Shown in pieces: positions 1-57,112 of a stretch of DNA of 57,112 bases. This stretch comes from an uncultured Acetobacteraceae bacterium (GTDB lineage Bacteria; Pseudomonadota; Alphaproteobacteria; Acetobacterales; Acetobacteraceae), in NCBI GenBank assembly GCA_903918315.1, contig CAIXEA010000062.1:1-57112 (forward strand). The letters run 5' to 3'. The notes beneath the pieces were generated by a model. It had not been told where the DNA came from, searched no databases, and saw nothing but the letters and a program-made list of their open reading frames with translations. A program made the position numbers and the translations under genes. How positions within the stretch are numbered: the first letter of the stretch is position 1; each line of letters opens with the position of its first letter.

Positions 1-82
1 ATTTCCCGGCCGCGGCCGGGGGCCGCGGCTGCCTCAAACGCGGCGCGGGGGCTGGTACCCTCCAGCCGCCGCGACGACGGCG

Positions 83-834
83 CTACGCGCGCGGGCGATG
101 GGCCCGCAGGAAGCTCCGTACATGCCGGACCGCGAGGGGAATCCGCTCTTTCGGTTCCTTCCACGGATAAAGGCTGACCTCCGCGTTCGGGGACAGCATC
201 GCTGATTCCATCGCCACCGCGTAAGGATGCGCCGGCACGTCGTCCGGCAGCACCAGAACGGGTGTCTGGCAGTTGCGCACGAAATCGCGGTCCACGGTGA
301 ACACGAAATCGGGGGGTTGCGGTACATCTTGTTCAGGAATGCGTCGATCGTTTCCATCGACACGTCCGGGCGCCGGGCGCACAGCGGCGGGCCCCAGCCG
401 GTGATGTTGTTGTTATAGAACAGGTCCGGCATCTCCGGCCGGAAGCCGCTGGGCTGGGCCAGAACGGCGGCGACGATGCGATCCGGCGCGCGCCGCAGCA
501 GATTCCAGATGAACGGCCCGCCAATGCAGAATCCCATCACCATGAACTTGTCGATGCCGAGATGATCCATCAGGCCGAGCTGGTCGTCGGCATAGGAATC
601 CCAGGGACGATCGACCTCCACCGGGCCGGAGGACTGGCCGCCATTGGCATTGCGCAGATCCGCCGCGATGCAGCGATATTCACCCGCGTATTCCACCATG
701 GGATTGAACGGCGCGCTGCCGGTAAAAAAGCCCAGCGTCGAATTCAGCCCGCCCCCCGGCAGGATCAGCATCGGAAATCCGGCCCCGGATTCCTCATAAT
801 GGATACGAACGTCGCCTCTTTCATAGATCGGCAT
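83..834 (-). pseudogene. alpha/beta hydrolase, frameshifted in a C-run
   Basis: This is an alpha/beta-fold hydrolase. The start at 834 (MPIYERGDV) has a GGAGG about 9 bases upstream. The nucleophile elbow reads GFCIGG (Cys103), so the nucleophile is Cys as in dienelactone hydrolases, with an oxyanion-type LPGGG near residue 26. After residue 175 (YRNPP) the reading frame turns to nonsense. The other frame carries the expected end (DFVFTVDRDFVRN, then PVLVLPDDVPAHPY) and stops at 83. The switch lies in a run of six C (plus-strand G at 311-316), and one extra C would restore a protein of about 250 residues. It is either a genuine frameshift or a homopolymer sequencing error. It is the last gene of an operon with the TauD-like and amidohydrolase genes. 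The substrate is unknown. Confidence 0.75.
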
Positions 835-914
835 GCTGGTTTCCTCCCCTTGCGTGCGTTTTATCAAACGGGCTTGTCACCCACGTCCCCACCGGGCTCA
901 CCCCGCGGCCGCGG

Positions 915-1760
915 TCAGTAAACCGGGGTTCCGCAAATCTGCGTCCGCCGCATGATCCGGCGAAACGGGCCGGCATCGTGCACCGCCAGATGTTTGGTGC
1001 TGCGATTGTCCCAGAAGGCGATCGACCCGTTGTCCCAGCGAAAGCGGCAGGTGAATTCCGGTCGGTGCCCGTGTTCCAGCAGAAAGTCCAGCAGCGGCTT
1101 GCTTTCGGCCTCGGTCCAGCCTTCGAATCCGACGGTGTAGGACCGGTTCACGAACAGCATCTTGCGCCCGGTTTCCGGATGGGTGCGCACCACCGGATGC
1201 AGGCTGATGGTTTCGCGCCAATCGGCGTCTTCTCGCACCTTGGTGGATCGGTGCGCGTTCATGCCGGCCCGCGGCCCCGCGACCATGCGGTCGGTATGCA
1301 CCGCGCGCAAGCCATCCAGGGTGCGCTTCAACCCGTCTGACAACGCATCGTACGCGCGGTACTGGTTCGCGAAGAGCGTGTCCCCGCCATAAGGCGGCAC
1401 CTCGATCGCATACAGGATCGCGCCCATCGGGGGTTCCGCCGCCATGGTGGTATCGGCGTGCCAATCCTCCCCCACGATCTTCTTGTCACCCGGTTCGCGC
1501 CGGATATCCACGATTTCCGGATCCGCGCTCACGCCCTTGTAGTTCGGGTGGATGAAGATCTCGCCGAATCGGCGGGTGAAGGCCTTGTGCTGTTCGACGT
1601 CGATGGTCTGGTTGCGGAAGAAGATCACGCCGTGATCCAGCAGCGCCTGCCGGATTTCGGCGATCACCGCCGCGTCGAGGTCGCGGGACACGTCGACCCC
1701 GCCAATCTCGGCGCCGAGGGCGCCGGCGATGGGGGACACTTCGATATGGGTGTTTCGCAT
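915..1760 (-). CDS. TauD/TfdA-family Fe(II)/2-oxoglutarate dioxygenase
   Basis: 281 residues. It shows the family's iron triad: WHAD (His101, Asp103) and a distal His257 in NRSTKHLAVHD, followed by the Arg-rich FRRIMRRT segment that holds 2-oxoglutarate. The family hydroxylates sulfonates, aryloxyalkanoates and similar small acids, using O2 and 2-oxoglutarate in the cytoplasm. The substrate here is not evident. The start at 1760 (MRNTHIEV) has GAGG about 7 bases upstream. An in-frame ATG at 1775 directly abuts the stop of the upstream amidohydrolase and would add five residues. The tight packing argues for translational coupling in a three-gene catabolic operon. Confidence 0.9.
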   Translation of the reverse strand: MRNTHIEVSPIAGALGAEIGGVDVSRDLDAAVIAEIRQALLDHGVIFFRNQTIDVEQHKAFTRRFGEIFIHPNYKGVSADPEIVDIRREPGDKKIVGEDWHADTTMAAEPPMGAILYAIEVPPYGGDTLFANQYRAYDALSDGLKRTLDGLRAVHTDRMVAGPRAGMNAHRSTKVREDADWRETISLHPVVRTHPETGRKMLFVNRSYTVGFEGWTEAESKPLLDFLLEHGHRPEFTCRFRWDNGSIAFWDNRSTKHLAVHDAGPFRRIMRRTQICGTPVY

Positions 1761-1775
1761 CGCCGAACCTCGCAT

Positions 1776-2621
1776 TTATCCGGCCGCCCGCGGCGACCAG
1801 CCATAGGCCTTGGCACAGGCGCCGCCCATCAACATCGCCCGCTCATCCGCCGTCAGGCGATCGGTGGTCCGGAAAGGCTCCACCGCCTGCTCCAGATTGA
1901 CCACCGCGAAGGCGCGGGTCCAATCCGTGCCCCACAGGCAGCGGTCGAAGCCCCAGGCATCGAACACGCGGGCCAGGGGGTCCCAGATGTCGGGGAACGG
2001 GAAGGGCTGGTGCGACAGGGTGCAGGCGCCGCTGACCTTGATCACCGCGTTCGGGCGCTTCGCCAGTTCCAGCACCTTCGGCAGATCGCCCCAGGCATCC
2101 GGCGCCGCCGGCGGCACATGCGGCTGCACCAGGCCCAGATGGTCAACGATGAAGCGGGTATTGGGGTGGCGGTCGATCAGCGCCGTGCCGACATCGATAT
2201 TGCCCCAGCACAGCATATTGAGCGGGCAATCCACCGCCGCCGCCGCCTTGGCGATGCGGGCCAGGCCGGGATCATCGGCAGATCGTCCGGACTCCTTGGG
2301 CAGCATGATGCGCACGCCCACCGTGCCCGGGGTCTTCTTCCAGTCCGCGATCACATCCGCGACCGCCAGATCGTCGGGATCGACCGGCTTGATGATGGCG
2401 AAGCGGTCGGGATGGGCGCGCTGGACCTCGGTCGCGTAGCTGCCGTCGAATCGGTACATCGCGAAAGCGGAGATGAAAATGGCGCCGTCGATGCCGTTCT
2501 TGTCCATCGCCGCCACCATTTCATCGCCGGTGACATGCGCGGGCCAGTTGGGCACGGTGGCCCAGGGCCGCTTGGGTGTATTGGCCTCGTAGCAATGGAC
2601 CTGTGAGTCGATGATGGTCAT
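1776..2621 (-). CDS. amidohydrolase family protein (TIM-barrel, PDC-lactonase-like)
   Basis: 281 residues of the amidohydrolase-2 type (PF04909-like). The N-terminus reads IDSQVHCYE, so the first metal His of the usual HxH is Gln. Later motifs are VDHLGL, VIKVSGA and LWGTDW, the last with the conserved Asp. Relatives hydrolyse lactones such as 2-pyrone-4,6-dicarboxylate or decarboxylate aromatic acids; the true substrate is unknown. It is the first gene of an operon leading into the TauD-like dioxygenase (stop TAA directly followed by ATG), and is divergent from the GMC oxidoreductase across about 160 bp that must hold both promoters. Together these suggest a small catabolic module. Confidence 0.85.
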   Translation of the reverse strand: MTIIDSQVHCYEANTPKRPWATVPNWPAHVTGDEMVAAMDKNGIDGAIFISAFAMYRFDGSYATEVQRAHPDRFAIIKPVDPDDLAVADVIADWKKTPGTVGVRIMLPKESGRSADDPGLARIAKAAAAVDCPLNMLCWGNIDVGTALIDRHPNTRFIVDHLGLVQPHVPPAAPDAWGDLPKVLELAKRPNAVIKVSGACTLSHQPFPFPDIWDPLARVFDAWGFDRCLWGTDWTRAFAVVNLEQAVEPFRTTDRLTADERAMLMGGACAKAYGWSPRAAG

Positions 2622-2781
2622 CGGGGACGCTCCTTTGTTCCCCAGGAGTTGGCCGCCAAAGCCGGACGATGTCCAGAGGGGCTTTGGTTCTCGGGGGAGG
2701 GGAAGGAAGGCCAGGGGCGCCGCTCGACGCCGGGGCGCGGGGGGTTACAATCGGCCCCGCAGCACAATGGGGGTCACGGCC

Positions 2782-4485
2782 ATGGATTACGATACGATCA
2801 TTGTCGGCGGCGGCTCCGCCGGCTCCGTCCTGGCCAACCGCCTGTCCGCGCGCAGCGGGCACAGGGTCCTGCTGTGCGAAGCCGGCCAGGACACGCCGGA
2901 GGACAATGTCCCCCCGGAAATCGCCGACAGCTATCCCGGCGTCGCCTATTTCGACCCCCGATTCCATTGGACCGAGCTGAAGGTGCGCACCCAGCCGCTG
3001 TCTCACAACAATCCCGACGACCTGCCGCCGCTGCGCAAATACGAGCAGGCGCGGGTGCTCGGCGGCGGATCGTCCATCAACGGCCAGATGGCCAATCGCG
3101 GGGCACCGACGGATTACGACGAATGGGTGTCGCGCGGCGCCACCGGCTGGGGCTGGGACGACGTGCTGCCCTATTTCCGCAAGGTGGAGCGGGACCTGGA
3201 CTTCGACGGCCCGTTGCACGGCAAGGACGGGCGCATCCCCATCCGGCGCATCCCGCGTGAGGACTGGTGCCCCCACGCCATCGCCGCCGAACAGGCCTTC
3301 GCCCAATCCGGCAGCCGCTATCTGCCCGACCAGAACGGGGTGTTCGAGGATGGGCATTTCCCGGTCACCATCTCCAACCAGAACGAGCAACGCGCCTCCG
3401 CCGCGATTGGCTACCTCGACCGCGCCACCCGCGCCCGGCCGAACCTGACTATCAGCACCGAAACGGTGGTGCGCGGCCTGATATTCGACGGCCCGGCCTG
3501 TGTCGGCGTGCGCGCCCGGGTGGGCGGGCGCGATGTGGATTATCGCGGGCGGGAGGTGATCCTGTGCTCCGGCGCCATCCATACGCCGGCGCATCTGTTG
3601 CGGGCCGGGATCGGACCGGCCGGGGACCTGCGCGCCTTGGGCATCGATGTTCGCGCCAATCTGCCCGGCGTGGGGGCGCGGTTGATGGATCATCCGTCCA
3701 TCGCGCTGGCATCCTTCATCAAACCCCAGGCGCGGATGGATGCGCGGACGCGGCGGCATATTCATGTGGCGATGCGCTATTCCTCCGGCCTGCCGGGCGC
3801 GCCGGCGGGGGATATGTTCGTGGCCTGCGCCAGCAAGTCGGCCTGGCATGCGGTGGGCGAGCAACTCGCGTCCCTGGTTCTGTTCGTTAACAAGACCTAT
3901 TCCGAATCCGGGCGGATCCAGCTGGCGTCAGCCGACCCGGATGCGGAGCCGATGGTGGCGTTCAATCTGTTGTCGGATAGCCGGGATGTGGAACGATTGA
4001 TGGACGGATTCCGCCGTCTGGGGGCGATCCAGCAGAGCGATCCGTTACGGGCCGTCACCGCGGACCCCTTCCCCGCCAGCTATTCCGAACGGGTCCGCCG
4101 CATTGGCGTCGTCAACACCAAGAACCGTTTGGCGACGCGCGCGATCGCGAAACTGCTGGATGGACCTGGGACACTGCGCAGCTGGCTGATCGACAAATAC
4201 GTCGTCGAGGGTTTTCGTTTTGACGACGTCATGCAAAACGATGATCGGCTTGAAGCCTTCGTCCGCCACGCCGCGATCGGGGTGTGGCACGCATCCTGCT
4301 CCGCCCGGATGGGGGCCGCGGATGATCCGATGGCGGTGACGGATACGGCCGGGCGGGTGCGCGGTGTGCCGGGGTTGCGGGTGGTGGATGCGTCGCTGTT
4401 TCCGGTGGTGCCGTGCGCGAATACGAATATTCCGACGCTGATGGTGGCGGAGAAGATCGCGGATGCGATTTTGGCCGGGGGGTGA
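2782..4485 (+). CDS. GMC-family FAD oxidoreductase (choline-dehydrogenase-like)
   Basis: 567 residues from ATG 2782 (MDYDTIIVGGGSAGSV). An in-frame ATG at 2767 would add five residues. The N-terminal dinucleotide fold is GGGSAGS. The GMC signatures are visible as ARVLGGGSSINGQ (signature 1) and CSGAIHTPAHLLRAGIGP (signature 2). The C-terminal domain has the active-site His in GVWHASCSARMG and ends NTNIPTLMVAEKIADAI. Members oxidise alcohols with FAD in the cytoplasm or on the membrane. The alcohol is not predictable here. The gene stands alone on the plus strand and faces the amidohydrolase operon, with which it may share a pathway (inference). Confidence 0.9.
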   Translation: MDYDTIIVGGGSAGSVLANRLSARSGHRVLLCEAGQDTPEDNVPPEIADSYPGVAYFDPRFHWTELKVRTQPLSHNNPDDLPPLRKYEQARVLGGGSSINGQMANRGAPTDYDEWVSRGATGWGWDDVLPYFRKVERDLDFDGPLHGKDGRIPIRRIPREDWCPHAIAAEQAFAQSGSRYLPDQNGVFEDGHFPVTISNQNEQRASAAIGYLDRATRARPNLTISTETVVRGLIFDGPACVGVRARVGGRDVDYRGREVILCSGAIHTPAHLLRAGIGPAGDLRALGIDVRANLPGVGARLMDHPSIALASFIKPQARMDARTRRHIHVAMRYSSGLPGAPAGDMFVACASKSAWHAVGEQLASLVLFVNKTYSESGRIQLASADPDAEPMVAFNLLSDSRDVERLMDGFRRLGAIQQSDPLRAVTADPFPASYSERVRRIGVVNTKNRLATRAIAKLLDGPGTLRSWLIDKYVVEGFRFDDVMQNDDRLEAFVRHAAIGVWHASCSARMGAADDPMAVTDTAGRVRGVPGLRVVDASLFPVVPCANTNIPTLMVAEKIADAILAGG

Positions 4486-4540
4486 GGGGTTTGGGCTATC
4501 GCATGTGACAGCGATCGCGGTCCGCAACCGCATAGAACCG

Positions 4541-4772
4541 GTCATCCTCGGGCTTATCCCTACCGCGTCCACACATCGCGGAAACGATTTTCGTCTGTCG
4601 TGCTCTCTATCGTCATGGCCCGGCTTGTCCTGGCCACCTATCGCGGCACGGTGCGGTGGGGGTGGCCCGGACAAGCCGGGCCATGACGGTGGGAGAAAAT
4701 ACCGTTGTCCTCACCTGCCAGATTTTCGTTTCCGCGATCTATGAATCCGTTAGGGCTTATCCGGAGGATGAC
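4541..4772. repeat. nested inverted repeats between convergent genes
   Basis: This covers most of the 312-bp gap between the GMC gene and the convergent LLM gene; I see no coding signal in it. The outer pair is GTCATCCTC at 4541-4549 with GAGGATGAC at 4764-4772. Inside is a long hairpin: arms 4612-4638 and 4661-4687 are complementary at 26 of 27 positions (mismatch at 4631) around a 22-base loop. Such GTCATGGCCCGG...-type palindromes are common intergenic repeats in alphaproteobacteria. Here it could act as a two-way transcription terminator, but no T-tract follows either side. Confidence 0.7.
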
Positions 4773-4797
4773 GTGTCCGCGGCGTGACCGGCCGGCT

Positions 4798-5847
4798 CTA
4801 GGCGAAGGCCGGCGCGACCTCGGCCATGAAGCGGGTCATCTCATCCTTCACCTGCTGGTGCGGCTTCAGGCCGACGTTGAAATACAGGATGACCTCGTCC
4901 ACCCCTGCCGCGTGGACCTTCTGCAAGATTTCGGTGATGCGGGCGGAATTGCCAAGCAGCACCGAATTTTCACCGAGGTCCTGAGGCCGCACATTGCGCA
5001 ACCGTTCGACCATGGAGATGAAATAGCGGTAGCTCGGCGGCGCGGTTTCGGGATCGCCGGGAAACGCCGGGATGACGCATTCGCGGAAATAGCGGATCTG
5101 GCGGGCACGGGCGGCGCCTTCTTCCTCCGCATTGTCGGCGAAATGGATGAAATAGCTGCACATCACCCGGCCTGGTGTCGTACCATGCTTCGCACAGGTG
5201 TCCTTATAGAGGTCGGCCACCTGCTTCAGCCCGCCATAGCTCATCGCGGCGGCGAAGGGCGCAACGATCAGGCCGCAGCCCAGCCGCGCCGCCAGCTCGA
5301 TCGACGGCCCCGAAAACGACGCCACATAGGCCGGCATTGGCTTCTGCAACGGTTGCGGCGTGATCAGAACATCGTCGAATTTGTAATGTTTACCGTGGAA
5401 CGACAGCGGGCCATCCGCGTCCCAGAGGCGGCGGACGATCTCCATCCCCTCTTCGAACACCGATTGGTTGTCGTCGAAATTGGCACCCAGCGGCTCGTAT
5501 TCGCGGCGGTCGTAGCCGCGCCCGGCGGCGAAATCGACGCGGCCGCCGCTCATGAGGTCCAGGCTGGCCCATTGTTCGGCCACCCGGATCGGATGGTGCA
5601 GCGGCAACACCGTCACCGCGGGGGCGAGGCGGATACGCTCCGTGCGGGCGGCGATATAGGCCAGCGCCAAGTCCGGGCATGACAGCACCCCGAGGCCATT
5701 GAAATGATGCTCCCCGATCCAGGCGGAATGCATGCCCAGCGCTTCGGCGTGGATGGCTTCCGCCACGATATCGTTCACGAACTGGTTGGCGGAGCGGACA
5801 TTATCCGCATAGGCATTGTCACTGAGGGTGAAGTAACCGAACTTCAA
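4798..5847 (-). CDS. LLM-class flavin-dependent oxidoreductase, TTG start
   Basis: 349 residues of the bacterial-luciferase-like fold: KFGYFTLSDNAY at the N-terminus, then AWIGEHHFNGLG and AVTVLPLHHPIRVAEQWASLDLMSGGR, with GRGYDRREYEPLG (all typical of the family). Members use reduced flavin, FMN or F420, for monooxygenation or hydride transfer. I choose TTG at 5847 because GGAGG lies 7 bases upstream and the protein then begins exactly where the family does. The longer ATG start at 5883 would overlap hyfI and add unrelated residues. It starts 16 bases after the hyfI stop, so it is probably the last cistron of the Ehr-type operon. Confidence 0.85.
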   Translation of the reverse strand: MKFGYFTLSDNAYADNVRSANQFVNDIVAEAIHAEALGMHSAWIGEHHFNGLGVLSCPDLALAYIAARTERIRLAPAVTVLPLHHPIRVAEQWASLDLMSGGRVDFAAGRGYDRREYEPLGANFDDNQSVFEEGMEIVRRLWDADGPLSFHGKHYKFDDVLITPQPLQKPMPAYVASFSGPSIELAARLGCGLIVAPFAAAMSYGGLKQVADLYKDTCAKHGTTPGRVMCSYFIHFADNAEEEGAARARQIRYFRECVIPAFPGDPETAPPSYRYFISMVERLRNVRPQDLGENSVLLGNSARITEILQKVHAAGVDEVILYFNVGLKPHQQVKDEMTRFMAEVAPAFA

Positions 5848-5863
5848 GGCATGACCTCCAGGG

Positions 5864-6367
5864 TCAGGGTTGCAACAGAGCAATGAGCCCCCTCAGAAGC
5901 TGCGTGGGCGTGGGCGGGCAGCCGCGAATGACCAGATCGACCGGGACGACCGCCGAGACACCGCCCACCACCGCGTAGCTGCCGGCGAAGACACCGGCAT
6001 CGGCGCCGCAATCGCCCACCGCGACCACCCATTTCGGGTCCGGCGTGGCGTTCCAGGTGCGCTCCAGCGCTTCCTTCATGTTCTTGGTGACGGGGCCGGT
6101 GACCAGCAGCACATCGGCATGCCGGGGGGAGGCGACGAAGCGCAGTCCGAACCGCTCCAGATCGTGAAAGGCATTGTTCAGCGCGTGGATTTCAAGCTCG
6201 CATCCGTTGCAGGACCCGGCATCGACCTGACGAATGGACAGACCGCGGCCCAGGCGGCGCCGGGCCGCCTGATCCAGCGTGGCGGCCAGGGCGGCCAGCT
6301 CCGGATCAAGCGCCGGGCGCGGCTCGGTCAAAGGGCGGCGGAGGCCCTGCAGCAGGGTTTTCAACAT
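5864..6367 (-). CDS. hyfI: HyfI/NuoB-like [4Fe-4S] small subunit of an Ehr-type complex
   Basis: 167 residues. It has the four ligands of the N2-type [4Fe-4S] cluster: Cys53 and Cys56 (SCNGCE), Cys120 (VGDCG) and Cys150 (RGCPPTP). This is the electron-transfer small subunit of the complex I/group 4 hydrogenase superfamily, normally docked on the large subunit at the membrane. It follows hyfG by 64 bases, and no strong ribosome-binding site is visible before ATG 6367. The conserved cluster shows that the complex is still meant to carry electrons even though the partner large subunit lacks the nickel ligands. The gene symbol denotes homology only. Confidence 0.85.
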   Translation of the reverse strand: MLKTLLQGLRRPLTEPRPALDPELAALAATLDQAARRRLGRGLSIRQVDAGSCNGCELEIHALNNAFHDLERFGLRFVASPRHADVLLVTGPVTKNMKEALERTWNATPDPKWVVAVGDCGADAGVFAGSYAVVGGVSAVVPVDLVIRGCPPTPTQLLRGLIALLQP

Positions 6368-6431
6368 GGGCGGGCCATGGGAATTGGCAGTCCGCGCGCG
6401 TGAAGGGGAAAGCCGTCGAATGAGCCAGGCA

Positions 6432-7922
6432 TCACAGATCGTGCCCCGAATAGGAACAATTGAAACTCTTGTTACAAAGCGGGAAGTCGGCGACGATGTT
6501 GCCCTCGATCACCGCTTCCAGCAGCGGCCATTGAAACCACGACGCATCGCGGATGTGACAGCGATCGATATGACCATCGACGATGCGCAACCAGATCAGC
6601 ACATCGCCACGGAAGGCCTCGACCAGCGCCATGCCCTCTCCGGGGCCCGCGAATACATCCTCGAGCGACATCAGCACCGGCCCCTCCGGCAAACCGGACA
6701 GAAGCTGCTCCAGCAGGCCCAGGCTGGCGCGGATCTCGTGGATGCGGATCCAGACGCGGGCATTCACATCCCCCTCGGTCAGAACCGGCACGGCGAAGGT
6801 CAGCGCGTCATAGGGGGCGTATCCGGGCATGCGCCGGGCGTCGAAGCCCCGGCCCGACGCCCGCCCGACATAGCCGCCGGCGCCGAACTGGCGGGCCAAA
6901 GCGGGTTTGAGGATGCCCGTCGTGACCGTTCGATCCAGCAAGGATGCGGCATTGTCGTACAGCGAGACGAGCGGTTCGAAGGCGTCGGCCAACGACACGA
7001 CCAGGTCCCGCAGCATGGCCAGGCCGGTGTCATCGAGGTCACCGCCAACACCGCCGGGGACAATGCAATCCATCATCAGCCGGTGCCCGAAGCAATGCGC
7101 CGCCGCCCGCAGCACCCGCTCCCGCAGCACCGCGCAATGCGCCAGCATGATGCTGAAGGAGGCATCGTTGCAGATCGCGCCGAAATCCCCGAGATGGTTG
7201 GCGATCCGCTCCAGCTCCGCCATGACCGCGCGCAACCAGACGGCGCGTTGCGGCGGCACGATACCCAACGCCGCCTCGACCGCCTGGGCGAAGGCGAGCC
7301 CATAGGCAACCGTACTGTCACCCGACACCCGCGCCACGATGCGACCGGCGCGCGGCACCTGCGCCCCCGCCAGCAGGGTATCGACGCCCTTGTGGACATA
7401 GCCCAGCCGCTCTTCCAGCCGCACCACGGTTTCGCCCGACGCGGTGAAGCGAAAATGGCCGGGTTCGATGATCCCCGCATGGACCGGGCCGACGGGGATT
7501 TGGTGCAGCCCCGCGCCATCAATGGGCAGGAAAGGATAGGACGCCGCCGGCGGGGTCGCACCGCCCCAGCGGCCGTGATCGAGCCACGGCCGATCGTCGG
7601 GCGAACCCTGTGCGTCCAGGCCGAACAGATCGCGGGCCGCGCGTTCCAGCCGGATTGCCGGGGGATGCAGCGCCCCCACCGAGGGATAGCGCCCGTCCGG
7701 ACAATCCAGACTCAGGACCGCGATGGGCTCGGGCGCGTCCTCCGCCAGCACCGCCATGTGGATGCGGCCGGTTTCCCCCCATAGGCTGAGCAAGGTCAGC
7801 GCCCCGGACGCCAGGTTCGCGGCGGCCGCGGACCATAGCGTTTCATCGACCACCGCGCAGGGCCAGGGATAATGGCCCCCCACCCGGTAGCCCGAGGCCA
7901 GCAATTCCGGCAATACGGTCAT
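6432..7922 (-). CDS. hyfG: HyfG-like large subunit without [NiFe] ligands (Ehr-type)
   Basis: 496 residues. A NuoC-like domain lies at about 1-115 and a NuoD/hydrogenase large-subunit domain at about 140-496 (GPVHAGIIEPGHFRF, RLGYVHKGVD, ELERIANHLGDFGAICND). In true group 4 hydrogenases two CxxC pairs hold Ni-Fe. Here the first is SGDS (Ser200, Ser203), and the C-terminal motif is replaced by Cys483 and Cys489 in DFPLCNKSFNCSYSG, a CX5C not preceded by the DPC context. No C-terminal maturation extension is seen. The protein therefore cannot bind the classical site, which matches energy-converting hydrogenase-related complexes of unknown substrate. It overlaps hyfF by ATGA. Confidence 0.85.
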   Translation of the reverse strand: MTVLPELLASGYRVGGHYPWPCAVVDETLWSAAAANLASGALTLLSLWGETGRIHMAVLAEDAPEPIAVLSLDCPDGRYPSVGALHPPAIRLERAARDLFGLDAQGSPDDRPWLDHGRWGGATPPAASYPFLPIDGAGLHQIPVGPVHAGIIEPGHFRFTASGETVVRLEERLGYVHKGVDTLLAGAQVPRAGRIVARVSGDSTVAYGLAFAQAVEAALGIVPPQRAVWLRAVMAELERIANHLGDFGAICNDASFSIMLAHCAVLRERVLRAAAHCFGHRLMMDCIVPGGVGGDLDDTGLAMLRDLVVSLADAFEPLVSLYDNAASLLDRTVTTGILKPALARQFGAGGYVGRASGRGFDARRMPGYAPYDALTFAVPVLTEGDVNARVWIRIHEIRASLGLLEQLLSGLPEGPVLMSLEDVFAGPGEGMALVEAFRGDVLIWLRIVDGHIDRCHIRDASWFQWPLLEAVIEGNIVADFPLCNKSFNCSYSGHDL

Positions 7923-9361
7923 CCCAGCATCCTCGCAACATGCTGAAACCAGGCCACCATGGCGGGCGGCAGCCAGATGCCGGCCAGGAGCACCAGCGCG
8001 AGATGCGCGAACAGCGGCACCGACGACGCTTTGACCGGGCCAATCAGCCCCTTCACGGGGCCGAAGGCCAGGTCACCCAGGCGCAACAACAAGGCGCCAA
8101 AGGCCAAAAGCAGGCCGAACACCAGCAGGATGGCCAAGACCGGCTCCCGCGTGAACGCGGCGGAGACGATCAGGAATTCGCTCATGAAGACACCGAATGG
8201 CGGCAGGCCGGCGATGGCGGCGACCCCCGCCACCAGGCCCCATCCCAGGGATGGGTGGCTTTCAGTCAGGCCGCCGATATCGGCCATCCATTGGGACCGC
8301 TTCACCTGCGTCACATGCCCGACCGAGAAGAAAATCGCCGATTTGGTCAGGCTGTGCATCGTCATCTGCAGCAGCCCCGCGAAATTCCCCAACGGCCCCG
8401 CCAAGCCAAAGGCGAAGACGATAATGCCCATGTGTTCGATGGAGGAATAAGCGAACATGCGTTTGATATCGCGCCGCCGGTATAACATGAACCCGGCGAA
8501 GATCAGCGACAGCAGGCCCAGCCCCATCATCAAGGGCCCCGGCACGATCGAGGCGGGATTGCTCGCCAGCAGGATCTTGAAGCGCAGCAGCGCATATAAC
8601 GCGACGTTCAACAACAGACCCGACAGCACCGCCGAGATCGGGGTCGGCCCCTCCGCATGCGCATCGGGCAGCCAGGCGTGCAGCGGCGCGAGGCCCACCT
8701 TGGTGCCATAGCCCAGCAGCAGAAAGACGAAGGCGATGTTGAGCAAGGATGGATCGAAGTCGCGCGCATGCGCGGCCAGGGTGGTCCAGACCATGGCATC
8801 CATCCCCTCCCCCACCACCGGACGGGCCGCGAGATAGACGAGGATGGTGCCGAACAGCGCCAAGGCGATGCCGACACTGCCGAGGATGAAATATTTCCAG
8901 GCCGCTTCCAACGCCTCCGGCGTGCGATAGATGCCGACCATCAGAACGGTCGTCAGGGTCGCGAGTTCGACCGCGACCCACATCAGGCCGATGTTGTTGG
9001 CCGACAAAGCCAGGTTCATGCCGAACAGCATGAGCTGGTACATCGCGTGATAGAACCGGATATGGGACGGTGTCAGCCGCCCGGTTTCCAATTCGTGGCC
9101 GATATAGCTGGCGCTGAAGGCGCTGGTGGTGAAGCCAACGAAACTATTGAGCACCAGAAACACGACATTCAGGTCATCCACCATCAGCAAATGGCCCGGC
9201 CCCGGCCGATCGGCTGCCAGCAAAGCGAGGGCGAAGCCGAGGGCGATGAAGCTGGCCAGCATGTTCAGACCGGCCGACAAACGATAACCCGGAATCAACG
9301 CCAGAGCCGCCGCGGCGAGGAGCGGAACGAACAGCACGCCCGAGACGAGATCGGGGATCAT
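7919..9361 (-). CDS. hyfF: HyfF-like antiporter-type proton-pumping subunit (NuoN/L/M family)
   Basis: 480 residues, almost wholly membrane-embedded. Typical proton-channel motifs are AVELATLTTVL (Glu), GYGTKVGLAPLHAWLPDAHAEGP with ISAVLSG (Lys and His), and HSLTKSAIFFSVG. It is the Mrp-antiporter-like subunit that couples redox to ion pumping. I choose ATG 9361 (MIPDLVSGVLF), with GGAGGG about 9 bases upstream, because it begins directly at the first membrane helix. An earlier in-frame ATG at 9448 would overlap hyfE and add a polar stretch. The stop overlaps the hyfG start (ATGA). Confidence 0.87.
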   Translation of the reverse strand: MIPDLVSGVLFVPLLAAAALALIPGYRLSAGLNMLASFIALGFALALLAADRPGPGHLLMVDDLNVVFLVLNSFVGFTTSAFSASYIGHELETGRLTPSHIRFYHAMYQLMLFGMNLALSANNIGLMWVAVELATLTTVLMVGIYRTPEALEAAWKYFILGSVGIALALFGTILVYLAARPVVGEGMDAMVWTTLAAHARDFDPSLLNIAFVFLLLGYGTKVGLAPLHAWLPDAHAEGPTPISAVLSGLLLNVALYALLRFKILLASNPASIVPGPLMMGLGLLSLIFAGFMLYRRRDIKRMFAYSSIEHMGIIVFAFGLAGPLGNFAGLLQMTMHSLTKSAIFFSVGHVTQVKRSQWMADIGGLTESHPSLGWGLVAGVAAIAGLPPFGVFMSEFLIVSAAFTREPVLAILLVFGLLLAFGALLLRLGDLAFGPVKGLIGPVKASSVPLFAHLALVLLAGIWLPPAMVAWFQHVARMLG

Positions 9362-9401
9362 ACCGGGGGACCCTCCCTCGGAACGAATCGGCAGGTCGGC
9401 C

Positions 9402-10064
9402 TCATTGTCTTCCCCCGCGGAACTGATCCAAGGCCCCGACATCGACACTGTCGAAGCGCTCCCGAATGCGGAAGAGAAAGATGCCGATGACGATGAACGC
9501 GATCAGGACCGAGAAAGCGACGCTGATCTCGACCACCAGGGGCATGCCGCGCGCACCGGTCGCGGCAAGGATGATGCCGTTTTCCAGCGACAGGAACCCG
9601 ACCACCTGACTGACCGCGTTGCGCCGTGTGACCATCATCAGCAGGCCAATCAGTACGACGGACAAAGCGAGGGCGATGTCCTCTCGGGCGACGGGGTCTG
9701 CCTGGGCGGTGACGGGCAGCATCACCTCCAACGACAGAGCGACCAGCCCCATGCCGGCGAGCATGGTCAGACCGATCCCGCCGACGGCCTCGATCTCCCG
9801 ATGGACCCCCAGTTGAAAGACGATGCGGCGCAACGCCCAGGGGATCAGCATCGCTTTGAAGCCCAGCGCGATGGCCGCGGTGATGTAGAGATGCGGCGCG
9901 CCCTGGATATGGGCCTGCCAGGCCACCGACAGCGCGAGAACCAAGGCATGCAGCGCCAGCACATGCAGCAGCGCGAAGAGCCGGGCCTGGTAGAGCATCA
10001 GGAAACTCGCCAGCACCAGGAAGCCGGCCAGCATATGGGCGATATCGAAAGCCAGTCCGCGCAT
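9402..10064 (-). CDS. hyfE: HyfE-like membrane subunit (NuoK-like)
   Basis: 220 residues with about six to seven membrane helices. The C-terminal half is NuoK-like: VTRRNAVSQVVGFLSLENGI and VEISVAFSVLIAFIVIG, with membrane Glu residues that in NuoK lie on the ion path. The start at ATG 10064 overlaps the hyfC stop as TGATG, and an in-frame GTG lies one codon earlier. It is a structural and ion-path subunit of the Ehr-type complex. Its place between hyfC and hyfF is the usual gene order in hydrogenase-4-like clusters, here without a hyfD. Confidence 0.85.
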   Translation of the reverse strand: MRGLAFDIAHMLAGFLVLASFLMLYQARLFALLHVLALHALVLALSVAWQAHIQGAPHLYITAAIALGFKAMLIPWALRRIVFQLGVHREIEAVGGIGLTMLAGMGLVALSLEVMLPVTAQADPVAREDIALALSVVLIGLLMMVTRRNAVSQVVGFLSLENGIILAATGARGMPLVVEISVAFSVLIAFIVIGIFLFRIRERFDSVDVGALDQFRGGRQ

Positions 10065-11023
10065 CACATCCCCCGCGACACGAAGAGCAGGAGCACGCCC
10101 AGCAGACTGAGCATCAAAGCCCCACCGACGAAATTCGGCAGCCGGAACACCCGCATCTTGGCGATCGACATCTCGAACGTGCCCAATAGGGCGCCACCGA
10201 TGACGAGCTTGACCGCATAGGTGGCCGCACCCAGCAACAGCGCGGCCACGGAAACCCGCGCCCCCGACAGGCCGCCCGCGAGACCCAGGGGGAAGAAGAT
10301 GCAGGCAATCATCGACATGTACAACAGCAGCTTCACCGCTGCCCCAAGTTCGATCATGGCCAGGTGGCGGCCTGAATATTCCAGCACCATCGCCTCATGC
10401 ACCATGGTGAGTTCGAGATGCGTTGCCGGATTATCGGCGGGAATACGCGCATTTTCCGCCAAAGCCACGATCAGCAGGGCCACCAGTGCCAGGGCCAGGG
10501 ACACGCGCAGACCGACATGCGCCGTCAGCATATGGTCCGCCACGACCGAAAGCTGGGTGGAGCCCGCGATCAGCGCGACGGAGAAGATGATCATGATCAT
10601 CGCCGGTTCGGCGAGAGAGGCGATCATCACCTCCCGCGAGGCACCGATCCCGCCGAAGCTGGTGCCGATATCCATACCGGCCAACGCCTGAATGAACCGC
10701 GCGGTCCCGAGCAGGCCGGCGATCACGATCAGGTCGCCGGACCAGGAGAACATCAGGCCCGTCGCGAATGTCGGCACCAGCGCGGCCGCGACCCAGATGC
10801 AGCCGAATATGGCATAGGGCGCAACCCGGAAAAGCCAGGATGCCTGCTCAGCCATGACCACATCCTTGCCAATCAGGCGGCGCAGATCGCGATAAGGCTG
10901 GATCAGCGGCGGCCCCAGGCGGCGCTGGAACCGCGCCTTCACCTTCCGCACCAGCCCCGTGAGCAAGGGGGCGAGCGCCAGAACCAGCGTCATCTGCAGC
11001 AACTGGATGGTGAAATCACGCAT
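10064..11023 (-). CDS. hyfC: HyfC/HycD-like membrane anchor (NuoH-like)
   Basis: 319 residues with about eight membrane helices. NuoH-family motifs are RLGPPLIQPYRDLRRLIGK in the first cytoplasmic loop, GTSFGGIGASREVMIASLAEPA, and the acidic ENARIPADNPATHLELTMVHEAMVLEYSG loop. This subunit anchors the hydrophilic arm and, in complex I, forms the quinone-entry and first ion-path region. ATG 11023 (MRDFTIQ) or GTG 11035 could start it. hyfB ends 26 or 14 bases upstream. All key acidic residues of the loop look intact, which suggests a working coupling machine. Confidence 0.87.
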   Translation of the reverse strand: MRDFTIQLLQMTLVLALAPLLTGLVRKVKARFQRRLGPPLIQPYRDLRRLIGKDVVMAEQASWLFRVAPYAIFGCIWVAAALVPTFATGLMFSWSGDLIVIAGLLGTARFIQALAGMDIGTSFGGIGASREVMIASLAEPAMIMIIFSVALIAGSTQLSVVADHMLTAHVGLRVSLALALVALLIVALAENARIPADNPATHLELTMVHEAMVLEYSGRHLAMIELGAAVKLLLYMSMIACIFFPLGLAGGLSGARVSVAALLLGAATYAVKLVIGGALLGTFEMSIAKMRVFRLPNFVGGALMLSLLGVLLLFVSRGM

Positions 11024-11049
11024 CCTTGTCCCCACTCATTGCCAGAGCC

Positions 11050-13050
11050 TCATTGCCAGAGCGCCAATGCGAGCAGCAGCACGATCAGGGCCACGAAGAC
11101 AAACCCCAGGTACCGCCGGATCGTCAGGAACTGCAGCACATTCAATGCCCCCGCGATCCGCCCGACCCAATCGCCCAATGGCCGATAGACCCAATCCCAC
11201 ACCAGATCGGATCGCGTGGTGCTGAACCGGGCCGCCCGCGTTGCACCGGGCGGCGGCATATCCACATGCTCCCGCACCTGATAGCCGAGCCCCTCGTACA
11301 CGCGTTGAACCGGCTGGGCGAAACTGCCGCCGGTGTATTGGGTCATCGGGCTCGGATCGGGGAAACCGCAATCCCAGGCCGGGGCCCGGCGCAACCCGCG
11401 CGAACCCAGCCGCTTGACCATCACGGCCGCCAATCCGCCGGACAGGGCGACGAAAAGGGCCAGCAGTGCCGCGTTGTACGAGCTTCGGCTGGCCTCCACC
11501 GGGATGGTGGTCATCCAGGGATCGCCCATCTGCACCGGCATGCTCGCGCCCAGCACGGCCTTGCTGACGGGACGGAGCAGGTCGATCACGACGCCAGGAA
11601 ACAGGCCGGCCAACAGGGCCAAGGTCCCAAACCCCACCATGGCGCCGAGGCTCCAGCGATCGACCTCATGGGCGATGGCCGCCTCGATCGAGCGCGGGCG
11701 CCCAAGGAAGGCGATCCCAAACATCCGCACGAAGCATGCGGCCGCCAGGGCCGCGGCCAGAGCCAGCAAAGCCCCATCCGCGGGAATAGCGAGTTTGAGC
11801 CCCCATTGCGGCAACTCCGGACGGAGCAGGACGGCCTGGAAGGTGAGCCATTCGGAGGCAAAGCCGTTCATGGGTGGCAAGGCCGAGATCGCCAGGCAAC
11901 CGGCCAGAACCGCGGCGCTGGTCACCGGCATGCGTTTGATCAGCCCACCCAGTTGATCAATATCGCGGGTACCGGTCACGGTCAGCACCGCTCCCGCGCC
12001 GAAGAACAGCAAGCTCTTGAACAAGGTGTGGTTCAGTGCATGAAACAGGGCCGCGGTGAAGGCCAGAGCCGCGCCGGCGACAAAGCCATTGGCGCGAAAG
12101 GCCATGGCCAGGCCGAGCCCGACGAAGACGATCCCGATATTCTCCACCGTCGAATAGGCGAGCAACCGCTTGAGATCACGCTCCAACATGGCTTGCAGAA
12201 CACCGACGACCGCTGTGACCCCGCCCAGCACCAGTACGATCGTCGCCGCCCACCAGGGCACACCGCCCAGCAGGTCGAAGACCACCCGAATGAAGCCGTA
12301 CAGCGCCACCTTGGTCATGACGCCGCTCATGAGGGCGGAGACATGGCTCGGCGCCGCCGGATGCGCGAGTGGCAGCCAGACATGCAGCGGCACCAGGCCG
12401 GCCTTGGACCCCGCCCCGACCAGCGCCAATCCGAACGCCACCGCGGCCAGGATGGGGGCTGGATGACTGGCGCGCATGGCGTCGAACGCGAAGCTGCCTT
12501 GCCCGCCCGCCATCAGGGCAAAGGACAGCAGCATGGCCAGACCGCTGAACACCGCCATGACGAGATAGACAAAGCCGGCCTGGGCATTGGCCGGATCCCG
12601 GTGCTGCGCGAGCACCAGGGCCCAGGACGCCAGCGACATCAATTCCCACGCGAATTGAAAAGCAAAGGCATCGTCCGCCAGCAGCACAAGATGCATCCCG
12701 GCCAAAAACAGCGGATAAAACGGGAGGACCCGCTGCGGCTGCTCATCATGGGCGGCATAGCCGATGGCGAACAGGCTGGCGCCGGCCGAACCGAGGCCCA
12801 CCAGAAACAGGAAGAAGCCCGACAACGCATCCAGCCGCAGATGCACGCCGATCCAGGGAATGCCGAGCGGCAGGAGGAGAGTCGTGGGAGGCGCCATCAT
12901 GGCGGCCAATCCGGCGCCGAGGGTTCCGAGGCAGAGAAGGAGGCATCCGCCATAGACCAGAAAATGCCCGGCTGCCGCCCGCCCCAGAAGCCCACCGGCC
13001 ACCGCGAGGACGCAAAAACCAGCAATCGCCGCGGCAACCAGATCGATCAT
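11050..13050 (-). CDS. hyfB: HyfB-like antiporter-type subunit (NuoL/HycC family)
   Basis: 666 residues and many membrane helices. The proton-path motifs are FAWELMSLASWALVL (Glu), GAGSKAGLVPLHVWLPLAHP (Lys, His) and FHALNHTLFKSLLFFGAG (His, Lys). A C-terminal amphipathic region and final anchor end in FVALIVLLLALALWQ. It starts at ATG 13050, which overlaps the TGA of the small XRE regulator (ATGA); a longer frame to 13383 is a shadow of that regulator. It is the first structural gene of the Ehr-type operon and the largest ion-translocating subunit. Confidence 0.9.
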   Translation of the reverse strand: MIDLVAAAIAGFCVLAVAGGLLGRAAAGHFLVYGGCLLLCLGTLGAGLAAMMAPPTTLLLPLGIPWIGVHLRLDALSGFFLFLVGLGSAGASLFAIGYAAHDEQPQRVLPFYPLFLAGMHLVLLADDAFAFQFAWELMSLASWALVLAQHRDPANAQAGFVYLVMAVFSGLAMLLSFALMAGGQGSFAFDAMRASHPAPILAAVAFGLALVGAGSKAGLVPLHVWLPLAHPAAPSHVSALMSGVMTKVALYGFIRVVFDLLGGVPWWAATIVLVLGGVTAVVGVLQAMLERDLKRLLAYSTVENIGIVFVGLGLAMAFRANGFVAGAALAFTAALFHALNHTLFKSLLFFGAGAVLTVTGTRDIDQLGGLIKRMPVTSAAVLAGCLAISALPPMNGFASEWLTFQAVLLRPELPQWGLKLAIPADGALLALAAALAAACFVRMFGIAFLGRPRSIEAAIAHEVDRWSLGAMVGFGTLALLAGLFPGVVIDLLRPVSKAVLGASMPVQMGDPWMTTIPVEASRSSYNAALLALFVALSGGLAAVMVKRLGSRGLRRAPAWDCGFPDPSPMTQYTGGSFAQPVQRVYEGLGYQVREHVDMPPPGATRAARFSTTRSDLVWDWVYRPLGDWVGRIAGALNVLQFLTIRRYLGFVFVALIVLLLALALWQ

Positions 13051-13301
13051 GGGCGTGGGCCCATGAGCCGGACACCCCGCCCGCCACCGGGGCTGACGGC
13101 CCCTTCGTCGAGCAACGCAATACCGCCCTCCCGCAGGGCGGCAACGAGCTTCATGAGCGAGTCGACATTGCCGCGCACGACTCCATCGCTGGCTTCCATC
13201 CGTTGGATCGTCGGCACTGAGAGGCCGGACCGCTCGGCCAACTGCCGCTGATCGATTTGCAACAGGGCCCTGGCGGCCCGCATCTGGGCTGCGGTGATCA
13301 C
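13047..13301 (-). CDS. small XRE-family HTH regulator, first gene of the Ehr-type operon
   Basis: 84 residues starting at GTG 13301 (MITAAQMRAARALL, the usual start of this family). A helix-turn-helix covers about residues 15-55 (DQRQLAERSGLSVPTIQRME). The tail VRGNVDSLMKLVAALREGGIALLDE resembles the dimerisation part of small XRE proteins. Its stop overlaps the hyfB ATG by ATGA, so regulator and complex are translationally coupled. It is most simply an autoregulator of the operon; an 18-bp dyad lies in its own upstream region (see 13345-13383). What it senses is unknown. Confidence 0.85.
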   Translation of the reverse strand: MITAAQMRAARALLQIDQRQLAERSGLSVPTIQRMEASDGVVRGNVDSLMKLVAALREGGIALLDEGAVSPGGGRGVRLMGPRP

Positions 13302-13344
13302 ACGTCGAGGTCCATGAGGAGGCTCCGGACACGGGTGTTAAACG

Positions 13345-13383
13345 GTGGAACTCATATTCCACATATCTTTCGGGATGCGTCAA
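13345..13383 (-). promoter_or_regulatory. candidate promoter and operator of the Ehr-type operon
   Basis: In the 103-bp gap between oxyR and the XRE gene there is a perfect dyad, GTGGAA-CTCATA-TTCCAC, at 13345-13362. A TTGACG (-35-like) lies on the minus strand at 13383-13378. Counting 17-18 bases on from it, the -10 region falls inside the dyad, although the -10 itself is poor (GAATAT). A repressor bound there would block RNA polymerase. The adjacent XRE gene is the obvious candidate binder. This is inference from layout and symmetry only. Confidence 0.4.
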
Positions 13384-13404
13384 CCATTAGATCGGAGAAA
13401 GGCC

Positions 13405-14325
13405 TCAAGCCAGCAGGTCCGTGCAGACATCGGTCAGTTGCCCGGCCAGCGCACGATAATCCGCCCCGCGGGGGGCGTTGGGCCGCCAGGCCAGCCCCAA
13501 GGTCCGCCAGGCGCCCGCCGCGGCCAGGGGCCGCAGCACGACCCCGCTGCCCTCCGCGATGCCCGCGGCGACCGCGAGGCGGGGTAGCAGCGTGACGCCC
13601 AACCCGCTGGCGACCATCTGCACCAGCGTATGAAGACTGGTTGCGGCGAAACTATCCTGATCCCCGCGATCACCGGCCAACAGGCCGCATACCGAAAGCG
13701 CCTGATCCCGCAGGCAATGCCCGTCTTCGAGCAGCAACAGACGCTCACTCGCCAAGGCGGAGACGGGGATCTGTTCCTCGCGCGCCAGAGGGTGATCCGG
13801 GGGCAGCGCGACGACGAACCGATCCCGTGCCACCGACAGGGCGTCCGCCCCGCCACAATCGCAGGGCAAAGCGAGCAGCATCAGATCCAGCCGGTTGGCT
13901 GCCAGACGATCGACGAGGCGGGCGGTCGTATCCTCGCGCAGGTAAATGCGCAGTCTGGGAAAGGCCGCGCGCAAGGCGGGCATCAAACGCGGCAGCAGAA
14001 AGGGGCCGATGGTCGGGATGACGCCAAAGCGCAAGGGTCCGGTCAGCGGCTCGCGCGCCGCCGCGGCGGCTTCGCTCACGGCCTCCAACGCGGCCAGCGC
14101 TGTCCGGGCCCGCTCCACCAGTTCCAGTCCCAGGGGCGTGAACACGACATGCCGGCCGGCGGTGCGATCGAGGATGGGCGCATCGAGCTGGCGTTCGAGC
14201 GCCAGGAGCCCCGCCGAGAGCGTTGATTGGGTGACCGCGCAGGTGAGGGCCGCACGACCGAAATGACGGGTTTCAGCCAGCGTGACGAGATAACGCAGTT
14301 GCTGCGGGCTCGGGAGAATAGTCAC
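13405..14325 (-). CDS. oxyR: OxyR-type LysR peroxide sensor
   Basis: 306 residues from GTG 14325 (MTILPSPQQLRYLVTLAE). An N-terminal LysR winged HTH lies at about 1-60 and a substrate/redox-sensing domain from about 95. The diagnostic OxyR segment is LEDGHCLRDQALSVC, with Cys204 and Cys213 nine residues apart, as Cys199/Cys208 are in E. coli, where H2O2 joins them by a disulfide. The GTG overlaps the stop of the upstream membrane protein (GTGA). No catalase or ahpC lies nearby in this window; the next gene downstream is the XRE regulator of the Ehr-type operon, 103 bases on. Confidence 0.88.
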   Translation of the reverse strand: MTILPSPQQLRYLVTLAETRHFGRAALTCAVTQSTLSAGLLALERQLDAPILDRTAGRHVVFTPLGLELVERARTALAALEAVSEAAAAAREPLTGPLRFGVIPTIGPFLLPRLMPALRAAFPRLRIYLREDTTARLVDRLAANRLDLMLLALPCDCGGADALSVARDRFVVALPPDHPLAREEQIPVSALASERLLLLEDGHCLRDQALSVCGLLAGDRGDQDSFAATSLHTLVQMVASGLGVTLLPRLAVAAGIAEGSGVVLRPLAAAGAWRTLGLAWRPNAPRGADYRALAGQLTDVCTDLLA

Positions 14326-15965
14326 CGGATAGTGGGCGTCGCTCGTGCGGCCTGGGTCGCAACCCATGGATCGATGCAGCCGGCCTTGCCCCGCCGATAG
14401 ACCGTCAGCCCGTCAAAGGCCGCGATCTCATTATAGCGCGACCAAACCCGCGCGAATGACGGATCGGACGCGCTGAGCACCGCGATATAGTTGGTGCCCT
14501 CCCGCGTATCGACCACGGCGATGTCGGGGCAGCCGGCGATAAAATCATGGGCGACCCAGCGCCGGATCGGAAATTCCTTCGATGTCGAGGGATCGAAGCG
14601 CGCCCGCCATAGCTCCCCCTTCAACGCCCACATCGAGTCGAAGCGGGAGGCCCAGGCAACACCGGTGTTATTGACCACGGGAAAGCCGAGGGCGATCCAT
14701 TCCGAGAATGCGATATAGGTGCGTGCGTGCTGGTCTCGGACGATTTTTTCCAGCTTCTCGACGGTCGTGAATTCGGGTTCCACCGCCAGCGCGACCTGCG
14801 GCTGCAAACGCTGGAACGCCGCGACTCCAAACACCATCACCACGACGCCCGCGATCGCCATCGGCAAACGAAAGCTGCGATGATCGCTATGGCGATGCAG
14901 CCAGGTGGAGATCGCCCAGCACAGCAGAACCAGCACGGTGACGATGGTCGCGGGGAGCCGATGGTAGAACCAGTCCTTGCCGTCCACGAAGCAGATCACA
15001 GTACTGGTTGCGGCGAACACCACGAGCGCCAGCAGCAGGTTCCGCTCCGGCAGGTCAAGGCGGGCCCGCCACCACAGACCGATCGCCACGCATTCGCCCA
15101 GGATCAGAAACGCGCTGTCTTGCAGCAGTTGCAGGAAGGTGACGTCCGTACCGCCGTATAAAGCAAGGGCCAACGGCACCGCACGCGCGAGATAGGCCGG
15201 GCATGTCACCGCCACCACCAGTCCATAGGCTGCCATCGTGGCAGCAGCCGCGATCGGCATCGCCCGCCAGGGCCGCAGGCCCCAGATCAGCGCGACGCCT
15301 TCGAGCACGACGAAGACCCCGGCGTAACGCGGCTTCAGCGCGCAGCCAAGGCCGGCCAGCACGCCGGCGACGATCCCGCTGGACAGCCTGGGCACCCGCC
15401 CATCCAATGACCCGGCGAACAGCACGAGGTAGGGCAGCATGGCAGCAACCAGCAAATGCTCCCTCTGCCCAAGATCGGCGGCCGGCACCACCAGCAGTAC
15501 CGAACCAATCGCCGCGAAAACCGGCAGGCGGTCGGCGAACAGGCTGCCCCGGGCGCGGAGCAAGGCCGCGCTCCACCAGGCGCAGCCCATGACGGCGGCG
15601 ATGAAGAAGGGCATCGCGATTTGCTGCGGGTCGATGGTCAGCCAATTGCCGATTTCGATGGGGATCGCGGAGATCCAGACGATCAAGGGCGGATTGACTT
15701 CCACCACGTCGACATAAAGGGCGCGGCCCGCCATCCAGCGGCGTGCGACGTAGAGCAGCCAGGCGATATCGTCCTTCAGCGGTGTGCGCATCACCGCGAA
15801 CATCACAACACCCAGCACGACCGTCAGCAACAGTATGCTGGCGGCGCCGATCGCGGCCCGATGGGCTGAACTGGCGGGGGAGAAGACCCGTGCTTGGGGG
15901 TGGCTCATGAGGGGGACAGGTCGCTCCGGCGCGCGAAATCGCATGTTCGGGGGCAGTGTTGCCAT
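14322..15965 (-). CDS. GT-C/PMT-like polytopic membrane protein
   Basis: 547 residues with about ten membrane helices followed by a soluble C-terminal domain of about 150 residues. The first loop (TPLKDDIAWLLYVARRWM, then ALYVDVVEVNPP) has the acidic pattern of GT-C glycosyltransferases that use polyprenyl-phosphate sugars, such as ArnT and PMT relatives. I cannot name the sugar or acceptor. ATG 15965 or ATG 15908 (MSHPQARV) could start it; neither has a clear ribosome-binding site. It lies 71 bases after serS and overlaps oxyR by GTGA. Confidence 0.7.
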   Translation of the reverse strand: MATLPPNMRFRAPERPVPLMSHPQARVFSPASSAHRAAIGAASILLLTVVLGVVMFAVMRTPLKDDIAWLLYVARRWMAGRALYVDVVEVNPPLIVWISAIPIEIGNWLTIDPQQIAMPFFIAAVMGCAWWSAALLRARGSLFADRLPVFAAIGSVLLVVPAADLGQREHLLVAAMLPYLVLFAGSLDGRVPRLSSGIVAGVLAGLGCALKPRYAGVFVVLEGVALIWGLRPWRAMPIAAAATMAAYGLVVAVTCPAYLARAVPLALALYGGTDVTFLQLLQDSAFLILGECVAIGLWWRARLDLPERNLLLALVVFAATSTVICFVDGKDWFYHRLPATIVTVLVLLCWAISTWLHRHSDHRSFRLPMAIAGVVVMVFGVAAFQRLQPQVALAVEPEFTTVEKLEKIVRDQHARTYIAFSEWIALGFPVVNNTGVAWASRFDSMWALKGELWRARFDPSTSKEFPIRRWVAHDFIAGCPDIAVVDTREGTNYIAVLSASDPSFARVWSRYNEIAAFDGLTVYRRGKAGCIDPWVATQAARATPTIR

Positions 15966-16036
15966 AACATGAACGCACAGCCAAGTGGCAGAATCGTGGC
16001 GCCGCCTTTTGCTTTTTGCCTATTCTCTAAGCACCG

Positions 16037-17311
16037 CTACGAAGCGGCGATACGCTCGATCCCGCCCATATAAGGGCGCAAAACCTCGGGGATCGAGATC
16101 GAACCATCCGCCTGTTGGTGATTCTCCATCACCGCGATCAACGCACGCCCCACCGCGACTCCGGACCCATTGAGGGTGTGGACGAACGCAACCGTCTTGC
16201 CGTCAGCCGAGCGGAATCGGGCGTTCATGCGGCGGGCCTGAAAGTCCCGGCAATTGGAGCAGGAGCTGATCTCCCGCCACATCTGCTGACCGGGCAGCCA
16301 GACTTCCAGATCGTGGGTGCGGGCGGCGGAAAATCCGGTATCACCTGACGCCAGCAGCATCCGGCGGAATGTCAGCCCCAGGAGGCGGAGCACCGTTTCA
16401 GCGGAGCGGGTCATATGCTCGTGTTCGGCTTCGCTCTGATCGGGATGCGCGATGGTGACGAGTTCGACCTTGCGGAACTGGTGCTGGCGCAACATGCCGC
16501 GCGTGTCGCGTCCGGCCGAACCGGCTTCGCCGCGGAAGCAATCCGTCAAGGCGGTCACGCGGATCGGTAGTTGCTTTTCCGTTACAATGTCACCGGCGAC
16601 CATGTTAGTCAGGGGCATTTCGGCGGTGGGGATCAGGTAACGGCCATCCGTGGTCTTGAACAGGTCCTCCTCGAACTTCGGAAGGTTGCCCGTTCCGTAC
16701 GCAGTCGCCTGATTGACCAGCGACGGCACGATCGTTTCCTCATAGCCGTGCTGCCCCGTGTGCACGTCGAGCATGAATTGTCCGAGCGCCCGCTCCAGCC
16801 GCGCCAGGGGACCGCGGAGAATCGTTGAACGCGCACCGGCCAGCTTCGCCGCGGTGGCGAAATCCATCATGCCCAGTGCCTCACCGAGCTCGAAATGCTG
16901 CTTCGGCTCGAATCCGAGGTCGCGCGGCTCACCGTGCTGGGACAAGACCACGTTGGAGGACTCGTCGGGCCCATCCGGCACGGCGGCATCGAGGATATTG
17001 GGGAGCGACTCCAGAATGGCCTTGATCCCGGCGTCCAGCACGGCGGCCTGCGACTCCAGACCTTCCATCTCACCACGCAGCGCCGTCGCTTCGGCCTCGG
17101 CGGCGCTGGTATCAGTGCCCGCGCGCTTGCCTTGCCCGATTTCCTTCGACAGCGCGTTGCGGCGGGCCTGTTTCTCCTGCAAGGCGGTCTGCGCGCCGCG
17201 CCGGGCCTGATCACGCGCCAGGATATCCGGGGACGCGGCCGGCAGCCCGCGACGCGTCATCGAGGCGTCGAACGCGGCGGGGTCGTTGCGGATGGCGCGA
17301 ATATCATGCAT
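16037..17311 (-). CDS. serS: seryl-tRNA synthetase
   Basis: 424 residues, normal length for the enzyme. An N-terminal coiled-coil arm (about 30-100) is followed by the class II catalytic core. Motif 2 is seen as [20 protein letters not shown] with HQFRKVE, and the motif 3 region contains [17 protein letters not shown]. It charges tRNA-Ser (and tRNA-Sec where present) in the cytoplasm. It overlaps the end of tatC by 8 bases, a linkage common in alphaproteobacteria. Confidence 0.97.
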
Positions 17312-18101
17312 CGGTTGGTTCCTCCACCGGCTTCTTTTCGACCCATCCGGCCGTCAGGATCGAAATTTCATATAGTAATATCAACGGAATACCGACCACG
17401 ATCATCGAAACCGGGTCGGGTGGCGCCACCACCGCGGCGACCACCAGCATGCCCACGATGGCATAGCGCCGGTACCGCTTCAGGGCCGCGGAACTGGTGA
17501 TACCGACCTTGGCCAGTAGGGAAATGCCAACAGGCAACTGGAAGATCAGACCGCAGGCGAAGATCATCTTCATCACCAGGTCGAGATACTCCCCGACCTT
17601 CGGCACCAGCTCGATCGGTACCCCGCCGCCGCCGGTCAGGTCCTGGAACCCGGCGAAGAACTGGAAGGCGATCGGGAACAAAATGAAATAGGCCAGCGCC
17701 GCGCCGGTGACGAACAGGATCGGTGTCGCCGCCAGGAACGGCAGCAGCGCGCGCTTCTCACTGCGATAGAGGCCGGGCGCGACGAACATCCAGAGCTGGG
17801 TGGCGATGATCGGGAAGGCCATGAACAGGCCGCCGAACATGGCGACCTTGATGCGCACGAAAAACGCCTCATACAGCTGGGTGTAAATGAGCTTGGGATC
17901 GGGGGCGCCCGATGCCTTCAGCACATCCGCCAGCGGGACCGCCAGGGCGTAATAGATGGCGTTCGAGAAATAGTAGGATACGAAAAAGCAGACCCCGAAT
18001 GCGGCCATCGACCACATCAGCCGCCGGCGCAGCTCGATCAGGTGATCGAGCAGGGGCATCGGCTTGTCGTCGATCGTGTCGTTTTCCTGGGAATCTGCCA
18101 C
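17304..18101 (-). CDS. tatC: Sec-independent protein translocase TatC
   Basis: 265 residues with six membrane helices. Family landmarks are [17 protein letters not shown] at the N-terminus, the periplasmic [15 protein letters not shown], and [10 protein letters not shown]. TatC recognises twin-arginine signal peptides with TatB. Possible clients in this window are the binding proteins at 25351 (KRRDLLK) and 45688 (TRRGFAR). The gene follows tatB by 34 bases and overlaps serS. Confidence 0.96.
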
Positions 18102-18135
18102 GGCTGGGGTTCGCTCGCTTGTCTGCGGATGAGGG

Positions 18136-18636
18136 TCAGGATGTCGGGCGGGGGCCCGCGAACTGCGGCGGGACGAACGGCGGGGGGCCCGCTTGTTCCG
18201 GCGGGATGACGGGCGCGGCCGGAATCAGACTGGGGGGGATGAAAGCCGGCGCACGCGGCGGCAATTCCACCATATAGGGTTCGGGCGGCGGCGCCGGGAT
18301 CGGTTCAGGCTCCGCGTTTTCCCCCGCCGCGGGTTCTGATGGCGCCAATGGGTCGCCGGCGAAGGTATCGCGCAGGGCATTGTCGGGATCGATGGATTTC
18401 TCGACCACACTCTTGAGGTCAAAGTTCCTGATATCGTTGAACGATTTTTTGACGTCGGCGAGATCGGCTTCCTTGATCATCTCATCGACATGGGTTTGGA
18501 ATTCAGCGGCCATACGGCGCGCCTTCTTGATCATGCCCGCGACCGTGCGGATCGCAACGGGCATGTCCTTGGGGCCGATCGCGATGAGCGCGACGGCACC
18601 GATGATGGCTATTTCCGACCAGGCGAAATCGAACAT
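18136..18636 (-). CDS. tatB: Sec-independent protein translocase TatB
   Basis: 166 residues. One N-terminal membrane helix (MFDFAWSEIAIIGAVALIAIG) ends in the GPKDMP hinge, then comes an amphipathic helix and a long Pro-rich tail rich in Glu-Pro and Pro-Pro pairs. The length and the FxxGPKxMP pattern favour TatB over TatA. No separate tatA is next to it; the sequence upstream switches strand to the csbD-like gene, so tatA must lie elsewhere or TatB may serve both roles. Confidence 0.92.
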   Translation of the reverse strand: MFDFAWSEIAIIGAVALIAIGPKDMPVAIRTVAGMIKKARRMAAEFQTHVDEMIKEADLADVKKSFNDIRNFDLKSVVEKSIDPDNALRDTFAGDPLAPSEPAAGENAEPEPIPAPPPEPYMVELPPRAPAFIPPSLIPAAPVIPPEQAGPPPFVPPQFAGPRPTS

Positions 18637-18854
18637 GAAAGCGAGCGTGTCCCGAGCGCGATGGCGCCGCGCGCCCGGTTGGTAGCAGGAAGGGCCACGC
18701 AGGGGAACCGGATGCGCGCATGGTCTGTGTTGGATAGGTAGTTTCCGACTCTCCCGCGTCCTTCACCGCGTCCTCATTTGAAGGGTGCCGAGCGCCATCG
18801 CTCGGCGGCCACGTCGTGCTGGACGCCGCGGCCGGATGGCGGGAGATCGCAATC

Positions 18855-19037
18855 ATGGACAAAAACCGCATTATCGGTGCCGCCAAGGAAGCCAAGGGCG
18901 CGGTCAAAACCGCCATCGGCCGCGCGACGGGCGACGCCAAACTCCAGGCCGACGGCCAGGCCGACACGCTGGAGGGCAAGGTTCAAAACGCGGTTGGCGG
19001 GATGAACGATGCCATTCGGGACGCGAAGCACAAATAA
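18855..19037 (+). CDS. CsbD-family small stress protein
   Basis: 60 residues (MDKNRIIGAAKEAKGAVKTA, then GRATGDAKLQADGQADTLEGKVQ), the typical CsbD pattern of a soluble, helical, Lys/Ala/Gly-rich protein induced in general stress responses. GGGAG lies 9 bases before ATG 18855. It is the first of three small plus-strand genes and is divergent from tatB across about 218 bp. Molecular function is not established for the family. Confidence 0.9.
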   Translation: MDKNRIIGAAKEAKGAVKTAIGRATGDAKLQADGQADTLEGKVQNAVGGMNDAIRDAKHK

Positions 19038-19061
19038 AAACCTGATCGGGGCGTTACAGCC

Positions 19062-19229
19062 ATGGGCCTGTTATTGGTGATCCTTGTCCTCGTTCTCCTC
19101 TTCGGAGGCGGCGGTGGCTACTACGCCCATCGGAGCTACGGTGGCGCCGGCCTGGGCGGGGTGCTCAGCCTGGTGCTGATCGTCGTCGTCGTGCTCTGGC
19201 TGTTCGGTGGCATCGGCAGTTACCGCTGA
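19062..19229 (+). CDS. DUF3309-like small membrane protein
   Basis: 55 residues with two hydrophobic helices around a glycine- and tyrosine-rich turn (MGLLLVILVLVLLF, then GGGGGYYAHRSYGG, then VLSLVLIVVVVLWLFGG). The shape and the Tyr/Ser/Gly turn match DUF3309 proteins, tiny inner-membrane proteins often found near stress genes. It is 24 bases after csbD. Function unknown. Confidence 0.75.
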   Translation: MGLLLVILVLVLLFGGGGGYYAHRSYGGAGLGGVLSLVLIVVVVLWLFGGIGSYR

Positions 19230-19276
19230 GTGGATGTGCCGCGGCTTGCTCTCCCCCGCCCCTTAAGGAGACTGAC

Positions 19277-19516
19277 ATGAACCGCTTCGCGATGAACGGA
19301 CTGACCATGATCGGTATGGTGATTGCCGTGGCTGGTTTGGTTGCCTTTGCCATCCCGGTCTTCATGACCCATGAAACCAAGGACGTCGCCCGTATCGGCG
19401 ATTTGAAGCTGCAAACAACCGAGAGCCGGGCCTATGTCATCCCGCCGGCGCTGGCCGGCGGCGGGCTGGTGTTGGGTCTGGTGTTGATCGGCGCCGGATT
19501 TTTCCAGAAGCGCTGA
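19277..19516 (+). CDS. small two-helix membrane protein
   Basis: 79 residues. Helices lie at about 8-30 and 56-75. The middle segment (THETKDVARIGDLKLQTTESRAYVIPP) resembles a widespread small membrane family with a DIGPLK-like loop followed by IPP. A strong AAGGAG lies 7 bases before ATG 19277. It follows the DUF3309-like gene by 47 bases and ends before a perfect hairpin, so it is probably the last gene of the small stress operon. I can name no function. Confidence 0.75.
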   Translation: MNRFAMNGLTMIGMVIAVAGLVAFAIPVFMTHETKDVARIGDLKLQTTESRAYVIPPALAGGGLVLGLVLIGAGFFQKR

Positions 19517-19526
19517 ACCATCCGAT

Positions 19527-19550
19527 GCCGTGGGCCTCAACGCCCACGGC
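19527..19550. terminator. perfect hairpin between convergent genes
   Basis: GCCGTGGGC (19527-19535), a 6-base loop, then GCCCACGGC (19542-19550). It sits between the stop codons of the plus-strand small membrane gene and the minus-strand SDR gene, so it could end transcription both ways. No T-run follows. Confidence 0.55.
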
Positions 19551-19572
19551 ACGACGCACGAGCGGGCGGCCG

Positions 19573-20388
19573 CTAAGCAGACCGCACCATGCCGCCGTCA
19601 ATGGCGATGCATTGGCCGGACACATAGTCGGACAGGTCGGTGGTCAGGAACTCCACCACCTTGGCGCAATCCTCCACATTGCCCAGCCGGCGCATCGCGA
19701 TCTGCTCGGTCCGGTCGCGGTTGGCATTGACGCTGCCCGGCACGACGGTGGCCATGATGCGCCCGGTGGTGATGGTCCCCGGCGCGATGCAGTTCACATT
19801 CACCCCATGCGGGCCGAGGTCCTGCGCCAGATAGCGCGTGTAATGCAGGATCGCCGCCTTGGCCGCCCCGTAATGCGCGTAGCCGCCATCGACCGAGGGT
19901 CCGAGTCCGGCGATCGAGCTGACGGTCACGATCTTGCCCGAGCGCTGCGCCTTCATATGCGGCGCGACCGCGTTCACGCAGTAGACGGTGCCGTAGTAGT
20001 TCATCTCGGTGACCAGCTTCAGCAGCGGCGTTTCCAGCGTGCTGGCCTTGGTATCGAGCGGCCGGCCGCGCCCGCCGCCGGCGTTGCAGACCAGGATGTC
20101 GATCCGGCCCCATTTTTCCATGACGGTTTTGACCATGGCATAGACCGATGCCTCTTCGGTCACGTCCATCTCGATCCCGATGGCTTCCCCGCCGCCGGCG
20201 ATGATTTCATCAACGGTGCTGTCGCCGGTCATGGCCTTGGCCTCTGCCTCGAACTCTTCATACGAGCGCAGATTGAGGTCGGTGACCGCGATTTTGGCGC
20301 CGAGGCCAGCAAGGCGGCGGGCATAGGCCCGGCCCAGCCCCCGTCCGCCGCCGGTGACGATGGCAACCTTGCCGTCGAGTTTACCCAT
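19573..20388 (-). CDS. SDR-family NAD(P)-dependent oxidoreductase
   Basis: 271 residues of a classical short-chain dehydrogenase: cofactor motif TGGGRGLG (12-19), NAG (102-104), catalytic Ser157/158, Tyr173 and Lys177 (YGAAK), and the C-terminal VSGQCIAIDGG. Asp38 after the second strand (AVTDLN) suggests a preference for NAD. It is preceded by GGAGG 7-8 bases before ATG 20388. The substrate is unknown. It is divergent from the molybdenum hydroxylase operon across 260 bp, in which I see no further gene. Confidence 0.92.
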   Translation of the reverse strand: MGKLDGKVAIVTGGGRGLGRAYARRLAGLGAKIAVTDLNLRSYEEFEAEAKAMTGDSTVDEIIAGGGEAIGIEMDVTEEASVYAMVKTVMEKWGRIDILVCNAGGGRGRPLDTKASTLETPLLKLVTEMNYYGTVYCVNAVAPHMKAQRSGKIVTVSSIAGLGPSVDGGYAHYGAAKAAILHYTRYLAQDLGPHGVNVNCIAPGTITTGRIMATVVPGSVNANRDRTEQIAMRRLGNVEDCAKVVEFLTTDLSDYVSGQCIAIDGGMVRSA

Positions 20389-20648
20389 GGATCGCTCCTC
20401 CGTTTATGATGACCAGGAAGGTGCCGGTTTGCCGGGGATGGGTCAAACGAAGGCCCGATCCGCCCCGGTGCACGATACCGCATCATCCCTGTTGATCCAC
20501 GCAAGCGGCGCTCATCCGTGATCAAGCCGCCCTCGCCCCCGCACCGGTGTCCGGCAACGGCCCCATACCAACCAACCGCCTTGACCGCCCCCCCCTCCGA
20601 CGACCATTCTCCGCGCCGACGAACGCGCGACAATTGGGAGTAAACGCG

Positions 20649-21125
<477 letters not shown>

Positions 21126-21152
21126 GCGCCACCCAACAACGGGAGAACGACC

Positions 21153-23534
21153 ATGGGCTTCGAAGGCATCGGTGCGTCCGTCCGCCGCAAGGAGGATCTG
21201 CGCTTCCTCAGCGGCAACGGCAATTATACCGACGATATCAACCGTCCCGGCCAGCTCTACGCGGTCATGCGCCGCTCTGATCGGCCGCACGCGAAAATCA
21301 ACGGCATCGACACCGCGGCGGCGAGCAAAGCCCCCGGCGTCGTCGCCATCTTCACCGGCGCCGACATGGCGAAGGATGAAATCGGCGGCCTGCCCTGCGG
21401 CTGGCAAATCCACAACAAAGACGGCTCCCCAATGGCGGAGCCGCCGCATCCCGTGCTGGCTATCGGCAAGGTGCGCCATGTCGGCGACCCCGTCGCGGTG
21501 GTGATCGCGGAAACCAAGCAGCAGGCCCGCGACGCGGCCGAACTGATCGCGATCGACTATCACGATCTGCCGTCGATTTCCTCCACCCCCGATGCGATCG
21601 CCGCCGGCGCGCCTTTGGTGCATGATGAACTCGGTAGCAACATCTGTTACGACTGGCATATCGGCGACAAAGCGGTGGTCGATGCCGCCTTCGCTGGCGC
21701 CGCGCATGTCGTGAAGCTCGATCTGGTCAATAACCGCCTGGTGCCCAACGCGATGGAGCCGCGCGCGGCCATTGGCGATTACGACACCTCCTCCGGCGAT
21801 TATACGCTGTACACCACCAGCCAGAACCCGCATGTGATCCGGCTGCTGATGGGCGCCTTCGTGCTGCACATCCCCGAGAACAAGCTGCGCGTCGTGGCCC
21901 CGGATGTCGGCGGTGGCTTCGGCTCCAAGATTTATCACTACGCCGAAGAGGCGATCGTGACCTGGGCCTCGGCCAAGGTGCGCCGCCCGGTGAAATGGAC
22001 GGCCGATCGGACGGAAAGCTTCATGAGCGATGCCCATGGGCGCGATCATGTCTCGACGGCTGAAATGGCGGTTGCGGCTGACGGTAAATTCCTCGGCTTG
22101 CGCATCCATACACTGGCCAATATGGGCGCCTATCTGTCCACTTTCGCGCCGGCGGTGCCGACTTATCTGTATGCGACGCTGCTGGCGGGCGTGTACACGA
22201 CGCCGGTCATCTATTGCGAAGTGAAGGCCGTCTTCACCCACACCGTGCCCGTCGACGCCTATCGCGGCGCCGGCCGTCCGGAAGCGACGTTCCTGCTGGA
22301 GCGTCTGGTGGATTGCATCGCGCAGGACACCGGCATCGACCGCGTCGAACTGCGCCGCAAGAACTTCATCCCGTCCAACGCCTTCCCCTATCAAACCCCG
22401 GTGGCGCTGCAATATGACAGCGGCGACTACCAGACGACCCTCAAGGTCGCGCTGGCCAATGCCGACTGGGACGGTTTCGAAGCCCGCCGCGCCGAGGCCA
22501 AAAGCCGCGGCAAGCTGCGTGGCATCGGGATTTCCACCTACCTCGAAGCCTGCGGCATCGCGCCCTCGGCCGTGGTGGGCTCACTCGGCGCCCGCGCCGG
22601 CCTCTATGAGGTCGCCAATATCCGCGTCCACCCGACCGGCAGCGTGACGGTCTTCACCGGCACCCATAGCCATGGCCAGGGGCATGAGACGACGCTGGCG
22701 CAGCTGGTCTGCGATCAGCTCGGCGTGCCGCTGTCGCAGGTCGATGTGGTGCATGGCGATACCGCCAAAATCCCCTTCGGCATGGGCACCTACGGCTCCC
22801 GCTCGTTGGCCGTCGGCGGTTCGGCGATGGTCAAGGCGATGGATAAAATCATCGCCAAGGGCAAGAAGATCGCCGCCCATCTGATGGAAGCCTCGGTCGA
22901 GGACATCGAGTTCGCCAACAACACCTTCACCGTTGCCGGCACCGACAAGTCCAAGACCCTGACCGACATCTCCCTGGCCGCCTATGTCCCGCACAACTAC
23001 CCGATCGATGAGATCGAGCCGGGCCTGGACGAGACCGCGTTCTACGATCCGAAGAACTTCACCTTCCCCGGTGGCTGCCATATCGCGGAAGTGGAGATCG
23101 ATCCGGAAACCGGCGTCACCACGGTGATCAACTTCACCGCCGTCGATGACGTGGGCCGGGTCGTCAATCCGATGATCGTCGAGGGCCAGATCCAGGGCGG
23201 CGTTGCCCAGGGTATCGGCCAGGCGCTGCTGGAAGCGGCCATCTACGACAAGTCGGGCCAGCTGCTGTCCGGCTCGATGATGGATTACACCATGCCGCGG
23301 GCGGACAACCTGCCCAACTTCAACGTCGCCACCGAAAACACCATGTGCACCCACAACCCCCTGGGGTCGAAGGGCTGCGGTGAGGTGGGGGCCATCGGCT
23401 CCCCGCCCGCGATCATGAACGCGGTGATCGATGCGCTGAAGGATTACGGCGTGCGTCACATCGACATGCCCGCGACCGGGCCGAAACTATGGTCGATCAT
23501 TCAGGCCGGCCAGACCAAAATGGCGGCCGAGTAA
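21153..23534 (+). CDS. molybdenum hydroxylase large subunit (form II, CoxL-like)
   Basis: 793 residues of the xanthine-oxidase family. The active-site loop is AYRGAGR (369-375), the form II signature. True aerobic CO dehydrogenase (form I) carries AYRCSFR, so CO oxidation should not be assumed. [10 protein letters not shown] and the catalytic Glu744 (GSKGCGEVG) are present. The enzyme hydroxylates an aldehyde, purine or N-heterocycle at the Mo-cytosine-dinucleotide centre; the substrate is unknown. It lies between the Fe-S and FAD subunits. No maturation or coxD/E/F genes follow in this window. Confidence 0.93.
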
Positions 23535-23556
23535 GCAAGGCGAAGGGATCAGAACG

Positions 23557-24348
23557 ATGTACGATTTCACGTATCAGAAGCCCGCCAGCCTCGCTGACGC
23601 GGCCTCCATCCTCTCCGGCGACGCCGACGCGAAGGCGCTGGCCGGCGGCATGACTTACATCCCGGTGCTGAAGCAGCGCCTGGCGAAGCCCTCCGCGATC
23701 GTGGACCTGTCGGGCCTCGGCCTGTCGGGCATCACGGTGGCCGGTGGCACGGTCACCATTGGTGCCATGACCACGCATGGCACGGTGGCGAACTCGGCCG
23801 AGGTCAAGGCCGCGATCCCGGCGCTGGCGGCTCTCGCCGGTGGCATTGGTGACGAGGCGGTGCGCCATCGCGGCACCATCGGCGGGTCGCTTGCCAACAA
23901 TGACCCGGCGGCGTGCTACCCCTCCGCCGTGCTGGCGCTGGGCGCGACGATCACCACCAACAAACGCGCCATCGCGGCCGATGATTACTTCCAGGGCATG
24001 TTCACCACGGCGCTGGAAGAGGGTGAGATCATCACCTCCGTCAGCTTCCCGGTGCCGGAACGCGCGGCTTATGAGAAGTTCCGCAACCCGGCGTCCCGCT
24101 ATGCCATCGTCGGCGTGTTCGTGGCGAAGTTCGCCACGGGTGCGCGGGTGGCGGTGACCGGTGCCAGCCAAAGCGGCGTGTTCCGCCATGCCGGCATGGA
24201 AGCGGCGCTGTCGGCCAATTTCTCCCCGGATGCCACGGCGGGCGTGACCACCGAGGCCGACAACATGAACGGCGACATCCACGCCAGCGCCGAATACCGG
24301 GCGCATCTGGTGGGCGTGGTGACCAAGCGCGCCGTCGCCAAGGCCTGA
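23557..24348 (+). CDS. molybdenum hydroxylase FAD subunit (CoxM-like)
   Basis: 263 residues, slightly short for the family (about 265-290). The FAD motifs are AGGMTYIP (about 29-36) and the TIGGSLANNDPAACYP loop (about 109-124). It carries electrons from the [2Fe-2S] subunit to the acceptor. It begins 22 bases after the large subunit. The order S-L-M differs from the M-S-L of coxMSL operons. A 10-bp hairpin follows its stop. Confidence 0.92.
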   Translation: MYDFTYQKPASLADAASILSGDADAKALAGGMTYIPVLKQRLAKPSAIVDLSGLGLSGITVAGGTVTIGAMTTHGTVANSAEVKAAIPALAALAGGIGDEAVRHRGTIGGSLANNDPAACYPSAVLALGATITTNKRAIAADDYFQGMFTTALEEGEIITSVSFPVPERAAYEKFRNPASRYAIVGVFVAKFATGARVAVTGASQSGVFRHAGMEAALSANFSPDATAGVTTEADNMNGDIHASAEYRAHLVGVVTKRAVAKA

Positions 24349-24357
24349 TCACGCCAC

Positions 24358-24386
24358 AGCCCCCCTCTTTGCCAATGAGGGGGGCT
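24358..24386 (+). terminator. hairpin after the molybdenum hydroxylase operon
   Basis: AGCCCCCCTC (24358-24367) pairs perfectly with GAGGGGGGCT (24377-24386) around a 9-base loop. It lies 10 bases past the stop of the FAD subunit. No T-tract follows, so it may depend on Rho or act as an mRNA 3' stabiliser. Confidence 0.6.
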
Positions 24387-24436
24387 GCCGGCCGCGCTCA
24401 GCCTTTTGATGACGCTTTAACCGAGTGTTGCCGGCC

Positions 24437-25282
24437 ATGACCCTCGCGTCCCTGACTGAATCGGCCGGCCCGCACAGCATCCCCTATTTCGATCCTGCCT
24501 TTCCGGATCGCCGGCTGATCCTGCACAGCGCGCGGCCGCGTGCCTACACACAAGCCACGCCCGTGCTGTTCGTCCACCACGGCGTCGCCCGCAACGGTGA
24601 AGCCTACCGCGACTACTGGATGGACCATGTCGACGACGCCGGTATTCTGGCGATCGCCATCGAGTTCCCCGAAGAGACGTTTCCCGAATACCTCTGGTAC
24701 AACTTCGGCAATCTGCACGCCAAGGACGGCACGCCCAACCCCAGGGATCAGTGGACCTTCGGCATCGACGCGCGCCTGTTCGACGCCTTGCGCGGGCAAG
24801 GGATCACGGCCCGGCAGCAATACGGCGTGTTCGGCCATTCCGCCGGCGGGCAATTCGTGCACCGCATGCTGTCATTCGGGTACCGAGACCGGGTGGCCAT
24901 CGCGGTCAGCGCCAATGCCGGCACCTATGCGATGCCGGACCTGGATATTCCCTGGCCTTTCGGATTGGGTGAGACCGAACTGACACCCCAAACCCTGCTC
25001 GATCTCCTGGATTTCCCGATCACGGTCATGGCCGGCACCAACGACATCAAAACCACCGGCCGGTTTTTCCCCAAGGGACCGCGATCGAACCGGCAGGGCC
25101 TGACCCGGTATGAGCGGGCGCACAATTATGTCCGCATGGGCCAGGCCCTCGCCGCCGCGCATGGGCGGATCTGCCGCTGGCAGGTGATCGATGTGGTCGA
25201 CGTCGGTCATGACGGGCGGGGCATGTCCGCCGCCGCCGCCCCGGTTGTCGCGGCCGCGCTGCATGCATCGGAGCGGTTATAA
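24437..25282 (+). CDS. alpha/beta hydrolase (esterase/depolymerase-like)
   Basis: 281 residues from ATG 24437; GTG 24425 is an alternative four codons upstream. The fold's marks are VLFVHHGVARN (oxyanion region), nucleophile Ser in FGHSAGGQF, and a late His in VDVGHDGRGM. The WYNFGNLH stretch resembles PHB-depolymerase-like hydrolases. No signal peptide, so cytoplasmic. It lies alone between the Mo-hydroxylase terminator and the binding-protein gene. Substrate unknown. Confidence 0.75.
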   Translation: MTLASLTESAGPHSIPYFDPAFPDRRLILHSARPRAYTQATPVLFVHHGVARNGEAYRDYWMDHVDDAGILAIAIEFPEETFPEYLWYNFGNLHAKDGTPNPRDQWTFGIDARLFDALRGQGITARQQYGVFGHSAGGQFVHRMLSFGYRDRVAIAVSANAGTYAMPDLDIPWPFGLGETELTPQTLLDLLDFPITVMAGTNDIKTTGRFFPKGPRSNRQGLTRYERAHNYVRMGQALAAAHGRICRWQVIDVVDVGHDGRGMSAAAAPVVAAALHASERL

Positions 25283-25350
25283 CGCATTGCCGTCCGCTTG
25301 CTCTTGGCCCTAGGCTGCGCGTCGCGAACTCTGCGGAAGGCACCCACACG

Positions 25351-26934
25351 ATGAAGCGTCGCGACCTCCTGAAATCCACATTGGCCGGCACCGCCGCCCT
25401 CGCCGCCCCCCGGGTCGTCAGCGCCCAGGGTGCATCCAAAACGGTCACTTTCGCACCGCACGCCGATCTGGCATCGCTGGATCCGGTTTGGACGACGGCG
25501 GATATCACGCGGAATTACTCGCTGGCGGTGTTCGACACGCTCTATGCCAATGATGCCAATTTCATGGCGCATCCGCAGATGGTGGCCGGTGACACGGTCG
25601 AGAACGACGGCAAGCTCTGGGAGCTCACGCTGCGGGACGGGCTCAAATTCCATGATGGGGAAAAGGTGCTTGCGAAGGATTGCGCGGCCACCATTCTCCG
25701 CTTCGCCAAACGCAACCCGTTTGGTCAGGCGATGATGAAGCGGGTGGACGAAATCACCGCTCCATCCGACACCGTCATCCGCATCCGGCTCAACAAGCCA
25801 TTCCCGCTGCTGCGCTCCGCGCTGTCGGAACCCTATGCCGCCATGATGCCGGAACGGCTGGCCATGACCGACCCGCTGAAGCAGATCCCGGAAGCCATCG
25901 GCAGCGGTCCGTTCAAATTCGTGGCCGATGAGCGGATCCCGGGCTCGCGCGTCGTATTCGCCAAAAACGCCGCTTACGTCCCACGGGCTGACGGCACGCC
26001 GAGCTTTCATGCCGGCCCCAAGATCGTGCATGTGGATCGCGTCGTCTGGAGCTTCATCCCCGATGCCTCCACGATCGAAGCCGCTTTGAAGCGCGGTGAA
26101 ATCGACTGGTGGGAACAGGCGGCGATCGATCTGGTCCCCAAGATGCGCAAGGACAAGGATTTCGTCGTCACCGTCAAGGACCATACGGGTGAAATCGGCT
26201 GCCTGCGGTTTAACCACCTCAATCCGCCGTTCAACAATCCCGCCATCCGCAGGGTCGTCCTGGCGGCGATGGATCAGAAAGAAATCATGGAGGCCTATGC
26301 CGGCGCGGACCCGTCGCTGATCAAGACGGATGTGGGCCTGTTCGTGCCGGGCACCCCGATGGCGAGCAAGCTCGGGGTCGAGCAGACCCGCGGCCCCAAG
26401 GATTTCGCCAAACTCAAAAAGGACCTGATCGCGGCGGGCTACGATGGGCAGAAGATCGTCGTCCTGGCGGCCACCACGCTCCCCAATATCTGGGCCGAAG
26501 CGCAGGTCGCGACCGATGTGCTCACCAAAATCGGGTTCAACGTCGATATGCAGACCCTGGAATGGGGCTCGGTCGTGCAGCGGCGCGCCAGCAAGGAACC
26601 GATCGACAAAGGCGGCTGGAATATTTTCTACACCTATCTGGGCGGCATGGGGAACGTCTCACCCGCCCCCGCCATCGGGCTGCGCGGCAATGGCGCCGGC
26701 GCCTGGTTCGGCTGGCCGAACAACCCGAAGATGGAGGCGCTGTACGACGGCTGGTTCGAGGCTCCGGACATCGCCGCCCAACGCAAGGTCATCGATGAGA
26801 TGCAGACGGTGTTCTGGGAAGACCCGCCCTATGTGCCGCTCGGCATGTATGACCAGCCGACGGCGTATCGCAGCTATCTGACCGACGTGCCCGAAGGCTT
26901 CCCGCAGTTCTACACACTGAAGAAAACCATCTGA
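25351..26934 (+). CDS. orphan peptide/nickel-type ABC substrate-binding protein
   Basis: 527 residues of the SBP family 5 (DppA/OppA type). The N-terminus MKRRDLLKSTLAGTAAL ends AQG, a twin-arginine-like signal that fits export through Tat. The mature part begins with the family pattern TVTFAPHADLASLDPVWTT and contains WELTLRDGLKFHDGEKV. It binds peptides or similar ligands in the periplasm. No permease or ATPase genes are adjacent; the next gene, one base away from its stop, is a DadA-like amino-acid oxidase, which suggests an amino-acid or amine ligand (inference). Confidence 0.9.
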   Translation: MKRRDLLKSTLAGTAALAAPRVVSAQGASKTVTFAPHADLASLDPVWTTADITRNYSLAVFDTLYANDANFMAHPQMVAGDTVENDGKLWELTLRDGLKFHDGEKVLAKDCAATILRFAKRNPFGQAMMKRVDEITAPSDTVIRIRLNKPFPLLRSALSEPYAAMMPERLAMTDPLKQIPEAIGSGPFKFVADERIPGSRVVFAKNAAYVPRADGTPSFHAGPKIVHVDRVVWSFIPDASTIEAALKRGEIDWWEQAAIDLVPKMRKDKDFVVTVKDHTGEIGCLRFNHLNPPFNNPAIRRVVLAAMDQKEIMEAYAGADPSLIKTDVGLFVPGTPMASKLGVEQTRGPKDFAKLKKDLIAAGYDGQKIVVLAATTLPNIWAEAQVATDVLTKIGFNVDMQTLEWGSVVQRRASKEPIDKGGWNIFYTYLGGMGNVSPAPAIGLRGNGAGAWFGWPNNPKMEALYDGWFEAPDIAAQRKVIDEMQTVFWEDPPYVPLGMYDQPTAYRSYLTDVPEGFPQFYTLKKTI

Positions 26935-26935
26935 C

Positions 26936-28189
26936 ATGCATGTCGTCGTCATCGGTGCCGGCATCGTCGGCGCCGCCTGCGCGCTCGAACTGCTCCGCGA
27001 CGGTCATCGGGTGACAATCGTGGAGCCGGGCGAGCCCGGCGGCGAGCAGGCGGCGAGCTATGGCAACGGCACGCTGCTCAACCCGAGTTCGATCATTCCG
27101 ATGTCATCGCCCGGCATCTGGAAGAAAGTGCCCGCATATCTGTCCGACCCGCTCGGCCCCCTCGCCATCCGCTGGTCATACCTGCCCAGGGTTCTGCCCT
27201 GGCTGCGCCGCTTCCTGAGCGCCGGATCCACGCCCGACAAGGTGGGGGCCATCGGCAAGGCGCTACGCCCCCTGCTGCTCAATGCCCCCGACCGCCACCG
27301 CGCGCTCGCGCAGGAAGCGGGTGTCGGCCATCTCATCACCCAACAGGGCGTGCTCTTCGCCTTCCCTGATCGCGCCGCCTTCGAAGCCGAAGCCCTGGCG
27401 TGGAAGGTCCGCCACGATAACGGCGTGCGATGGCTGGAACTGAACGAGGATGAGCTGCGCCAGCGCGAACCCGCCCTGGACCGCCATTACACCTTCGCTT
27501 TGCTGGTCGAGGAAAACGGCCAGTGCCGCGACCCCGGCGCCTATGTCGCCGCGCTCATCGCGCATGCGACCGCGCAGGGTGCCGTGCTGCGGCGGACCCG
27601 CGCCACCGGTTTCCGGATCGAGCAAAAGCAGCTTCGGTCGGTGACCACCAATGGCGATGAAATCCCCTGTGATCGCGCGGTCATCGCGGCCGGTGCCTGG
27701 TCCAAGGTCCTGGCGCGGGAGGCCGGCGATGTCGTGCCCCTGGAGACCGAGCGCGGCTACCACATCGTGATCGAGAACCCCGGCATCGAGCCGCGCTACC
27801 CCGTGATGCCCAGCGACGGCAAGATGGGCTGCGCGATGACCCCGCAAGGGCTGCGGCTCGGCGGCCAGGTCGAATTGGCGGGGTTGGACGCCGAACCCAA
27901 CTGGAAACGGGCCGACGTCCTGCTGCGGTTCGCCCGCAAGGTCTATCCCGCGATCCCCGAGGGGCTGTCGACGGACAACGTCAAGGTCTGGATGGGTCAT
28001 CGGCCGTCCATGCCCGATGGGCTGCCATGCCTCGGCCCGGCATCGGGCTGCCCCGATGTCATCCACGCCTTTGGCCATGGCCATGTCGGGCTGACGGCCG
28101 GCGCGACGACCGGTCTGCTGGTGGCGGATATCGTCAGCGGGCGCAGGCCGCGGATCGACCTCACACCTTATGCCGCGACGCGGTTTTAG
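26936..28189 (+). CDS. DadA-like FAD-dependent amino-acid oxidoreductase
   Basis: 417 residues. N-terminal FAD fold VVVIGAGIVGAACALELL, then a DAO-family core with ETERGYHIVIENP and a C-terminal GHGHVGLTAGATTG. It resembles D-amino-acid dehydrogenases (DadA), which strip amino groups at the membrane and pass electrons to quinone. It starts one base after the binding-protein stop, so the two are co-translated; together they look like uptake and oxidation of an amino acid. The TAG stop lies inside a palindrome (28186-28229). Confidence 0.88.
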   Translation: MHVVVIGAGIVGAACALELLRDGHRVTIVEPGEPGGEQAASYGNGTLLNPSSIIPMSSPGIWKKVPAYLSDPLGPLAIRWSYLPRVLPWLRRFLSAGSTPDKVGAIGKALRPLLLNAPDRHRALAQEAGVGHLITQQGVLFAFPDRAAFEAEALAWKVRHDNGVRWLELNEDELRQREPALDRHYTFALLVEENGQCRDPGAYVAALIAHATAQGAVLRRTRATGFRIEQKQLRSVTTNGDEIPCDRAVIAAGAWSKVLAREAGDVVPLETERGYHIVIENPGIEPRYPVMPSDGKMGCAMTPQGLRLGGQVELAGLDAEPNWKRADVLLRFARKVYPAIPEGLSTDNVKVWMGHRPSMPDGLPCLGPASGCPDVIHAFGHGHVGLTAGATTGLLVADIVSGRRPRIDLTPYAATRF

Positions 28190-28229
28190 AGCATGTCCGG
28201 TGCTTTCAGGCGCACCTGACAAGCTCTAA
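28186..28229. repeat. TTAGAGC palindrome overlapping a stop codon
   Basis: Arms 28186-28203 and 28212-28229 match at 16 of 18 positions around an 8-base loop, with TTAGAGC...GCTCTAA ends. The left arm contains the TAG stop of the DadA-like gene. It is the first of two adjacent palindromes that separate convergent genes (the other is 28244-28289) and could be a terminator. Confidence 0.65.
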
Positions 28230-28243
28230 CCGATTGTTTGATC

Positions 28244-28289
28244 GCGTGATTCACGGCTCCGGTGATTCCACCTCCGCCGATCACGCTCT
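28244..28289. repeat. solitary copy of the 46-bp structured palindrome
   Basis: Outer stem GCGTGAT (28244-28250) with ATCACGC (28280-28286), a second stem CGGC/GCCG, an inner TCC/TCC internal loop, and GGTG-ATTC-CACC at the tip. It is the same element as the four tandem copies at 53634-53845. It lies between the convergent DadA-like and recQ genes. Confidence 0.8.
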
Positions 28290-28295
28290 AGCGAT

Positions 28296-30125
28296 CTAAC
28301 CCGCTTCCCCCGCGACGACAGCCAGTACCGCGTCGCCATACCGCTCCAGTTTCGATGCACCCACGCCCTTGATCTGGCCCAGCTCGTCCAGGTCCTCGGG
28401 GCGAACCGCGGCGATGTCACGCAGGACGGTGTCGTGGAAGATGACATAGGGCGGCACGGATTGCGTTTTGGCCTCCGCGGCGCGCCAGGCGCGCAAGGCT
28501 TCAAACAGGCCAGCCGCCGCGGACCCAGCGGGAGGGGCATCCGGGATGACCCGGCGGCGGTCGGGCCTGGCGGCCGGCTTGCGGGGTGCGTCCTGCCGCA
28601 GCATGACCCGCACCTCCCCGCGCAGGATGGGGCGCGCCTCCTCCTGCACCAGGAACAGTCCGCCATGCCCGGCGGTGTCCACATCCAGCGCGCGGATGGC
28701 GACCAGCTGGCGAATCAGGCCGCGCCAGTAGGGTACGCCGTGCTCCGCGCCGATGCCGAAGGTGGGAATGCGGTCGTGACCATGGCGCAGCACGGCTTCG
28801 GTCTTCTCGCCCCGCAGCACGGCGATGATGTGCAGGGCCCCGAACAGCTGATGGGTGCGGTAGACAGCCGAAAGCACCTTTTGGGCATCCACCGTGGCAT
28901 CGGCGGTGCTGGGCGGCGCATCGCAGTTATCGCAATGGCCGCAATCAGCGGTCAGCCCCTCCCCGAAACAGGCCAGCAGACTGCGGGTGCGGCAGGTCAC
29001 GGCCTCCGTCAGGGCGATGATCTCCTCCAGCTTGATCCGCATGACCCGTTTCTGAGTTTCCGGCGCCGAGGATTGGCCCAGCCAGTGCCGCGCCTGCGCA
29101 ATGTCCTGCCCGCCATAGAGCAGCAAGGTCTTCGACGGATCTCCATCGCGTCCGGCCCGGCCGATTTGCTGATAATAGGCTTCCGGTGAGTCGGGCATAT
29201 CGAGATGAACGACAAAGCGCACATCCGGACGGTCGATGCCCATGCCGAAGGCGATGGTGGCGACGATCACCACCGGCTCCCCGGAGCGAAAGCGGGTCAG
29301 GGATTCGCGCTTATGCTGGGGATCCAGACCGGCATGGAAGGCGATGGCGGGGAAGCCCTTTTCCACCAGCCGCGCGGCCATCCGCTCGGTCTTGGCGCGG
29401 CTGCCGCAATAGACGATGCCACATTGCCCCTTGTGGCTGGCGAGGAAGGCCAGCAACTGCGCCGACTCGCCCACCTTGGGTTCGGCCGCGATATGCAGAT
29501 TGGCCCGGTGAAAACTGTCCAGAAAGACCTGGGCGTCCTGCATGCCCAATGCGGCCAGGATATCACTGCGGGTGCGGGTGTCAGCGGTTGCCGTCAGGGC
29601 AATCCGCGGCACGCCGGGAAAGCGCTCCGGCAGCAAGGCCAGACCCCGATATTCGGGCCTGAATTCATGCCCCCATTGCGACACGCAATGCGCCTCATCG
29701 ATGGCGAACAACGCGATCGGCAGCCTGGCCAGGCGGTCGATCGTCCCATTGCTCAACAGCCGCTCCGGCGAGACGTACAGAAGATCGAGCGTCCCTTCGA
29801 CCATGTCGCGATAGACCGACCGGGCTTCCGCCGGGTCCAACTCCGAATGCAGCGCCCCGGCATTGACGCCGACCTGGCGCAGCGCCGCCACCTGATCATC
29901 CATCAGCGCGATCAGGGGGGACACGATCACGGCCATGCCTGGCCGGCACAGGGCCGGAACCTGATAGCAAATGCTCTTGCCGCCGCCCGTTGGCATCAGC
30001 ACCAGCGCATCGCCACCGGCGATCACATGGCGCACGACGTCTTCCTGCTGGCCGCGGAAACCGGGGAAGCCGAACACGCGGCGCAAGGCCTCGTTTGGGT
30101 CTTCGAGCTGTCGCGTTTGCAGCAT
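28296..30125 (-). CDS. recQ: ATP-dependent DNA helicase RecQ
   Basis: 609 residues. Walker A TGGGKS (46-51), DEAH box (143-146), the RecQ-specific FRPEY loop, motif VI QQIGRAGRDG, a zinc-binding CGHCDNC region, an RQC domain and a C-terminal HRDC domain (PPYVIFHDTVLRDIA, about 545 onward). It unwinds DNA 3' to 5' in recombination and repair, typically with RecF-pathway proteins. It is a single gene, convergent with the DadA-like gene across two palindromes. Confidence 0.97.
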   Translation of the reverse strand: MLQTRQLEDPNEALRRVFGFPGFRGQQEDVVRHVIAGGDALVLMPTGGGKSICYQVPALCRPGMAVIVSPLIALMDDQVAALRQVGVNAGALHSELDPAEARSVYRDMVEGTLDLLYVSPERLLSNGTIDRLARLPIALFAIDEAHCVSQWGHEFRPEYRGLALLPERFPGVPRIALTATADTRTRSDILAALGMQDAQVFLDSFHRANLHIAAEPKVGESAQLLAFLASHKGQCGIVYCGSRAKTERMAARLVEKGFPAIAFHAGLDPQHKRESLTRFRSGEPVVIVATIAFGMGIDRPDVRFVVHLDMPDSPEAYYQQIGRAGRDGDPSKTLLLYGGQDIAQARHWLGQSSAPETQKRVMRIKLEEIIALTEAVTCRTRSLLACFGEGLTADCGHCDNCDAPPSTADATVDAQKVLSAVYRTHQLFGALHIIAVLRGEKTEAVLRHGHDRIPTFGIGAEHGVPYWRGLIRQLVAIRALDVDTAGHGGLFLVQEEARPILRGEVRVMLRQDAPRKPAARPDRRRVIPDAPPAGSAAAGLFEALRAWRAAEAKTQSVPPYVIFHDTVLRDIAAVRPEDLDELGQIKGVGASKLERYGDAVLAVVAGEAG

Positions 30126-30195
30126 CAGCCTGGCCCGTCAGGGCAGCGCATGGTCGAGTCTCTCCGGCGGCGGAATGCTGCACCTACCTGCCGGG

Positions 30196-30225
30196 GGGAC
30201 AGCACGGCGTCAACCGCGCTGTCCC
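30196..30225 (-). terminator. hairpin after the di-heme cytochrome genes
   Basis: GGGACAGC (30196-30203) pairs with GCTGTCCC (30218-30225), with inner CGG/CCG pairing. It lies 10 bases beyond the stop of the minus-strand cytochrome gene, in the 109-bp gap before recQ. Confidence 0.55.
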
Positions 30226-30234
30226 GACCGGGGG

Positions 30235-31974
30235 TCAAAGGGTCTTCAGATATTCCAGCAAGGCCCGCTTGTCCTCGTCCTTGAGATTGACCCCGAATTC
30301 GTGCCCGCAGTTGCTGTATCCGGAATTGAGGGCGGTTTGGTAGTTCGGATCGCTTTTCGGCAGGCAGACCGCATGCAGGGTATAGTCGAATTTGGTCTGC
30401 TCCGCCGCCAGACCGACCTTCCCGGTCGGGTCATATTGGGGCCCGATTTTGAACGCGGTGGGGCGCTGCGTCGCGGGCAGCAACAGATCCGCGAGCGTCG
30501 GGACGGAGCCATTGTGCAGATACGGCGCCGCCGCCCAGATGCCCTCCATCACCCGGGACTCATACATATTGCGGGCACCCTTCGCGGAGGGCGTCCATTT
30601 AACCGCGGCCAACTGCTCGGGGATGCGGGCGATCCGAGCCTCCAATGTGTCCTTGTCGCCGCGATCCATCGTGTGATCGAGGTCGTAGGTCGCGATCTTG
30701 CCAATATGGGGCAGTATGATGCCCACAACCGACGACGCGAGGAGAGACACCGACGAATCCCGGGCTTTCAACGTCGGTATGCCCGTGTTCTTCAGCACAC
30801 CCGTATCGACCATCCGCCCCAACGTGTCCCATTCACGCGTATCGGTGCCGACGTCCTGCACCGGCGTATCCCAGGTGGCCCGACCCAGGCCGCGCGCGGT
30901 GATGTGCTTGCCGTGGCAGGATTCACAGCCGCTTCCCTGCTCGATCGACCAGTTGAAGACCGCCTCCCCGCGCTTCGCCAGTGCCGCATCAACCGGCCAT
31001 TGGAACGCCGGTCGGCCGATTTTGCCGATGAGTGTTTCGAGCGCCAGAAGGCCGTCGATGTTGACGGAGTTGTCTTCATAATGGGGCAGGCCGAGTGCAT
31101 CCTTGGTGGGATGGAAGTGCCCGAAGACCCCCAATACCTCCCCGGTATTGCGGACCATGGCCAGCAGATCGTCGCCATTGGGGGCGAAACCCGGCCATTG
31201 CGTGCGATTCTGAACGGAGGCGTTCCAAATGAACGGATACCGCGCCGGCGCGTCGGCCACCTGAATATTCTTCGGAATCATATACCCCGCGCCGGGATCG
31301 CCGATATCCAACCCGGACAGCCGGTTGAAGATCATTGCGACCGCATCCAACCGCGACGGCCCCCAGGCCGGCGTCGGCAGCGATCCCCGGATGATGGTAT
31401 CGAAGGGGGTGAACCAGACCATCACCGCACCGCGCAGTTGCAGCGCCTGCTGCTGGTCCGGCGCCCCGCCCAGGACCGCGGCGGCGAATGTCTGGAACGC
31501 GGCGGCATCCGTGAGGACCGTCTGAACCGCTCGATGCAGGTCGGTCAGGAAGCTCTGGAAGTCCGCGATCGCCGGTCCACCGTCGAGGCGATAAGAGATA
31601 CCACCCACCTCGATCTGGCGGGTGTGGCAGGCGGCGCAGTTCATGCCCAGATGAACGGTGCCTTTGTTATCGGTATTGGTGGTGAAACCCACCGGTAACC
31701 CCGCCGACGCGGTTTCGTCGTTTTTCAGATAGCCATATCGGCTGAGCGTGTCGGCCATGAATGGCGCGCCGTCCGGCTGCTTCAGGGCCATCATCCATTG
31801 CAAGGGAATCAGGCGCGAGCCCTGGTCCTGGGAATAGAACTGGCCCCGCGTATCGCGGGTCCACTGCGATCCTTGATCAACCTGCTTCTGTTGGCCGGGC
31901 GATTGCGCCGACGCGCCACTGGCATTCACCAATGGCAGCATCAACGACAGGAGAAGAACGATGGAACGGCGCAT
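30235..31974 (-). CDS. secreted di-heme cytochrome c peroxidase-like protein (paralogue 1)
   Basis: 579 residues from ATG 31974, with GGAGG 6 bases upstream. A Sec signal peptide ends at ASAQS (about residue 24), so the protein is periplasmic. Two c-type haem sites: CAACH (113-117) and CESCH (350-354). The architecture of two haem domains in about 580 residues, ending EFGVNLKDEDKRALLEYLKTL, belongs to the di-haem peroxidase superfamily but is longer than classic CcpA or MauG. It is a paralogue of the gene 32 bases upstream. Electron donor and substrate are not evident. Confidence 0.85.
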   Translation of the reverse strand: MRRSIVLLLSLMLPLVNASGASAQSPGQQKQVDQGSQWTRDTRGQFYSQDQGSRLIPLQWMMALKQPDGAPFMADTLSRYGYLKNDETASAGLPVGFTTNTDNKGTVHLGMNCAACHTRQIEVGGISYRLDGGPAIADFQSFLTDLHRAVQTVLTDAAAFQTFAAAVLGGAPDQQQALQLRGAVMVWFTPFDTIIRGSLPTPAWGPSRLDAVAMIFNRLSGLDIGDPGAGYMIPKNIQVADAPARYPFIWNASVQNRTQWPGFAPNGDDLLAMVRNTGEVLGVFGHFHPTKDALGLPHYEDNSVNIDGLLALETLIGKIGRPAFQWPVDAALAKRGEAVFNWSIEQGSGCESCHGKHITARGLGRATWDTPVQDVGTDTREWDTLGRMVDTGVLKNTGIPTLKARDSSVSLLASSVVGIILPHIGKIATYDLDHTMDRGDKDTLEARIARIPEQLAAVKWTPSAKGARNMYESRVMEGIWAAAPYLHNGSVPTLADLLLPATQRPTAFKIGPQYDPTGKVGLAAEQTKFDYTLHAVCLPKSDPNYQTALNSGYSNCGHEFGVNLKDEDKRALLEYLKTL

Positions 31975-32006
31975 AGCAATCCTCCGCGATGACAATGAAT
32001 GGCGCG

Positions 32007-33755
32007 TCAGAGGGTCTTGAGATATTCCAACAACGCCTTCTTTTCCTCCGGATTCAGCCAGATTCCGAATTCATGGCCGCAGTTGCTGCTTCCTGAATTG
32101 CGGTTACCGCATCCGGTCTGGAGCGTGAAGTTGGCGAACTTCGGCTGATCCGCCGCCAGCCCCACCTTACCCTGAGGATCGTAATTCGGCCCGATCTGGA
32201 ACGATACCGGCCGCTTCGAAGACGGTTCCAGCAAATCCGCCAATGTCGGCACCGAACCATTGTGCAAATACGGCGCCGTGGCCCAGATCCCCTGCAGAAC
32301 ACGCGCTTCATATTTGAACGGTTCCTCCCCGGCCGGGGCGGGCGTGAACGCGCTCGCCAGCGAGTCGGCGCGCCGGTGTGACGACTTCGTTGACAACTGG
32401 GCCGGATGAGACCCCTCATCGTCGTCCAGCCTGAAGCGGGCGACCGTTCCCAGCCGTTGCAGGATCGTGCCCTCAACCGCCACACCCAGCACACTGAAGG
32501 AGGAGTCCACGGGTTTCAGCTTGTTGCCAATGACGGGAATGCCGCGCCCGCTCAGGACCCCGGTCTTCGCCGTCCATTTCAGAATGTCGTATTCGCGGCT
32601 GTCCGTGCCGACGTCCTGCAACGGCGTGACCCATGTTGGATTGCCCGTCAAAGGATCCTTGCCGAGGCGGATACCATGGCAATCTTCGCAGCCGCTGCCT
32701 CGGGATATCGGCCATTTATAGATTTCTTCACCCACCTTCGCGAGTGCCGCGTCGATCGGCCATTGATATTTCGGCGGTCCGATTTTCTTGATCAGATCCT
32801 CAAGCGCCATCAACCCTTCGGTATTGGCGGAATTGTTGGAACTGTAATCGACGCCGAGGGGGCTATCGGGCTTCAACACCGGCGTGAAGTCCGCGAACAC
32901 GCCGATCACCTCCCCGGTGTTGCGGGCGAGTCCGAGCAAGTCATTGCCATTGCTCGCAAAACCAGGCCATTGCGTTTTCGCCTGGATCGGCGCGTTCCAC
33001 ACGAATGGGTAACGGGTTGGCGCGGTCGCTTTGCGAATATTCTCGGGAATCAGGTGCAGCTTCCAGGCCGGACCGATATCCAGACCGGTCAGGCGATTAA
33101 AGATCATCGCCACCGCGTCAAGCCGCGACGGCCCCCACGGGTTCGCCGGCAAGGCGCGATCGACGATGGTATGGAACGGGAGGTACCAGGTTTTGACCGC
33201 TTTACGAAGCGTCGCCAGGGTCGCTGGATCGTGATTACCCTCCAGCACTGAATCGGCGAAGGCGTTGAACTGGGCGGGCTCCTTTACCACGCGCCCCATC
33301 GCCTTGTCGATATCGCGCAGCAGGCTCTGGAAATCCACGATGGCTGGTCCGCCGTCGATCCGATAGCGGCTGTCACCGACAACGATTTCGCGCGTATGGC
33401 AGGCCGCGCAGTTCATGCCGACCGATTCATTGCCCGTCGGGCCGTTGGTCGTGAACCCGGCGGGCAGGTTCGAAGACGCGTCTTCGTTGTTCGGAAGATA
33501 GCCATAGCGGGCCAGGCGATCGGCGAGGAAGGGCTGCCCGTCGTCATGCTGAAGGGCCGCGAACCAGCGCAGCGGCATCAGGCGCGAGCCCTGATCCTGA
33601 CTGTAAAATGACGCCCGGGTGCTACGAAGCCAGGCATCCCCCTGATAGACGCCCGTCTTCAACAGGGCATCAGGCACCGCCGGTTTCGGATCAGGCTGCT
33701 CGCCGCAACCGGCAAGGACAACAGCCAGAACGACTGTCTGCAAGAAACGTTTCAT
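32007..33755 (-). CDS. lipoprotein di-heme cytochrome c peroxidase-like protein (paralogue 2)
   Basis: 582 residues, clearly homologous along its whole length to the next gene (same FYSQDQGSRLMPL, WGPSRLDAVAMIFNRLTGLD and ALLEYLKTL blocks). The signal peptide ends in a lipobox (VLAGC, Cys17), so this copy is membrane-anchored. Haem sites are CAACH (116-120) and CEDCH (356-360). It has an extra loop around 445-475 (rich in Ser, Thr, Ala) that the other copy lacks. The two copies probably form a two-gene operon and may partner each other, one soluble and one anchored. Confidence 0.85.
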   Translation of the reverse strand: MKRFLQTVVLAVVLAGCGEQPDPKPAVPDALLKTGVYQGDAWLRSTRASFYSQDQGSRLMPLRWFAALQHDDGQPFLADRLARYGYLPNNEDASSNLPAGFTTNGPTGNESVGMNCAACHTREIVVGDSRYRIDGGPAIVDFQSLLRDIDKAMGRVVKEPAQFNAFADSVLEGNHDPATLATLRKAVKTWYLPFHTIVDRALPANPWGPSRLDAVAMIFNRLTGLDIGPAWKLHLIPENIRKATAPTRYPFVWNAPIQAKTQWPGFASNGNDLLGLARNTGEVIGVFADFTPVLKPDSPLGVDYSSNNSANTEGLMALEDLIKKIGPPKYQWPIDAALAKVGEEIYKWPISRGSGCEDCHGIRLGKDPLTGNPTWVTPLQDVGTDSREYDILKWTAKTGVLSGRGIPVIGNKLKPVDSSFSVLGVAVEGTILQRLGTVARFRLDDDEGSHPAQLSTKSSHRRADSLASAFTPAPAGEEPFKYEARVLQGIWATAPYLHNGSVPTLADLLEPSSKRPVSFQIGPNYDPQGKVGLAADQPKFANFTLQTGCGNRNSGSSNCGHEFGIWLNPEEKKALLEYLKTL

Positions 33756-33831
33756 GGCTCATATTTCCCCCTCGCGAACGCCAGTATTGTTATCCATTTC
33801 TTGGGCCATCGCAAGTACGGACAGATCCGTG

Positions 33832-35004
33832 TCACAGGATCAACGGCAAACCGACGTAATTCTCCGCCAGGGTGGTCGAGGCCGCTACTGATCCGAACAC
33901 ATAATCGAGCTCCGCCCGTTGCATCTGACGTTCAAATGGGCTGTGTGTGTCGAACCGGTGCAGCAGACTGGTCATCCACCAGGAGAACCGTTGCGCCTTC
34001 CAGACCCGCCGCAGGCAGGTCTGGCCGTAGGTTTCCAGACCATCGCTTGCCCCTGAGCCGAACCAGGCCGTCAGCGCGCGCGTCAGCACCGCGACGTCGG
34101 CCGCGGCCAGATTCAAGCCCTTGGCGCCCGTCGGCGGCACGATATGGGCGGCATCGCCGAGCAGGAACAAGCGGCCATACTGCATCGGCTCCGACACGAA
34201 ACTGCGCATCGCGGTCACCCCTTTCTGGGTAATCGCCCCCGGCCGCAGGACAAATCCGTCGCGCGCGAAACGCAGCGACAACTCATCCCAGATGCGGTCA
34301 TCGGACCAGAGCGCGAGGTCCTCGTCCGGCTCGCATTGCAAATACAACCGGCTGACGGACGGGGATCGCATCGATAGCAATGCAAAGCCGCGATCATGCC
34401 GCGCGTAGACCAACTCGTCAGACGACGGCGCGGTGTCGGCCAGAATGCCCAGCCAGCCAAACGGGTATTCGCGGTCGTAGACGCGGCTGATGCTGGCGGG
34501 GATCGCGTCACGGCTGATGCCATGGAACCCGTCGCAGCCGGCGACGATGGCGCAATCCAGCCGCTGCTGGCGCCCGGCATGATCGTACAGAATGAACGGC
34601 GCATCGGTCCGCAGATCGTTCAGACTGACCCCCGTTGCCTCGAACAGAATCTGCCCGCCGGCGGCGAGGCGGGCGGCGATCAGATCCTGCACGATCTTAT
34701 GCTGCGGATAGACCATGACGTGCTTGCCGGTCAGCGCCTCGAAATCGATGCGGTGATCGCGGCCTTCCGTGCGCAAGATCACGCCCGCATGCTCCATGCC
34801 CTCGGCGCGCATGCGGTCGCCGACGCCCGCATCGATCAGCAACTGCTCGACCGGCTGTTCCAGCACCCCGGCCCGAATCCGGCCTTCGACATAGGCGCGG
34901 GACCGCGCCTCGAGGATCACGGATTCGATGCCATTCAGGTGCAACAGATGCGACAGCAGCAACCCGGCGGGTCCGGCGCCGACAATTCCGACCTGCGTTC
35001 GCAT
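33832..35004 (-). CDS. pobA: 4-hydroxybenzoate 3-monooxygenase
   Basis: 390 residues, the usual PobA length, from ATG 35004 with GGGAGAAG upstream. FAD fold VGIVGAGPAGLLLSHLL, then EARSRAYVEGRIRAGVLEQ (as in PobA), the DG motif CDGFHGISR, and GDAAHIVPPTGAKGLN. It hydroxylates 4-hydroxybenzoate to protocatechuate with NADPH and O2. The longer frame to 35136 lacks family content. No pobR or pca genes are adjacent. It is divergent from the AtzG/AtzE-like pair across 85 bp. Confidence 0.92.
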   Translation of the reverse strand: MRTQVGIVGAGPAGLLLSHLLHLNGIESVILEARSRAYVEGRIRAGVLEQPVEQLLIDAGVGDRMRAEGMEHAGVILRTEGRDHRIDFEALTGKHVMVYPQHKIVQDLIAARLAAGGQILFEATGVSLNDLRTDAPFILYDHAGRQQRLDCAIVAGCDGFHGISRDAIPASISRVYDREYPFGWLGILADTAPSSDELVYARHDRGFALLSMRSPSVSRLYLQCEPDEDLALWSDDRIWDELSLRFARDGFVLRPGAITQKGVTAMRSFVSEPMQYGRLFLLGDAAHIVPPTGAKGLNLAAADVAVLTRALTAWFGSGASDGLETYGQTCLRRVWKAQRFSWWMTSLLHRFDTHSPFERQMQRAELDYVFGSVAASTTLAENYVGLPLIL

Positions 35005-35089
35005 AATTCTTCTCCCGTTTCCCGTCGGAAAGTGTAGCCGGGCCCAGGCGGGCATGCCTACACTTCTCGCAGTTGCAGCAGGAGCCGTC

Positions 35090-35293
35090 ATGTCCTCTAC
35101 GCCCGACGAATTGGCTTTGGAGTTCAATATCCTCATGAACCGCGCCGGGCTGACGGTGCCACCGGCCAGGCGGGGTGCGATCCTGGCCGCCTATGCGGAT
35201 TTTCGGGCGCAGATCGCCCTGCTGCACGACCGCCACGCCCACACCGATGAGCCGGCGCATACCTTCACGCAATTGAAGGCGGGGGGCGTATGA
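35090..35293 (+). CDS. AtzG-like DUF4089 amidase partner
   Basis: 67 residues (MSSTPDELALEFNILMNRAG, then LTVPPARRGAILAAYADFR). This is the DUF4089/AtzG type, a GatC-like small subunit that holds its amidase. AGGAG lies 6 bases before ATG 35090. Its TGA overlaps the ATG of the amidase (ATGA), so the two are made in equal amounts. An upstream in-frame extension to 34928 lies in the pobA region and is not real. Confidence 0.82.
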   Translation: MSSTPDELALEFNILMNRAGLTVPPARRGAILAAYADFRAQIALLHDRHAHTDEPAHTFTQLKAGGV

Positions 35294-36681
35294 TGGACAC
35301 GCGCGATCTCTCCATCGCCGAGATGGGCCGGGCGCTGCGGGCGGGCGCCGTGACATCGGTGCAACTGACCCAGGACGCACTCGGCCGGATTGCCGCGCAG
35401 GATGGCGCCTTGCATGCCTTCGTTCTGCTGACCGAGGACCTCGCTTTATCGCAGGCCGCGGCAGCGGATGCCGCATTGAAAGGCGGCACCGATCGCGGCG
35501 CCTTCCATGGCATCCCCTATGCGCTCAAGGACATCTACGACACCGCCGGCATCCGCACGACCTGCCATTCCAAGCTACGGTTGGACACGATCCCGGCCGA
35601 GAACAGCGTCGTCGCGGCCCGGTTCGAAGCCGGGGGCGCGGTGCTGTTGGGCAAGCTGGCGACGCATGAATTCGCGCTGGGCGGGCCGAGCTTCGACCTC
35701 CCCTTCCCGCCGGCGCGCAATCCCTGGAACCCCGCGCATATTACCGGCGGATCCTCGTCCGGCTCCGCGACCGCGATCGCATCGCGGATGGTGCGGATGG
35801 CCATGGGCTCCGACACCGGTGGCTCGATCCGCGGGCCGGCGGCCTGGTGCGGGCTGGTGGGGATCAAGCCGACTTATGGGCGCGTGTCGCGGCGAGGGGT
35901 GTTTCCCTTGTCCTGGGCGCTGGATCATTGCGGCCCGCTGTCGCGCACGGTGGAAGATTCGGTTCTGACGCTGCAACTGCTGGCCGGGCACGATCCGCTG
36001 GATGCCGCCAGTGCCGACGTGCCGGTGCCCGACTACGCCGCCGATCTCCAGAAAGGCGTGGCCGGACTGAGGATCGGCGTGCCGCGGGACTTCTTCGCCA
36101 GCGCATCCGCCCTGACCCATGATGTGCTCGCGGGCTTCGACCAGACGGTGGCGCAACTGCGCGCGGCCGGCGCCGTCGTTGAAACCATCACACTCCCGGA
36201 CTACGCTCTGTTCGCCGCCGCCGGGCGGGTGATCATGATGGCGGAGGCCTTCGCCATCCATGAGGCGAATATGCGCGATCGCATCCTCGACTATGGCGAA
36301 ATCACCGCCAATCGCTTCATTCTTGGTGCAACCGTGACCTCGGCCGATTACCTGGCGGCTTTGCGGGTGCGGCGGGAGGTGACGGATGCGGTGAACGCGG
36401 CGCTTCGTTCCTATGATGCCCTGCTCTGCCTGTCGGCTCTGAACACCGCGCCCAGCTTCGCGACCGTGACGGACGCGCTGTCAAGCGCGGCGCCGATGCA
36501 GACCATCCCCTTCAACGTCACCGGCCATCCCGCGATGAGCGTGCCGATCGGCCTGGGATCGGACGGGCTGCCGCTGGGGGTGCAGGTGGTAGGCCGGGCG
36601 TTCGATGAGGCGATGGTGTTCCGGGTTGGGCGTGCGATCGAGGTCTTGTCGGGGTGGGAGAGCGTGGCGCTGCCGGGGTAA
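35290..36681 (+). CDS. amidase, AtzE/GatA-like
   Basis: 463 residues of the amidase-signature family: Lys80 (YALKDIYDTAG), the GGSSSGS motif (153-159) with the cis-Ser, and the nucleophile Ser179 in SDTGGSIRGPA. With its AtzG-like partner it resembles AtzE of cyanuric-acid catabolism (1-carboxybiuret hydrolase), but AtzE-like amidases are also found apart from s-triazine genes, and no other such genes are here. Substrate therefore open. It is convergent with the acyl-CoA dehydrogenase, 19 bases away. Confidence 0.85.
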   Translation: MMDTRDLSIAEMGRALRAGAVTSVQLTQDALGRIAAQDGALHAFVLLTEDLALSQAAAADAALKGGTDRGAFHGIPYALKDIYDTAGIRTTCHSKLRLDTIPAENSVVAARFEAGGAVLLGKLATHEFALGGPSFDLPFPPARNPWNPAHITGGSSSGSATAIASRMVRMAMGSDTGGSIRGPAAWCGLVGIKPTYGRVSRRGVFPLSWALDHCGPLSRTVEDSVLTLQLLAGHDPLDAASADVPVPDYAADLQKGVAGLRIGVPRDFFASASALTHDVLAGFDQTVAQLRAAGAVVETITLPDYALFAAAGRVIMMAEAFAIHEANMRDRILDYGEITANRFILGATVTSADYLAALRVRREVTDAVNAALRSYDALLCLSALNTAPSFATVTDALSSAAPMQTIPFNVTGHPAMSVPIGLGSDGLPLGVQVVGRAFDEAMVFRVGRAIEVLSGWESVALPG

Positions 36682-36700
36682 TCGGCGGGCGCCCGCTGCC

Positions 36701-38503
36701 TCACAACGCGAAGGCATCCTCCTCCAACGCCAACACCCCCGCCGCGCCCCGCATCACCGTGTGCGCCAGCCCGCCTGCCTGCGACAGCACATGATCCGCG
36801 TAGAACCGGGCGGTGCCGATCTTGGCGCGGTAGAAGGCGGGGTCTTCGTTGTCGCCGGAGGTGAGACGGTCCGCCGCCGCCACGGCCGCGCGGGCGGATT
36901 GCCAGCCACCGGCCACGACGCCGAACAGGTTCAGCAGCGGTACGGCACCGGCCAGAACCGTGCGCGGATCGGTCGCGTAGGTGTCCACGACCCAGGCCAC
37001 GGCCTGTTCCAGCAGCGCGATGGCGTCGCGTAAAGCCGAACCGATGACCGCGAAATCCGGACCATCCTGCGCCGCCAGCCGGGCCAGCACGGATTTCATC
37101 TCGGTGATCGCGGCGCGCGCCGCCTCTCCTTTGTCGCGGACGATCTTGCGCCCGATCAGGTCATTGGCCTGGATGCCGGTGGTGCCTTCGTAGATCGCAA
37201 GGATGCGGGCATCGCGCAGGAACTGGGCGGCCCCGGTTTCTTCGATAAAGCCCATACCGCCGTGGATTTGCACACCGGTGGAGGCGACATCGATCGCGGT
37301 TTCCGTGCTCCATCCCTTCACCACGGGGATCAACAGATCGACCATCGCCTGGTTGCGGGCCCGTTCAGCCGGATCGGGATGGCGTTGCGCGATATCGAGG
37401 GCGGCGGCCACGACATAGGCCAGCGCGCGCATCGCCTCGGTGCGGGACTTCATGCTCATGAGCATGCGGCGCACGTCGGGGTGCTTGATGATCGCCACCC
37501 GGCCGCCGCCGCGCACGCCGGTTTCGGTGCCCTGCACCCGGGTTCGGGCGTAGTCCAGGGCATGCTGAAAGGCGCGGTCGCTGATGGCAATGCCCTGCAA
37601 GCCGACATCGAAGCGGGCGCGGTTCATCATGATGAACATGTATTCCAGGCCGCGATTGGGCTCCCCCACCATTGTGCCAATGGCACCTTCGTTATCGCCA
37701 TAGACCATGACGGCGGTGGGGCTGCCATGAATGCCGAGCTTGTGCTCCAGCGAAATGCAATGGGCGTCGTTGCGCGCGCCCAGCGACCCGTCGGGGTTGA
37801 CCAGGAATTTCGGCACCACGAACAAGGAGATGCCGCGCACCCCCTCCGGCGCGTCGGGCAGGCGGGCGAGCACGAGGTGAACGATGTTCTCGGTCATGTC
37901 GTGATCGCCGTAGGTGATGTAGATCTTCTGACCATAGAGGCGGAAGTGATCGCCCTCCGGCACCGCGCGGGTGCGCACGGCGGCGAGATCCGATCCCGCC
38001 TGCGGCTCCGTCAGGTTCATGGTGCCGGTCCAGGATCCCTCGACCATTTTCGGCAGATACATGGCTTTCTGGGCGTCAGTGCCCACCAGATGCAGCGCCT
38101 CGATGGCGCCGGTGGTGAGCAGCGGGCAGAGCGAGAAGGCCATGTTGGCGGCATTCCACATTTCCTTCACCGCCGTGCCCAGCACCGCCGGCAGGCCCTG
38201 GCCGCCAAAGTCGGGATCGCAGCCCAGCGCATTCCAGCCGCCGGCCACGAACTGGGCGTAGGCATCGGCGAAGCCCGCCGGCGGATGCGCGCCGGCGGCA
38301 TCCAGGCGGGCGCCCTCTTTGTCCCCGGAATGGTTCAACGGCGCGAGCACATTGCCGGCGAATTTGGCGGCTTCGTCCAGGATCGCATCCACCAGGTCCG
38401 GGCTGGCGTGGTCGTACCCCGGAAGCGCGGTAATCCGCTCCATCCCGATGAGGTCATTGAGCACGAAGCGCATGTCGCGGACGGGGGCGGTGTAGTCGGT
38501 CAT
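36701..38503 (-). CDS. acyl-CoA dehydrogenase (long, DmdC-like)
   Basis: 600 residues, matching the long acyl-CoA dehydrogenases with a C-terminal extension (DmdC type, oxidising methylmercaptopropionyl-CoA, and relatives). Seen are MNLTEPQAGSDLAAVRT, YGQKIYITYGDHD, GVRGISLFVVPKF and IHGGMGFIEETGAAQFLRDA, with YEGTTGIQANDLIGRK. It is FAD-dependent and gives electrons to ETF. It is the last gene of a minus-strand unit whose first gene is an acyl-CoA ligase, so the pair activates and oxidises a short or odd carboxylic acid; DMSP-type use cannot be settled here. Confidence 0.9.
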   Translation of the reverse strand: MTDYTAPVRDMRFVLNDLIGMERITALPGYDHASPDLVDAILDEAAKFAGNVLAPLNHSGDKEGARLDAAGAHPPAGFADAYAQFVAGGWNALGCDPDFGGQGLPAVLGTAVKEMWNAANMAFSLCPLLTTGAIEALHLVGTDAQKAMYLPKMVEGSWTGTMNLTEPQAGSDLAAVRTRAVPEGDHFRLYGQKIYITYGDHDMTENIVHLVLARLPDAPEGVRGISLFVVPKFLVNPDGSLGARNDAHCISLEHKLGIHGSPTAVMVYGDNEGAIGTMVGEPNRGLEYMFIMMNRARFDVGLQGIAISDRAFQHALDYARTRVQGTETGVRGGGRVAIIKHPDVRRMLMSMKSRTEAMRALAYVVAAALDIAQRHPDPAERARNQAMVDLLIPVVKGWSTETAIDVASTGVQIHGGMGFIEETGAAQFLRDARILAIYEGTTGIQANDLIGRKIVRDKGEAARAAITEMKSVLARLAAQDGPDFAVIGSALRDAIALLEQAVAWVVDTYATDPRTVLAGAVPLLNLFGVVAGGWQSARAAVAAADRLTSGDNEDPAFYRAKIGTARFYADHVLSQAGGLAHTVMRGAAGVLALEEDAFAL

Positions 38504-38553
38504 GATAGGTCCTTGTTGACGTGCAGTGGCGGTGACGAACCAGCGGGCGAGGA

Positions 38554-39102
38554 TCAGGGGCGCTTCCAGGCGGCGAGCTTGTCTAAGAACTGGGTTATAT
38601 TGGCCCTGATGGAGCCTTCATTGGCCCGCTTCACGCGGACGAACCCGATGGGTGAATCCGAGAAAGTCGCCGTAAACGGCGCGGATATCGTTTCAAGCAG
38701 GATCGGTGCGCCCGCCGGATCGTAGACCTTGTAGTTCACATGCGACGTGACGGTCATATCCAGGCCGATGGCCGGTTGCGACAGCCCGAGCACATTGACG
38801 TCAGTCGGATATTGGCACCCGGTCTGACCCGCGATCAGGCCGGCATTGTCCATGGAGCCGGTCAGGGCCGCTTTGAAATCCTGGCTGTCCACCTTCGAAA
38901 CCCAGAGCGGGTTCGTCTCCTCCCCGCCCGTCACGGTGCGCAAGCACATGGCGTGCCGCAATGGCGGCGGATAGGTTGTCGCGGCTTGCGTCGCGGCCAC
39001 AACCATGAGCGTCGGTTCAGAGGGCGTCGCACAGGCGCTCAGCCCAAAGAGCAAGCCGAAAGCCAGGAATAGCTGAGGCTTGCGTGGGGGGGTGATTGTC
39101 AT
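38554..39102 (-). CDS. hypothetical lipoprotein B
   Basis: 182 residues from ATG 39102 (MTITPPRKPQLF) with AGGGAAG just upstream. A signal peptide ends in a lipobox (LSAC). The mature part has a few Cys (HAMCLRTV, GQTGCQYP) and no family I recognise; a C-terminal beta-rich segment (YKVYDPAGAPILLETISAPF) looks like a transthyretin-like or sandwich fold, which is a guess. It overlaps lipoprotein A by ATGA and lies 50 bases before the acyl-CoA dehydrogenase. Confidence 0.75.
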   Translation of the reverse strand: MTITPPRKPQLFLAFGLLFGLSACATPSEPTLMVVAATQAATTYPPPLRHAMCLRTVTGGEETNPLWVSKVDSQDFKAALTGSMDNAGLIAGQTGCQYPTDVNVLGLSQPAIGLDMTVTSHVNYKVYDPAGAPILLETISAPFTATFSDSPIGFVRVKRANEGSIRANITQFLDKLAAWKRP

Positions 39103-39452
39103 GCTTCCCTGCATCCTTTCGTCTTTGCCAGTAAATCCAGCCTTTCATTCCGATCCATGAGAGACCGCGCCCTGATCTGTTCGTCGTTGGACAGGTCCAT
39201 CATCGCCGTCCCCAGAAGCCCGCCAATGACCACGCCCTTCACGACATTGCCGGTCGCGACATCCTTGTCCCTGCTGAGCAGGTCATCCACGGCCTGCTGA
39301 TTGGCCTGCTTTTGCCGGATCAATTCACCGCAGCTCAATTGCTCATCGCCCGGCTGCGCCATGGCGATGGGTGTCACGGGACGGGCCGCGCAGGCCACAA
39401 GGCCGAGAAGCCCCGCCAACAGCGCCACAAGTCTGGTCCCCGCCACGGTCAC
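39099..39452 (-). CDS. hypothetical lipoprotein A with glycine-rich helix
   Basis: 117 residues from GTG 39452, with GGGGAG 8 bases upstream. Lipobox LVAC at about residue 21. The mature part has a helical, Gln-rich stretch (LIRQKQANQQAVDDLLS) and a glycine-rich hydrophobic helix (VVKGVVIGGLLGTAMM). Function unknown. It lies 39 bases after the acyl-CoA ligase and overlaps lipoprotein B by ATGA, so the two lipoproteins are probably made together. Confidence 0.75.
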   Translation of the reverse strand: MTVAGTRLVALLAGLLGLVACAARPVTPIAMAQPGDEQLSCGELIRQKQANQQAVDDLLSRDKDVATGNVVKGVVIGGLLGTAMMDLSNDEQIRARSLMDRNERLDLLAKTKGCREA

Positions 39453-39491
39453 TGCCTATCTCCCCCTGGGTCTGCCTCCCCGTGTCCCCTG

Positions 39492-41132
39492 TTACCCAAT
39501 CGCGCTGGCGGATTTCGCGCGTTCCCGCAAGGCGAATTTCTGGATTTTGCCGGTGGAGGTCTTCGGCAATTCCCCGAACACATAGGCGCGCGGCACCTTG
39601 AACCCCGCCAGATGCTGGCGGCAGAAGACGCGCAAATCCTCGGCCGACACCGATGCCCCGACTTTCAGCTCCACGAAGGCGCAGGGCGTTTCGCCCCATT
39701 TCTCGTCGGGCTGCGCGACCACCGCGGCGCTCAGCACGGCGGGATGGCGGTACAGCGCCTCCTCCACCTCAATGGATGAAATATTCTCGCCGCCGGAGAT
39801 GATGATGTCCTTCGACCGATCGCGGATCTTCGCATAGCCATCCGGCTGCATCACCGCGAGGTCGCCGCTGTGGAACCAGCCGCCCTCGAACGCTTTCGCG
39901 GTGGCGGTGGGGTTGGACAGATACCCCTTCATGGTGATGTTGCCGCGCAGCATGATCTCCCCCATCGTTTCCCCATCCCAGGGCACGGGGCGCATGGTTT
40001 CGGGGTCGAGGACCGTCATCGCCTCTTGCAGCGGGGTCCGCACGCCCTGGCGGCCGTTGCGTTCGGCGCGCTGGTCGATGGGCAGACTCTCCCAGTGCGG
40101 TTGCTTGGCGCAGACGGAGACGGGGCCGTAGACCTCGGTCAGGCCATAGACATGCGTCAGGTCGATACCGCATTGCTCGGCGCCCTCGATGATCGAGGCC
40201 GGGGGCGCGGCGCCGGCGACCTGACCGGCGATGCGGTGGCCGATGCCCTGGCGCAAGGCTGGATCGCAGTTGATCAACAGCGAATAGACGATGGGCGCGC
40301 CGCACATATGGGTCACGCCCTCGTCGCGGATGGCATCCCAGGCGGCTTTCGCCTCCACCCGGCGCAGGCAGACATTGACCCCGGCGCGTTCGGCGATGGT
40401 CCAGGGGAAGGTCCAGCCGTTGCAGTGGAACATCGGCAGTGTCCAGAGATACACCGGATGGTGCGGCATGCCCCAGTTCAGGATGTTGCTGACCGCGTTC
40501 AGATGCGCGCCGCGATGGTGATACACGACCCCCTTGGGATCGCCGGTGGTGCCGGAGGTGTAGTTCAGCGCGATCGCATCCCATTCGTCCCCCGGGTTCT
40601 GCCAGGCGTAATCCGGGTCGCCTTCGGCCAGGAGGGCTTCGTAGGTTGCCTCCCCCACCAGATCGCCATGCGGCCAGGCGGGGTCGTCGATGTCGATGAC
40701 GATGGGTTTCTCGTCCAGCAGCGCCAGCGCCGGGCCGACGACGGACGAAAACTCCCGATCGGTGATCAGCACCCGTGCGCCACCGTGCTTGAGCATGAAG
40801 GCGATCGTCTCGGGGTCCAGACGGGTATTGAGCGTGTTCAGCACCGCGCCGCACATGGGGATGCCGAAATGCGCCTCGACCATCGGCGGGGTGTTGGGGG
40901 CCATGACCGCGACCGTGTCGTTCTTGCCGATGCCGCGGCGGGCGAGGGCGGAGGCGAGGCGGCGGCAGCGGGCATAGGTTTCCGCCCAGGTGTAGCGCTC
41001 GGCCCCATGCACGACGGAGGGCTTGTTGGGATAGATGTAGGCGGCCCGCTCGATGAAGGTCAGCGGCGTCAGCGGGCTATGATTGGCCTGATTCTTGTCG
41101 AGGCCAGTCGCGTAGGCGGGGTTGCCGACCAT
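39492..41132 (-). CDS. AMP-forming acyl-CoA ligase (DmdB-like)
   Basis: 546 residues of the ANL superfamily. The AMP-binding motif is NYTSGTTGDPKGVVYHH; later LTEVYGPVSVC, the hinge SGDLAVMQPDGYAKIRDRSKD and the catalytic Lys near the end (PKTSTGKIQKF). The length and N-terminus (NHSPLTPLTFIERAAYIYP) match the fatty-acyl/DmdB group that charges short acids such as methylmercaptopropionate. GGAGG lies 5 bases before ATG 41132. It is the first gene of a four-gene unit with two lipoproteins and an acyl-CoA dehydrogenase. Confidence 0.9.
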   Translation of the reverse strand: MVGNPAYATGLDKNQANHSPLTPLTFIERAAYIYPNKPSVVHGAERYTWAETYARCRRLASALARRGIGKNDTVAVMAPNTPPMVEAHFGIPMCGAVLNTLNTRLDPETIAFMLKHGGARVLITDREFSSVVGPALALLDEKPIVIDIDDPAWPHGDLVGEATYEALLAEGDPDYAWQNPGDEWDAIALNYTSGTTGDPKGVVYHHRGAHLNAVSNILNWGMPHHPVYLWTLPMFHCNGWTFPWTIAERAGVNVCLRRVEAKAAWDAIRDEGVTHMCGAPIVYSLLINCDPALRQGIGHRIAGQVAGAAPPASIIEGAEQCGIDLTHVYGLTEVYGPVSVCAKQPHWESLPIDQRAERNGRQGVRTPLQEAMTVLDPETMRPVPWDGETMGEIMLRGNITMKGYLSNPTATAKAFEGGWFHSGDLAVMQPDGYAKIRDRSKDIIISGGENISSIEVEEALYRHPAVLSAAVVAQPDEKWGETPCAFVELKVGASVSAEDLRVFCRQHLAGFKVPRAYVFGELPKTSTGKIQKFALRERAKSASAIG

Positions 41133-41316
41133 TCATTCCTCCGAGGGCTTGGATTGAGGGCGGTTGTACACGCTGGTTGCGGGGGATGCGACAGGGTTGA
41201 TCATGCGGGGCGTTCTCACGGCGCATGGGGTGGCCATCCAGGACGCGGACGGCCGCCTGATTGACCAATAGGACGCGCGCCCCGATGCTGGCCCGACGCA
41301 TCCAGGGAGCATGAGC

Positions 41317-41688
41317 ATGTCCACCCACCTCCATGACATTGAGCAGGCGCTGCAGACCTATTTCGACGGGCTGTATGAGGGCGATACCACCAAGCTCGCC
41401 GCCGTGTTCCACCCCGAATCGCACCTTTTCAGCGTCACCGACGGCAAGCTCGATGATCTTCCCCGGGCGGCATGGTTCGATCTGGTGAAAAGCCGGCCTT
41501 CGGCGGTCAGCCGGGATCTGCCGCGGCGGGACTGGGTGGTGTCGATCGACCGCTCGGGTCCAAACACTGCCTTCGCCAAGGTGCATTGCCAGATCCCACC
41601 GCGGTATTTCACGGATTATCTGACGTTCGTGCGGCTCGCGGGCGGGTGGCGGATTATCTCCAAGACCTTCCATACGGAGACACGATGA
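41317..41688 (+). CDS. NTF2-like (lumazine-binding/SnoaL-type) protein
   Basis: 123 residues from ATG 41317 (MSTHLHDIEQALQTYFDG); ATG 41311 is also possible. The cone-shaped NTF2 fold is suggested by YFDGLYEGDTTKLAAVFHPE, then VTDGKLDDLPRAAWFDLV, and the final GGWRIISKTFHT. Members bind or turn over small molecules. It stands alone on the plus strand, divergent from the acyl-CoA ligase across 178 bp. Confidence 0.8.
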   Translation: MSTHLHDIEQALQTYFDGLYEGDTTKLAAVFHPESHLFSVTDGKLDDLPRAAWFDLVKSRPSAVSRDLPRRDWVVSIDRSGPNTAFAKVHCQIPPRYFTDYLTFVRLAGGWRIISKTFHTETR

Positions 41689-41924
41689 GGTGGGCCTGGC
41701 CGGCGGGTGGTTCGCCGGCCGTCCCTGCTTCACGGTCAGGCGCGATGCCGGACCGACACGCCTCTGTCTGAGTGCAAGGCACAAACGACTGTAATCCCTA
41801 CCAAACAAAAATAGTCAATATATTGCGTCAAATTAAGACACGTTCTGTTACAATCTTTATATTTCCCTGTTTGACTTGTCATCACGTGAGGATTAATCCC
41901 GCTTTCATCAAGAAAAAACCCGGG

Positions 41925-42812
41925 ATGACCATGTCTAATCTTCGACCGCGCTTGGCCGCACTGGTCCTGGCACACGTATTATTGTGTGCCACCAGGCCGG
42001 CCAGCGCACAGACCTTCACGAACACCTCCGTCAACCCGATCGACGGCCTGAGCGATATCGCGACGGTCACCTTCACGGAGGTGACGGGGGCCCTGGTCGG
42101 ATCCTCCCTCGTCGCTGGCTCCTCCCTCTACCTCCAGGCCGTGGTCACCAACACATCGGCCAGAGCGGGATATGAGACGGCCAATACGCTGGGCGGTGTT
42201 TTCTTCTCGATCGCCGGGCACACGGCCAATGATCTGGTCCCCGAACGCGCGGTCACAACAGGGCCTATTTTCGACGCGAGCCAATGTGACGGCACGTCCG
42301 GGGCGCTGTGCAGCTCCTCCGCCGTCGATGTCGGGAAATATTGGGGCTACACCTATGCATCCTCTGGCACCTTCACGGGTTCGGCCAATGGAACCACCTG
42401 CCCATCGGCCTCCACGATGACGGGCCATTACGGCGTGACCGTGGCCGGGTATGCCTGCGTCACCAACCCGGCCGGGGGCCAGTCAACCCAGTTCGGGGCC
42501 GCCCCGCCCAGTCTGGTCAAGACCGTCGCCGCCCCGCAGTTTAGCCTGGTCGGACCAGCGATGGCCGATGCGGCAAGCGCCAGCGCGGTGGCCGCGGACC
42601 CGCTGATCAACACGTCGATGATCCTGTATTTCGGCTTGCCCTCAGGGATCGGGCCACTGACCGTGAACTCCGTGACATTCGCCTATGGCGCCGCGCCGGC
42701 AATCGCCACTGGCGGGCTGTTTCGTAGCGCGTCCGAGCCCGCCGGTCTGACCATTCTGGGCGTCGGCCTGGCCGTGGTCACCGGCGCCCGCTACCGGCGG
42801 CGCGCGAAGTAA
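41925..42812 (+). CDS. PEP-CTERM-like secreted protein
   Basis: 295 residues from ATG 41925 (MTMSNLRPRLAALVLA). Signal peptide ends ASAQT. The mature part is Ser/Thr/Gly-rich. The C-terminus (SEPAGLTILGVGLAVVTGARYRRRAK) has the tripartite PEP-CTERM form: a SEPA motif, a membrane helix and an Arg tail, the signal for exosortase processing. No exosortase is in this window. The 236 bp upstream are markedly more AT-rich than the neighbours, with a CAATATATTG palindrome at 41816-41825. The longer frame from 41772 reads through this leader and lacks a start signal. Confidence 0.7.
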   Translation: MTMSNLRPRLAALVLAHVLLCATRPASAQTFTNTSVNPIDGLSDIATVTFTEVTGALVGSSLVAGSSLYLQAVVTNTSARAGYETANTLGGVFFSIAGHTANDLVPERAVTTGPIFDASQCDGTSGALCSSSAVDVGKYWGYTYASSGTFTGSANGTTCPSASTMTGHYGVTVAGYACVTNPAGGQSTQFGAAPPSLVKTVAAPQFSLVGPAMADAASASAVAADPLINTSMILYFGLPSGIGPLTVNSVTFAYGAAPAIATGGLFRSASEPAGLTILGVGLAVVTGARYRRRAK

Positions 42813-42854
42813 TCCGAGTCCAATCGAACCATGGCGCAGCATCAGCGGATTCCC

Positions 42855-43811
42855 ATGAAACACCCGACGCGGCCATGGCGCATGGGCCGTCTGCTCACAC
42901 TGGGTTGCCTCGTGGTGCACGCCAGCTCCGCCTTCGCACAAATACCGGCCCCCGGTTCGGCCGCGGCGGCGATGGATCTCAGCCGCGTGCCTTTCGATAC
43001 GACCACCCGCGTGTTCGCGATCGGCCCGGCGCTGGAAAAGAACGCCCATTTCCTCCTGCGTGAGGTCGATGGACGCCCCATCACATTGGGCGAACTGGGC
43101 GACGAGATCGCGGCCCTTCCCTCGCATATGCGGGGCCAGCCGTTTGATGTCCTCTACCCCTCCATGATCGCGTTCATGACCCGCAAGCAGGCCATGGTCA
43201 TCCAGGCGCTCAGCGATGGGCTGGATCAGGACCCCGTGGTCAAGCGCCGCATGGCCACGGCGGCCAATACCGTTCTGGTGAACGAGTGGCTGCACCGGCG
43301 TGCCGCCGCCATCGTCCAGGAAACCGACATCCTCGCCCGCTACGATCGCGACATCGCCGGGAAGCCGGGCCCGGACGAAGTGCGGCTGTCCCTGATCGCC
43401 GTCGCGACAGAGGCAGATGCCGAGGCCCTGCTGACGGAATTGAATCACGGTGCCGATTTCGCCGATGTCGCGCGCCGCGTGAGCCGGGATACGACCGCCG
43501 TCCGAGGCGGCGATCTCGGATTTGTTCCCCGCGCCTATCTGACCCCGGAGATCGGGGCCGCGGCCTTTGCCCTGAAACCGGGCGAACGCAGCGCATCACC
43601 GATCAAAAGCAACAAACAGTGGTACATCATCAAAGTCGTGGATCGCCGCGCCGGCCCGGCCCCCAGCTTCGCCGCCGCGCACGACTATATCGCCGACACC
43701 CTGCAGCAGGAACAGGTGGCCGCGCTGGCCAAGGCCGCGATGACGGCTGTTAAAGTCCGGGAATACGCCCTCACGGGTCACGAAACCGATGAGTCGGTCG
43801 CCCAAAAATAG
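42855..43811 (+). CDS. parvulin-type peptidyl-prolyl isomerase
   Basis: 318 residues from ATG 42855 (MKHPTRPWRMGRLLTLG), signal peptide ending AFAQI; ATG 42831 is an alternative. A SurA-like N-terminal helical part (about 50-160) is followed by a PpiC rotamase domain (VRLSLIAVATEADAEALLTE, FADVARRVSRD, GGDLGFVPRAYL, KSNKQWYIIKVVDRR). It assists folding of exported proteins in the periplasm. It begins 42 bases after the PEP-CTERM-like gene and may serve that protein. Confidence 0.85.
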   Translation: MKHPTRPWRMGRLLTLGCLVVHASSAFAQIPAPGSAAAAMDLSRVPFDTTTRVFAIGPALEKNAHFLLREVDGRPITLGELGDEIAALPSHMRGQPFDVLYPSMIAFMTRKQAMVIQALSDGLDQDPVVKRRMATAANTVLVNEWLHRRAAAIVQETDILARYDRDIAGKPGPDEVRLSLIAVATEADAEALLTELNHGADFADVARRVSRDTTAVRGGDLGFVPRAYLTPEIGAAAFALKPGERSASPIKSNKQWYIIKVVDRRAGPAPSFAAAHDYIADTLQQEQVAALAKAAMTAVKVREYALTGHETDESVAQK

Positions 43812-43819
43812 GGGCGAGC

Positions 43820-43837
43820 ACCCCGCTTAACCGGGGT
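43820..43837. terminator. hairpin between parvulin and TRAP genes
   Basis: ACCCCG (43820-43825), a 6-base loop, CGGGGT (43832-43837). It sits in the 37-bp gap between convergent stop codons and could end both transcripts. Confidence 0.5.
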
Positions 43838-43848
43838 CCTGTTGCTTG

Positions 43849-45129
43849 TTAATGCCCGTAGACCAGCCCCGGCAGCCACATCGTCAAGGCCGGCACATAG
43901 GTGATGATCCCCAGCACCACCAGCAGCAGGATCAGGAACGGTAGGATCCCGCGGATCACCTCCCCCACCGGCGCGTCGGAGATCGTCGACAGCACATACA
44001 GGTTCAGCCCCACCGGCGGGTGGATCAGCGCGATTTCCATGTTGTGGGTGAAGATGATCGAGAAATGCACGGGATCGACACCCAGCGGCACCAGGGCCGG
44101 CGCCAGGATGGGCATGACCAGCAGCAGCGCCGCCACGACCTCCAGAAAGCAGCCGAGGACCAGCAGCAGCACGTTCATCGCCAGCAGGAATTCCCAGGTG
44201 GCGAAATGGTGGCCGAGCGTCCAGGTCACCAGCTTGGCCGGCACGCCGGATTCCGTCATCCAATGCCCGAACGCCAAGGCGGTCGCGACGATCAGCATGA
44301 TGGTGCCGGCGCTGCGGAGCGCGTCGGCGATCACCGACAGGGTCTGCGACAGCGGGAAGCCGCGGTAGAACACCAGGCTCACCAGCAGGGCGACCACAGC
44401 GGCGATGGCAGCGGCCTCCGTCACCGTCACGATGCCCCCATAAATGCCCACCAGCACCACGATCGGCACCAGCAGCGCCGGAAAGGCGCGCACGGTGATG
44501 CGGATGCGCTCCCCCATCGGCAAGGACGGCTCCATGGGGAAGTTGTTGCGCCGCGCGTACCACCAGACCCAGGCGAAGAAGGCCCCCGCCTGCAGCAGGC
44601 CCGGCATGATGCCCGCCAGGAACAGGCGCGGCACGGATTGCTCGGTCACGATGCCATACAGGATCAGCGCCAACGAGGGCGGGATGACGATGCCGATGGT
44701 GCCAGACGCACCGATGACGCCAAGGGCGAAGCCGCGCGGATAGCCCTTTTCCAGCATCGCCGGCAGCAGGATGGTACCCATCGCCAGCGCGGTCGCCACC
44801 GAGGATCCGCAAATCGCCGCGAACAGCGTGCAGGCCACCACCGTCACCAGCCCCAGAGAGCCGCGAATGCCCCCGAGCCAGGCGGCGGAGACATCCACCA
44901 GCGCCTTGGCCACCCCGCCCTGGCGCATGAACGCCGCCGCCATCACGAACAGCGGCAGCGACATCAGCGTGGAGGAGTTCAGGTGATCGATGATCACCTG
45001 CGCCACCCCGATCAGCGGCTGCCCGGACACGACGTACAGCGTCGCGGCGCAGGCACCCAACACCAGGAAGATCGGCATTCCCGCGGCCAGCAGGCCGAAG
45101 AACATCACCAGAAAAAGAATTCCGCCCAT
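43849..45129 (-). CDS. dctM: TRAP transporter large permease (DctM)
   Basis: 426 residues with about twelve membrane helices. Typical blocks: LSSTLMSLPLFVMAAAFMRQG-like region near residue 50, CGSSVATALAMGTILLPAM, GASGTIGIVIPPSLALILYG, and PVGLNLYVLSTIS. It forms the ion-driven channel of a tripartite ATP-independent periplasmic transporter. It starts 7 bases after dctQ. Substrate not known; a mono- or dicarboxylate is usual. Confidence 0.93.
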   Translation of the reverse strand: MGGILFLVMFFGLLAAGMPIFLVLGACAATLYVVSGQPLIGVAQVIIDHLNSSTLMSLPLFVMAAAFMRQGGVAKALVDVSAAWLGGIRGSLGLVTVVACTLFAAICGSSVATALAMGTILLPAMLEKGYPRGFALGVIGASGTIGIVIPPSLALILYGIVTEQSVPRLFLAGIMPGLLQAGAFFAWVWWYARRNNFPMEPSLPMGERIRITVRAFPALLVPIVVLVGIYGGIVTVTEAAAIAAVVALLVSLVFYRGFPLSQTLSVIADALRSAGTIMLIVATALAFGHWMTESGVPAKLVTWTLGHHFATWEFLLAMNVLLLVLGCFLEVVAALLLVMPILAPALVPLGVDPVHFSIIFTHNMEIALIHPPVGLNLYVLSTISDAPVGEVIRGILPFLILLLVVLGIITYVPALTMWLPGLVYGH

Positions 45130-45136
45130 GATTGGC

Positions 45137-45691
45137 TCAGTGCTGGCTGGTGGGGGCGAGGTTGGGCGTCAGCTCGTGGTCCGGGATATGCCCCAAAGCC
45201 ATCGTCGCCGGGTCGAAGCGGAACACGTACCGGTAGAACCGCACGACATAGCGCACCGACATCAGCAGCCCGCCCGCCGGCAAGGCGCTGTAGTAAATCC
45301 ACATCGGAAATTCGAGGCCGGTCGAGCTCGTCTCATCCAGCATCAGCGATGTCCGCACGATCTCAATCCCGTACCACAGCATGCCGCCGCAGAAGGCCAG
45401 AGCGACGATGCAGTTGAACGCTTCCAGCCAGCGCTGCACGCCCACGGGCATGATGCGCAGCACCAGATCAGGCCGCACATGGCCGTCGGTCCGCACCAGC
45501 TGGCCGGAGATGATCATCACGCCCCAGACGACGAGATAGACGATCACCTCCTCGGCCCAGGCGATGGCGTGCTGGGGGAAGAAATAGCGCCCCAGGACCT
45601 GCACCAGACCAACGATCATCGCCAGCAGGCCCAGCAGGCCCACCAGCATGCGCTCGAACTTATCCCAGAGCGTGTGCTTCGGCTGGATCAC
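45137..45691 (-). CDS. dctQ: TRAP transporter small permease (DctQ)
   Basis: 184 residues with four membrane helices, and the usual WAEEVIVYLVVWGVMIISGQ and DGHVRPDLV stretch. It pairs with the large permease. The start is GTG 45691, overlapping the dctP stop as GTGA, so the three subunits are co-translated. Confidence 0.9.
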   Translation of the reverse strand: MIQPKHTLWDKFERMLVGLLGLLAMIVGLVQVLGRYFFPQHAIAWAEEVIVYLVVWGVMIISGQLVRTDGHVRPDLVLRIMPVGVQRWLEAFNCIVALAFCGGMLWYGIEIVRTSLMLDETSSTGLEFPMWIYYSALPAGGLLMSVRYVVRFYRYVFRFDPATMALGHIPDHELTPNLAPTSQH

Positions 45692-46716
45692 GCGCCCACC
45701 GATTCCCGCGACAGCCTGACGATTTCCGGTGACAGCTTGGCGTCCTTGATCAGCGTTTCCACATCGCTCTCCATCCGGGCGCGATCCGCGTCCAGCACCG
45801 CCGCGGTCGGGTCGACATAGGTCACGCCGTTCTCTTCCATGGCCTTTCGCGCGCGCGCCTGGGAGGCCTGGGCGTTGATGCGGTAGGTACCGATATTCTC
45901 GGCCCAGATCCTGGTCATGGTTGCCTGCAGCGCCGGCGTCAGCTTGCCCCAGAACGCCTCACTGATCAGCGGCACATATTCCCCGCAATACTGGTGATCC
46001 GAATAGCAATAACGCACCCCGGCTTCCCACAGCTTGGCGCTGGCGCAGCTTTCGTCGGTGGAGACGAAGCCATCGAAGGTTCCCTGCGACAGCGCCAGCG
46101 GCACGTTCGGCCAGGCGGTGGTATTGGGGATACCACCGAAGAAATTGATCCGCCAGGCAATGCCGGCGCCGCCGGGGCTGCGCAGCTTCAACCCCTTCAG
46201 GTCCGCCGCGCTGTCGAGCTTCTTCTTGGTCGTGTACCAGTTCTGGAACCCGAGGGAGATCCAAGGCCCCAGCACATGGCTGCGCAGCTTGCCCCCCAAA
46301 AGCGCGGCGACATGCGCGCCCGGCTTGCCGTCCGACGCAGCCCAGGTGACCTCGATCGGCTTGCCGTAGAACGACGGCAACTGCACGAAATCGGCATCCG
46401 GCACGATGCCCGTCTGGGTCCAGCCGCCCGGGGCGGCCATGTCCACCTGGCCTTGCAGCAACGCCTTGCCGACGTTCAGGTCCGCGAACAACTGCCCGGC
46501 GTGGAACACCTCCGCCACGATCTGCCCGCCGGTCGCGACTTCCACCTTCTTGAGGTAGTCCACCACGGACACGTTACGGATATGCGACGGAGCGGTATCG
46601 AGTGAGCAGCGCAGGCGCAAAGGCTCCTCCCCGCGCGCATGGCGCAGGATGGCGAAGCTGCCGGCGGTGGCGATGGTCGCGCGGGCAAAGCCGCGGCGGG
46701 TGAGACCGTTTTCCAT
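45688..46716 (-). CDS. dctP: TRAP transporter solute-binding protein (DctP)
   Basis: 342 residues from ATG 46716 (MENGLTRRGFARATIATAG), a twin-arginine signal fitting Tat export. The core has AGQLFADLNVGKALLQGQVDM and LKGLKLRSPGGAG with GIPNTTAWPNVPLALSQGTFD. It catches the substrate in the periplasm and hands it to DctQM. GGAG lies about 9 bases upstream. It is divergent from an FAH-family gene across 125 bp, so the imported acid may feed that enzyme (inference). Confidence 0.9.
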   Translation of the reverse strand: MENGLTRRGFARATIATAGSFAILRHARGEEPLRLRCSLDTAPSHIRNVSVVDYLKKVEVATGGQIVAEVFHAGQLFADLNVGKALLQGQVDMAAPGGWTQTGIVPDADFVQLPSFYGKPIEVTWAASDGKPGAHVAALLGGKLRSHVLGPWISLGFQNWYTTKKKLDSAADLKGLKLRSPGGAGIAWRINFFGGIPNTTAWPNVPLALSQGTFDGFVSTDESCASAKLWEAGVRYCYSDHQYCGEYVPLISEAFWGKLTPALQATMTRIWAENIGTYRINAQASQARARKAMEENGVTYVDPTAAVLDADRARMESDVETLIKDAKLSPEIVRLSRESVGA

Positions 46717-46841
46717 GAGTGTGCTCCGCTTCGAAGGGTGCGGCGTCATGATGGCGGCCCCTCTCCCTGTCAAGGGGGTGTGTCAAGCGCCGGGGTGCTC
46801 TGATATCTGTATCGCCGGTTTTGAACAGGAGAGATCGAACC

Positions 46842-47675
46842 ATGAAACTCATGAGCTTCCGCCGTCCCGACGGCTCCCCCAGCTGGGGCATTGTCAAAGG
46901 CGAGGGCGTGATCGACCTCGGTAACCGCGCCCCTTCGCTCAAGCATGCCCTGTGGGCGACGACGTCGCTGGCGGAAGAGGCGGTGCGCCACGCCGATTTC
47001 AAACTGTCCGACATCACCTTCCTGCCGACGATCCCGGACCCCGAGAAAATCCTCTGCATCGGGCTGAACTATCTGTCGCACATTCTCGAAGGCGGGCGCG
47101 AGCCGCCGGAGAAGCCGATCGTTTTCACGCGTTTCCCGAGCGCTCAGGTCGGACATGGGCAGTCGCTGGTGCGGCCGAATGCGTCGGTCACGTTCGATTA
47201 TGAAGGCGAGCTGGCGGTGATCATCGGCAAGCAGTGCCGGCACGTGGCGAAGGAAGACTGGCAGAGCGTCGTGGCTGGCTATTCCTGCTACAATGAGGGC
47301 TCGGTCCGCGAATATCAGCGCCATTCCAGCCAGTTCATTCCGGGCAAGAACTTCTTCAGATCGGGCGCCTTCGGCCCCTGGCTGGTGACACCGGAAGAGA
47401 TGGGCGATCCCACCAAGGCCACGCTGATGACCCGCGTCAACGGCGTGGAGCAGCAGCATGCGACCGTGGATGATCTGTGCTTCGATATTCCGACGCTGAT
47501 CAACTATTGCTCGACCTTCACCCAGCTCGAAGCGGGTGATGTGATCGTGACCGGCACGACCGGCGGCGTGGGCGCCTATCAGAAGCCGCCGCTATGGATG
47601 AAGCCGGGCGACACGGTGGAAGTGGAGATCACCAATATCGGCGTTCTGCGCAACGGGGTTGTCCAGGAAGGCTGA
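46842..47675 (+). CDS. fumarylacetoacetate hydrolase (FAH) family protein
   Basis: 277 residues from ATG 46842 with AGGAG upstream. The metal site ExE is seen in FDYEGELAVIIGK, with the usual RMQ-like FTRFPSAQVGHG and a final LEAGDVIVTGTTGGVGAYQ. The family cleaves or decarboxylates beta-diketo acids and related compounds (FAH, HpcE, acylpyruvate hydrolase). The exact substrate is open. It is divergent from the TRAP operon, hinting at a linked pathway. Confidence 0.9.
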   Translation: MKLMSFRRPDGSPSWGIVKGEGVIDLGNRAPSLKHALWATTSLAEEAVRHADFKLSDITFLPTIPDPEKILCIGLNYLSHILEGGREPPEKPIVFTRFPSAQVGHGQSLVRPNASVTFDYEGELAVIIGKQCRHVAKEDWQSVVAGYSCYNEGSVREYQRHSSQFIPGKNFFRSGAFGPWLVTPEEMGDPTKATLMTRVNGVEQQHATVDDLCFDIPTLINYCSTFTQLEAGDVIVTGTTGGVGAYQKPPLWMKPGDTVEVEITNIGVLRNGVVQEG

Positions 47676-47688
47676 TCCGGTCGCGGAT

Positions 47689-47723
47689 GCGCGGCGGGCG
47701 GGGACGAAACCGCCCCGCCGCGC
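47689..47723 (+). terminator. GC-rich hairpin after the FAH gene
   Basis: GCGCGGCGGG (from 47689) faces CCCCGCCGCGC (to 47723) in the 86-bp gap between the FAH gene and the convergent TIR-like/SUMF1 gene. The pairing needs one bulge. No T-tract. Confidence 0.4.
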
Positions 47724-47761
47724 AGAGTGCGCTCGGTTGGCCTGATGCAGGTCCTGGGGCG

Positions 47762-49408
47762 TTATTTCTTGACCTCGGCGATCTCCCGGACCAGCCGGAA
47801 GCCCACGCCGCTGTAACGCAGACCACGATCCGTCACATTGCGGATCCCGGCGCGGGAGCGCCCGGGATTGTTGCTCCATGATCCGCCCCGCACCGATCGG
47901 CGCCCGACCGCACCGTCCTGCAGCCAGGCGGAGCCATCGGTTGGCGCATCGTTATAATTGGGATGCCAGGCATCGGCAGTCCATTGCCATACGTTACCAA
48001 TCATGTCGTAAAGCCCCCAGGGATTGGGCGGAAACGACCCAACCGGGGCGGTGCGGGGGAAGGTGTCATCACACTGTGCGAAGTCGTTGGCATTGGTGGC
48101 CTGCGTGCCCGCCAAACCGGCCAGGCTGAGGTCCGCCATATTGGCGTGGGCACAGAAATCGGTCTGACCGTCACCCCAATACCGCGCGGTGGTCGTGCCC
48201 GCCCGCGCCGCGTATTCCCACTCCGCATCATTTGGCAACCGGAATTTCTGGTCCGTTTGCTTGCTGAGCCAGGCGGCATAATCTTCCACGTCCTTGACGT
48301 TGACGCAGACCACGGGATCCCGGTCGGTCTGGGCGAAGCCAGGATTGGCCCAATCACGATCCTCCCGCGATTGCCATTCAAGGATCCCCATCGGGGTCTT
48401 TTCGTAAACCCAGCAACTGCCGGGCGGACGGGGGCCGGTCGCTGTCACGAAATACGCGAACTGTTGACGGGTGATGGTATATTTCGCGATATAGAACGAT
48501 TTCGGTATATTAACGGGATGCCGCGGCTTCCCCGCCTTTTCGATGACGTTCTCGCGTTCGTCTTCGTTGTCGGGAATCCCCATCATGAACTGACCGGCCG
48601 GGATCAGAACCGTGTCGATGCAGATCAGGCATTCCGGTCCGGACGACGCGGTATGAACAGGCGCGACCGTGGGCCCGGACTGAAACGAACGCAACGCCAG
48701 CAGCCCGGTGACGCAGACCGCCAGCAAAGCCACAACGACCAGGACGCCAGTACGTTTCCATATCGGCCGCGCCGGCGGCGCCGTGTCCCAGGCCGCGGGG
48801 GGCGCAGGCGGCGGAGGGGGCGGAGCAGACCCCGCCAGGACGGCCTGGGACACCGGCGCTTCGGCATCGTCGTCCTGCTCCGGCAGTTCCATGGCCAGGA
48901 GCGGTTGCACCCGGGCCGCCAGGCGATCGAGCCGCACGCGCACCGGCGTGCTGGCGGGATCGACCCGGTAAAACGGCCGCAAATCCACCCACCGCAAACC
49001 GCACAAAAAATCATACCCAGCCGGATCGGCGCATTCGTGCCGTCTTACCGTTTCGAAAGCGTCGACATCCAGAATATGCAGCGGCACGATCATGTCGCCG
49101 CGTCCCAGCCGCGCCATCCGCGCCCGGACCAGGCTCACCTGCTGGCTGCATGCGGGATCAAGGAGAAAATCAGGCGTCAGCAGGACAACCATGAAGCAGG
49201 ATCGTTGGGCCAGGTCCGCGAACCCGCCCGGATGCCCGGTCGTTGCCCCGTCGCCGGCATTGGCGTCGTAAAGCCGCACGTCCGGTTGACCCGCCGTTAG
49301 GGACAATCCGCCGGCGATGGCCTGACGCAACGCGGTCAGCCAGCCCTGCGACGCCGCGTCGTCGCCCGCATGGGCGCACCAAATCCCTACCGCTTGCAGC
49401 GAAGTCAC
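47762..49408 (-). CDS. TIR-like domain / transmembrane / SUMF1 fusion protein
   Basis: 548 residues from GTG 49408, which has GGGGAGA 7 bases upstream; ATG 49429 adds seven residues. Residues about 5-125 look like a TIR domain (GIWCAHAGDD, VRLYDANAGDG, FMVVLLTPDFLLDPACSQQ). The catalytic Glu that follows the Cys in NADase TIRs is Gln90 here. A Pro-run (196-205) leads to one membrane helix (219-239). From about 265 on is a sulfatase-modifying-factor (FGE-like) domain (IPAGQFMMGIPD, LPNDAEWEYAAR, GLYDMIGNVWQWTAD, RGGSWSNNPGRSR). The two FGE active-site Cys of the RGGSW...C region are absent, so it should not make formylglycine. Likely a membrane sensor or binding module. Single gene. Confidence 0.75.
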   Translation of the reverse strand: MTSLQAVGIWCAHAGDDAASQGWLTALRQAIAGGLSLTAGQPDVRLYDANAGDGATTGHPGGFADLAQRSCFMVVLLTPDFLLDPACSQQVSLVRARMARLGRGDMIVPLHILDVDAFETVRRHECADPAGYDFLCGLRWVDLRPFYRVDPASTPVRVRLDRLAARVQPLLAMELPEQDDDAEAPVSQAVLAGSAPPPPPPAPPAAWDTAPPARPIWKRTGVLVVVALLAVCVTGLLALRSFQSGPTVAPVHTASSGPECLICIDTVLIPAGQFMMGIPDNEDERENVIEKAGKPRHPVNIPKSFYIAKYTITRQQFAYFVTATGPRPPGSCWVYEKTPMGILEWQSREDRDWANPGFAQTDRDPVVCVNVKDVEDYAAWLSKQTDQKFRLPNDAEWEYAARAGTTTARYWGDGQTDFCAHANMADLSLAGLAGTQATNANDFAQCDDTFPRTAPVGSFPPNPWGLYDMIGNVWQWTADAWHPNYNDAPTDGSAWLQDGAVGRRSVRGGSWSNNPGRSRAGIRNVTDRGLRYSGVGFRLVREIAEVKK

Positions 49409-49567
49409 GATCGACTCTCCCCTCGGCATGATGCCATCGCATGACGAATGCGCATTGGGATAGGGCAAAATCCCACACGCGCCAATGCGCCCGGTCCGGT
49501 CCCCAACTGGCGCGCCATTGGGCCTTGGGCGTATGATCGCCGCCACACACGCGAAGGAACCGATCCC

Positions 49568-50911
49568 ATGGCAGCCCTGACCCAACAGCTTGGCCAGTTC
49601 ATCGCCGATTTGTCACCGAATCACCTGCCGGATGAAGCCGTCAAAGTGGCGAAGATGGGGTTCATCGACTGTATCGGCACCATGATCGCGGGCCGCGGGG
49701 AAGACAGCGTGCGCATCATGACCGAGGTTCTGGCCCCCGGCGCCGGCGCCTCCACCCTGACATTCGGCGCCCGCACGGGCCCTGCGCCGGAGATCGCCTG
49801 GATCAACGGCACCGCCGCGCATGCGCTGGATTACGACGATGTCGGCCTGCGCGGCCATCCCTCCACCGTGCTGGTGCCGGCGATCCTGGCGGAGGCCGAA
49901 CATCTGGGCGCATCCGGTGCCGACATGATCACCGCCTATATCGCGGGTTATGAGACATGGGCCGAACTGTTCCGGCGCGACAGCGGCCTGCTGCACGTCA
50001 AGGGCTGGCATCCGACCGGGCTTTATGGCGCCATCGGGGCCGCGGCCGCCTGCGCGAAACTGCGCAAGCTCGATGCCGAGAAATCCGCCATCGCCATCGC
50101 GCTGGGCGGGTCGCAGTCATCGGGGCTGATGTCGAATTTCGGCACCATGACCAAGCCCTTCCATGCCGGCAAAGCCGCGCATGCAGGGATCATGGCCGCC
50201 CGCCTGGCCGAAGCCGGATTCACCGCCAACACCGACGCGCTGGAGCATCCGCAGGGCTTCCTGCATGCGATTTCCCCGACCGGGACCGAGGACCGCACCA
50301 GCCCGTCCAAGGCCGGACAGGAATGGGCGATCCTGACCCAGGGGCTGGGCATCAAGAAATACCCGACCTGCTACTGCACCCATCGGGCAATCGACTGCAT
50401 GCTCGACCTGGTCGGGCAAACCCCGATCGCGGCCGATGCGGTTGAGAAGATCACCGTCAATATCAGCGACTATTTCGCCACCGTGCTGCGCAACCACACG
50501 CCCGACACGGGGCTCGCCGCCAAATTCAGCATGGAATTCGCCATGGCCAGCGGCATCATCGCCAAGCGGGTCGGACTGCGCGAACTGACCGACGCCTTCG
50601 TGCAACGGCCCGACATCCAGGCGCTGATGAGCAAGGTGGAAATCATCACCACCACTGAATACGACCCAGAACTGTCCGGCGCCGCGCCGGCGGATTCCGT
50701 TACGGTGGCCCTGACCAATGGTCAGGTGATCGCCGGCGACCCGGTCAAGCGCGCCACCGGCCATGCCACACGGCCGCTGACCGAACAGCAGCTTTATGAC
50801 AAATTCGCCGACTGCCTCGATGTCGGCGGATCCGATATCCCGGCGGAGGTTCTGTTCCAGCGCCTGTCGTCGATCCAGTCGATCACGGCGCGGGACCTGA
50901 CCGCTTTTTAA
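49568..50911 (+). CDS. MmgE/PrpD family protein
   Basis: 447 residues from ATG 49568 with AAGGA about 9 bases upstream. Typical family text: FIDCIGTMIAGRGED, NGTAAHALDYDDVGLRGHPS, GWHPTGLYGAIGAAAA, and KKYPTCYCTHRAID. The family holds 2-methylcitrate dehydratase and cis-aconitate decarboxylase relatives; the actual reaction here is unknown. It overlaps msrB tail-to-tail by 4 bases (TTAA). Confidence 0.9.
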   Translation: MAALTQQLGQFIADLSPNHLPDEAVKVAKMGFIDCIGTMIAGRGEDSVRIMTEVLAPGAGASTLTFGARTGPAPEIAWINGTAAHALDYDDVGLRGHPSTVLVPAILAEAEHLGASGADMITAYIAGYETWAELFRRDSGLLHVKGWHPTGLYGAIGAAAACAKLRKLDAEKSAIAIALGGSQSSGLMSNFGTMTKPFHAGKAAHAGIMAARLAEAGFTANTDALEHPQGFLHAISPTGTEDRTSPSKAGQEWAILTQGLGIKKYPTCYCTHRAIDCMLDLVGQTPIAADAVEKITVNISDYFATVLRNHTPDTGLAAKFSMEFAMASGIIAKRVGLRELTDAFVQRPDIQALMSKVEIITTTEYDPELSGAAPADSVTVALTNGQVIAGDPVKRATGHATRPLTEQQLYDKFADCLDVGGSDIPAEVLFQRLSSIQSITARDLTAF

Positions 50912-51339
50912 GCCGGCACGAACGCCATCGATACGCCGTTCATGCAGTAGCGCAGGCCAGTGGGGCGGGGGCCATCGGGGAACACATGCCCGAGGTGCCC
51001 GCCACAACGGCTGCAATGAACCTCGACGCGGGTCATGAAGAAGCTGCGGTCTTCGGTGGTGGCGACGGCACCGTCCAGCGGTTGCCAGAAGCTGGGCCAG
51101 CCCGTCCCGCTTTCAAACTTGGTCGCGGCATCGAACAGCGCCTGATCGCAGCCGGCACATACAAAGGTACCCGGGCGCTTTTCGCCGTTCAGTGGGCTGG
51201 TGCCGGCCCGCTCCGTGCCATGCTGACGCAGCACATGGTATTGCGCGGGGTCCAGGCTCTGACGCCATGCGTCCTCGGTCTTCTGCACAGCAAAGGTTTC
51301 CCGCGGGCTGGGTGCGCCGCCACCGAATAAACGCTTCAT
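50908..51339 (-). CDS. msrB: peptide-methionine (R)-S-oxide reductase
   Basis: 143 residues. Two zinc CxxC pairs (FVCAGCDQ and HCSRCGGH), TKFESGTGWPSFWQP, and the catalytic Cys in LRYCMNGVSM. It repairs methionine-R-sulfoxide in oxidised proteins. The N-terminus (MKRLFGGGAPSPRETFAVQKT) has a short extension. Divergent from the FAH-like gene at 51437. Confidence 0.95.
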   Translation of the reverse strand: MKRLFGGGAPSPRETFAVQKTEDAWRQSLDPAQYHVLRQHGTERAGTSPLNGEKRPGTFVCAGCDQALFDAATKFESGTGWPSFWQPLDGAVATTEDRSFFMTRVEVHCSRCGGHLGHVFPDGPRPTGLRYCMNGVSMAFVPA

Positions 51340-51436
51340 GATCTGGGCCTCCTGAACGGAGGCGGCACTTTATCCGGGATTTGGTGTGGTGCGAGTCCCG
51401 CCGTAATCTGATGGCCAATCAGGAAGGGACCGGTCC

Positions 51437-52609
51437 ATGAACCTCAACGCGCATGCTGTGCTACCCGATGACGCCGCCTTGGCGACCCTGGCCGGGCGGG
51501 TCTGGCGGCCGGACGCAAGCGGGCCCTCGGTCGTGGCCATCCGCGATTGGCGCGTCATCGACGTGACCCGCCACTTCCCCACCATGCGCGACCTCTGCGA
51601 AACCGCGAACCCGGCGGCGGCGCTGGCCGCGGTGGGTGGCGAGGATCTGGGGCCGCTGGATGCGATCCTCGCGAACACGCCCCCCGATGTCCGCGATGGC
51701 GGCAAGCCCTGGCTGCTGACGCCGATCGATTTGCAGGCGGTGAAGGCGGCGGGGGTGACGTTCGTGATTTCGATGCTCGAACGCGTGATCGAAGAGCGGG
51801 CGCGCGGTGACCTGAATGCCGCCGCCGCGATCCGCGATGAGGTCACTCGGCTTGTCGGCGATGATCTGGCGAAGCTGCGCCCGGGCTCCCCGGAAGCGGC
51901 ACGGCTGAAGCAGGTGCTGATCGATCAGGGGGCCTGGAGCCAGTATCTGGAAGTGGGCATCGGTCCGGACGCCGAGATCTTCACCAAATCGCAGCCGATG
52001 TCGGCCGTCGGCACGGGCATGGACGCGGGCGTGCATCCTGCCTCGTCTTGGAACAACCCGGAGCCGGAAGTGGTGCTGGCGGTGGCCTCCGATGGGCGCA
52101 TCGTTGGGGCCACCCTGGGCAATGACGTCAACCTGCGCGATGTGGAAGGGCGTTCGGCGCTGCTTTTGGGTAAGGCCAAGGACAACAACGGGTCCTGCGC
52201 CATCGGCCCGTTCCTGCGCCTGTTCGACGGCGGGTTCAGTCTGGATGATATCCGCTCGACCGTGGTCACGCTCCAGGTCAAGGGGGAGGATGGATATGCT
52301 CTGGAAGGGTCGTCATCCATTGGCATGATCAGCCGCGATCCGGCCGATCTGGTGGCGCAGATGGTGAACGCGCATCACCGCTTTCCCGATGGCGCGGTCC
52401 TGTTCCTTGGTACCATGTTCGCGCCGGTCCAGGATCGCGATTTTCAGGGTCAGGGCTTTACCCACAAGACCAACGACATCGTGACGATCGCGGCGCCGAA
52501 GCTGGGCCGCCTGGTCAATCGGGTCCGCCCCACCGACCAGTGTGAGGCCTGGCAGTTCGGCGCCGGGGCCTTGATGCGAAACCTGGCTCGTCGCGGCCTT
52601 CTGGGATAG
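51437..52609 (+). CDS. FAH-family dehydratase-like protein
   Basis: 390 residues, longer than the FAH protein at 46842. The N-terminal half is all alpha/beta; the catalytic ExE lies in NNPEPEVVLAVASDG, followed by GNDVNLRDVEGRSALLLGKAKDNNGSC. This layout resembles the 2-keto-3-deoxy-sugar-acid dehydratases (KdxD/AraD1 type) of oxidative pentose pathways. No other pentose genes are close. AGGGA is about 9 bases before the ATG. The Lrp-type gene follows 118 bp later. Confidence 0.8.
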   Translation: MNLNAHAVLPDDAALATLAGRVWRPDASGPSVVAIRDWRVIDVTRHFPTMRDLCETANPAAALAAVGGEDLGPLDAILANTPPDVRDGGKPWLLTPIDLQAVKAAGVTFVISMLERVIEERARGDLNAAAAIRDEVTRLVGDDLAKLRPGSPEAARLKQVLIDQGAWSQYLEVGIGPDAEIFTKSQPMSAVGTGMDAGVHPASSWNNPEPEVVLAVASDGRIVGATLGNDVNLRDVEGRSALLLGKAKDNNGSCAIGPFLRLFDGGFSLDDIRSTVVTLQVKGEDGYALEGSSSIGMISRDPADLVAQMVNAHHRFPDGAVLFLGTMFAPVQDRDFQGQGFTHKTNDIVTIAAPKLGRLVNRVRPTDQCEAWQFGAGALMRNLARRGLLG

Positions 52610-52659
52610 GAACGCGCGCATTTTCGTCATGGGCAGCAAGAATGAGTATTTTCTTCTCC

Positions 52660-52675
52660 TTTAGAAGACTCTAAA
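52660..52675. promoter_or_regulatory. 16-bp dyad upstream of the Lrp gene
   Basis: TTTAGA-AGAC-TCTAAA, a perfect inverted repeat 52 bases before the lrp start, in an AT-richer patch. Lrp proteins often bind their own upstream region, so this is a candidate autoregulatory site. Confidence 0.35.
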
Positions 52676-52692
52676 CAACCACGGAGAAAAAT

Positions 52693-52779
52693 ATGGCACA
52701 GACCATCCGTACTCTGGAGCATCACCCATGGCGACCGACAAAGACCTCGACCGGTTGGACCGCGAAATCCTTCGCCTGA
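52693..52779 (+). CDS. possible 28-residue upstream ORF overlapping the Lrp start
   Basis: ATG 52693 has CGGAGAAA upstream and opens a 28-codon frame (MAQTIRTLEHHPW, then RPTKTSTGWTAKSFA) that ends at 52779, inside lrp in another frame. It could be a translated leader that affects lrp, or chance. No sequence conservation can be judged here. Confidence 0.2.
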   Translation: MAQTIRTLEHHPWRPTKTSTGWTAKSFA

Positions 52780-53192
52780 TCGCGGTGGATGCGTCCCTTT
52801 CGCTCCAGGAGATCGCGACCCAGGTGGGTCTGACGCCGACTCCGTGCTGGAAGCGCATCCGGCGCATGGAGCAGGAAGGGGTGATCCAACGCCGGGTGGC
52901 TGTACTTGACCCGGCCAAGATCGGGCTTGGGGTGTCGGTCTTCGTGGCGGTGGAAACGGCGGATCATTCCGCGGACTGGCTCGAGCGTTTCGCCAAGGTG
53001 GTGGCGGATACGCCGGAGATCGTGGATGCCTGGCGCATGAGTGGCGAGGTCGACTATCTGCTGCATGTCGTTGTTCCCGACATCGCGGCCTATGACCAGT
53101 TCTATCGCAAGCTGATCGCGGCGATCCCTTTGCGCAATGTCAGCAGCCGCTTCAGCATGGAACGCATGAAGGATGCGCCGCTGCCGATCTGA
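52728..53192 (+). CDS. Lrp/AsnC-family transcriptional regulator
   Basis: 154 residues. N-terminal HTH (LDREILRLIAVDASLSLQEI, then TPTPCWKRIRRMEQEGVI), then the RAM ligand-binding domain (AVLDPAKIGLGVSVFVAVE, DAWRMSGEVDYLLHVVVPD). Lrp proteins form octamers or dimers and respond to amino acids. GGAGC lies 9 bases before ATG 52728. It may act on the neighbouring FAH-like gene or elsewhere. Confidence 0.92.
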   Translation: MATDKDLDRLDREILRLIAVDASLSLQEIATQVGLTPTPCWKRIRRMEQEGVIQRRVAVLDPAKIGLGVSVFVAVETADHSADWLERFAKVVADTPEIVDAWRMSGEVDYLLHVVVPDIAAYDQFYRKLIAAIPLRNVSSRFSMERMKDAPLPI

Positions 53193-53323
53193 GGCATGCT
53201 GACGCTGGGCCTTGCCCGCGGTCCGATCATCGGCGCGAAAAACATGCGCTTGTGTGGAAAAGAATTGGACCGCGTCAACCTTTCGTTAACACCCTTATGA
53301 TTCAATGAGCCTCGTTCAACTTC

Positions 53324-53626
53324 ATGGGGGCTCCTGTGACCACCAGCCGTCTTATCAACCGTAACGTCGTTGCCCAGCGCGGCCGCACCAGCATGCGGCT
53401 CGAGCCTGAATTATGGGACGCGCTGATGGAAATCAGCGACCGGGAGGGCAAGGACATGAGCACGCTTGTCCGCCGGATTGAAGCGACCGATCACCCGGGC
53501 GGGCGGACCAGCGCGGTGCGGGTCTTCGTGCTGGCCTATTTCCGCTCCGCCGCGACCGAGGATGGCCATGCGGCGGTACGCCACGGCATGCGTTCGGCGG
53601 ACCGGGTGACGAAAGCGGCCGCTTAG
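53324..53626 (+). CDS. ribbon-helix-helix domain protein
   Basis: 100 residues from ATG 53324, or 96 from GTG 53336 (MTTSRLINRNVV). The core RGRTSMRLEPELWDALMEIS with REGKDMSTLVRRIE fits the RHH_4 type (PF13467-like) found across alphaproteobacteria. It is a likely DNA-binding protein whose target is unknown. It is followed after 7 bases by the tandem repeat array. Confidence 0.8.
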   Translation: MGAPVTTSRLINRNVVAQRGRTSMRLEPELWDALMEISDREGKDMSTLVRRIEATDHPGGRTSAVRVFVLAYFRSAATEDGHAAVRHGMRSADRVTKAAA

Positions 53627-53633
53627 AACACCA

Positions 53634-53845
53634 ATCGCGGGATTCAGACCTCCGGTGAGTCCACCTCCGGTCATCCCGCTCTTGTGTGATCGCGGGATTC
53701 AGACCTCCGGTGAGTCCACCTCCGGTCATCCCGCTCTTGTCTGATCGCGGGACTCAGACCTCCGGTGAGTCCACCTCCGGTCATCCCGCTCTTGTCTGAT
53801 CGCGGGACTCAGACCTCCGGTGAGTCCACCTCCGGTCATCCCGCT
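53634..53845. repeat. four tandem 55-bp units of a structured palindrome
   Basis: Units start at 53634, 53689, 53744 and 53799 with an exact 55-bp period; the last breaks off after 53845. Each holds a 46-bp element: outer stem GCGGGAT/ATCCCGC, a TCA bulge, a GACC/GGTC stem, an internal TCC/TCC loop and a GGTG-AGTC-CACC tip, then a 12-base linker. Units 3 and 4 have C for T at the last base of the left outer arm. The array lies between the convergent RHH and DUF2889 genes. A lone copy is at 28244-28289. Confidence 0.95.
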
Positions 53846-53874
53846 TAGGTCATTGCTCGGCGCGCGTTTGCTGG

Positions 53875-54501
53875 TCAGTCGGCCGCCTGCTGTTCCGCGT
53901 CGGGGCCGGTGTACAGATGCGGCCAGCGGCGCTGCACAAGCGGGCCGGCGTCACTATAGGCGACGCAGGTGTTCAGGATCTTCGGCGGTCCGCCCATTTT
54001 TTCGGTAATGCGCGCATCGACGGCGTCGCTGCCTGGCTTGGGCTCCGTGCCCTCCGCGCGCATCTCTTTGCGCACCCGCGACGGGCTGATGGTCTGGAAG
54101 GCGGTGGTCGCCATCTGCTGCAGGAGTTCACGCAGATGGGTGCAGCCCACCGTGCCCCCCACGGCCTGGTTGGCATCACGCAGGAAGCCGCCCTTGATCG
54201 TCATGCCGACCAGGCGGGAGAAATTGGGGGCGGCTGTCGGGCACATGCGGTAGGGGGTCAGGTCGCTGACCGCCTCACTTCCCACGATCTGCATCGTCTC
54301 ACTGACCGTCAGCCGCAGCCACATGTCATGAATGGGCTCCCCGGCGGCAATGAGGCCACGGTCATAGTTGGTCTGAGAGAAGCTCTTGACGTCCGTCAGG
54401 TGGGCTTCGATGTCGTACAATCCATCGGTCCGGCGATAGCCGTTGATCTCGATCGAACGCGTATGCTGCCTTTCGCGTTCGGCGGGCGCGCTCAACGGCA
54501 T
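53875..54501 (-). CDS. DUF2889 domain protein
   Basis: 208 residues. The DUF2889 pattern is clear: RSIEINGYRRTDGLYDIEAH, AAGEPIHDMWLRLTVSE, GCTHLRELLQQMATTAFQT. AGGAG lies 7 bases before ATG 54501. Function of the family is unknown. It is downstream of the broken mtrB/pioB-type gene, separated by a hairpin. Confidence 0.87.
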   Translation of the reverse strand: MPLSAPAERERQHTRSIEINGYRRTDGLYDIEAHLTDVKSFSQTNYDRGLIAAGEPIHDMWLRLTVSETMQIVGSEAVSDLTPYRMCPTAAPNFSRLVGMTIKGGFLRDANQAVGGTVGCTHLRELLQQMATTAFQTISPSRVRKEMRAEGTEPKPGSDAVDARITEKMGGPPKILNTCVAYSDAGPLVQRRWPHLYTGPDAEQQAAD

Positions 54502-54577
54502 GGGTGGACTCCTGTATGCTGCGTTGCAACAAACAGTAGCGCATGCGGCGGCTCGCGCGCAAACAACGGCGCGGCAT

Positions 54578-54601
54578 GGCTGCTACCCGCCGGTAGCAGC
54601 C
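54578..54601 (-). terminator. hairpin after the mtrB/pioB-type pseudogene
   Basis: GGCTGCTACC (54578-54587) and GGTAGCAGCC (54592-54601) pair perfectly around a 4-base CGCC loop, 4 bases beyond the pseudogene stop at 54606. No T-tract. Confidence 0.6.
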
Positions 54602-54605
54602 GGTT

Positions 54606-56959
54606 TCAGAAGCGGACGCGGATCCCGGCGCCGACAACATGCACCGAGTCGTTGGGGTTCAGCGTCCCGGGCAGCAGGATATTGGCATACTGCACCGGGC
54701 TCACGCCGTTGGCGTAGTCCTTGTAGGTGAAGCGCTCGAAGGCATAGCCGAACAGCAGGGTCATGTTCGGCCGGATCGTGTATTCCCCGTGGATCGACAG
54801 CATATGCAGGGTCGACGTCACATCCGGCAGCGGCGTTGTGTTGATATTGGCCTGCGTGATCTGGCTGTTGGTGACCGTCGAGCCGAAGAACACCACACTG
54901 TCGCCCATCGCATAGGCCGTGTCGCCATAGGAGAAATTGTATTCCAGACTGAGCTTCAGCACGTCCGGAATGGCCTGCCAGTCGAGCGTCAGCCCCGCCG
55001 TATGGACCGAATCCGTGGTCTTGTTGGACCAGGGCACGACGAACTGGTTCGCCGCCGGCGCCGCACCGGAGGTGGTGCTTTCGTACACGCTGGCCTGATC
55101 ATAGTACAGCTGCTGGAAGTTATAATAAGCATGCGCGCTGAACGACGGGGTGACCTGCCAGTTGATGTCCGGCCCAACCCGCAGGTTGTGGTTGTTCCGC
55201 AGCCCATAGGTCGTATCCGGATAGCTGTCGTTGGAATAGCGGACCATCATCGACGCGGACAGGTTATGCATCGGTGACAGGTCGAGACTGGCCTTGACCT
55301 CATCATGCTTGCGTGAGGACTCGAAATACATCAGGAAGCGGGCCGGCTCGTTGTCGTTCGCGCCCAACTGATGCCAGGTGAAATTGTTGTTGTAGTTGTG
55401 CGCATCGCGATCCTGATGCGAATAGCTCAGGGCGGCGAATACGTCATCGAAGACCTGGCTGCGGATTTTGGCCGTGATGGTGTTCGACGTGACCAATGAG
55501 GTGTTGGCATAGCTCCGGTATGTCGTCTCGTAGGTGTCATTCAGCGTCACCTTGGTCTGCGGCAGGATGCGGTAGCCGGCCTCCGCCGTGAACGTCTGAT
55601 GGCTGTAGCTGAAGGGCAGATTGGACAACGACGCGGCCCCAACCGTCGCGAGACTGTTGTGATCCTCCGCATAGACATTGCGCGGCGTCTGATTGTCGCG
55701 ATCATCGATTGTATAGGACAGGCGCACATCCAGCTTGGGCAATGGGCGCGCGGTCTAGGCGACATTGCCATGGATGGTCTGAATCAGACCGCTCAGGCTC
55801 GACCGCGGCTCGGTCAGGGTCGCGGCGGCATTGCCGGTCGCCAGCTGATAGGGCGCATTCTGCATCTGCACGCCATAGGCGAAATTGGCGTTGATGCGGG
55901 TCGTCGGGTCCAGATTAAGCCCAGCAGGAGCTTGACCTGATGCGCGGAGTTGGACGGCGGCAGCACGTAGGGCGCGAACATACCAGCCATCTGGGCCGCG
56001 GTCCCGAACGTGGCACCGGTGAAAGCGTAGGGATTGGCCGCGTTGAAGACCGCAAGATTGTCAGTGAAATTGCTGAACGAATAACCAAGCTGCGCCTGCA
56101 TCCGCTCATTGCCATACGCGGCCGAAATATCATATCGGTCTGTATCGTAATCAATCGGCTGCGCGAAATACCCCAGCGCGCTGGTGAAGGTGCCCGGGGC
56201 CGCAGCCGACGAGGTCGTCGGCGAAGGCGCCCCCGTGATGTTCAGGGAGTTGGCCTGATAACCCGTCTTATGCTCATGCCGCAAAGATCCGGTCACGGTC
56301 CAATCGTTCCATTGCCATTTGCCCGTGCCCATGAAAATGTCGCGCTGCGTACCGATATTATAATTGTACAGCAGGCCTGCCGGGGAACTGTTCAGGATCG
56401 GCTGCCACACCGGAAAGGCCGTCGCCCCTGATGTATAGGGAGAACCGAGTTTCGGAGGCGGATTCGTGAGGTTGGAGTAGGTCACCCCCAGCCCGCCTGG
56501 GGTGACACCCGGCACCAGCGTGCCATATTGCGTCCAGATCGAACGGAATGAACTGGCCGCATTGTAGGGAATGCCATCATAGGAGAAGGTCAGCCCCCAG
56601 CTACCCTGCTCGCCAAATTTGGCTGAGAAGGACCGGTCGCTGAAACCCATATCGGTCCCGATGATGTCCCAGTAATGGGTATCCCCGGAATCCCAGGGAT
56701 CACGGCCGCGGAACTGGAAATTGCCCAGCCCGCCAAATCCCGGATCAACCGCGCCGGAAAACCGCCCGAAATAATCCGATCGGTTGGAGCGATAGACCCC
56801 GCCCACCTCAATCCAATTACTGGACGTGGGCGCCGCCGTCGCGGCCGCTGGCTTGTCACCAACATCGAAACTGTCATCACTGCCGGCCGCGACAGACTGC
56901 AAAGGCAGCAAACAGACGCCCGCGGCCAGGGTGGCTCTGAGAGAACGCGTGAAGTTCAT
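54606..56959 (-). pseudogene. MtrB/PioB-family outer-membrane beta-barrel, broken by two lesions
   Basis: The start at 56959 has GGAGGACAGG before it, and a signal peptide (MNFTRSLRATLAAGVCLLPL) ends SVAAG. The text has the family's shape (VYRSNRSDYFGRFSG, FRGRDPWDSGDTHYWDI, FSAKFGEQGSWGLTFSYDGIPYN) and the end GAGIRVRF is a typical barrel end. The first part runs to about 55920, where a one-base loss (near CCC 55920-55922) shifts the frame. The second frame continues (NLDPTTRINANFAYGVQMQN...) into an in-frame TAG at 55755-55757, then goes on (PLPKLDVRLSYTIDD) to 54606. Restored, it is about 780 residues, the size of PioB/MtrB porins that hold decahaem cytochromes in the outer membrane. No pioA/mtrA is visible. 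Probably inactive. Confidence 0.8.
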
Positions 56960-56975
56960 TATCCTGTCCTCCGGC

Positions 56976-57112
56976 CTAGGCCGTGTGGACGGATTTGATC
57001 AAGACAAACACACAGGCCAATGACACGAATGCCTCGTAGTTTCGCTTGGTCTTCTCACAGCGCATAGCGACCCGCTTGAACCGTTTGAGTTTGCCGAAGC
57101 ATTGCTCGACGC
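56976..57112 (-). mobile_element. 3' end of an IS5-family transposase gene (partial)
   Basis: The frame on the minus strand reads VEQCFGKLKRFKRVAMRCEK, then TKRNYEAFVSLACVFVLIKS and a TAG at 56976-56978. The VExxFGxLKxFxRxAxRxxK segment is the C-terminal DDE part (last catalytic Glu) of IS5-family transposases. The 5' part lies beyond the window. It ends 16 bases before the pioB-type start. The stop lies in CTAG (56976-56979), which fits the YTAR target duplication of the family. Confidence 0.8.

Follow-up and report, generated by a model that had tools for sequence, protein, structure and literature searches.

Introduction

RIME of Sinorhizobium is an intergenic palindrome mosaic found in alphaproteobacteria, and the source paper for the CIR repeats of Caulobacter is said to be that of Chen and Shapiro from 2003. 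As described in two publications, CIR are ~110 bp long, consist of two arms and a linker, carry GANTC at or in one terminal loop, end in TA and lie between genes (PMC2229807; PMC10969869). Bru-RS of Brucella are repeats of 103–105 bp, according to PMC2267715. RUP, Correia/NEMIS and ERIC measure ~100–155 bp, have TA ends, duplicate their target and encode no protein of their own, and the movement of RUP is ascribed to IS630-Spn1 (both from PMC2229807).

Here, a stretch of 57,112 nucleotides from an uncultured Acetobacteraceae bacterium (the window) was analysed together with the draft genome to which it belongs and with related genomes. The original prediction had pointed to a structured palindromic repeat, present as an array and as one distant copy. 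Copy number, architecture, covariation, YTA/TAR ends and stop-codon positions were computed, and no RAYT gene was found in 15 carrier genomes. The repeat is probably a non-autonomous, two-hairpin, TA-flanked mobile element of the CIR/Bru-RS/RIME kind. This class of repeat is already known from related bacteria; what the present analysis adds is covariation across the family, the structure of the full composite, the insertion site at YTAR and stop codons, and evidence that the fold counts in spreading rather than in resident copies.

Results

Copies of the repeat in the window

The window contains one complete composite element (28187–28290, plus strand), consisting of TA, 100 nt and TA (TA at 28187–28188 and 28289–28290). 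It comprises hairpin A, the more variable arm (28187–28228, plus strand), with 17-nt arms and an 8-nt loop, the linker ACCGATTGTTTGATC joining both hairpins (28229–28243, plus strand), and hairpin B of subfamily I (28244–28286, plus strand), a 15-bp hairpin with a bulge and an internal loop. By sequence, hairpin B carries one GANTC site in stem 1/bulge (28248–28252, plus strand) and a second in the tip loop (28264–28268, plus strand). What had been taken for a lone copy is the right half of this composite, whose second hairpin had been overlooked. Upstream, a gene for an FAD-dependent oxidoreductase (PF01266; 26936–28189, plus strand) ends in a TAG stop made of the element's 5' TA and first G, and a gene for a RecQ-type helicase (DEAD, Helicase_C, RQC and HRDC domains; 28296–30125, minus strand) converges on the element.

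The array (53634–53845) has four units with a 55-bp period and 98% match. All units are plus-strand hairpins B of subfamily II (53637–53679, 53692–53734, 53747–53789 and 53802–53844), the last two with the change T7C. At the left edge (TAGAACACC...), the upstream RHH_4 gene ends with a TAG stop (53624–53626, plus strand), and TAGAACACC is possibly a decayed TAGAGC end. A DUF2889 gene (53875–54501, minus strand) converges on the array, so that both sites in the window sit in convergent gaps (FAD oxidoreductase/RecQ and RHH_4/DUF2889).

The comparison on which the original prediction was built could be reproduced in full. Unit 1 (53637–53682) and the lone copy (28244–28289) differ at 9 of 46 positions (4, 11, 12, 13, 23, 34, 35, 36 and 40), eight of which form four jointly changed pairs (4/40 GC-TA, 11/36 GC-CG, 12/35 AT-GC and 13/34 CG-GC), with the ninth, position 23, in the tip loop. 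Position 7 is uncompensated in units 3 and 4, and unit 4 additionally differs at positions 45 and 46 at the outer edge. The free N of the two GANTC sites falls at positions 7 and 23, so that T7C and the change at position 23 preserve GANTC. Unit 1 and the lone copy adopt one common 15-bp hairpin on both strands, with z-scores of −3.4 to −4.0 relative to shuffled sequences, and the tip sequence occurs five times in the window with at most 3 mismatches, vs 0.12 expected.

A scan of the window against Rfam returned no family at curated thresholds. Below them, RF02600 (BASRCI27, Brucella sRNA CI27) gave a minus-strand alignment that spans hairpin A, the linker and hairpin B, with AAACAA of the linker (minus strand) inside it. 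The match had an E-value of 1.1e-4 for the window copy (28.2 bits) and 1e-6 for a further locus, L001 (43.2 bits), short of the gathering score of 59.8 bits. Such sub-threshold matches were obtained in 5 of 7 loci scanned; the array of subfamily II gave no match to BASRCI27.

Copy number, distribution and architecture

With a covariance model built from 23 copies, at least 150 matches at E ≤ 1 were obtained in the 5.04-Mb draft genome, where 150 of 5418 candidates were scored. The analysis covered 146 of these 150 places, the others being C241, C174:17142, C178 and C181:2960. A tip-only pattern, blind to the outer stems, gave 125 matches (at most 3 mismatches) in the same genome, vs 4 for the reversed control. 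Among 23 other genomes of the genus, 14 matched at E ≤ 0.01, with 4 to at least 146 matches each; 143 candidates were scored per genome, and counts near that number are lower bounds. The remaining nine congeners had no match at E ≤ 0.01 among their 143 scored candidates. In other families, one of 16 genomes contained a single weak match (E 0.007). Named records with the tip sequence, among the matches listed (at least 96 stretches), came mostly from Acetobacteraceae and Rhodospirillales by title, and gene flanks of the own genome align to some of them at about 65–82%. Five listed stretches from unrelated groups (L136, L138, L139, L180 and L184) gave no model match, and their tip matches look like chance. 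No match at E ≤ 0.01 was found when the composite was compared with plasmids. Draft contigs C19, C23, C31, C83, C112, C166, C197 and C241 begin or end in or near copies, as expected if the repeat breaks assembly.

Classification of 118 sites with a simple gene caller placed 58 in convergent gaps, 37 in co-directional gaps (19 on the same and 18 on the opposite strand) and 2 in divergent gaps, with 3 inside called genes and 18 at locus edges. For comparison, the gaps that lack an element in the window and in 80 loci of the own genome numbered 19 convergent, 143 co-directional and 35 divergent.

The full form has the order TA, hairpin A, linker, hairpin B, TA and spans about 104 nt. Composites were counted as clean if they began at a YTAR and finished at a TAR, which left 28 of the 146 copies (nine failed at the 3' TAR). 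The spacing between the two TA starts is exactly 102 nt in 24 of these 28, and 86, 94, 103 and 113 nt in the others. A recognizable hairpin A with a YTAR end is lacking in 109 of the 146 copies. Subfamily II has its own hairpin A elsewhere in the genome (e.g. C95:32429), and in the window it forms a tandem array of B units; other tandem arrays are present among the genome copies.

Several copies depart from this plan. L019 1486–1540 (= C74:57800) is a chimeric, mispaired hairpin with a left arm of subfamily I and a right arm of subfamily II, which indicates recombination between copies. Shortened hairpins of ~40 nt (C188:26573, C119:32834 and 32874, C22:88318 and C56:5329) seem to have lost the sequence between short direct repeats that lie within the hairpin. 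At L181 5220–5407, hairpin B occurs with ~38 extra nt and a nested tip hairpin, in two tandem copies.

Target site and stop codons

Ends were counted in subfamily I composites for which both ends could be located. Among these 32 composites, GAGC has a TA in front of it in 26, and GCTC is followed by TA in 28. All 22 with TA at both ends read YTA...TAR, with Y and R freely combined (7 CTA..TAA, 6 CTA..TAG, 6 TTA..TAG and 3 TTA..TAA), a pattern that fits insertion at YTAR with duplication of the TA. Target-site duplication is indicated by these ends and by one clean empty gap with one TA: the gap of the relative G001 orthologous to that of the lone copy reads GGTTTTAGGCCC, lacks the element and has a single TTTTAG. 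The upstream gene stops at the stop codon of G001 in G009 and G015, and one codon later in G003 and G045. For C93, the same codon is a TAA stop in the relative L152, which is element-free at that place and has an element of its own ~50 nt further on. Five further pairs of this type were compared, of which one had a different gene end and the rest were uninformative. From the one clean empty site and the one matching stop, we infer that insertion itself probably took place. In G009, the gap corresponding to that of the lone copy (L228) is occupied, directly after the stop TAA, by another sequence that has inverted ends (TAAATTTGTATC...GGTACAAATCA) and possibly belongs to a further repeat family.

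Positions relative to stop codons were determined with a simple codon-usage gene caller. In 23 of the 28 clean composites, the TAG stop of a neighbour consists of TA and the first base of the element, in 4 of them for both neighbours. At YTAR 3' ends, a stop is formed for 36 of 58 facing genes in the own genome and for 21 of 44 in named records, where genes were called with the codon usage of the own genome; 70 of 146 own and 48 of 126 named-record matches lacked a 3' YTAR and were dropped from this count. Non-coding YTAR sites lie at stops in 18% (own genome) and 24% (named records) of cases. Genes ending elsewhere within the element are almost absent (0 of 58 own, 1 of 44 in named records), so the pattern is not one of random truncation.

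In a first control, 33 of 147 non-coding YTAR sites were at stops, vs 23 of 28 composites. In a stricter control with element-free convergent gaps, stops made up 7 of 10 YTAR sites in own loci, or 29 of 48 once named records were included, and the excess among convergent composites, 12 of 14 of which form stops, was not significant. Among co-directional composites, 9 of 11 form stops, vs 15 of 48 or 61 of 198, a significant excess; sites near the start of the next gene may not be tolerated. Active targeting of stop codons, the first reading of these data, is not supported by the stricter control: in convergent gaps, the scarcity of other YTAR sites is enough to explain the positions. Nonetheless, a stop-seeking element can be entertained as a tentative possibility: an enzyme of neither RAYT nor IS630 type would recognize the folded arms and insert at the TA of TAA or TAG. 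If this were so, the first G of the element would restore TAG, and the repeat could spread in a genome rich in GC while leaving proteins at their full and proper length. In the literature searched, which consisted mostly of papers outside subscription, no report of stop-codon insertion of such repeats was found. The stop-codon position offers a simple account of how repeats collect at the 3' ends of genes and yields a base-exact prediction for empty sites.

Covariation and the level at which selection acts

Within the genome, the four pairs identified in the window vary almost only jointly and correspond to the difference between subfamilies I and II; because this is a single subfamily split, they are not four independent tests. 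Covariation was therefore evaluated in 50 representatives from the own and related genomes, more than 4 of 43 positions apart, in a structure-free alignment of 55 columns. The relatives' copies were drawn from 80 stretches hand-picked from listings, and the representatives are biased in having been retrieved by a pairing-aware covariance model or by a tip-fixing pattern. The statistics bear out the predicted covariation, with 91.2% of 750 cells paired, vs 78.5% after shuffling and 30–50% with slid partners, and two-sided changes in 96 cells, vs 33.3 (shuffled) and 12–16 (slid). The five covariation measures were reached by 0, 3, 0, 0 and 0 of 500 shuffles, and the observed values exceed every slid control on four of them; the exception is the number of pairs with a two-sided change, which is 10, whereas one slid version reaches 12. 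Relatives show the same pairs in new combinations and additional varying pairs. The pair at model columns 11/47 is TA, GC or CG in related genomes; other examples are GCGCGAT...ATCGCGC in G003, GCGTTAT...ATAACGC in G014 and, in G018 as well as G044, tips of the form GGCG...CGCC. Across the family, the fold is thus constrained, as originally proposed; the further claim that selection acts on the fold rather than on the sequence is too strong, because the bulge with its GANTC is conserved as sequence (109 of 118 full-length copies).

Changes private to single copies give a different picture. Pair counts used the 118 copies with a length of exactly 55 nt; 113 of these could be placed in a subfamily, and the chimera L019 was left out. 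In hairpin B of subfamily I (59 copies), private changes comprise 21 broken pairs, 9 GU pairs and no compensated pair. In that of subfamily II (53 copies), 30 single and 1 double broken pairs, 14 GU pairs and 2 compensated cells were found, both of the latter in one copy, C42:36833. Counting on unique sequences gave the same result. The original prediction had named pair-breaking differences in other copies as evidence against it, and private changes do mostly break pairs, while the family-wide covariation holds.

To place changes on lineages, a FastTree tree of 160 unique cores was used, which is weak, given 43-nt sequences and recombining copies. Of the changes that start from a paired state, two-sided ones that keep the pair make up 7 of 37 on internal vs 3 of 131 on terminal branches (Fisher p 0.001; 9 internal and 8 terminal repairs of broken pairs are outside this comparison), and single pair losses number 20 internal and 93 terminal. 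Branches changed on both sides numbered 15, a count that only equals the highest of 500 null draws (mean 7.3). The internal-branch excess of kept pairs assigns compensation to lineages that spread. Since compensation is seen between lineages while resident copies have broken pairs, the pattern points to the step of spreading. We infer that the fold is needed when the repeat spreads rather than in every copy once resident, and that copies drift after insertion.

A cis-acting RNA hairpin at mRNA 3' ends, serving as a terminator or 3'-end stabilizer and selected site by site, would account for the strong placement at 3' ends and in convergent gaps, would suit a fold that is stable on both strands and has a sub-threshold Rfam relative, BASRCI27, listed as an sRNA. 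It is nevertheless unlikely, in view of the freely broken pairs among private changes and of the nine of 23 congeners without a match (143 candidates scored per genome). Convergent placement follows from YTAR insertion plus tolerance, and the co-directional sites show no strand preference (19 vs 18), which disfavours a strand-specific RNA role.

Paired changes could also arise without selection, if one arm were corrected from the other with the hairpin as template. Single-copy two-sided changes of the kind expected do occur in hairpin A, which has a long, nearly perfect stem (C74:45710, C83:12535, C45 and C149, the change in C149 recurring in the divergent copy C19:116). Hairpin B, however, has none in 59 copies of subfamily I and only two cells in 1 of 53 copies of subfamily II. 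For hairpin A form Ia the excess lacks significance, being reached in 484 of 2000 shuffles, and form Ib (2 of 2000) comprises 12 copies, with 2 of 3 changes in one very divergent copy, which leaves templated correction improbable. A rough Poisson estimate for paired changes in hairpin A depended on a guessed expectation and was given no weight.

GANTC sites and a predicted methylase

The genome encodes a predicted methylase of 379 aa (L363) with the domains N6_N4_Mtase (PF01555, E 1.8e-64) and RAMA (E 7.1e-17), a pair that we take to be the mark of CcrM; among 14 control genomes, RAMA was detected in Caulobacter alone. It is conceivable that the repeat is a landmark for methylation by CcrM, the fold exposing GANTC to the cell-cycle methylase and selection keeping the sites. 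The density of sites agrees with this idea: among 146 copies, 97 have two GANTC and 2 have three, vs a background of 0.093 per 55 nt in the window, and both T7C and the change at position 23 keep the motif. Yet 41 copies have one site only and 6 have none, and the tip GANTC, kept in 98 of 118 full-length own copies, is lacking in all 11 copies read in G044 and in 13 of the 14 read in G018. In subfamily II, the fixed columns of the tip GANTC change at a rate of 0.078, vs 0.111 across all unpaired core columns, where subfamilies were picked by columns 16–20, which are hence unchanged by construction. RAMA is present in 13 of 15 carriers (those without it, G005 and G016, are incomplete drafts), yet also in 7 of 9 congeners without repeat matches. 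A landmark function is thus quite improbable.

Search for a mobilizing enzyme

The domains Y1_Tnp, DDE_3, DDE_Tnp_1 and DUF4096 were sought in the own genome (G000). The linked RAYT gene suggested as a lead did not turn up: Y1_Tnp was not found in the own genome or in 14 other carriers of the genus. Overall, 5 of 33 genomes of the genus were positive for Y1_Tnp and 0 of 15 carriers, some of which are incomplete drafts, with control genomes positive; no GTAG or CGTC tag was seen by eye at the foot of the own and relatives' hairpins. That the repeat is a REP element whose mobility depends on a linked RAYT, as its palindromic, intergenic, high-copy, mosaic and tandem nature might suggest, is highly improbable given these results. 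DDE_3/IS630 was not found in the own genome.

An IS1182-family element (L334 133–1644, on C214) with GAGCCTGTCCGAGAAT ends lies at the CTAG end of a hairpin B copy, and its ends have GAGCCTGTCCG in common with one form of hairpin A; a role as mobilizer is not supported, as it had no match at E ≤ 1e-20 in the heavy carriers G003 and G015. IS5-like DUF4096 loci are likewise unsupported, no matching inverted ends being seen.

Separately, the window contains at 4613–4690 an inverted pair of CGTC-like REP palindromes (CGTCATGGCCCGG...CCGGGCCATGACG), apparently within a larger inverted repeat, for which Rfam gave only matches below the curated score. PMC3733652 states that CGTC repeats are missing from Acetobacteraceae.

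Discussion

According to the mobile-repeat reading favoured here, the element would insert at YTAR and duplicate the TA. It would thereby come to lie chiefly where genes end, in many cases within the stop codon itself, with TA and the first G of the element making up TAG. An enzyme acting in trans may recognize the folded arms as a hairpin or as cruciform DNA, so that well-paired lineages would multiply. Inserted copies would then drift, and some may become shorter, fuse with others or, like the array, undergo tandem amplification. The pattern bears on how the two-armed alphaproteobacterial repeats move and on what their GANTC and fold are for, questions that the review PMC2229807 (section 7, on CIR) leaves open.

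Among known systems, the GTAG and CGTC REPs described in PMC3733652 are likewise palindromic, intergenic and of high copy number, whereas the present repeat has no such tag and no RAYT was found in 15 carriers. RUP, Correia/NEMIS and ERIC form one stem-loop by end-to-end pairing, whereas the present repeat has two arms; the DDE_3 domain of the IS630 type, to which RUP mobilization is ascribed, was not found in the own genome. The likeness to RIME is drawn from its description. For Bru-RS, the link is the sub-threshold alignment to BASRCI27, which, in our view, is presumably itself a Bru-RS copy.

The resemblance to the CIR of Caulobacter, as described, extends to every feature compared. Both have two arms and a linker within ~110 bp (here, 24 of 28 clean composites with a TA spacing of 102 nt), GANTC at or in a terminal loop of one arm (98 of 118 here, mostly lost in G044 and G018), TA termini (26 of 32 at the 5' and 28 of 32 at the 3' end), an intergenic location (3 of 118 sites inside called genes, 18 at locus edges) and a host with a CcrM-type methylase, for which L363 is the predicted candidate here. 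The features described for the present repeat that set it apart from CIR are the tandem amplification of a single arm, the presence of another GANTC within the bulge, and the location at stop codons.
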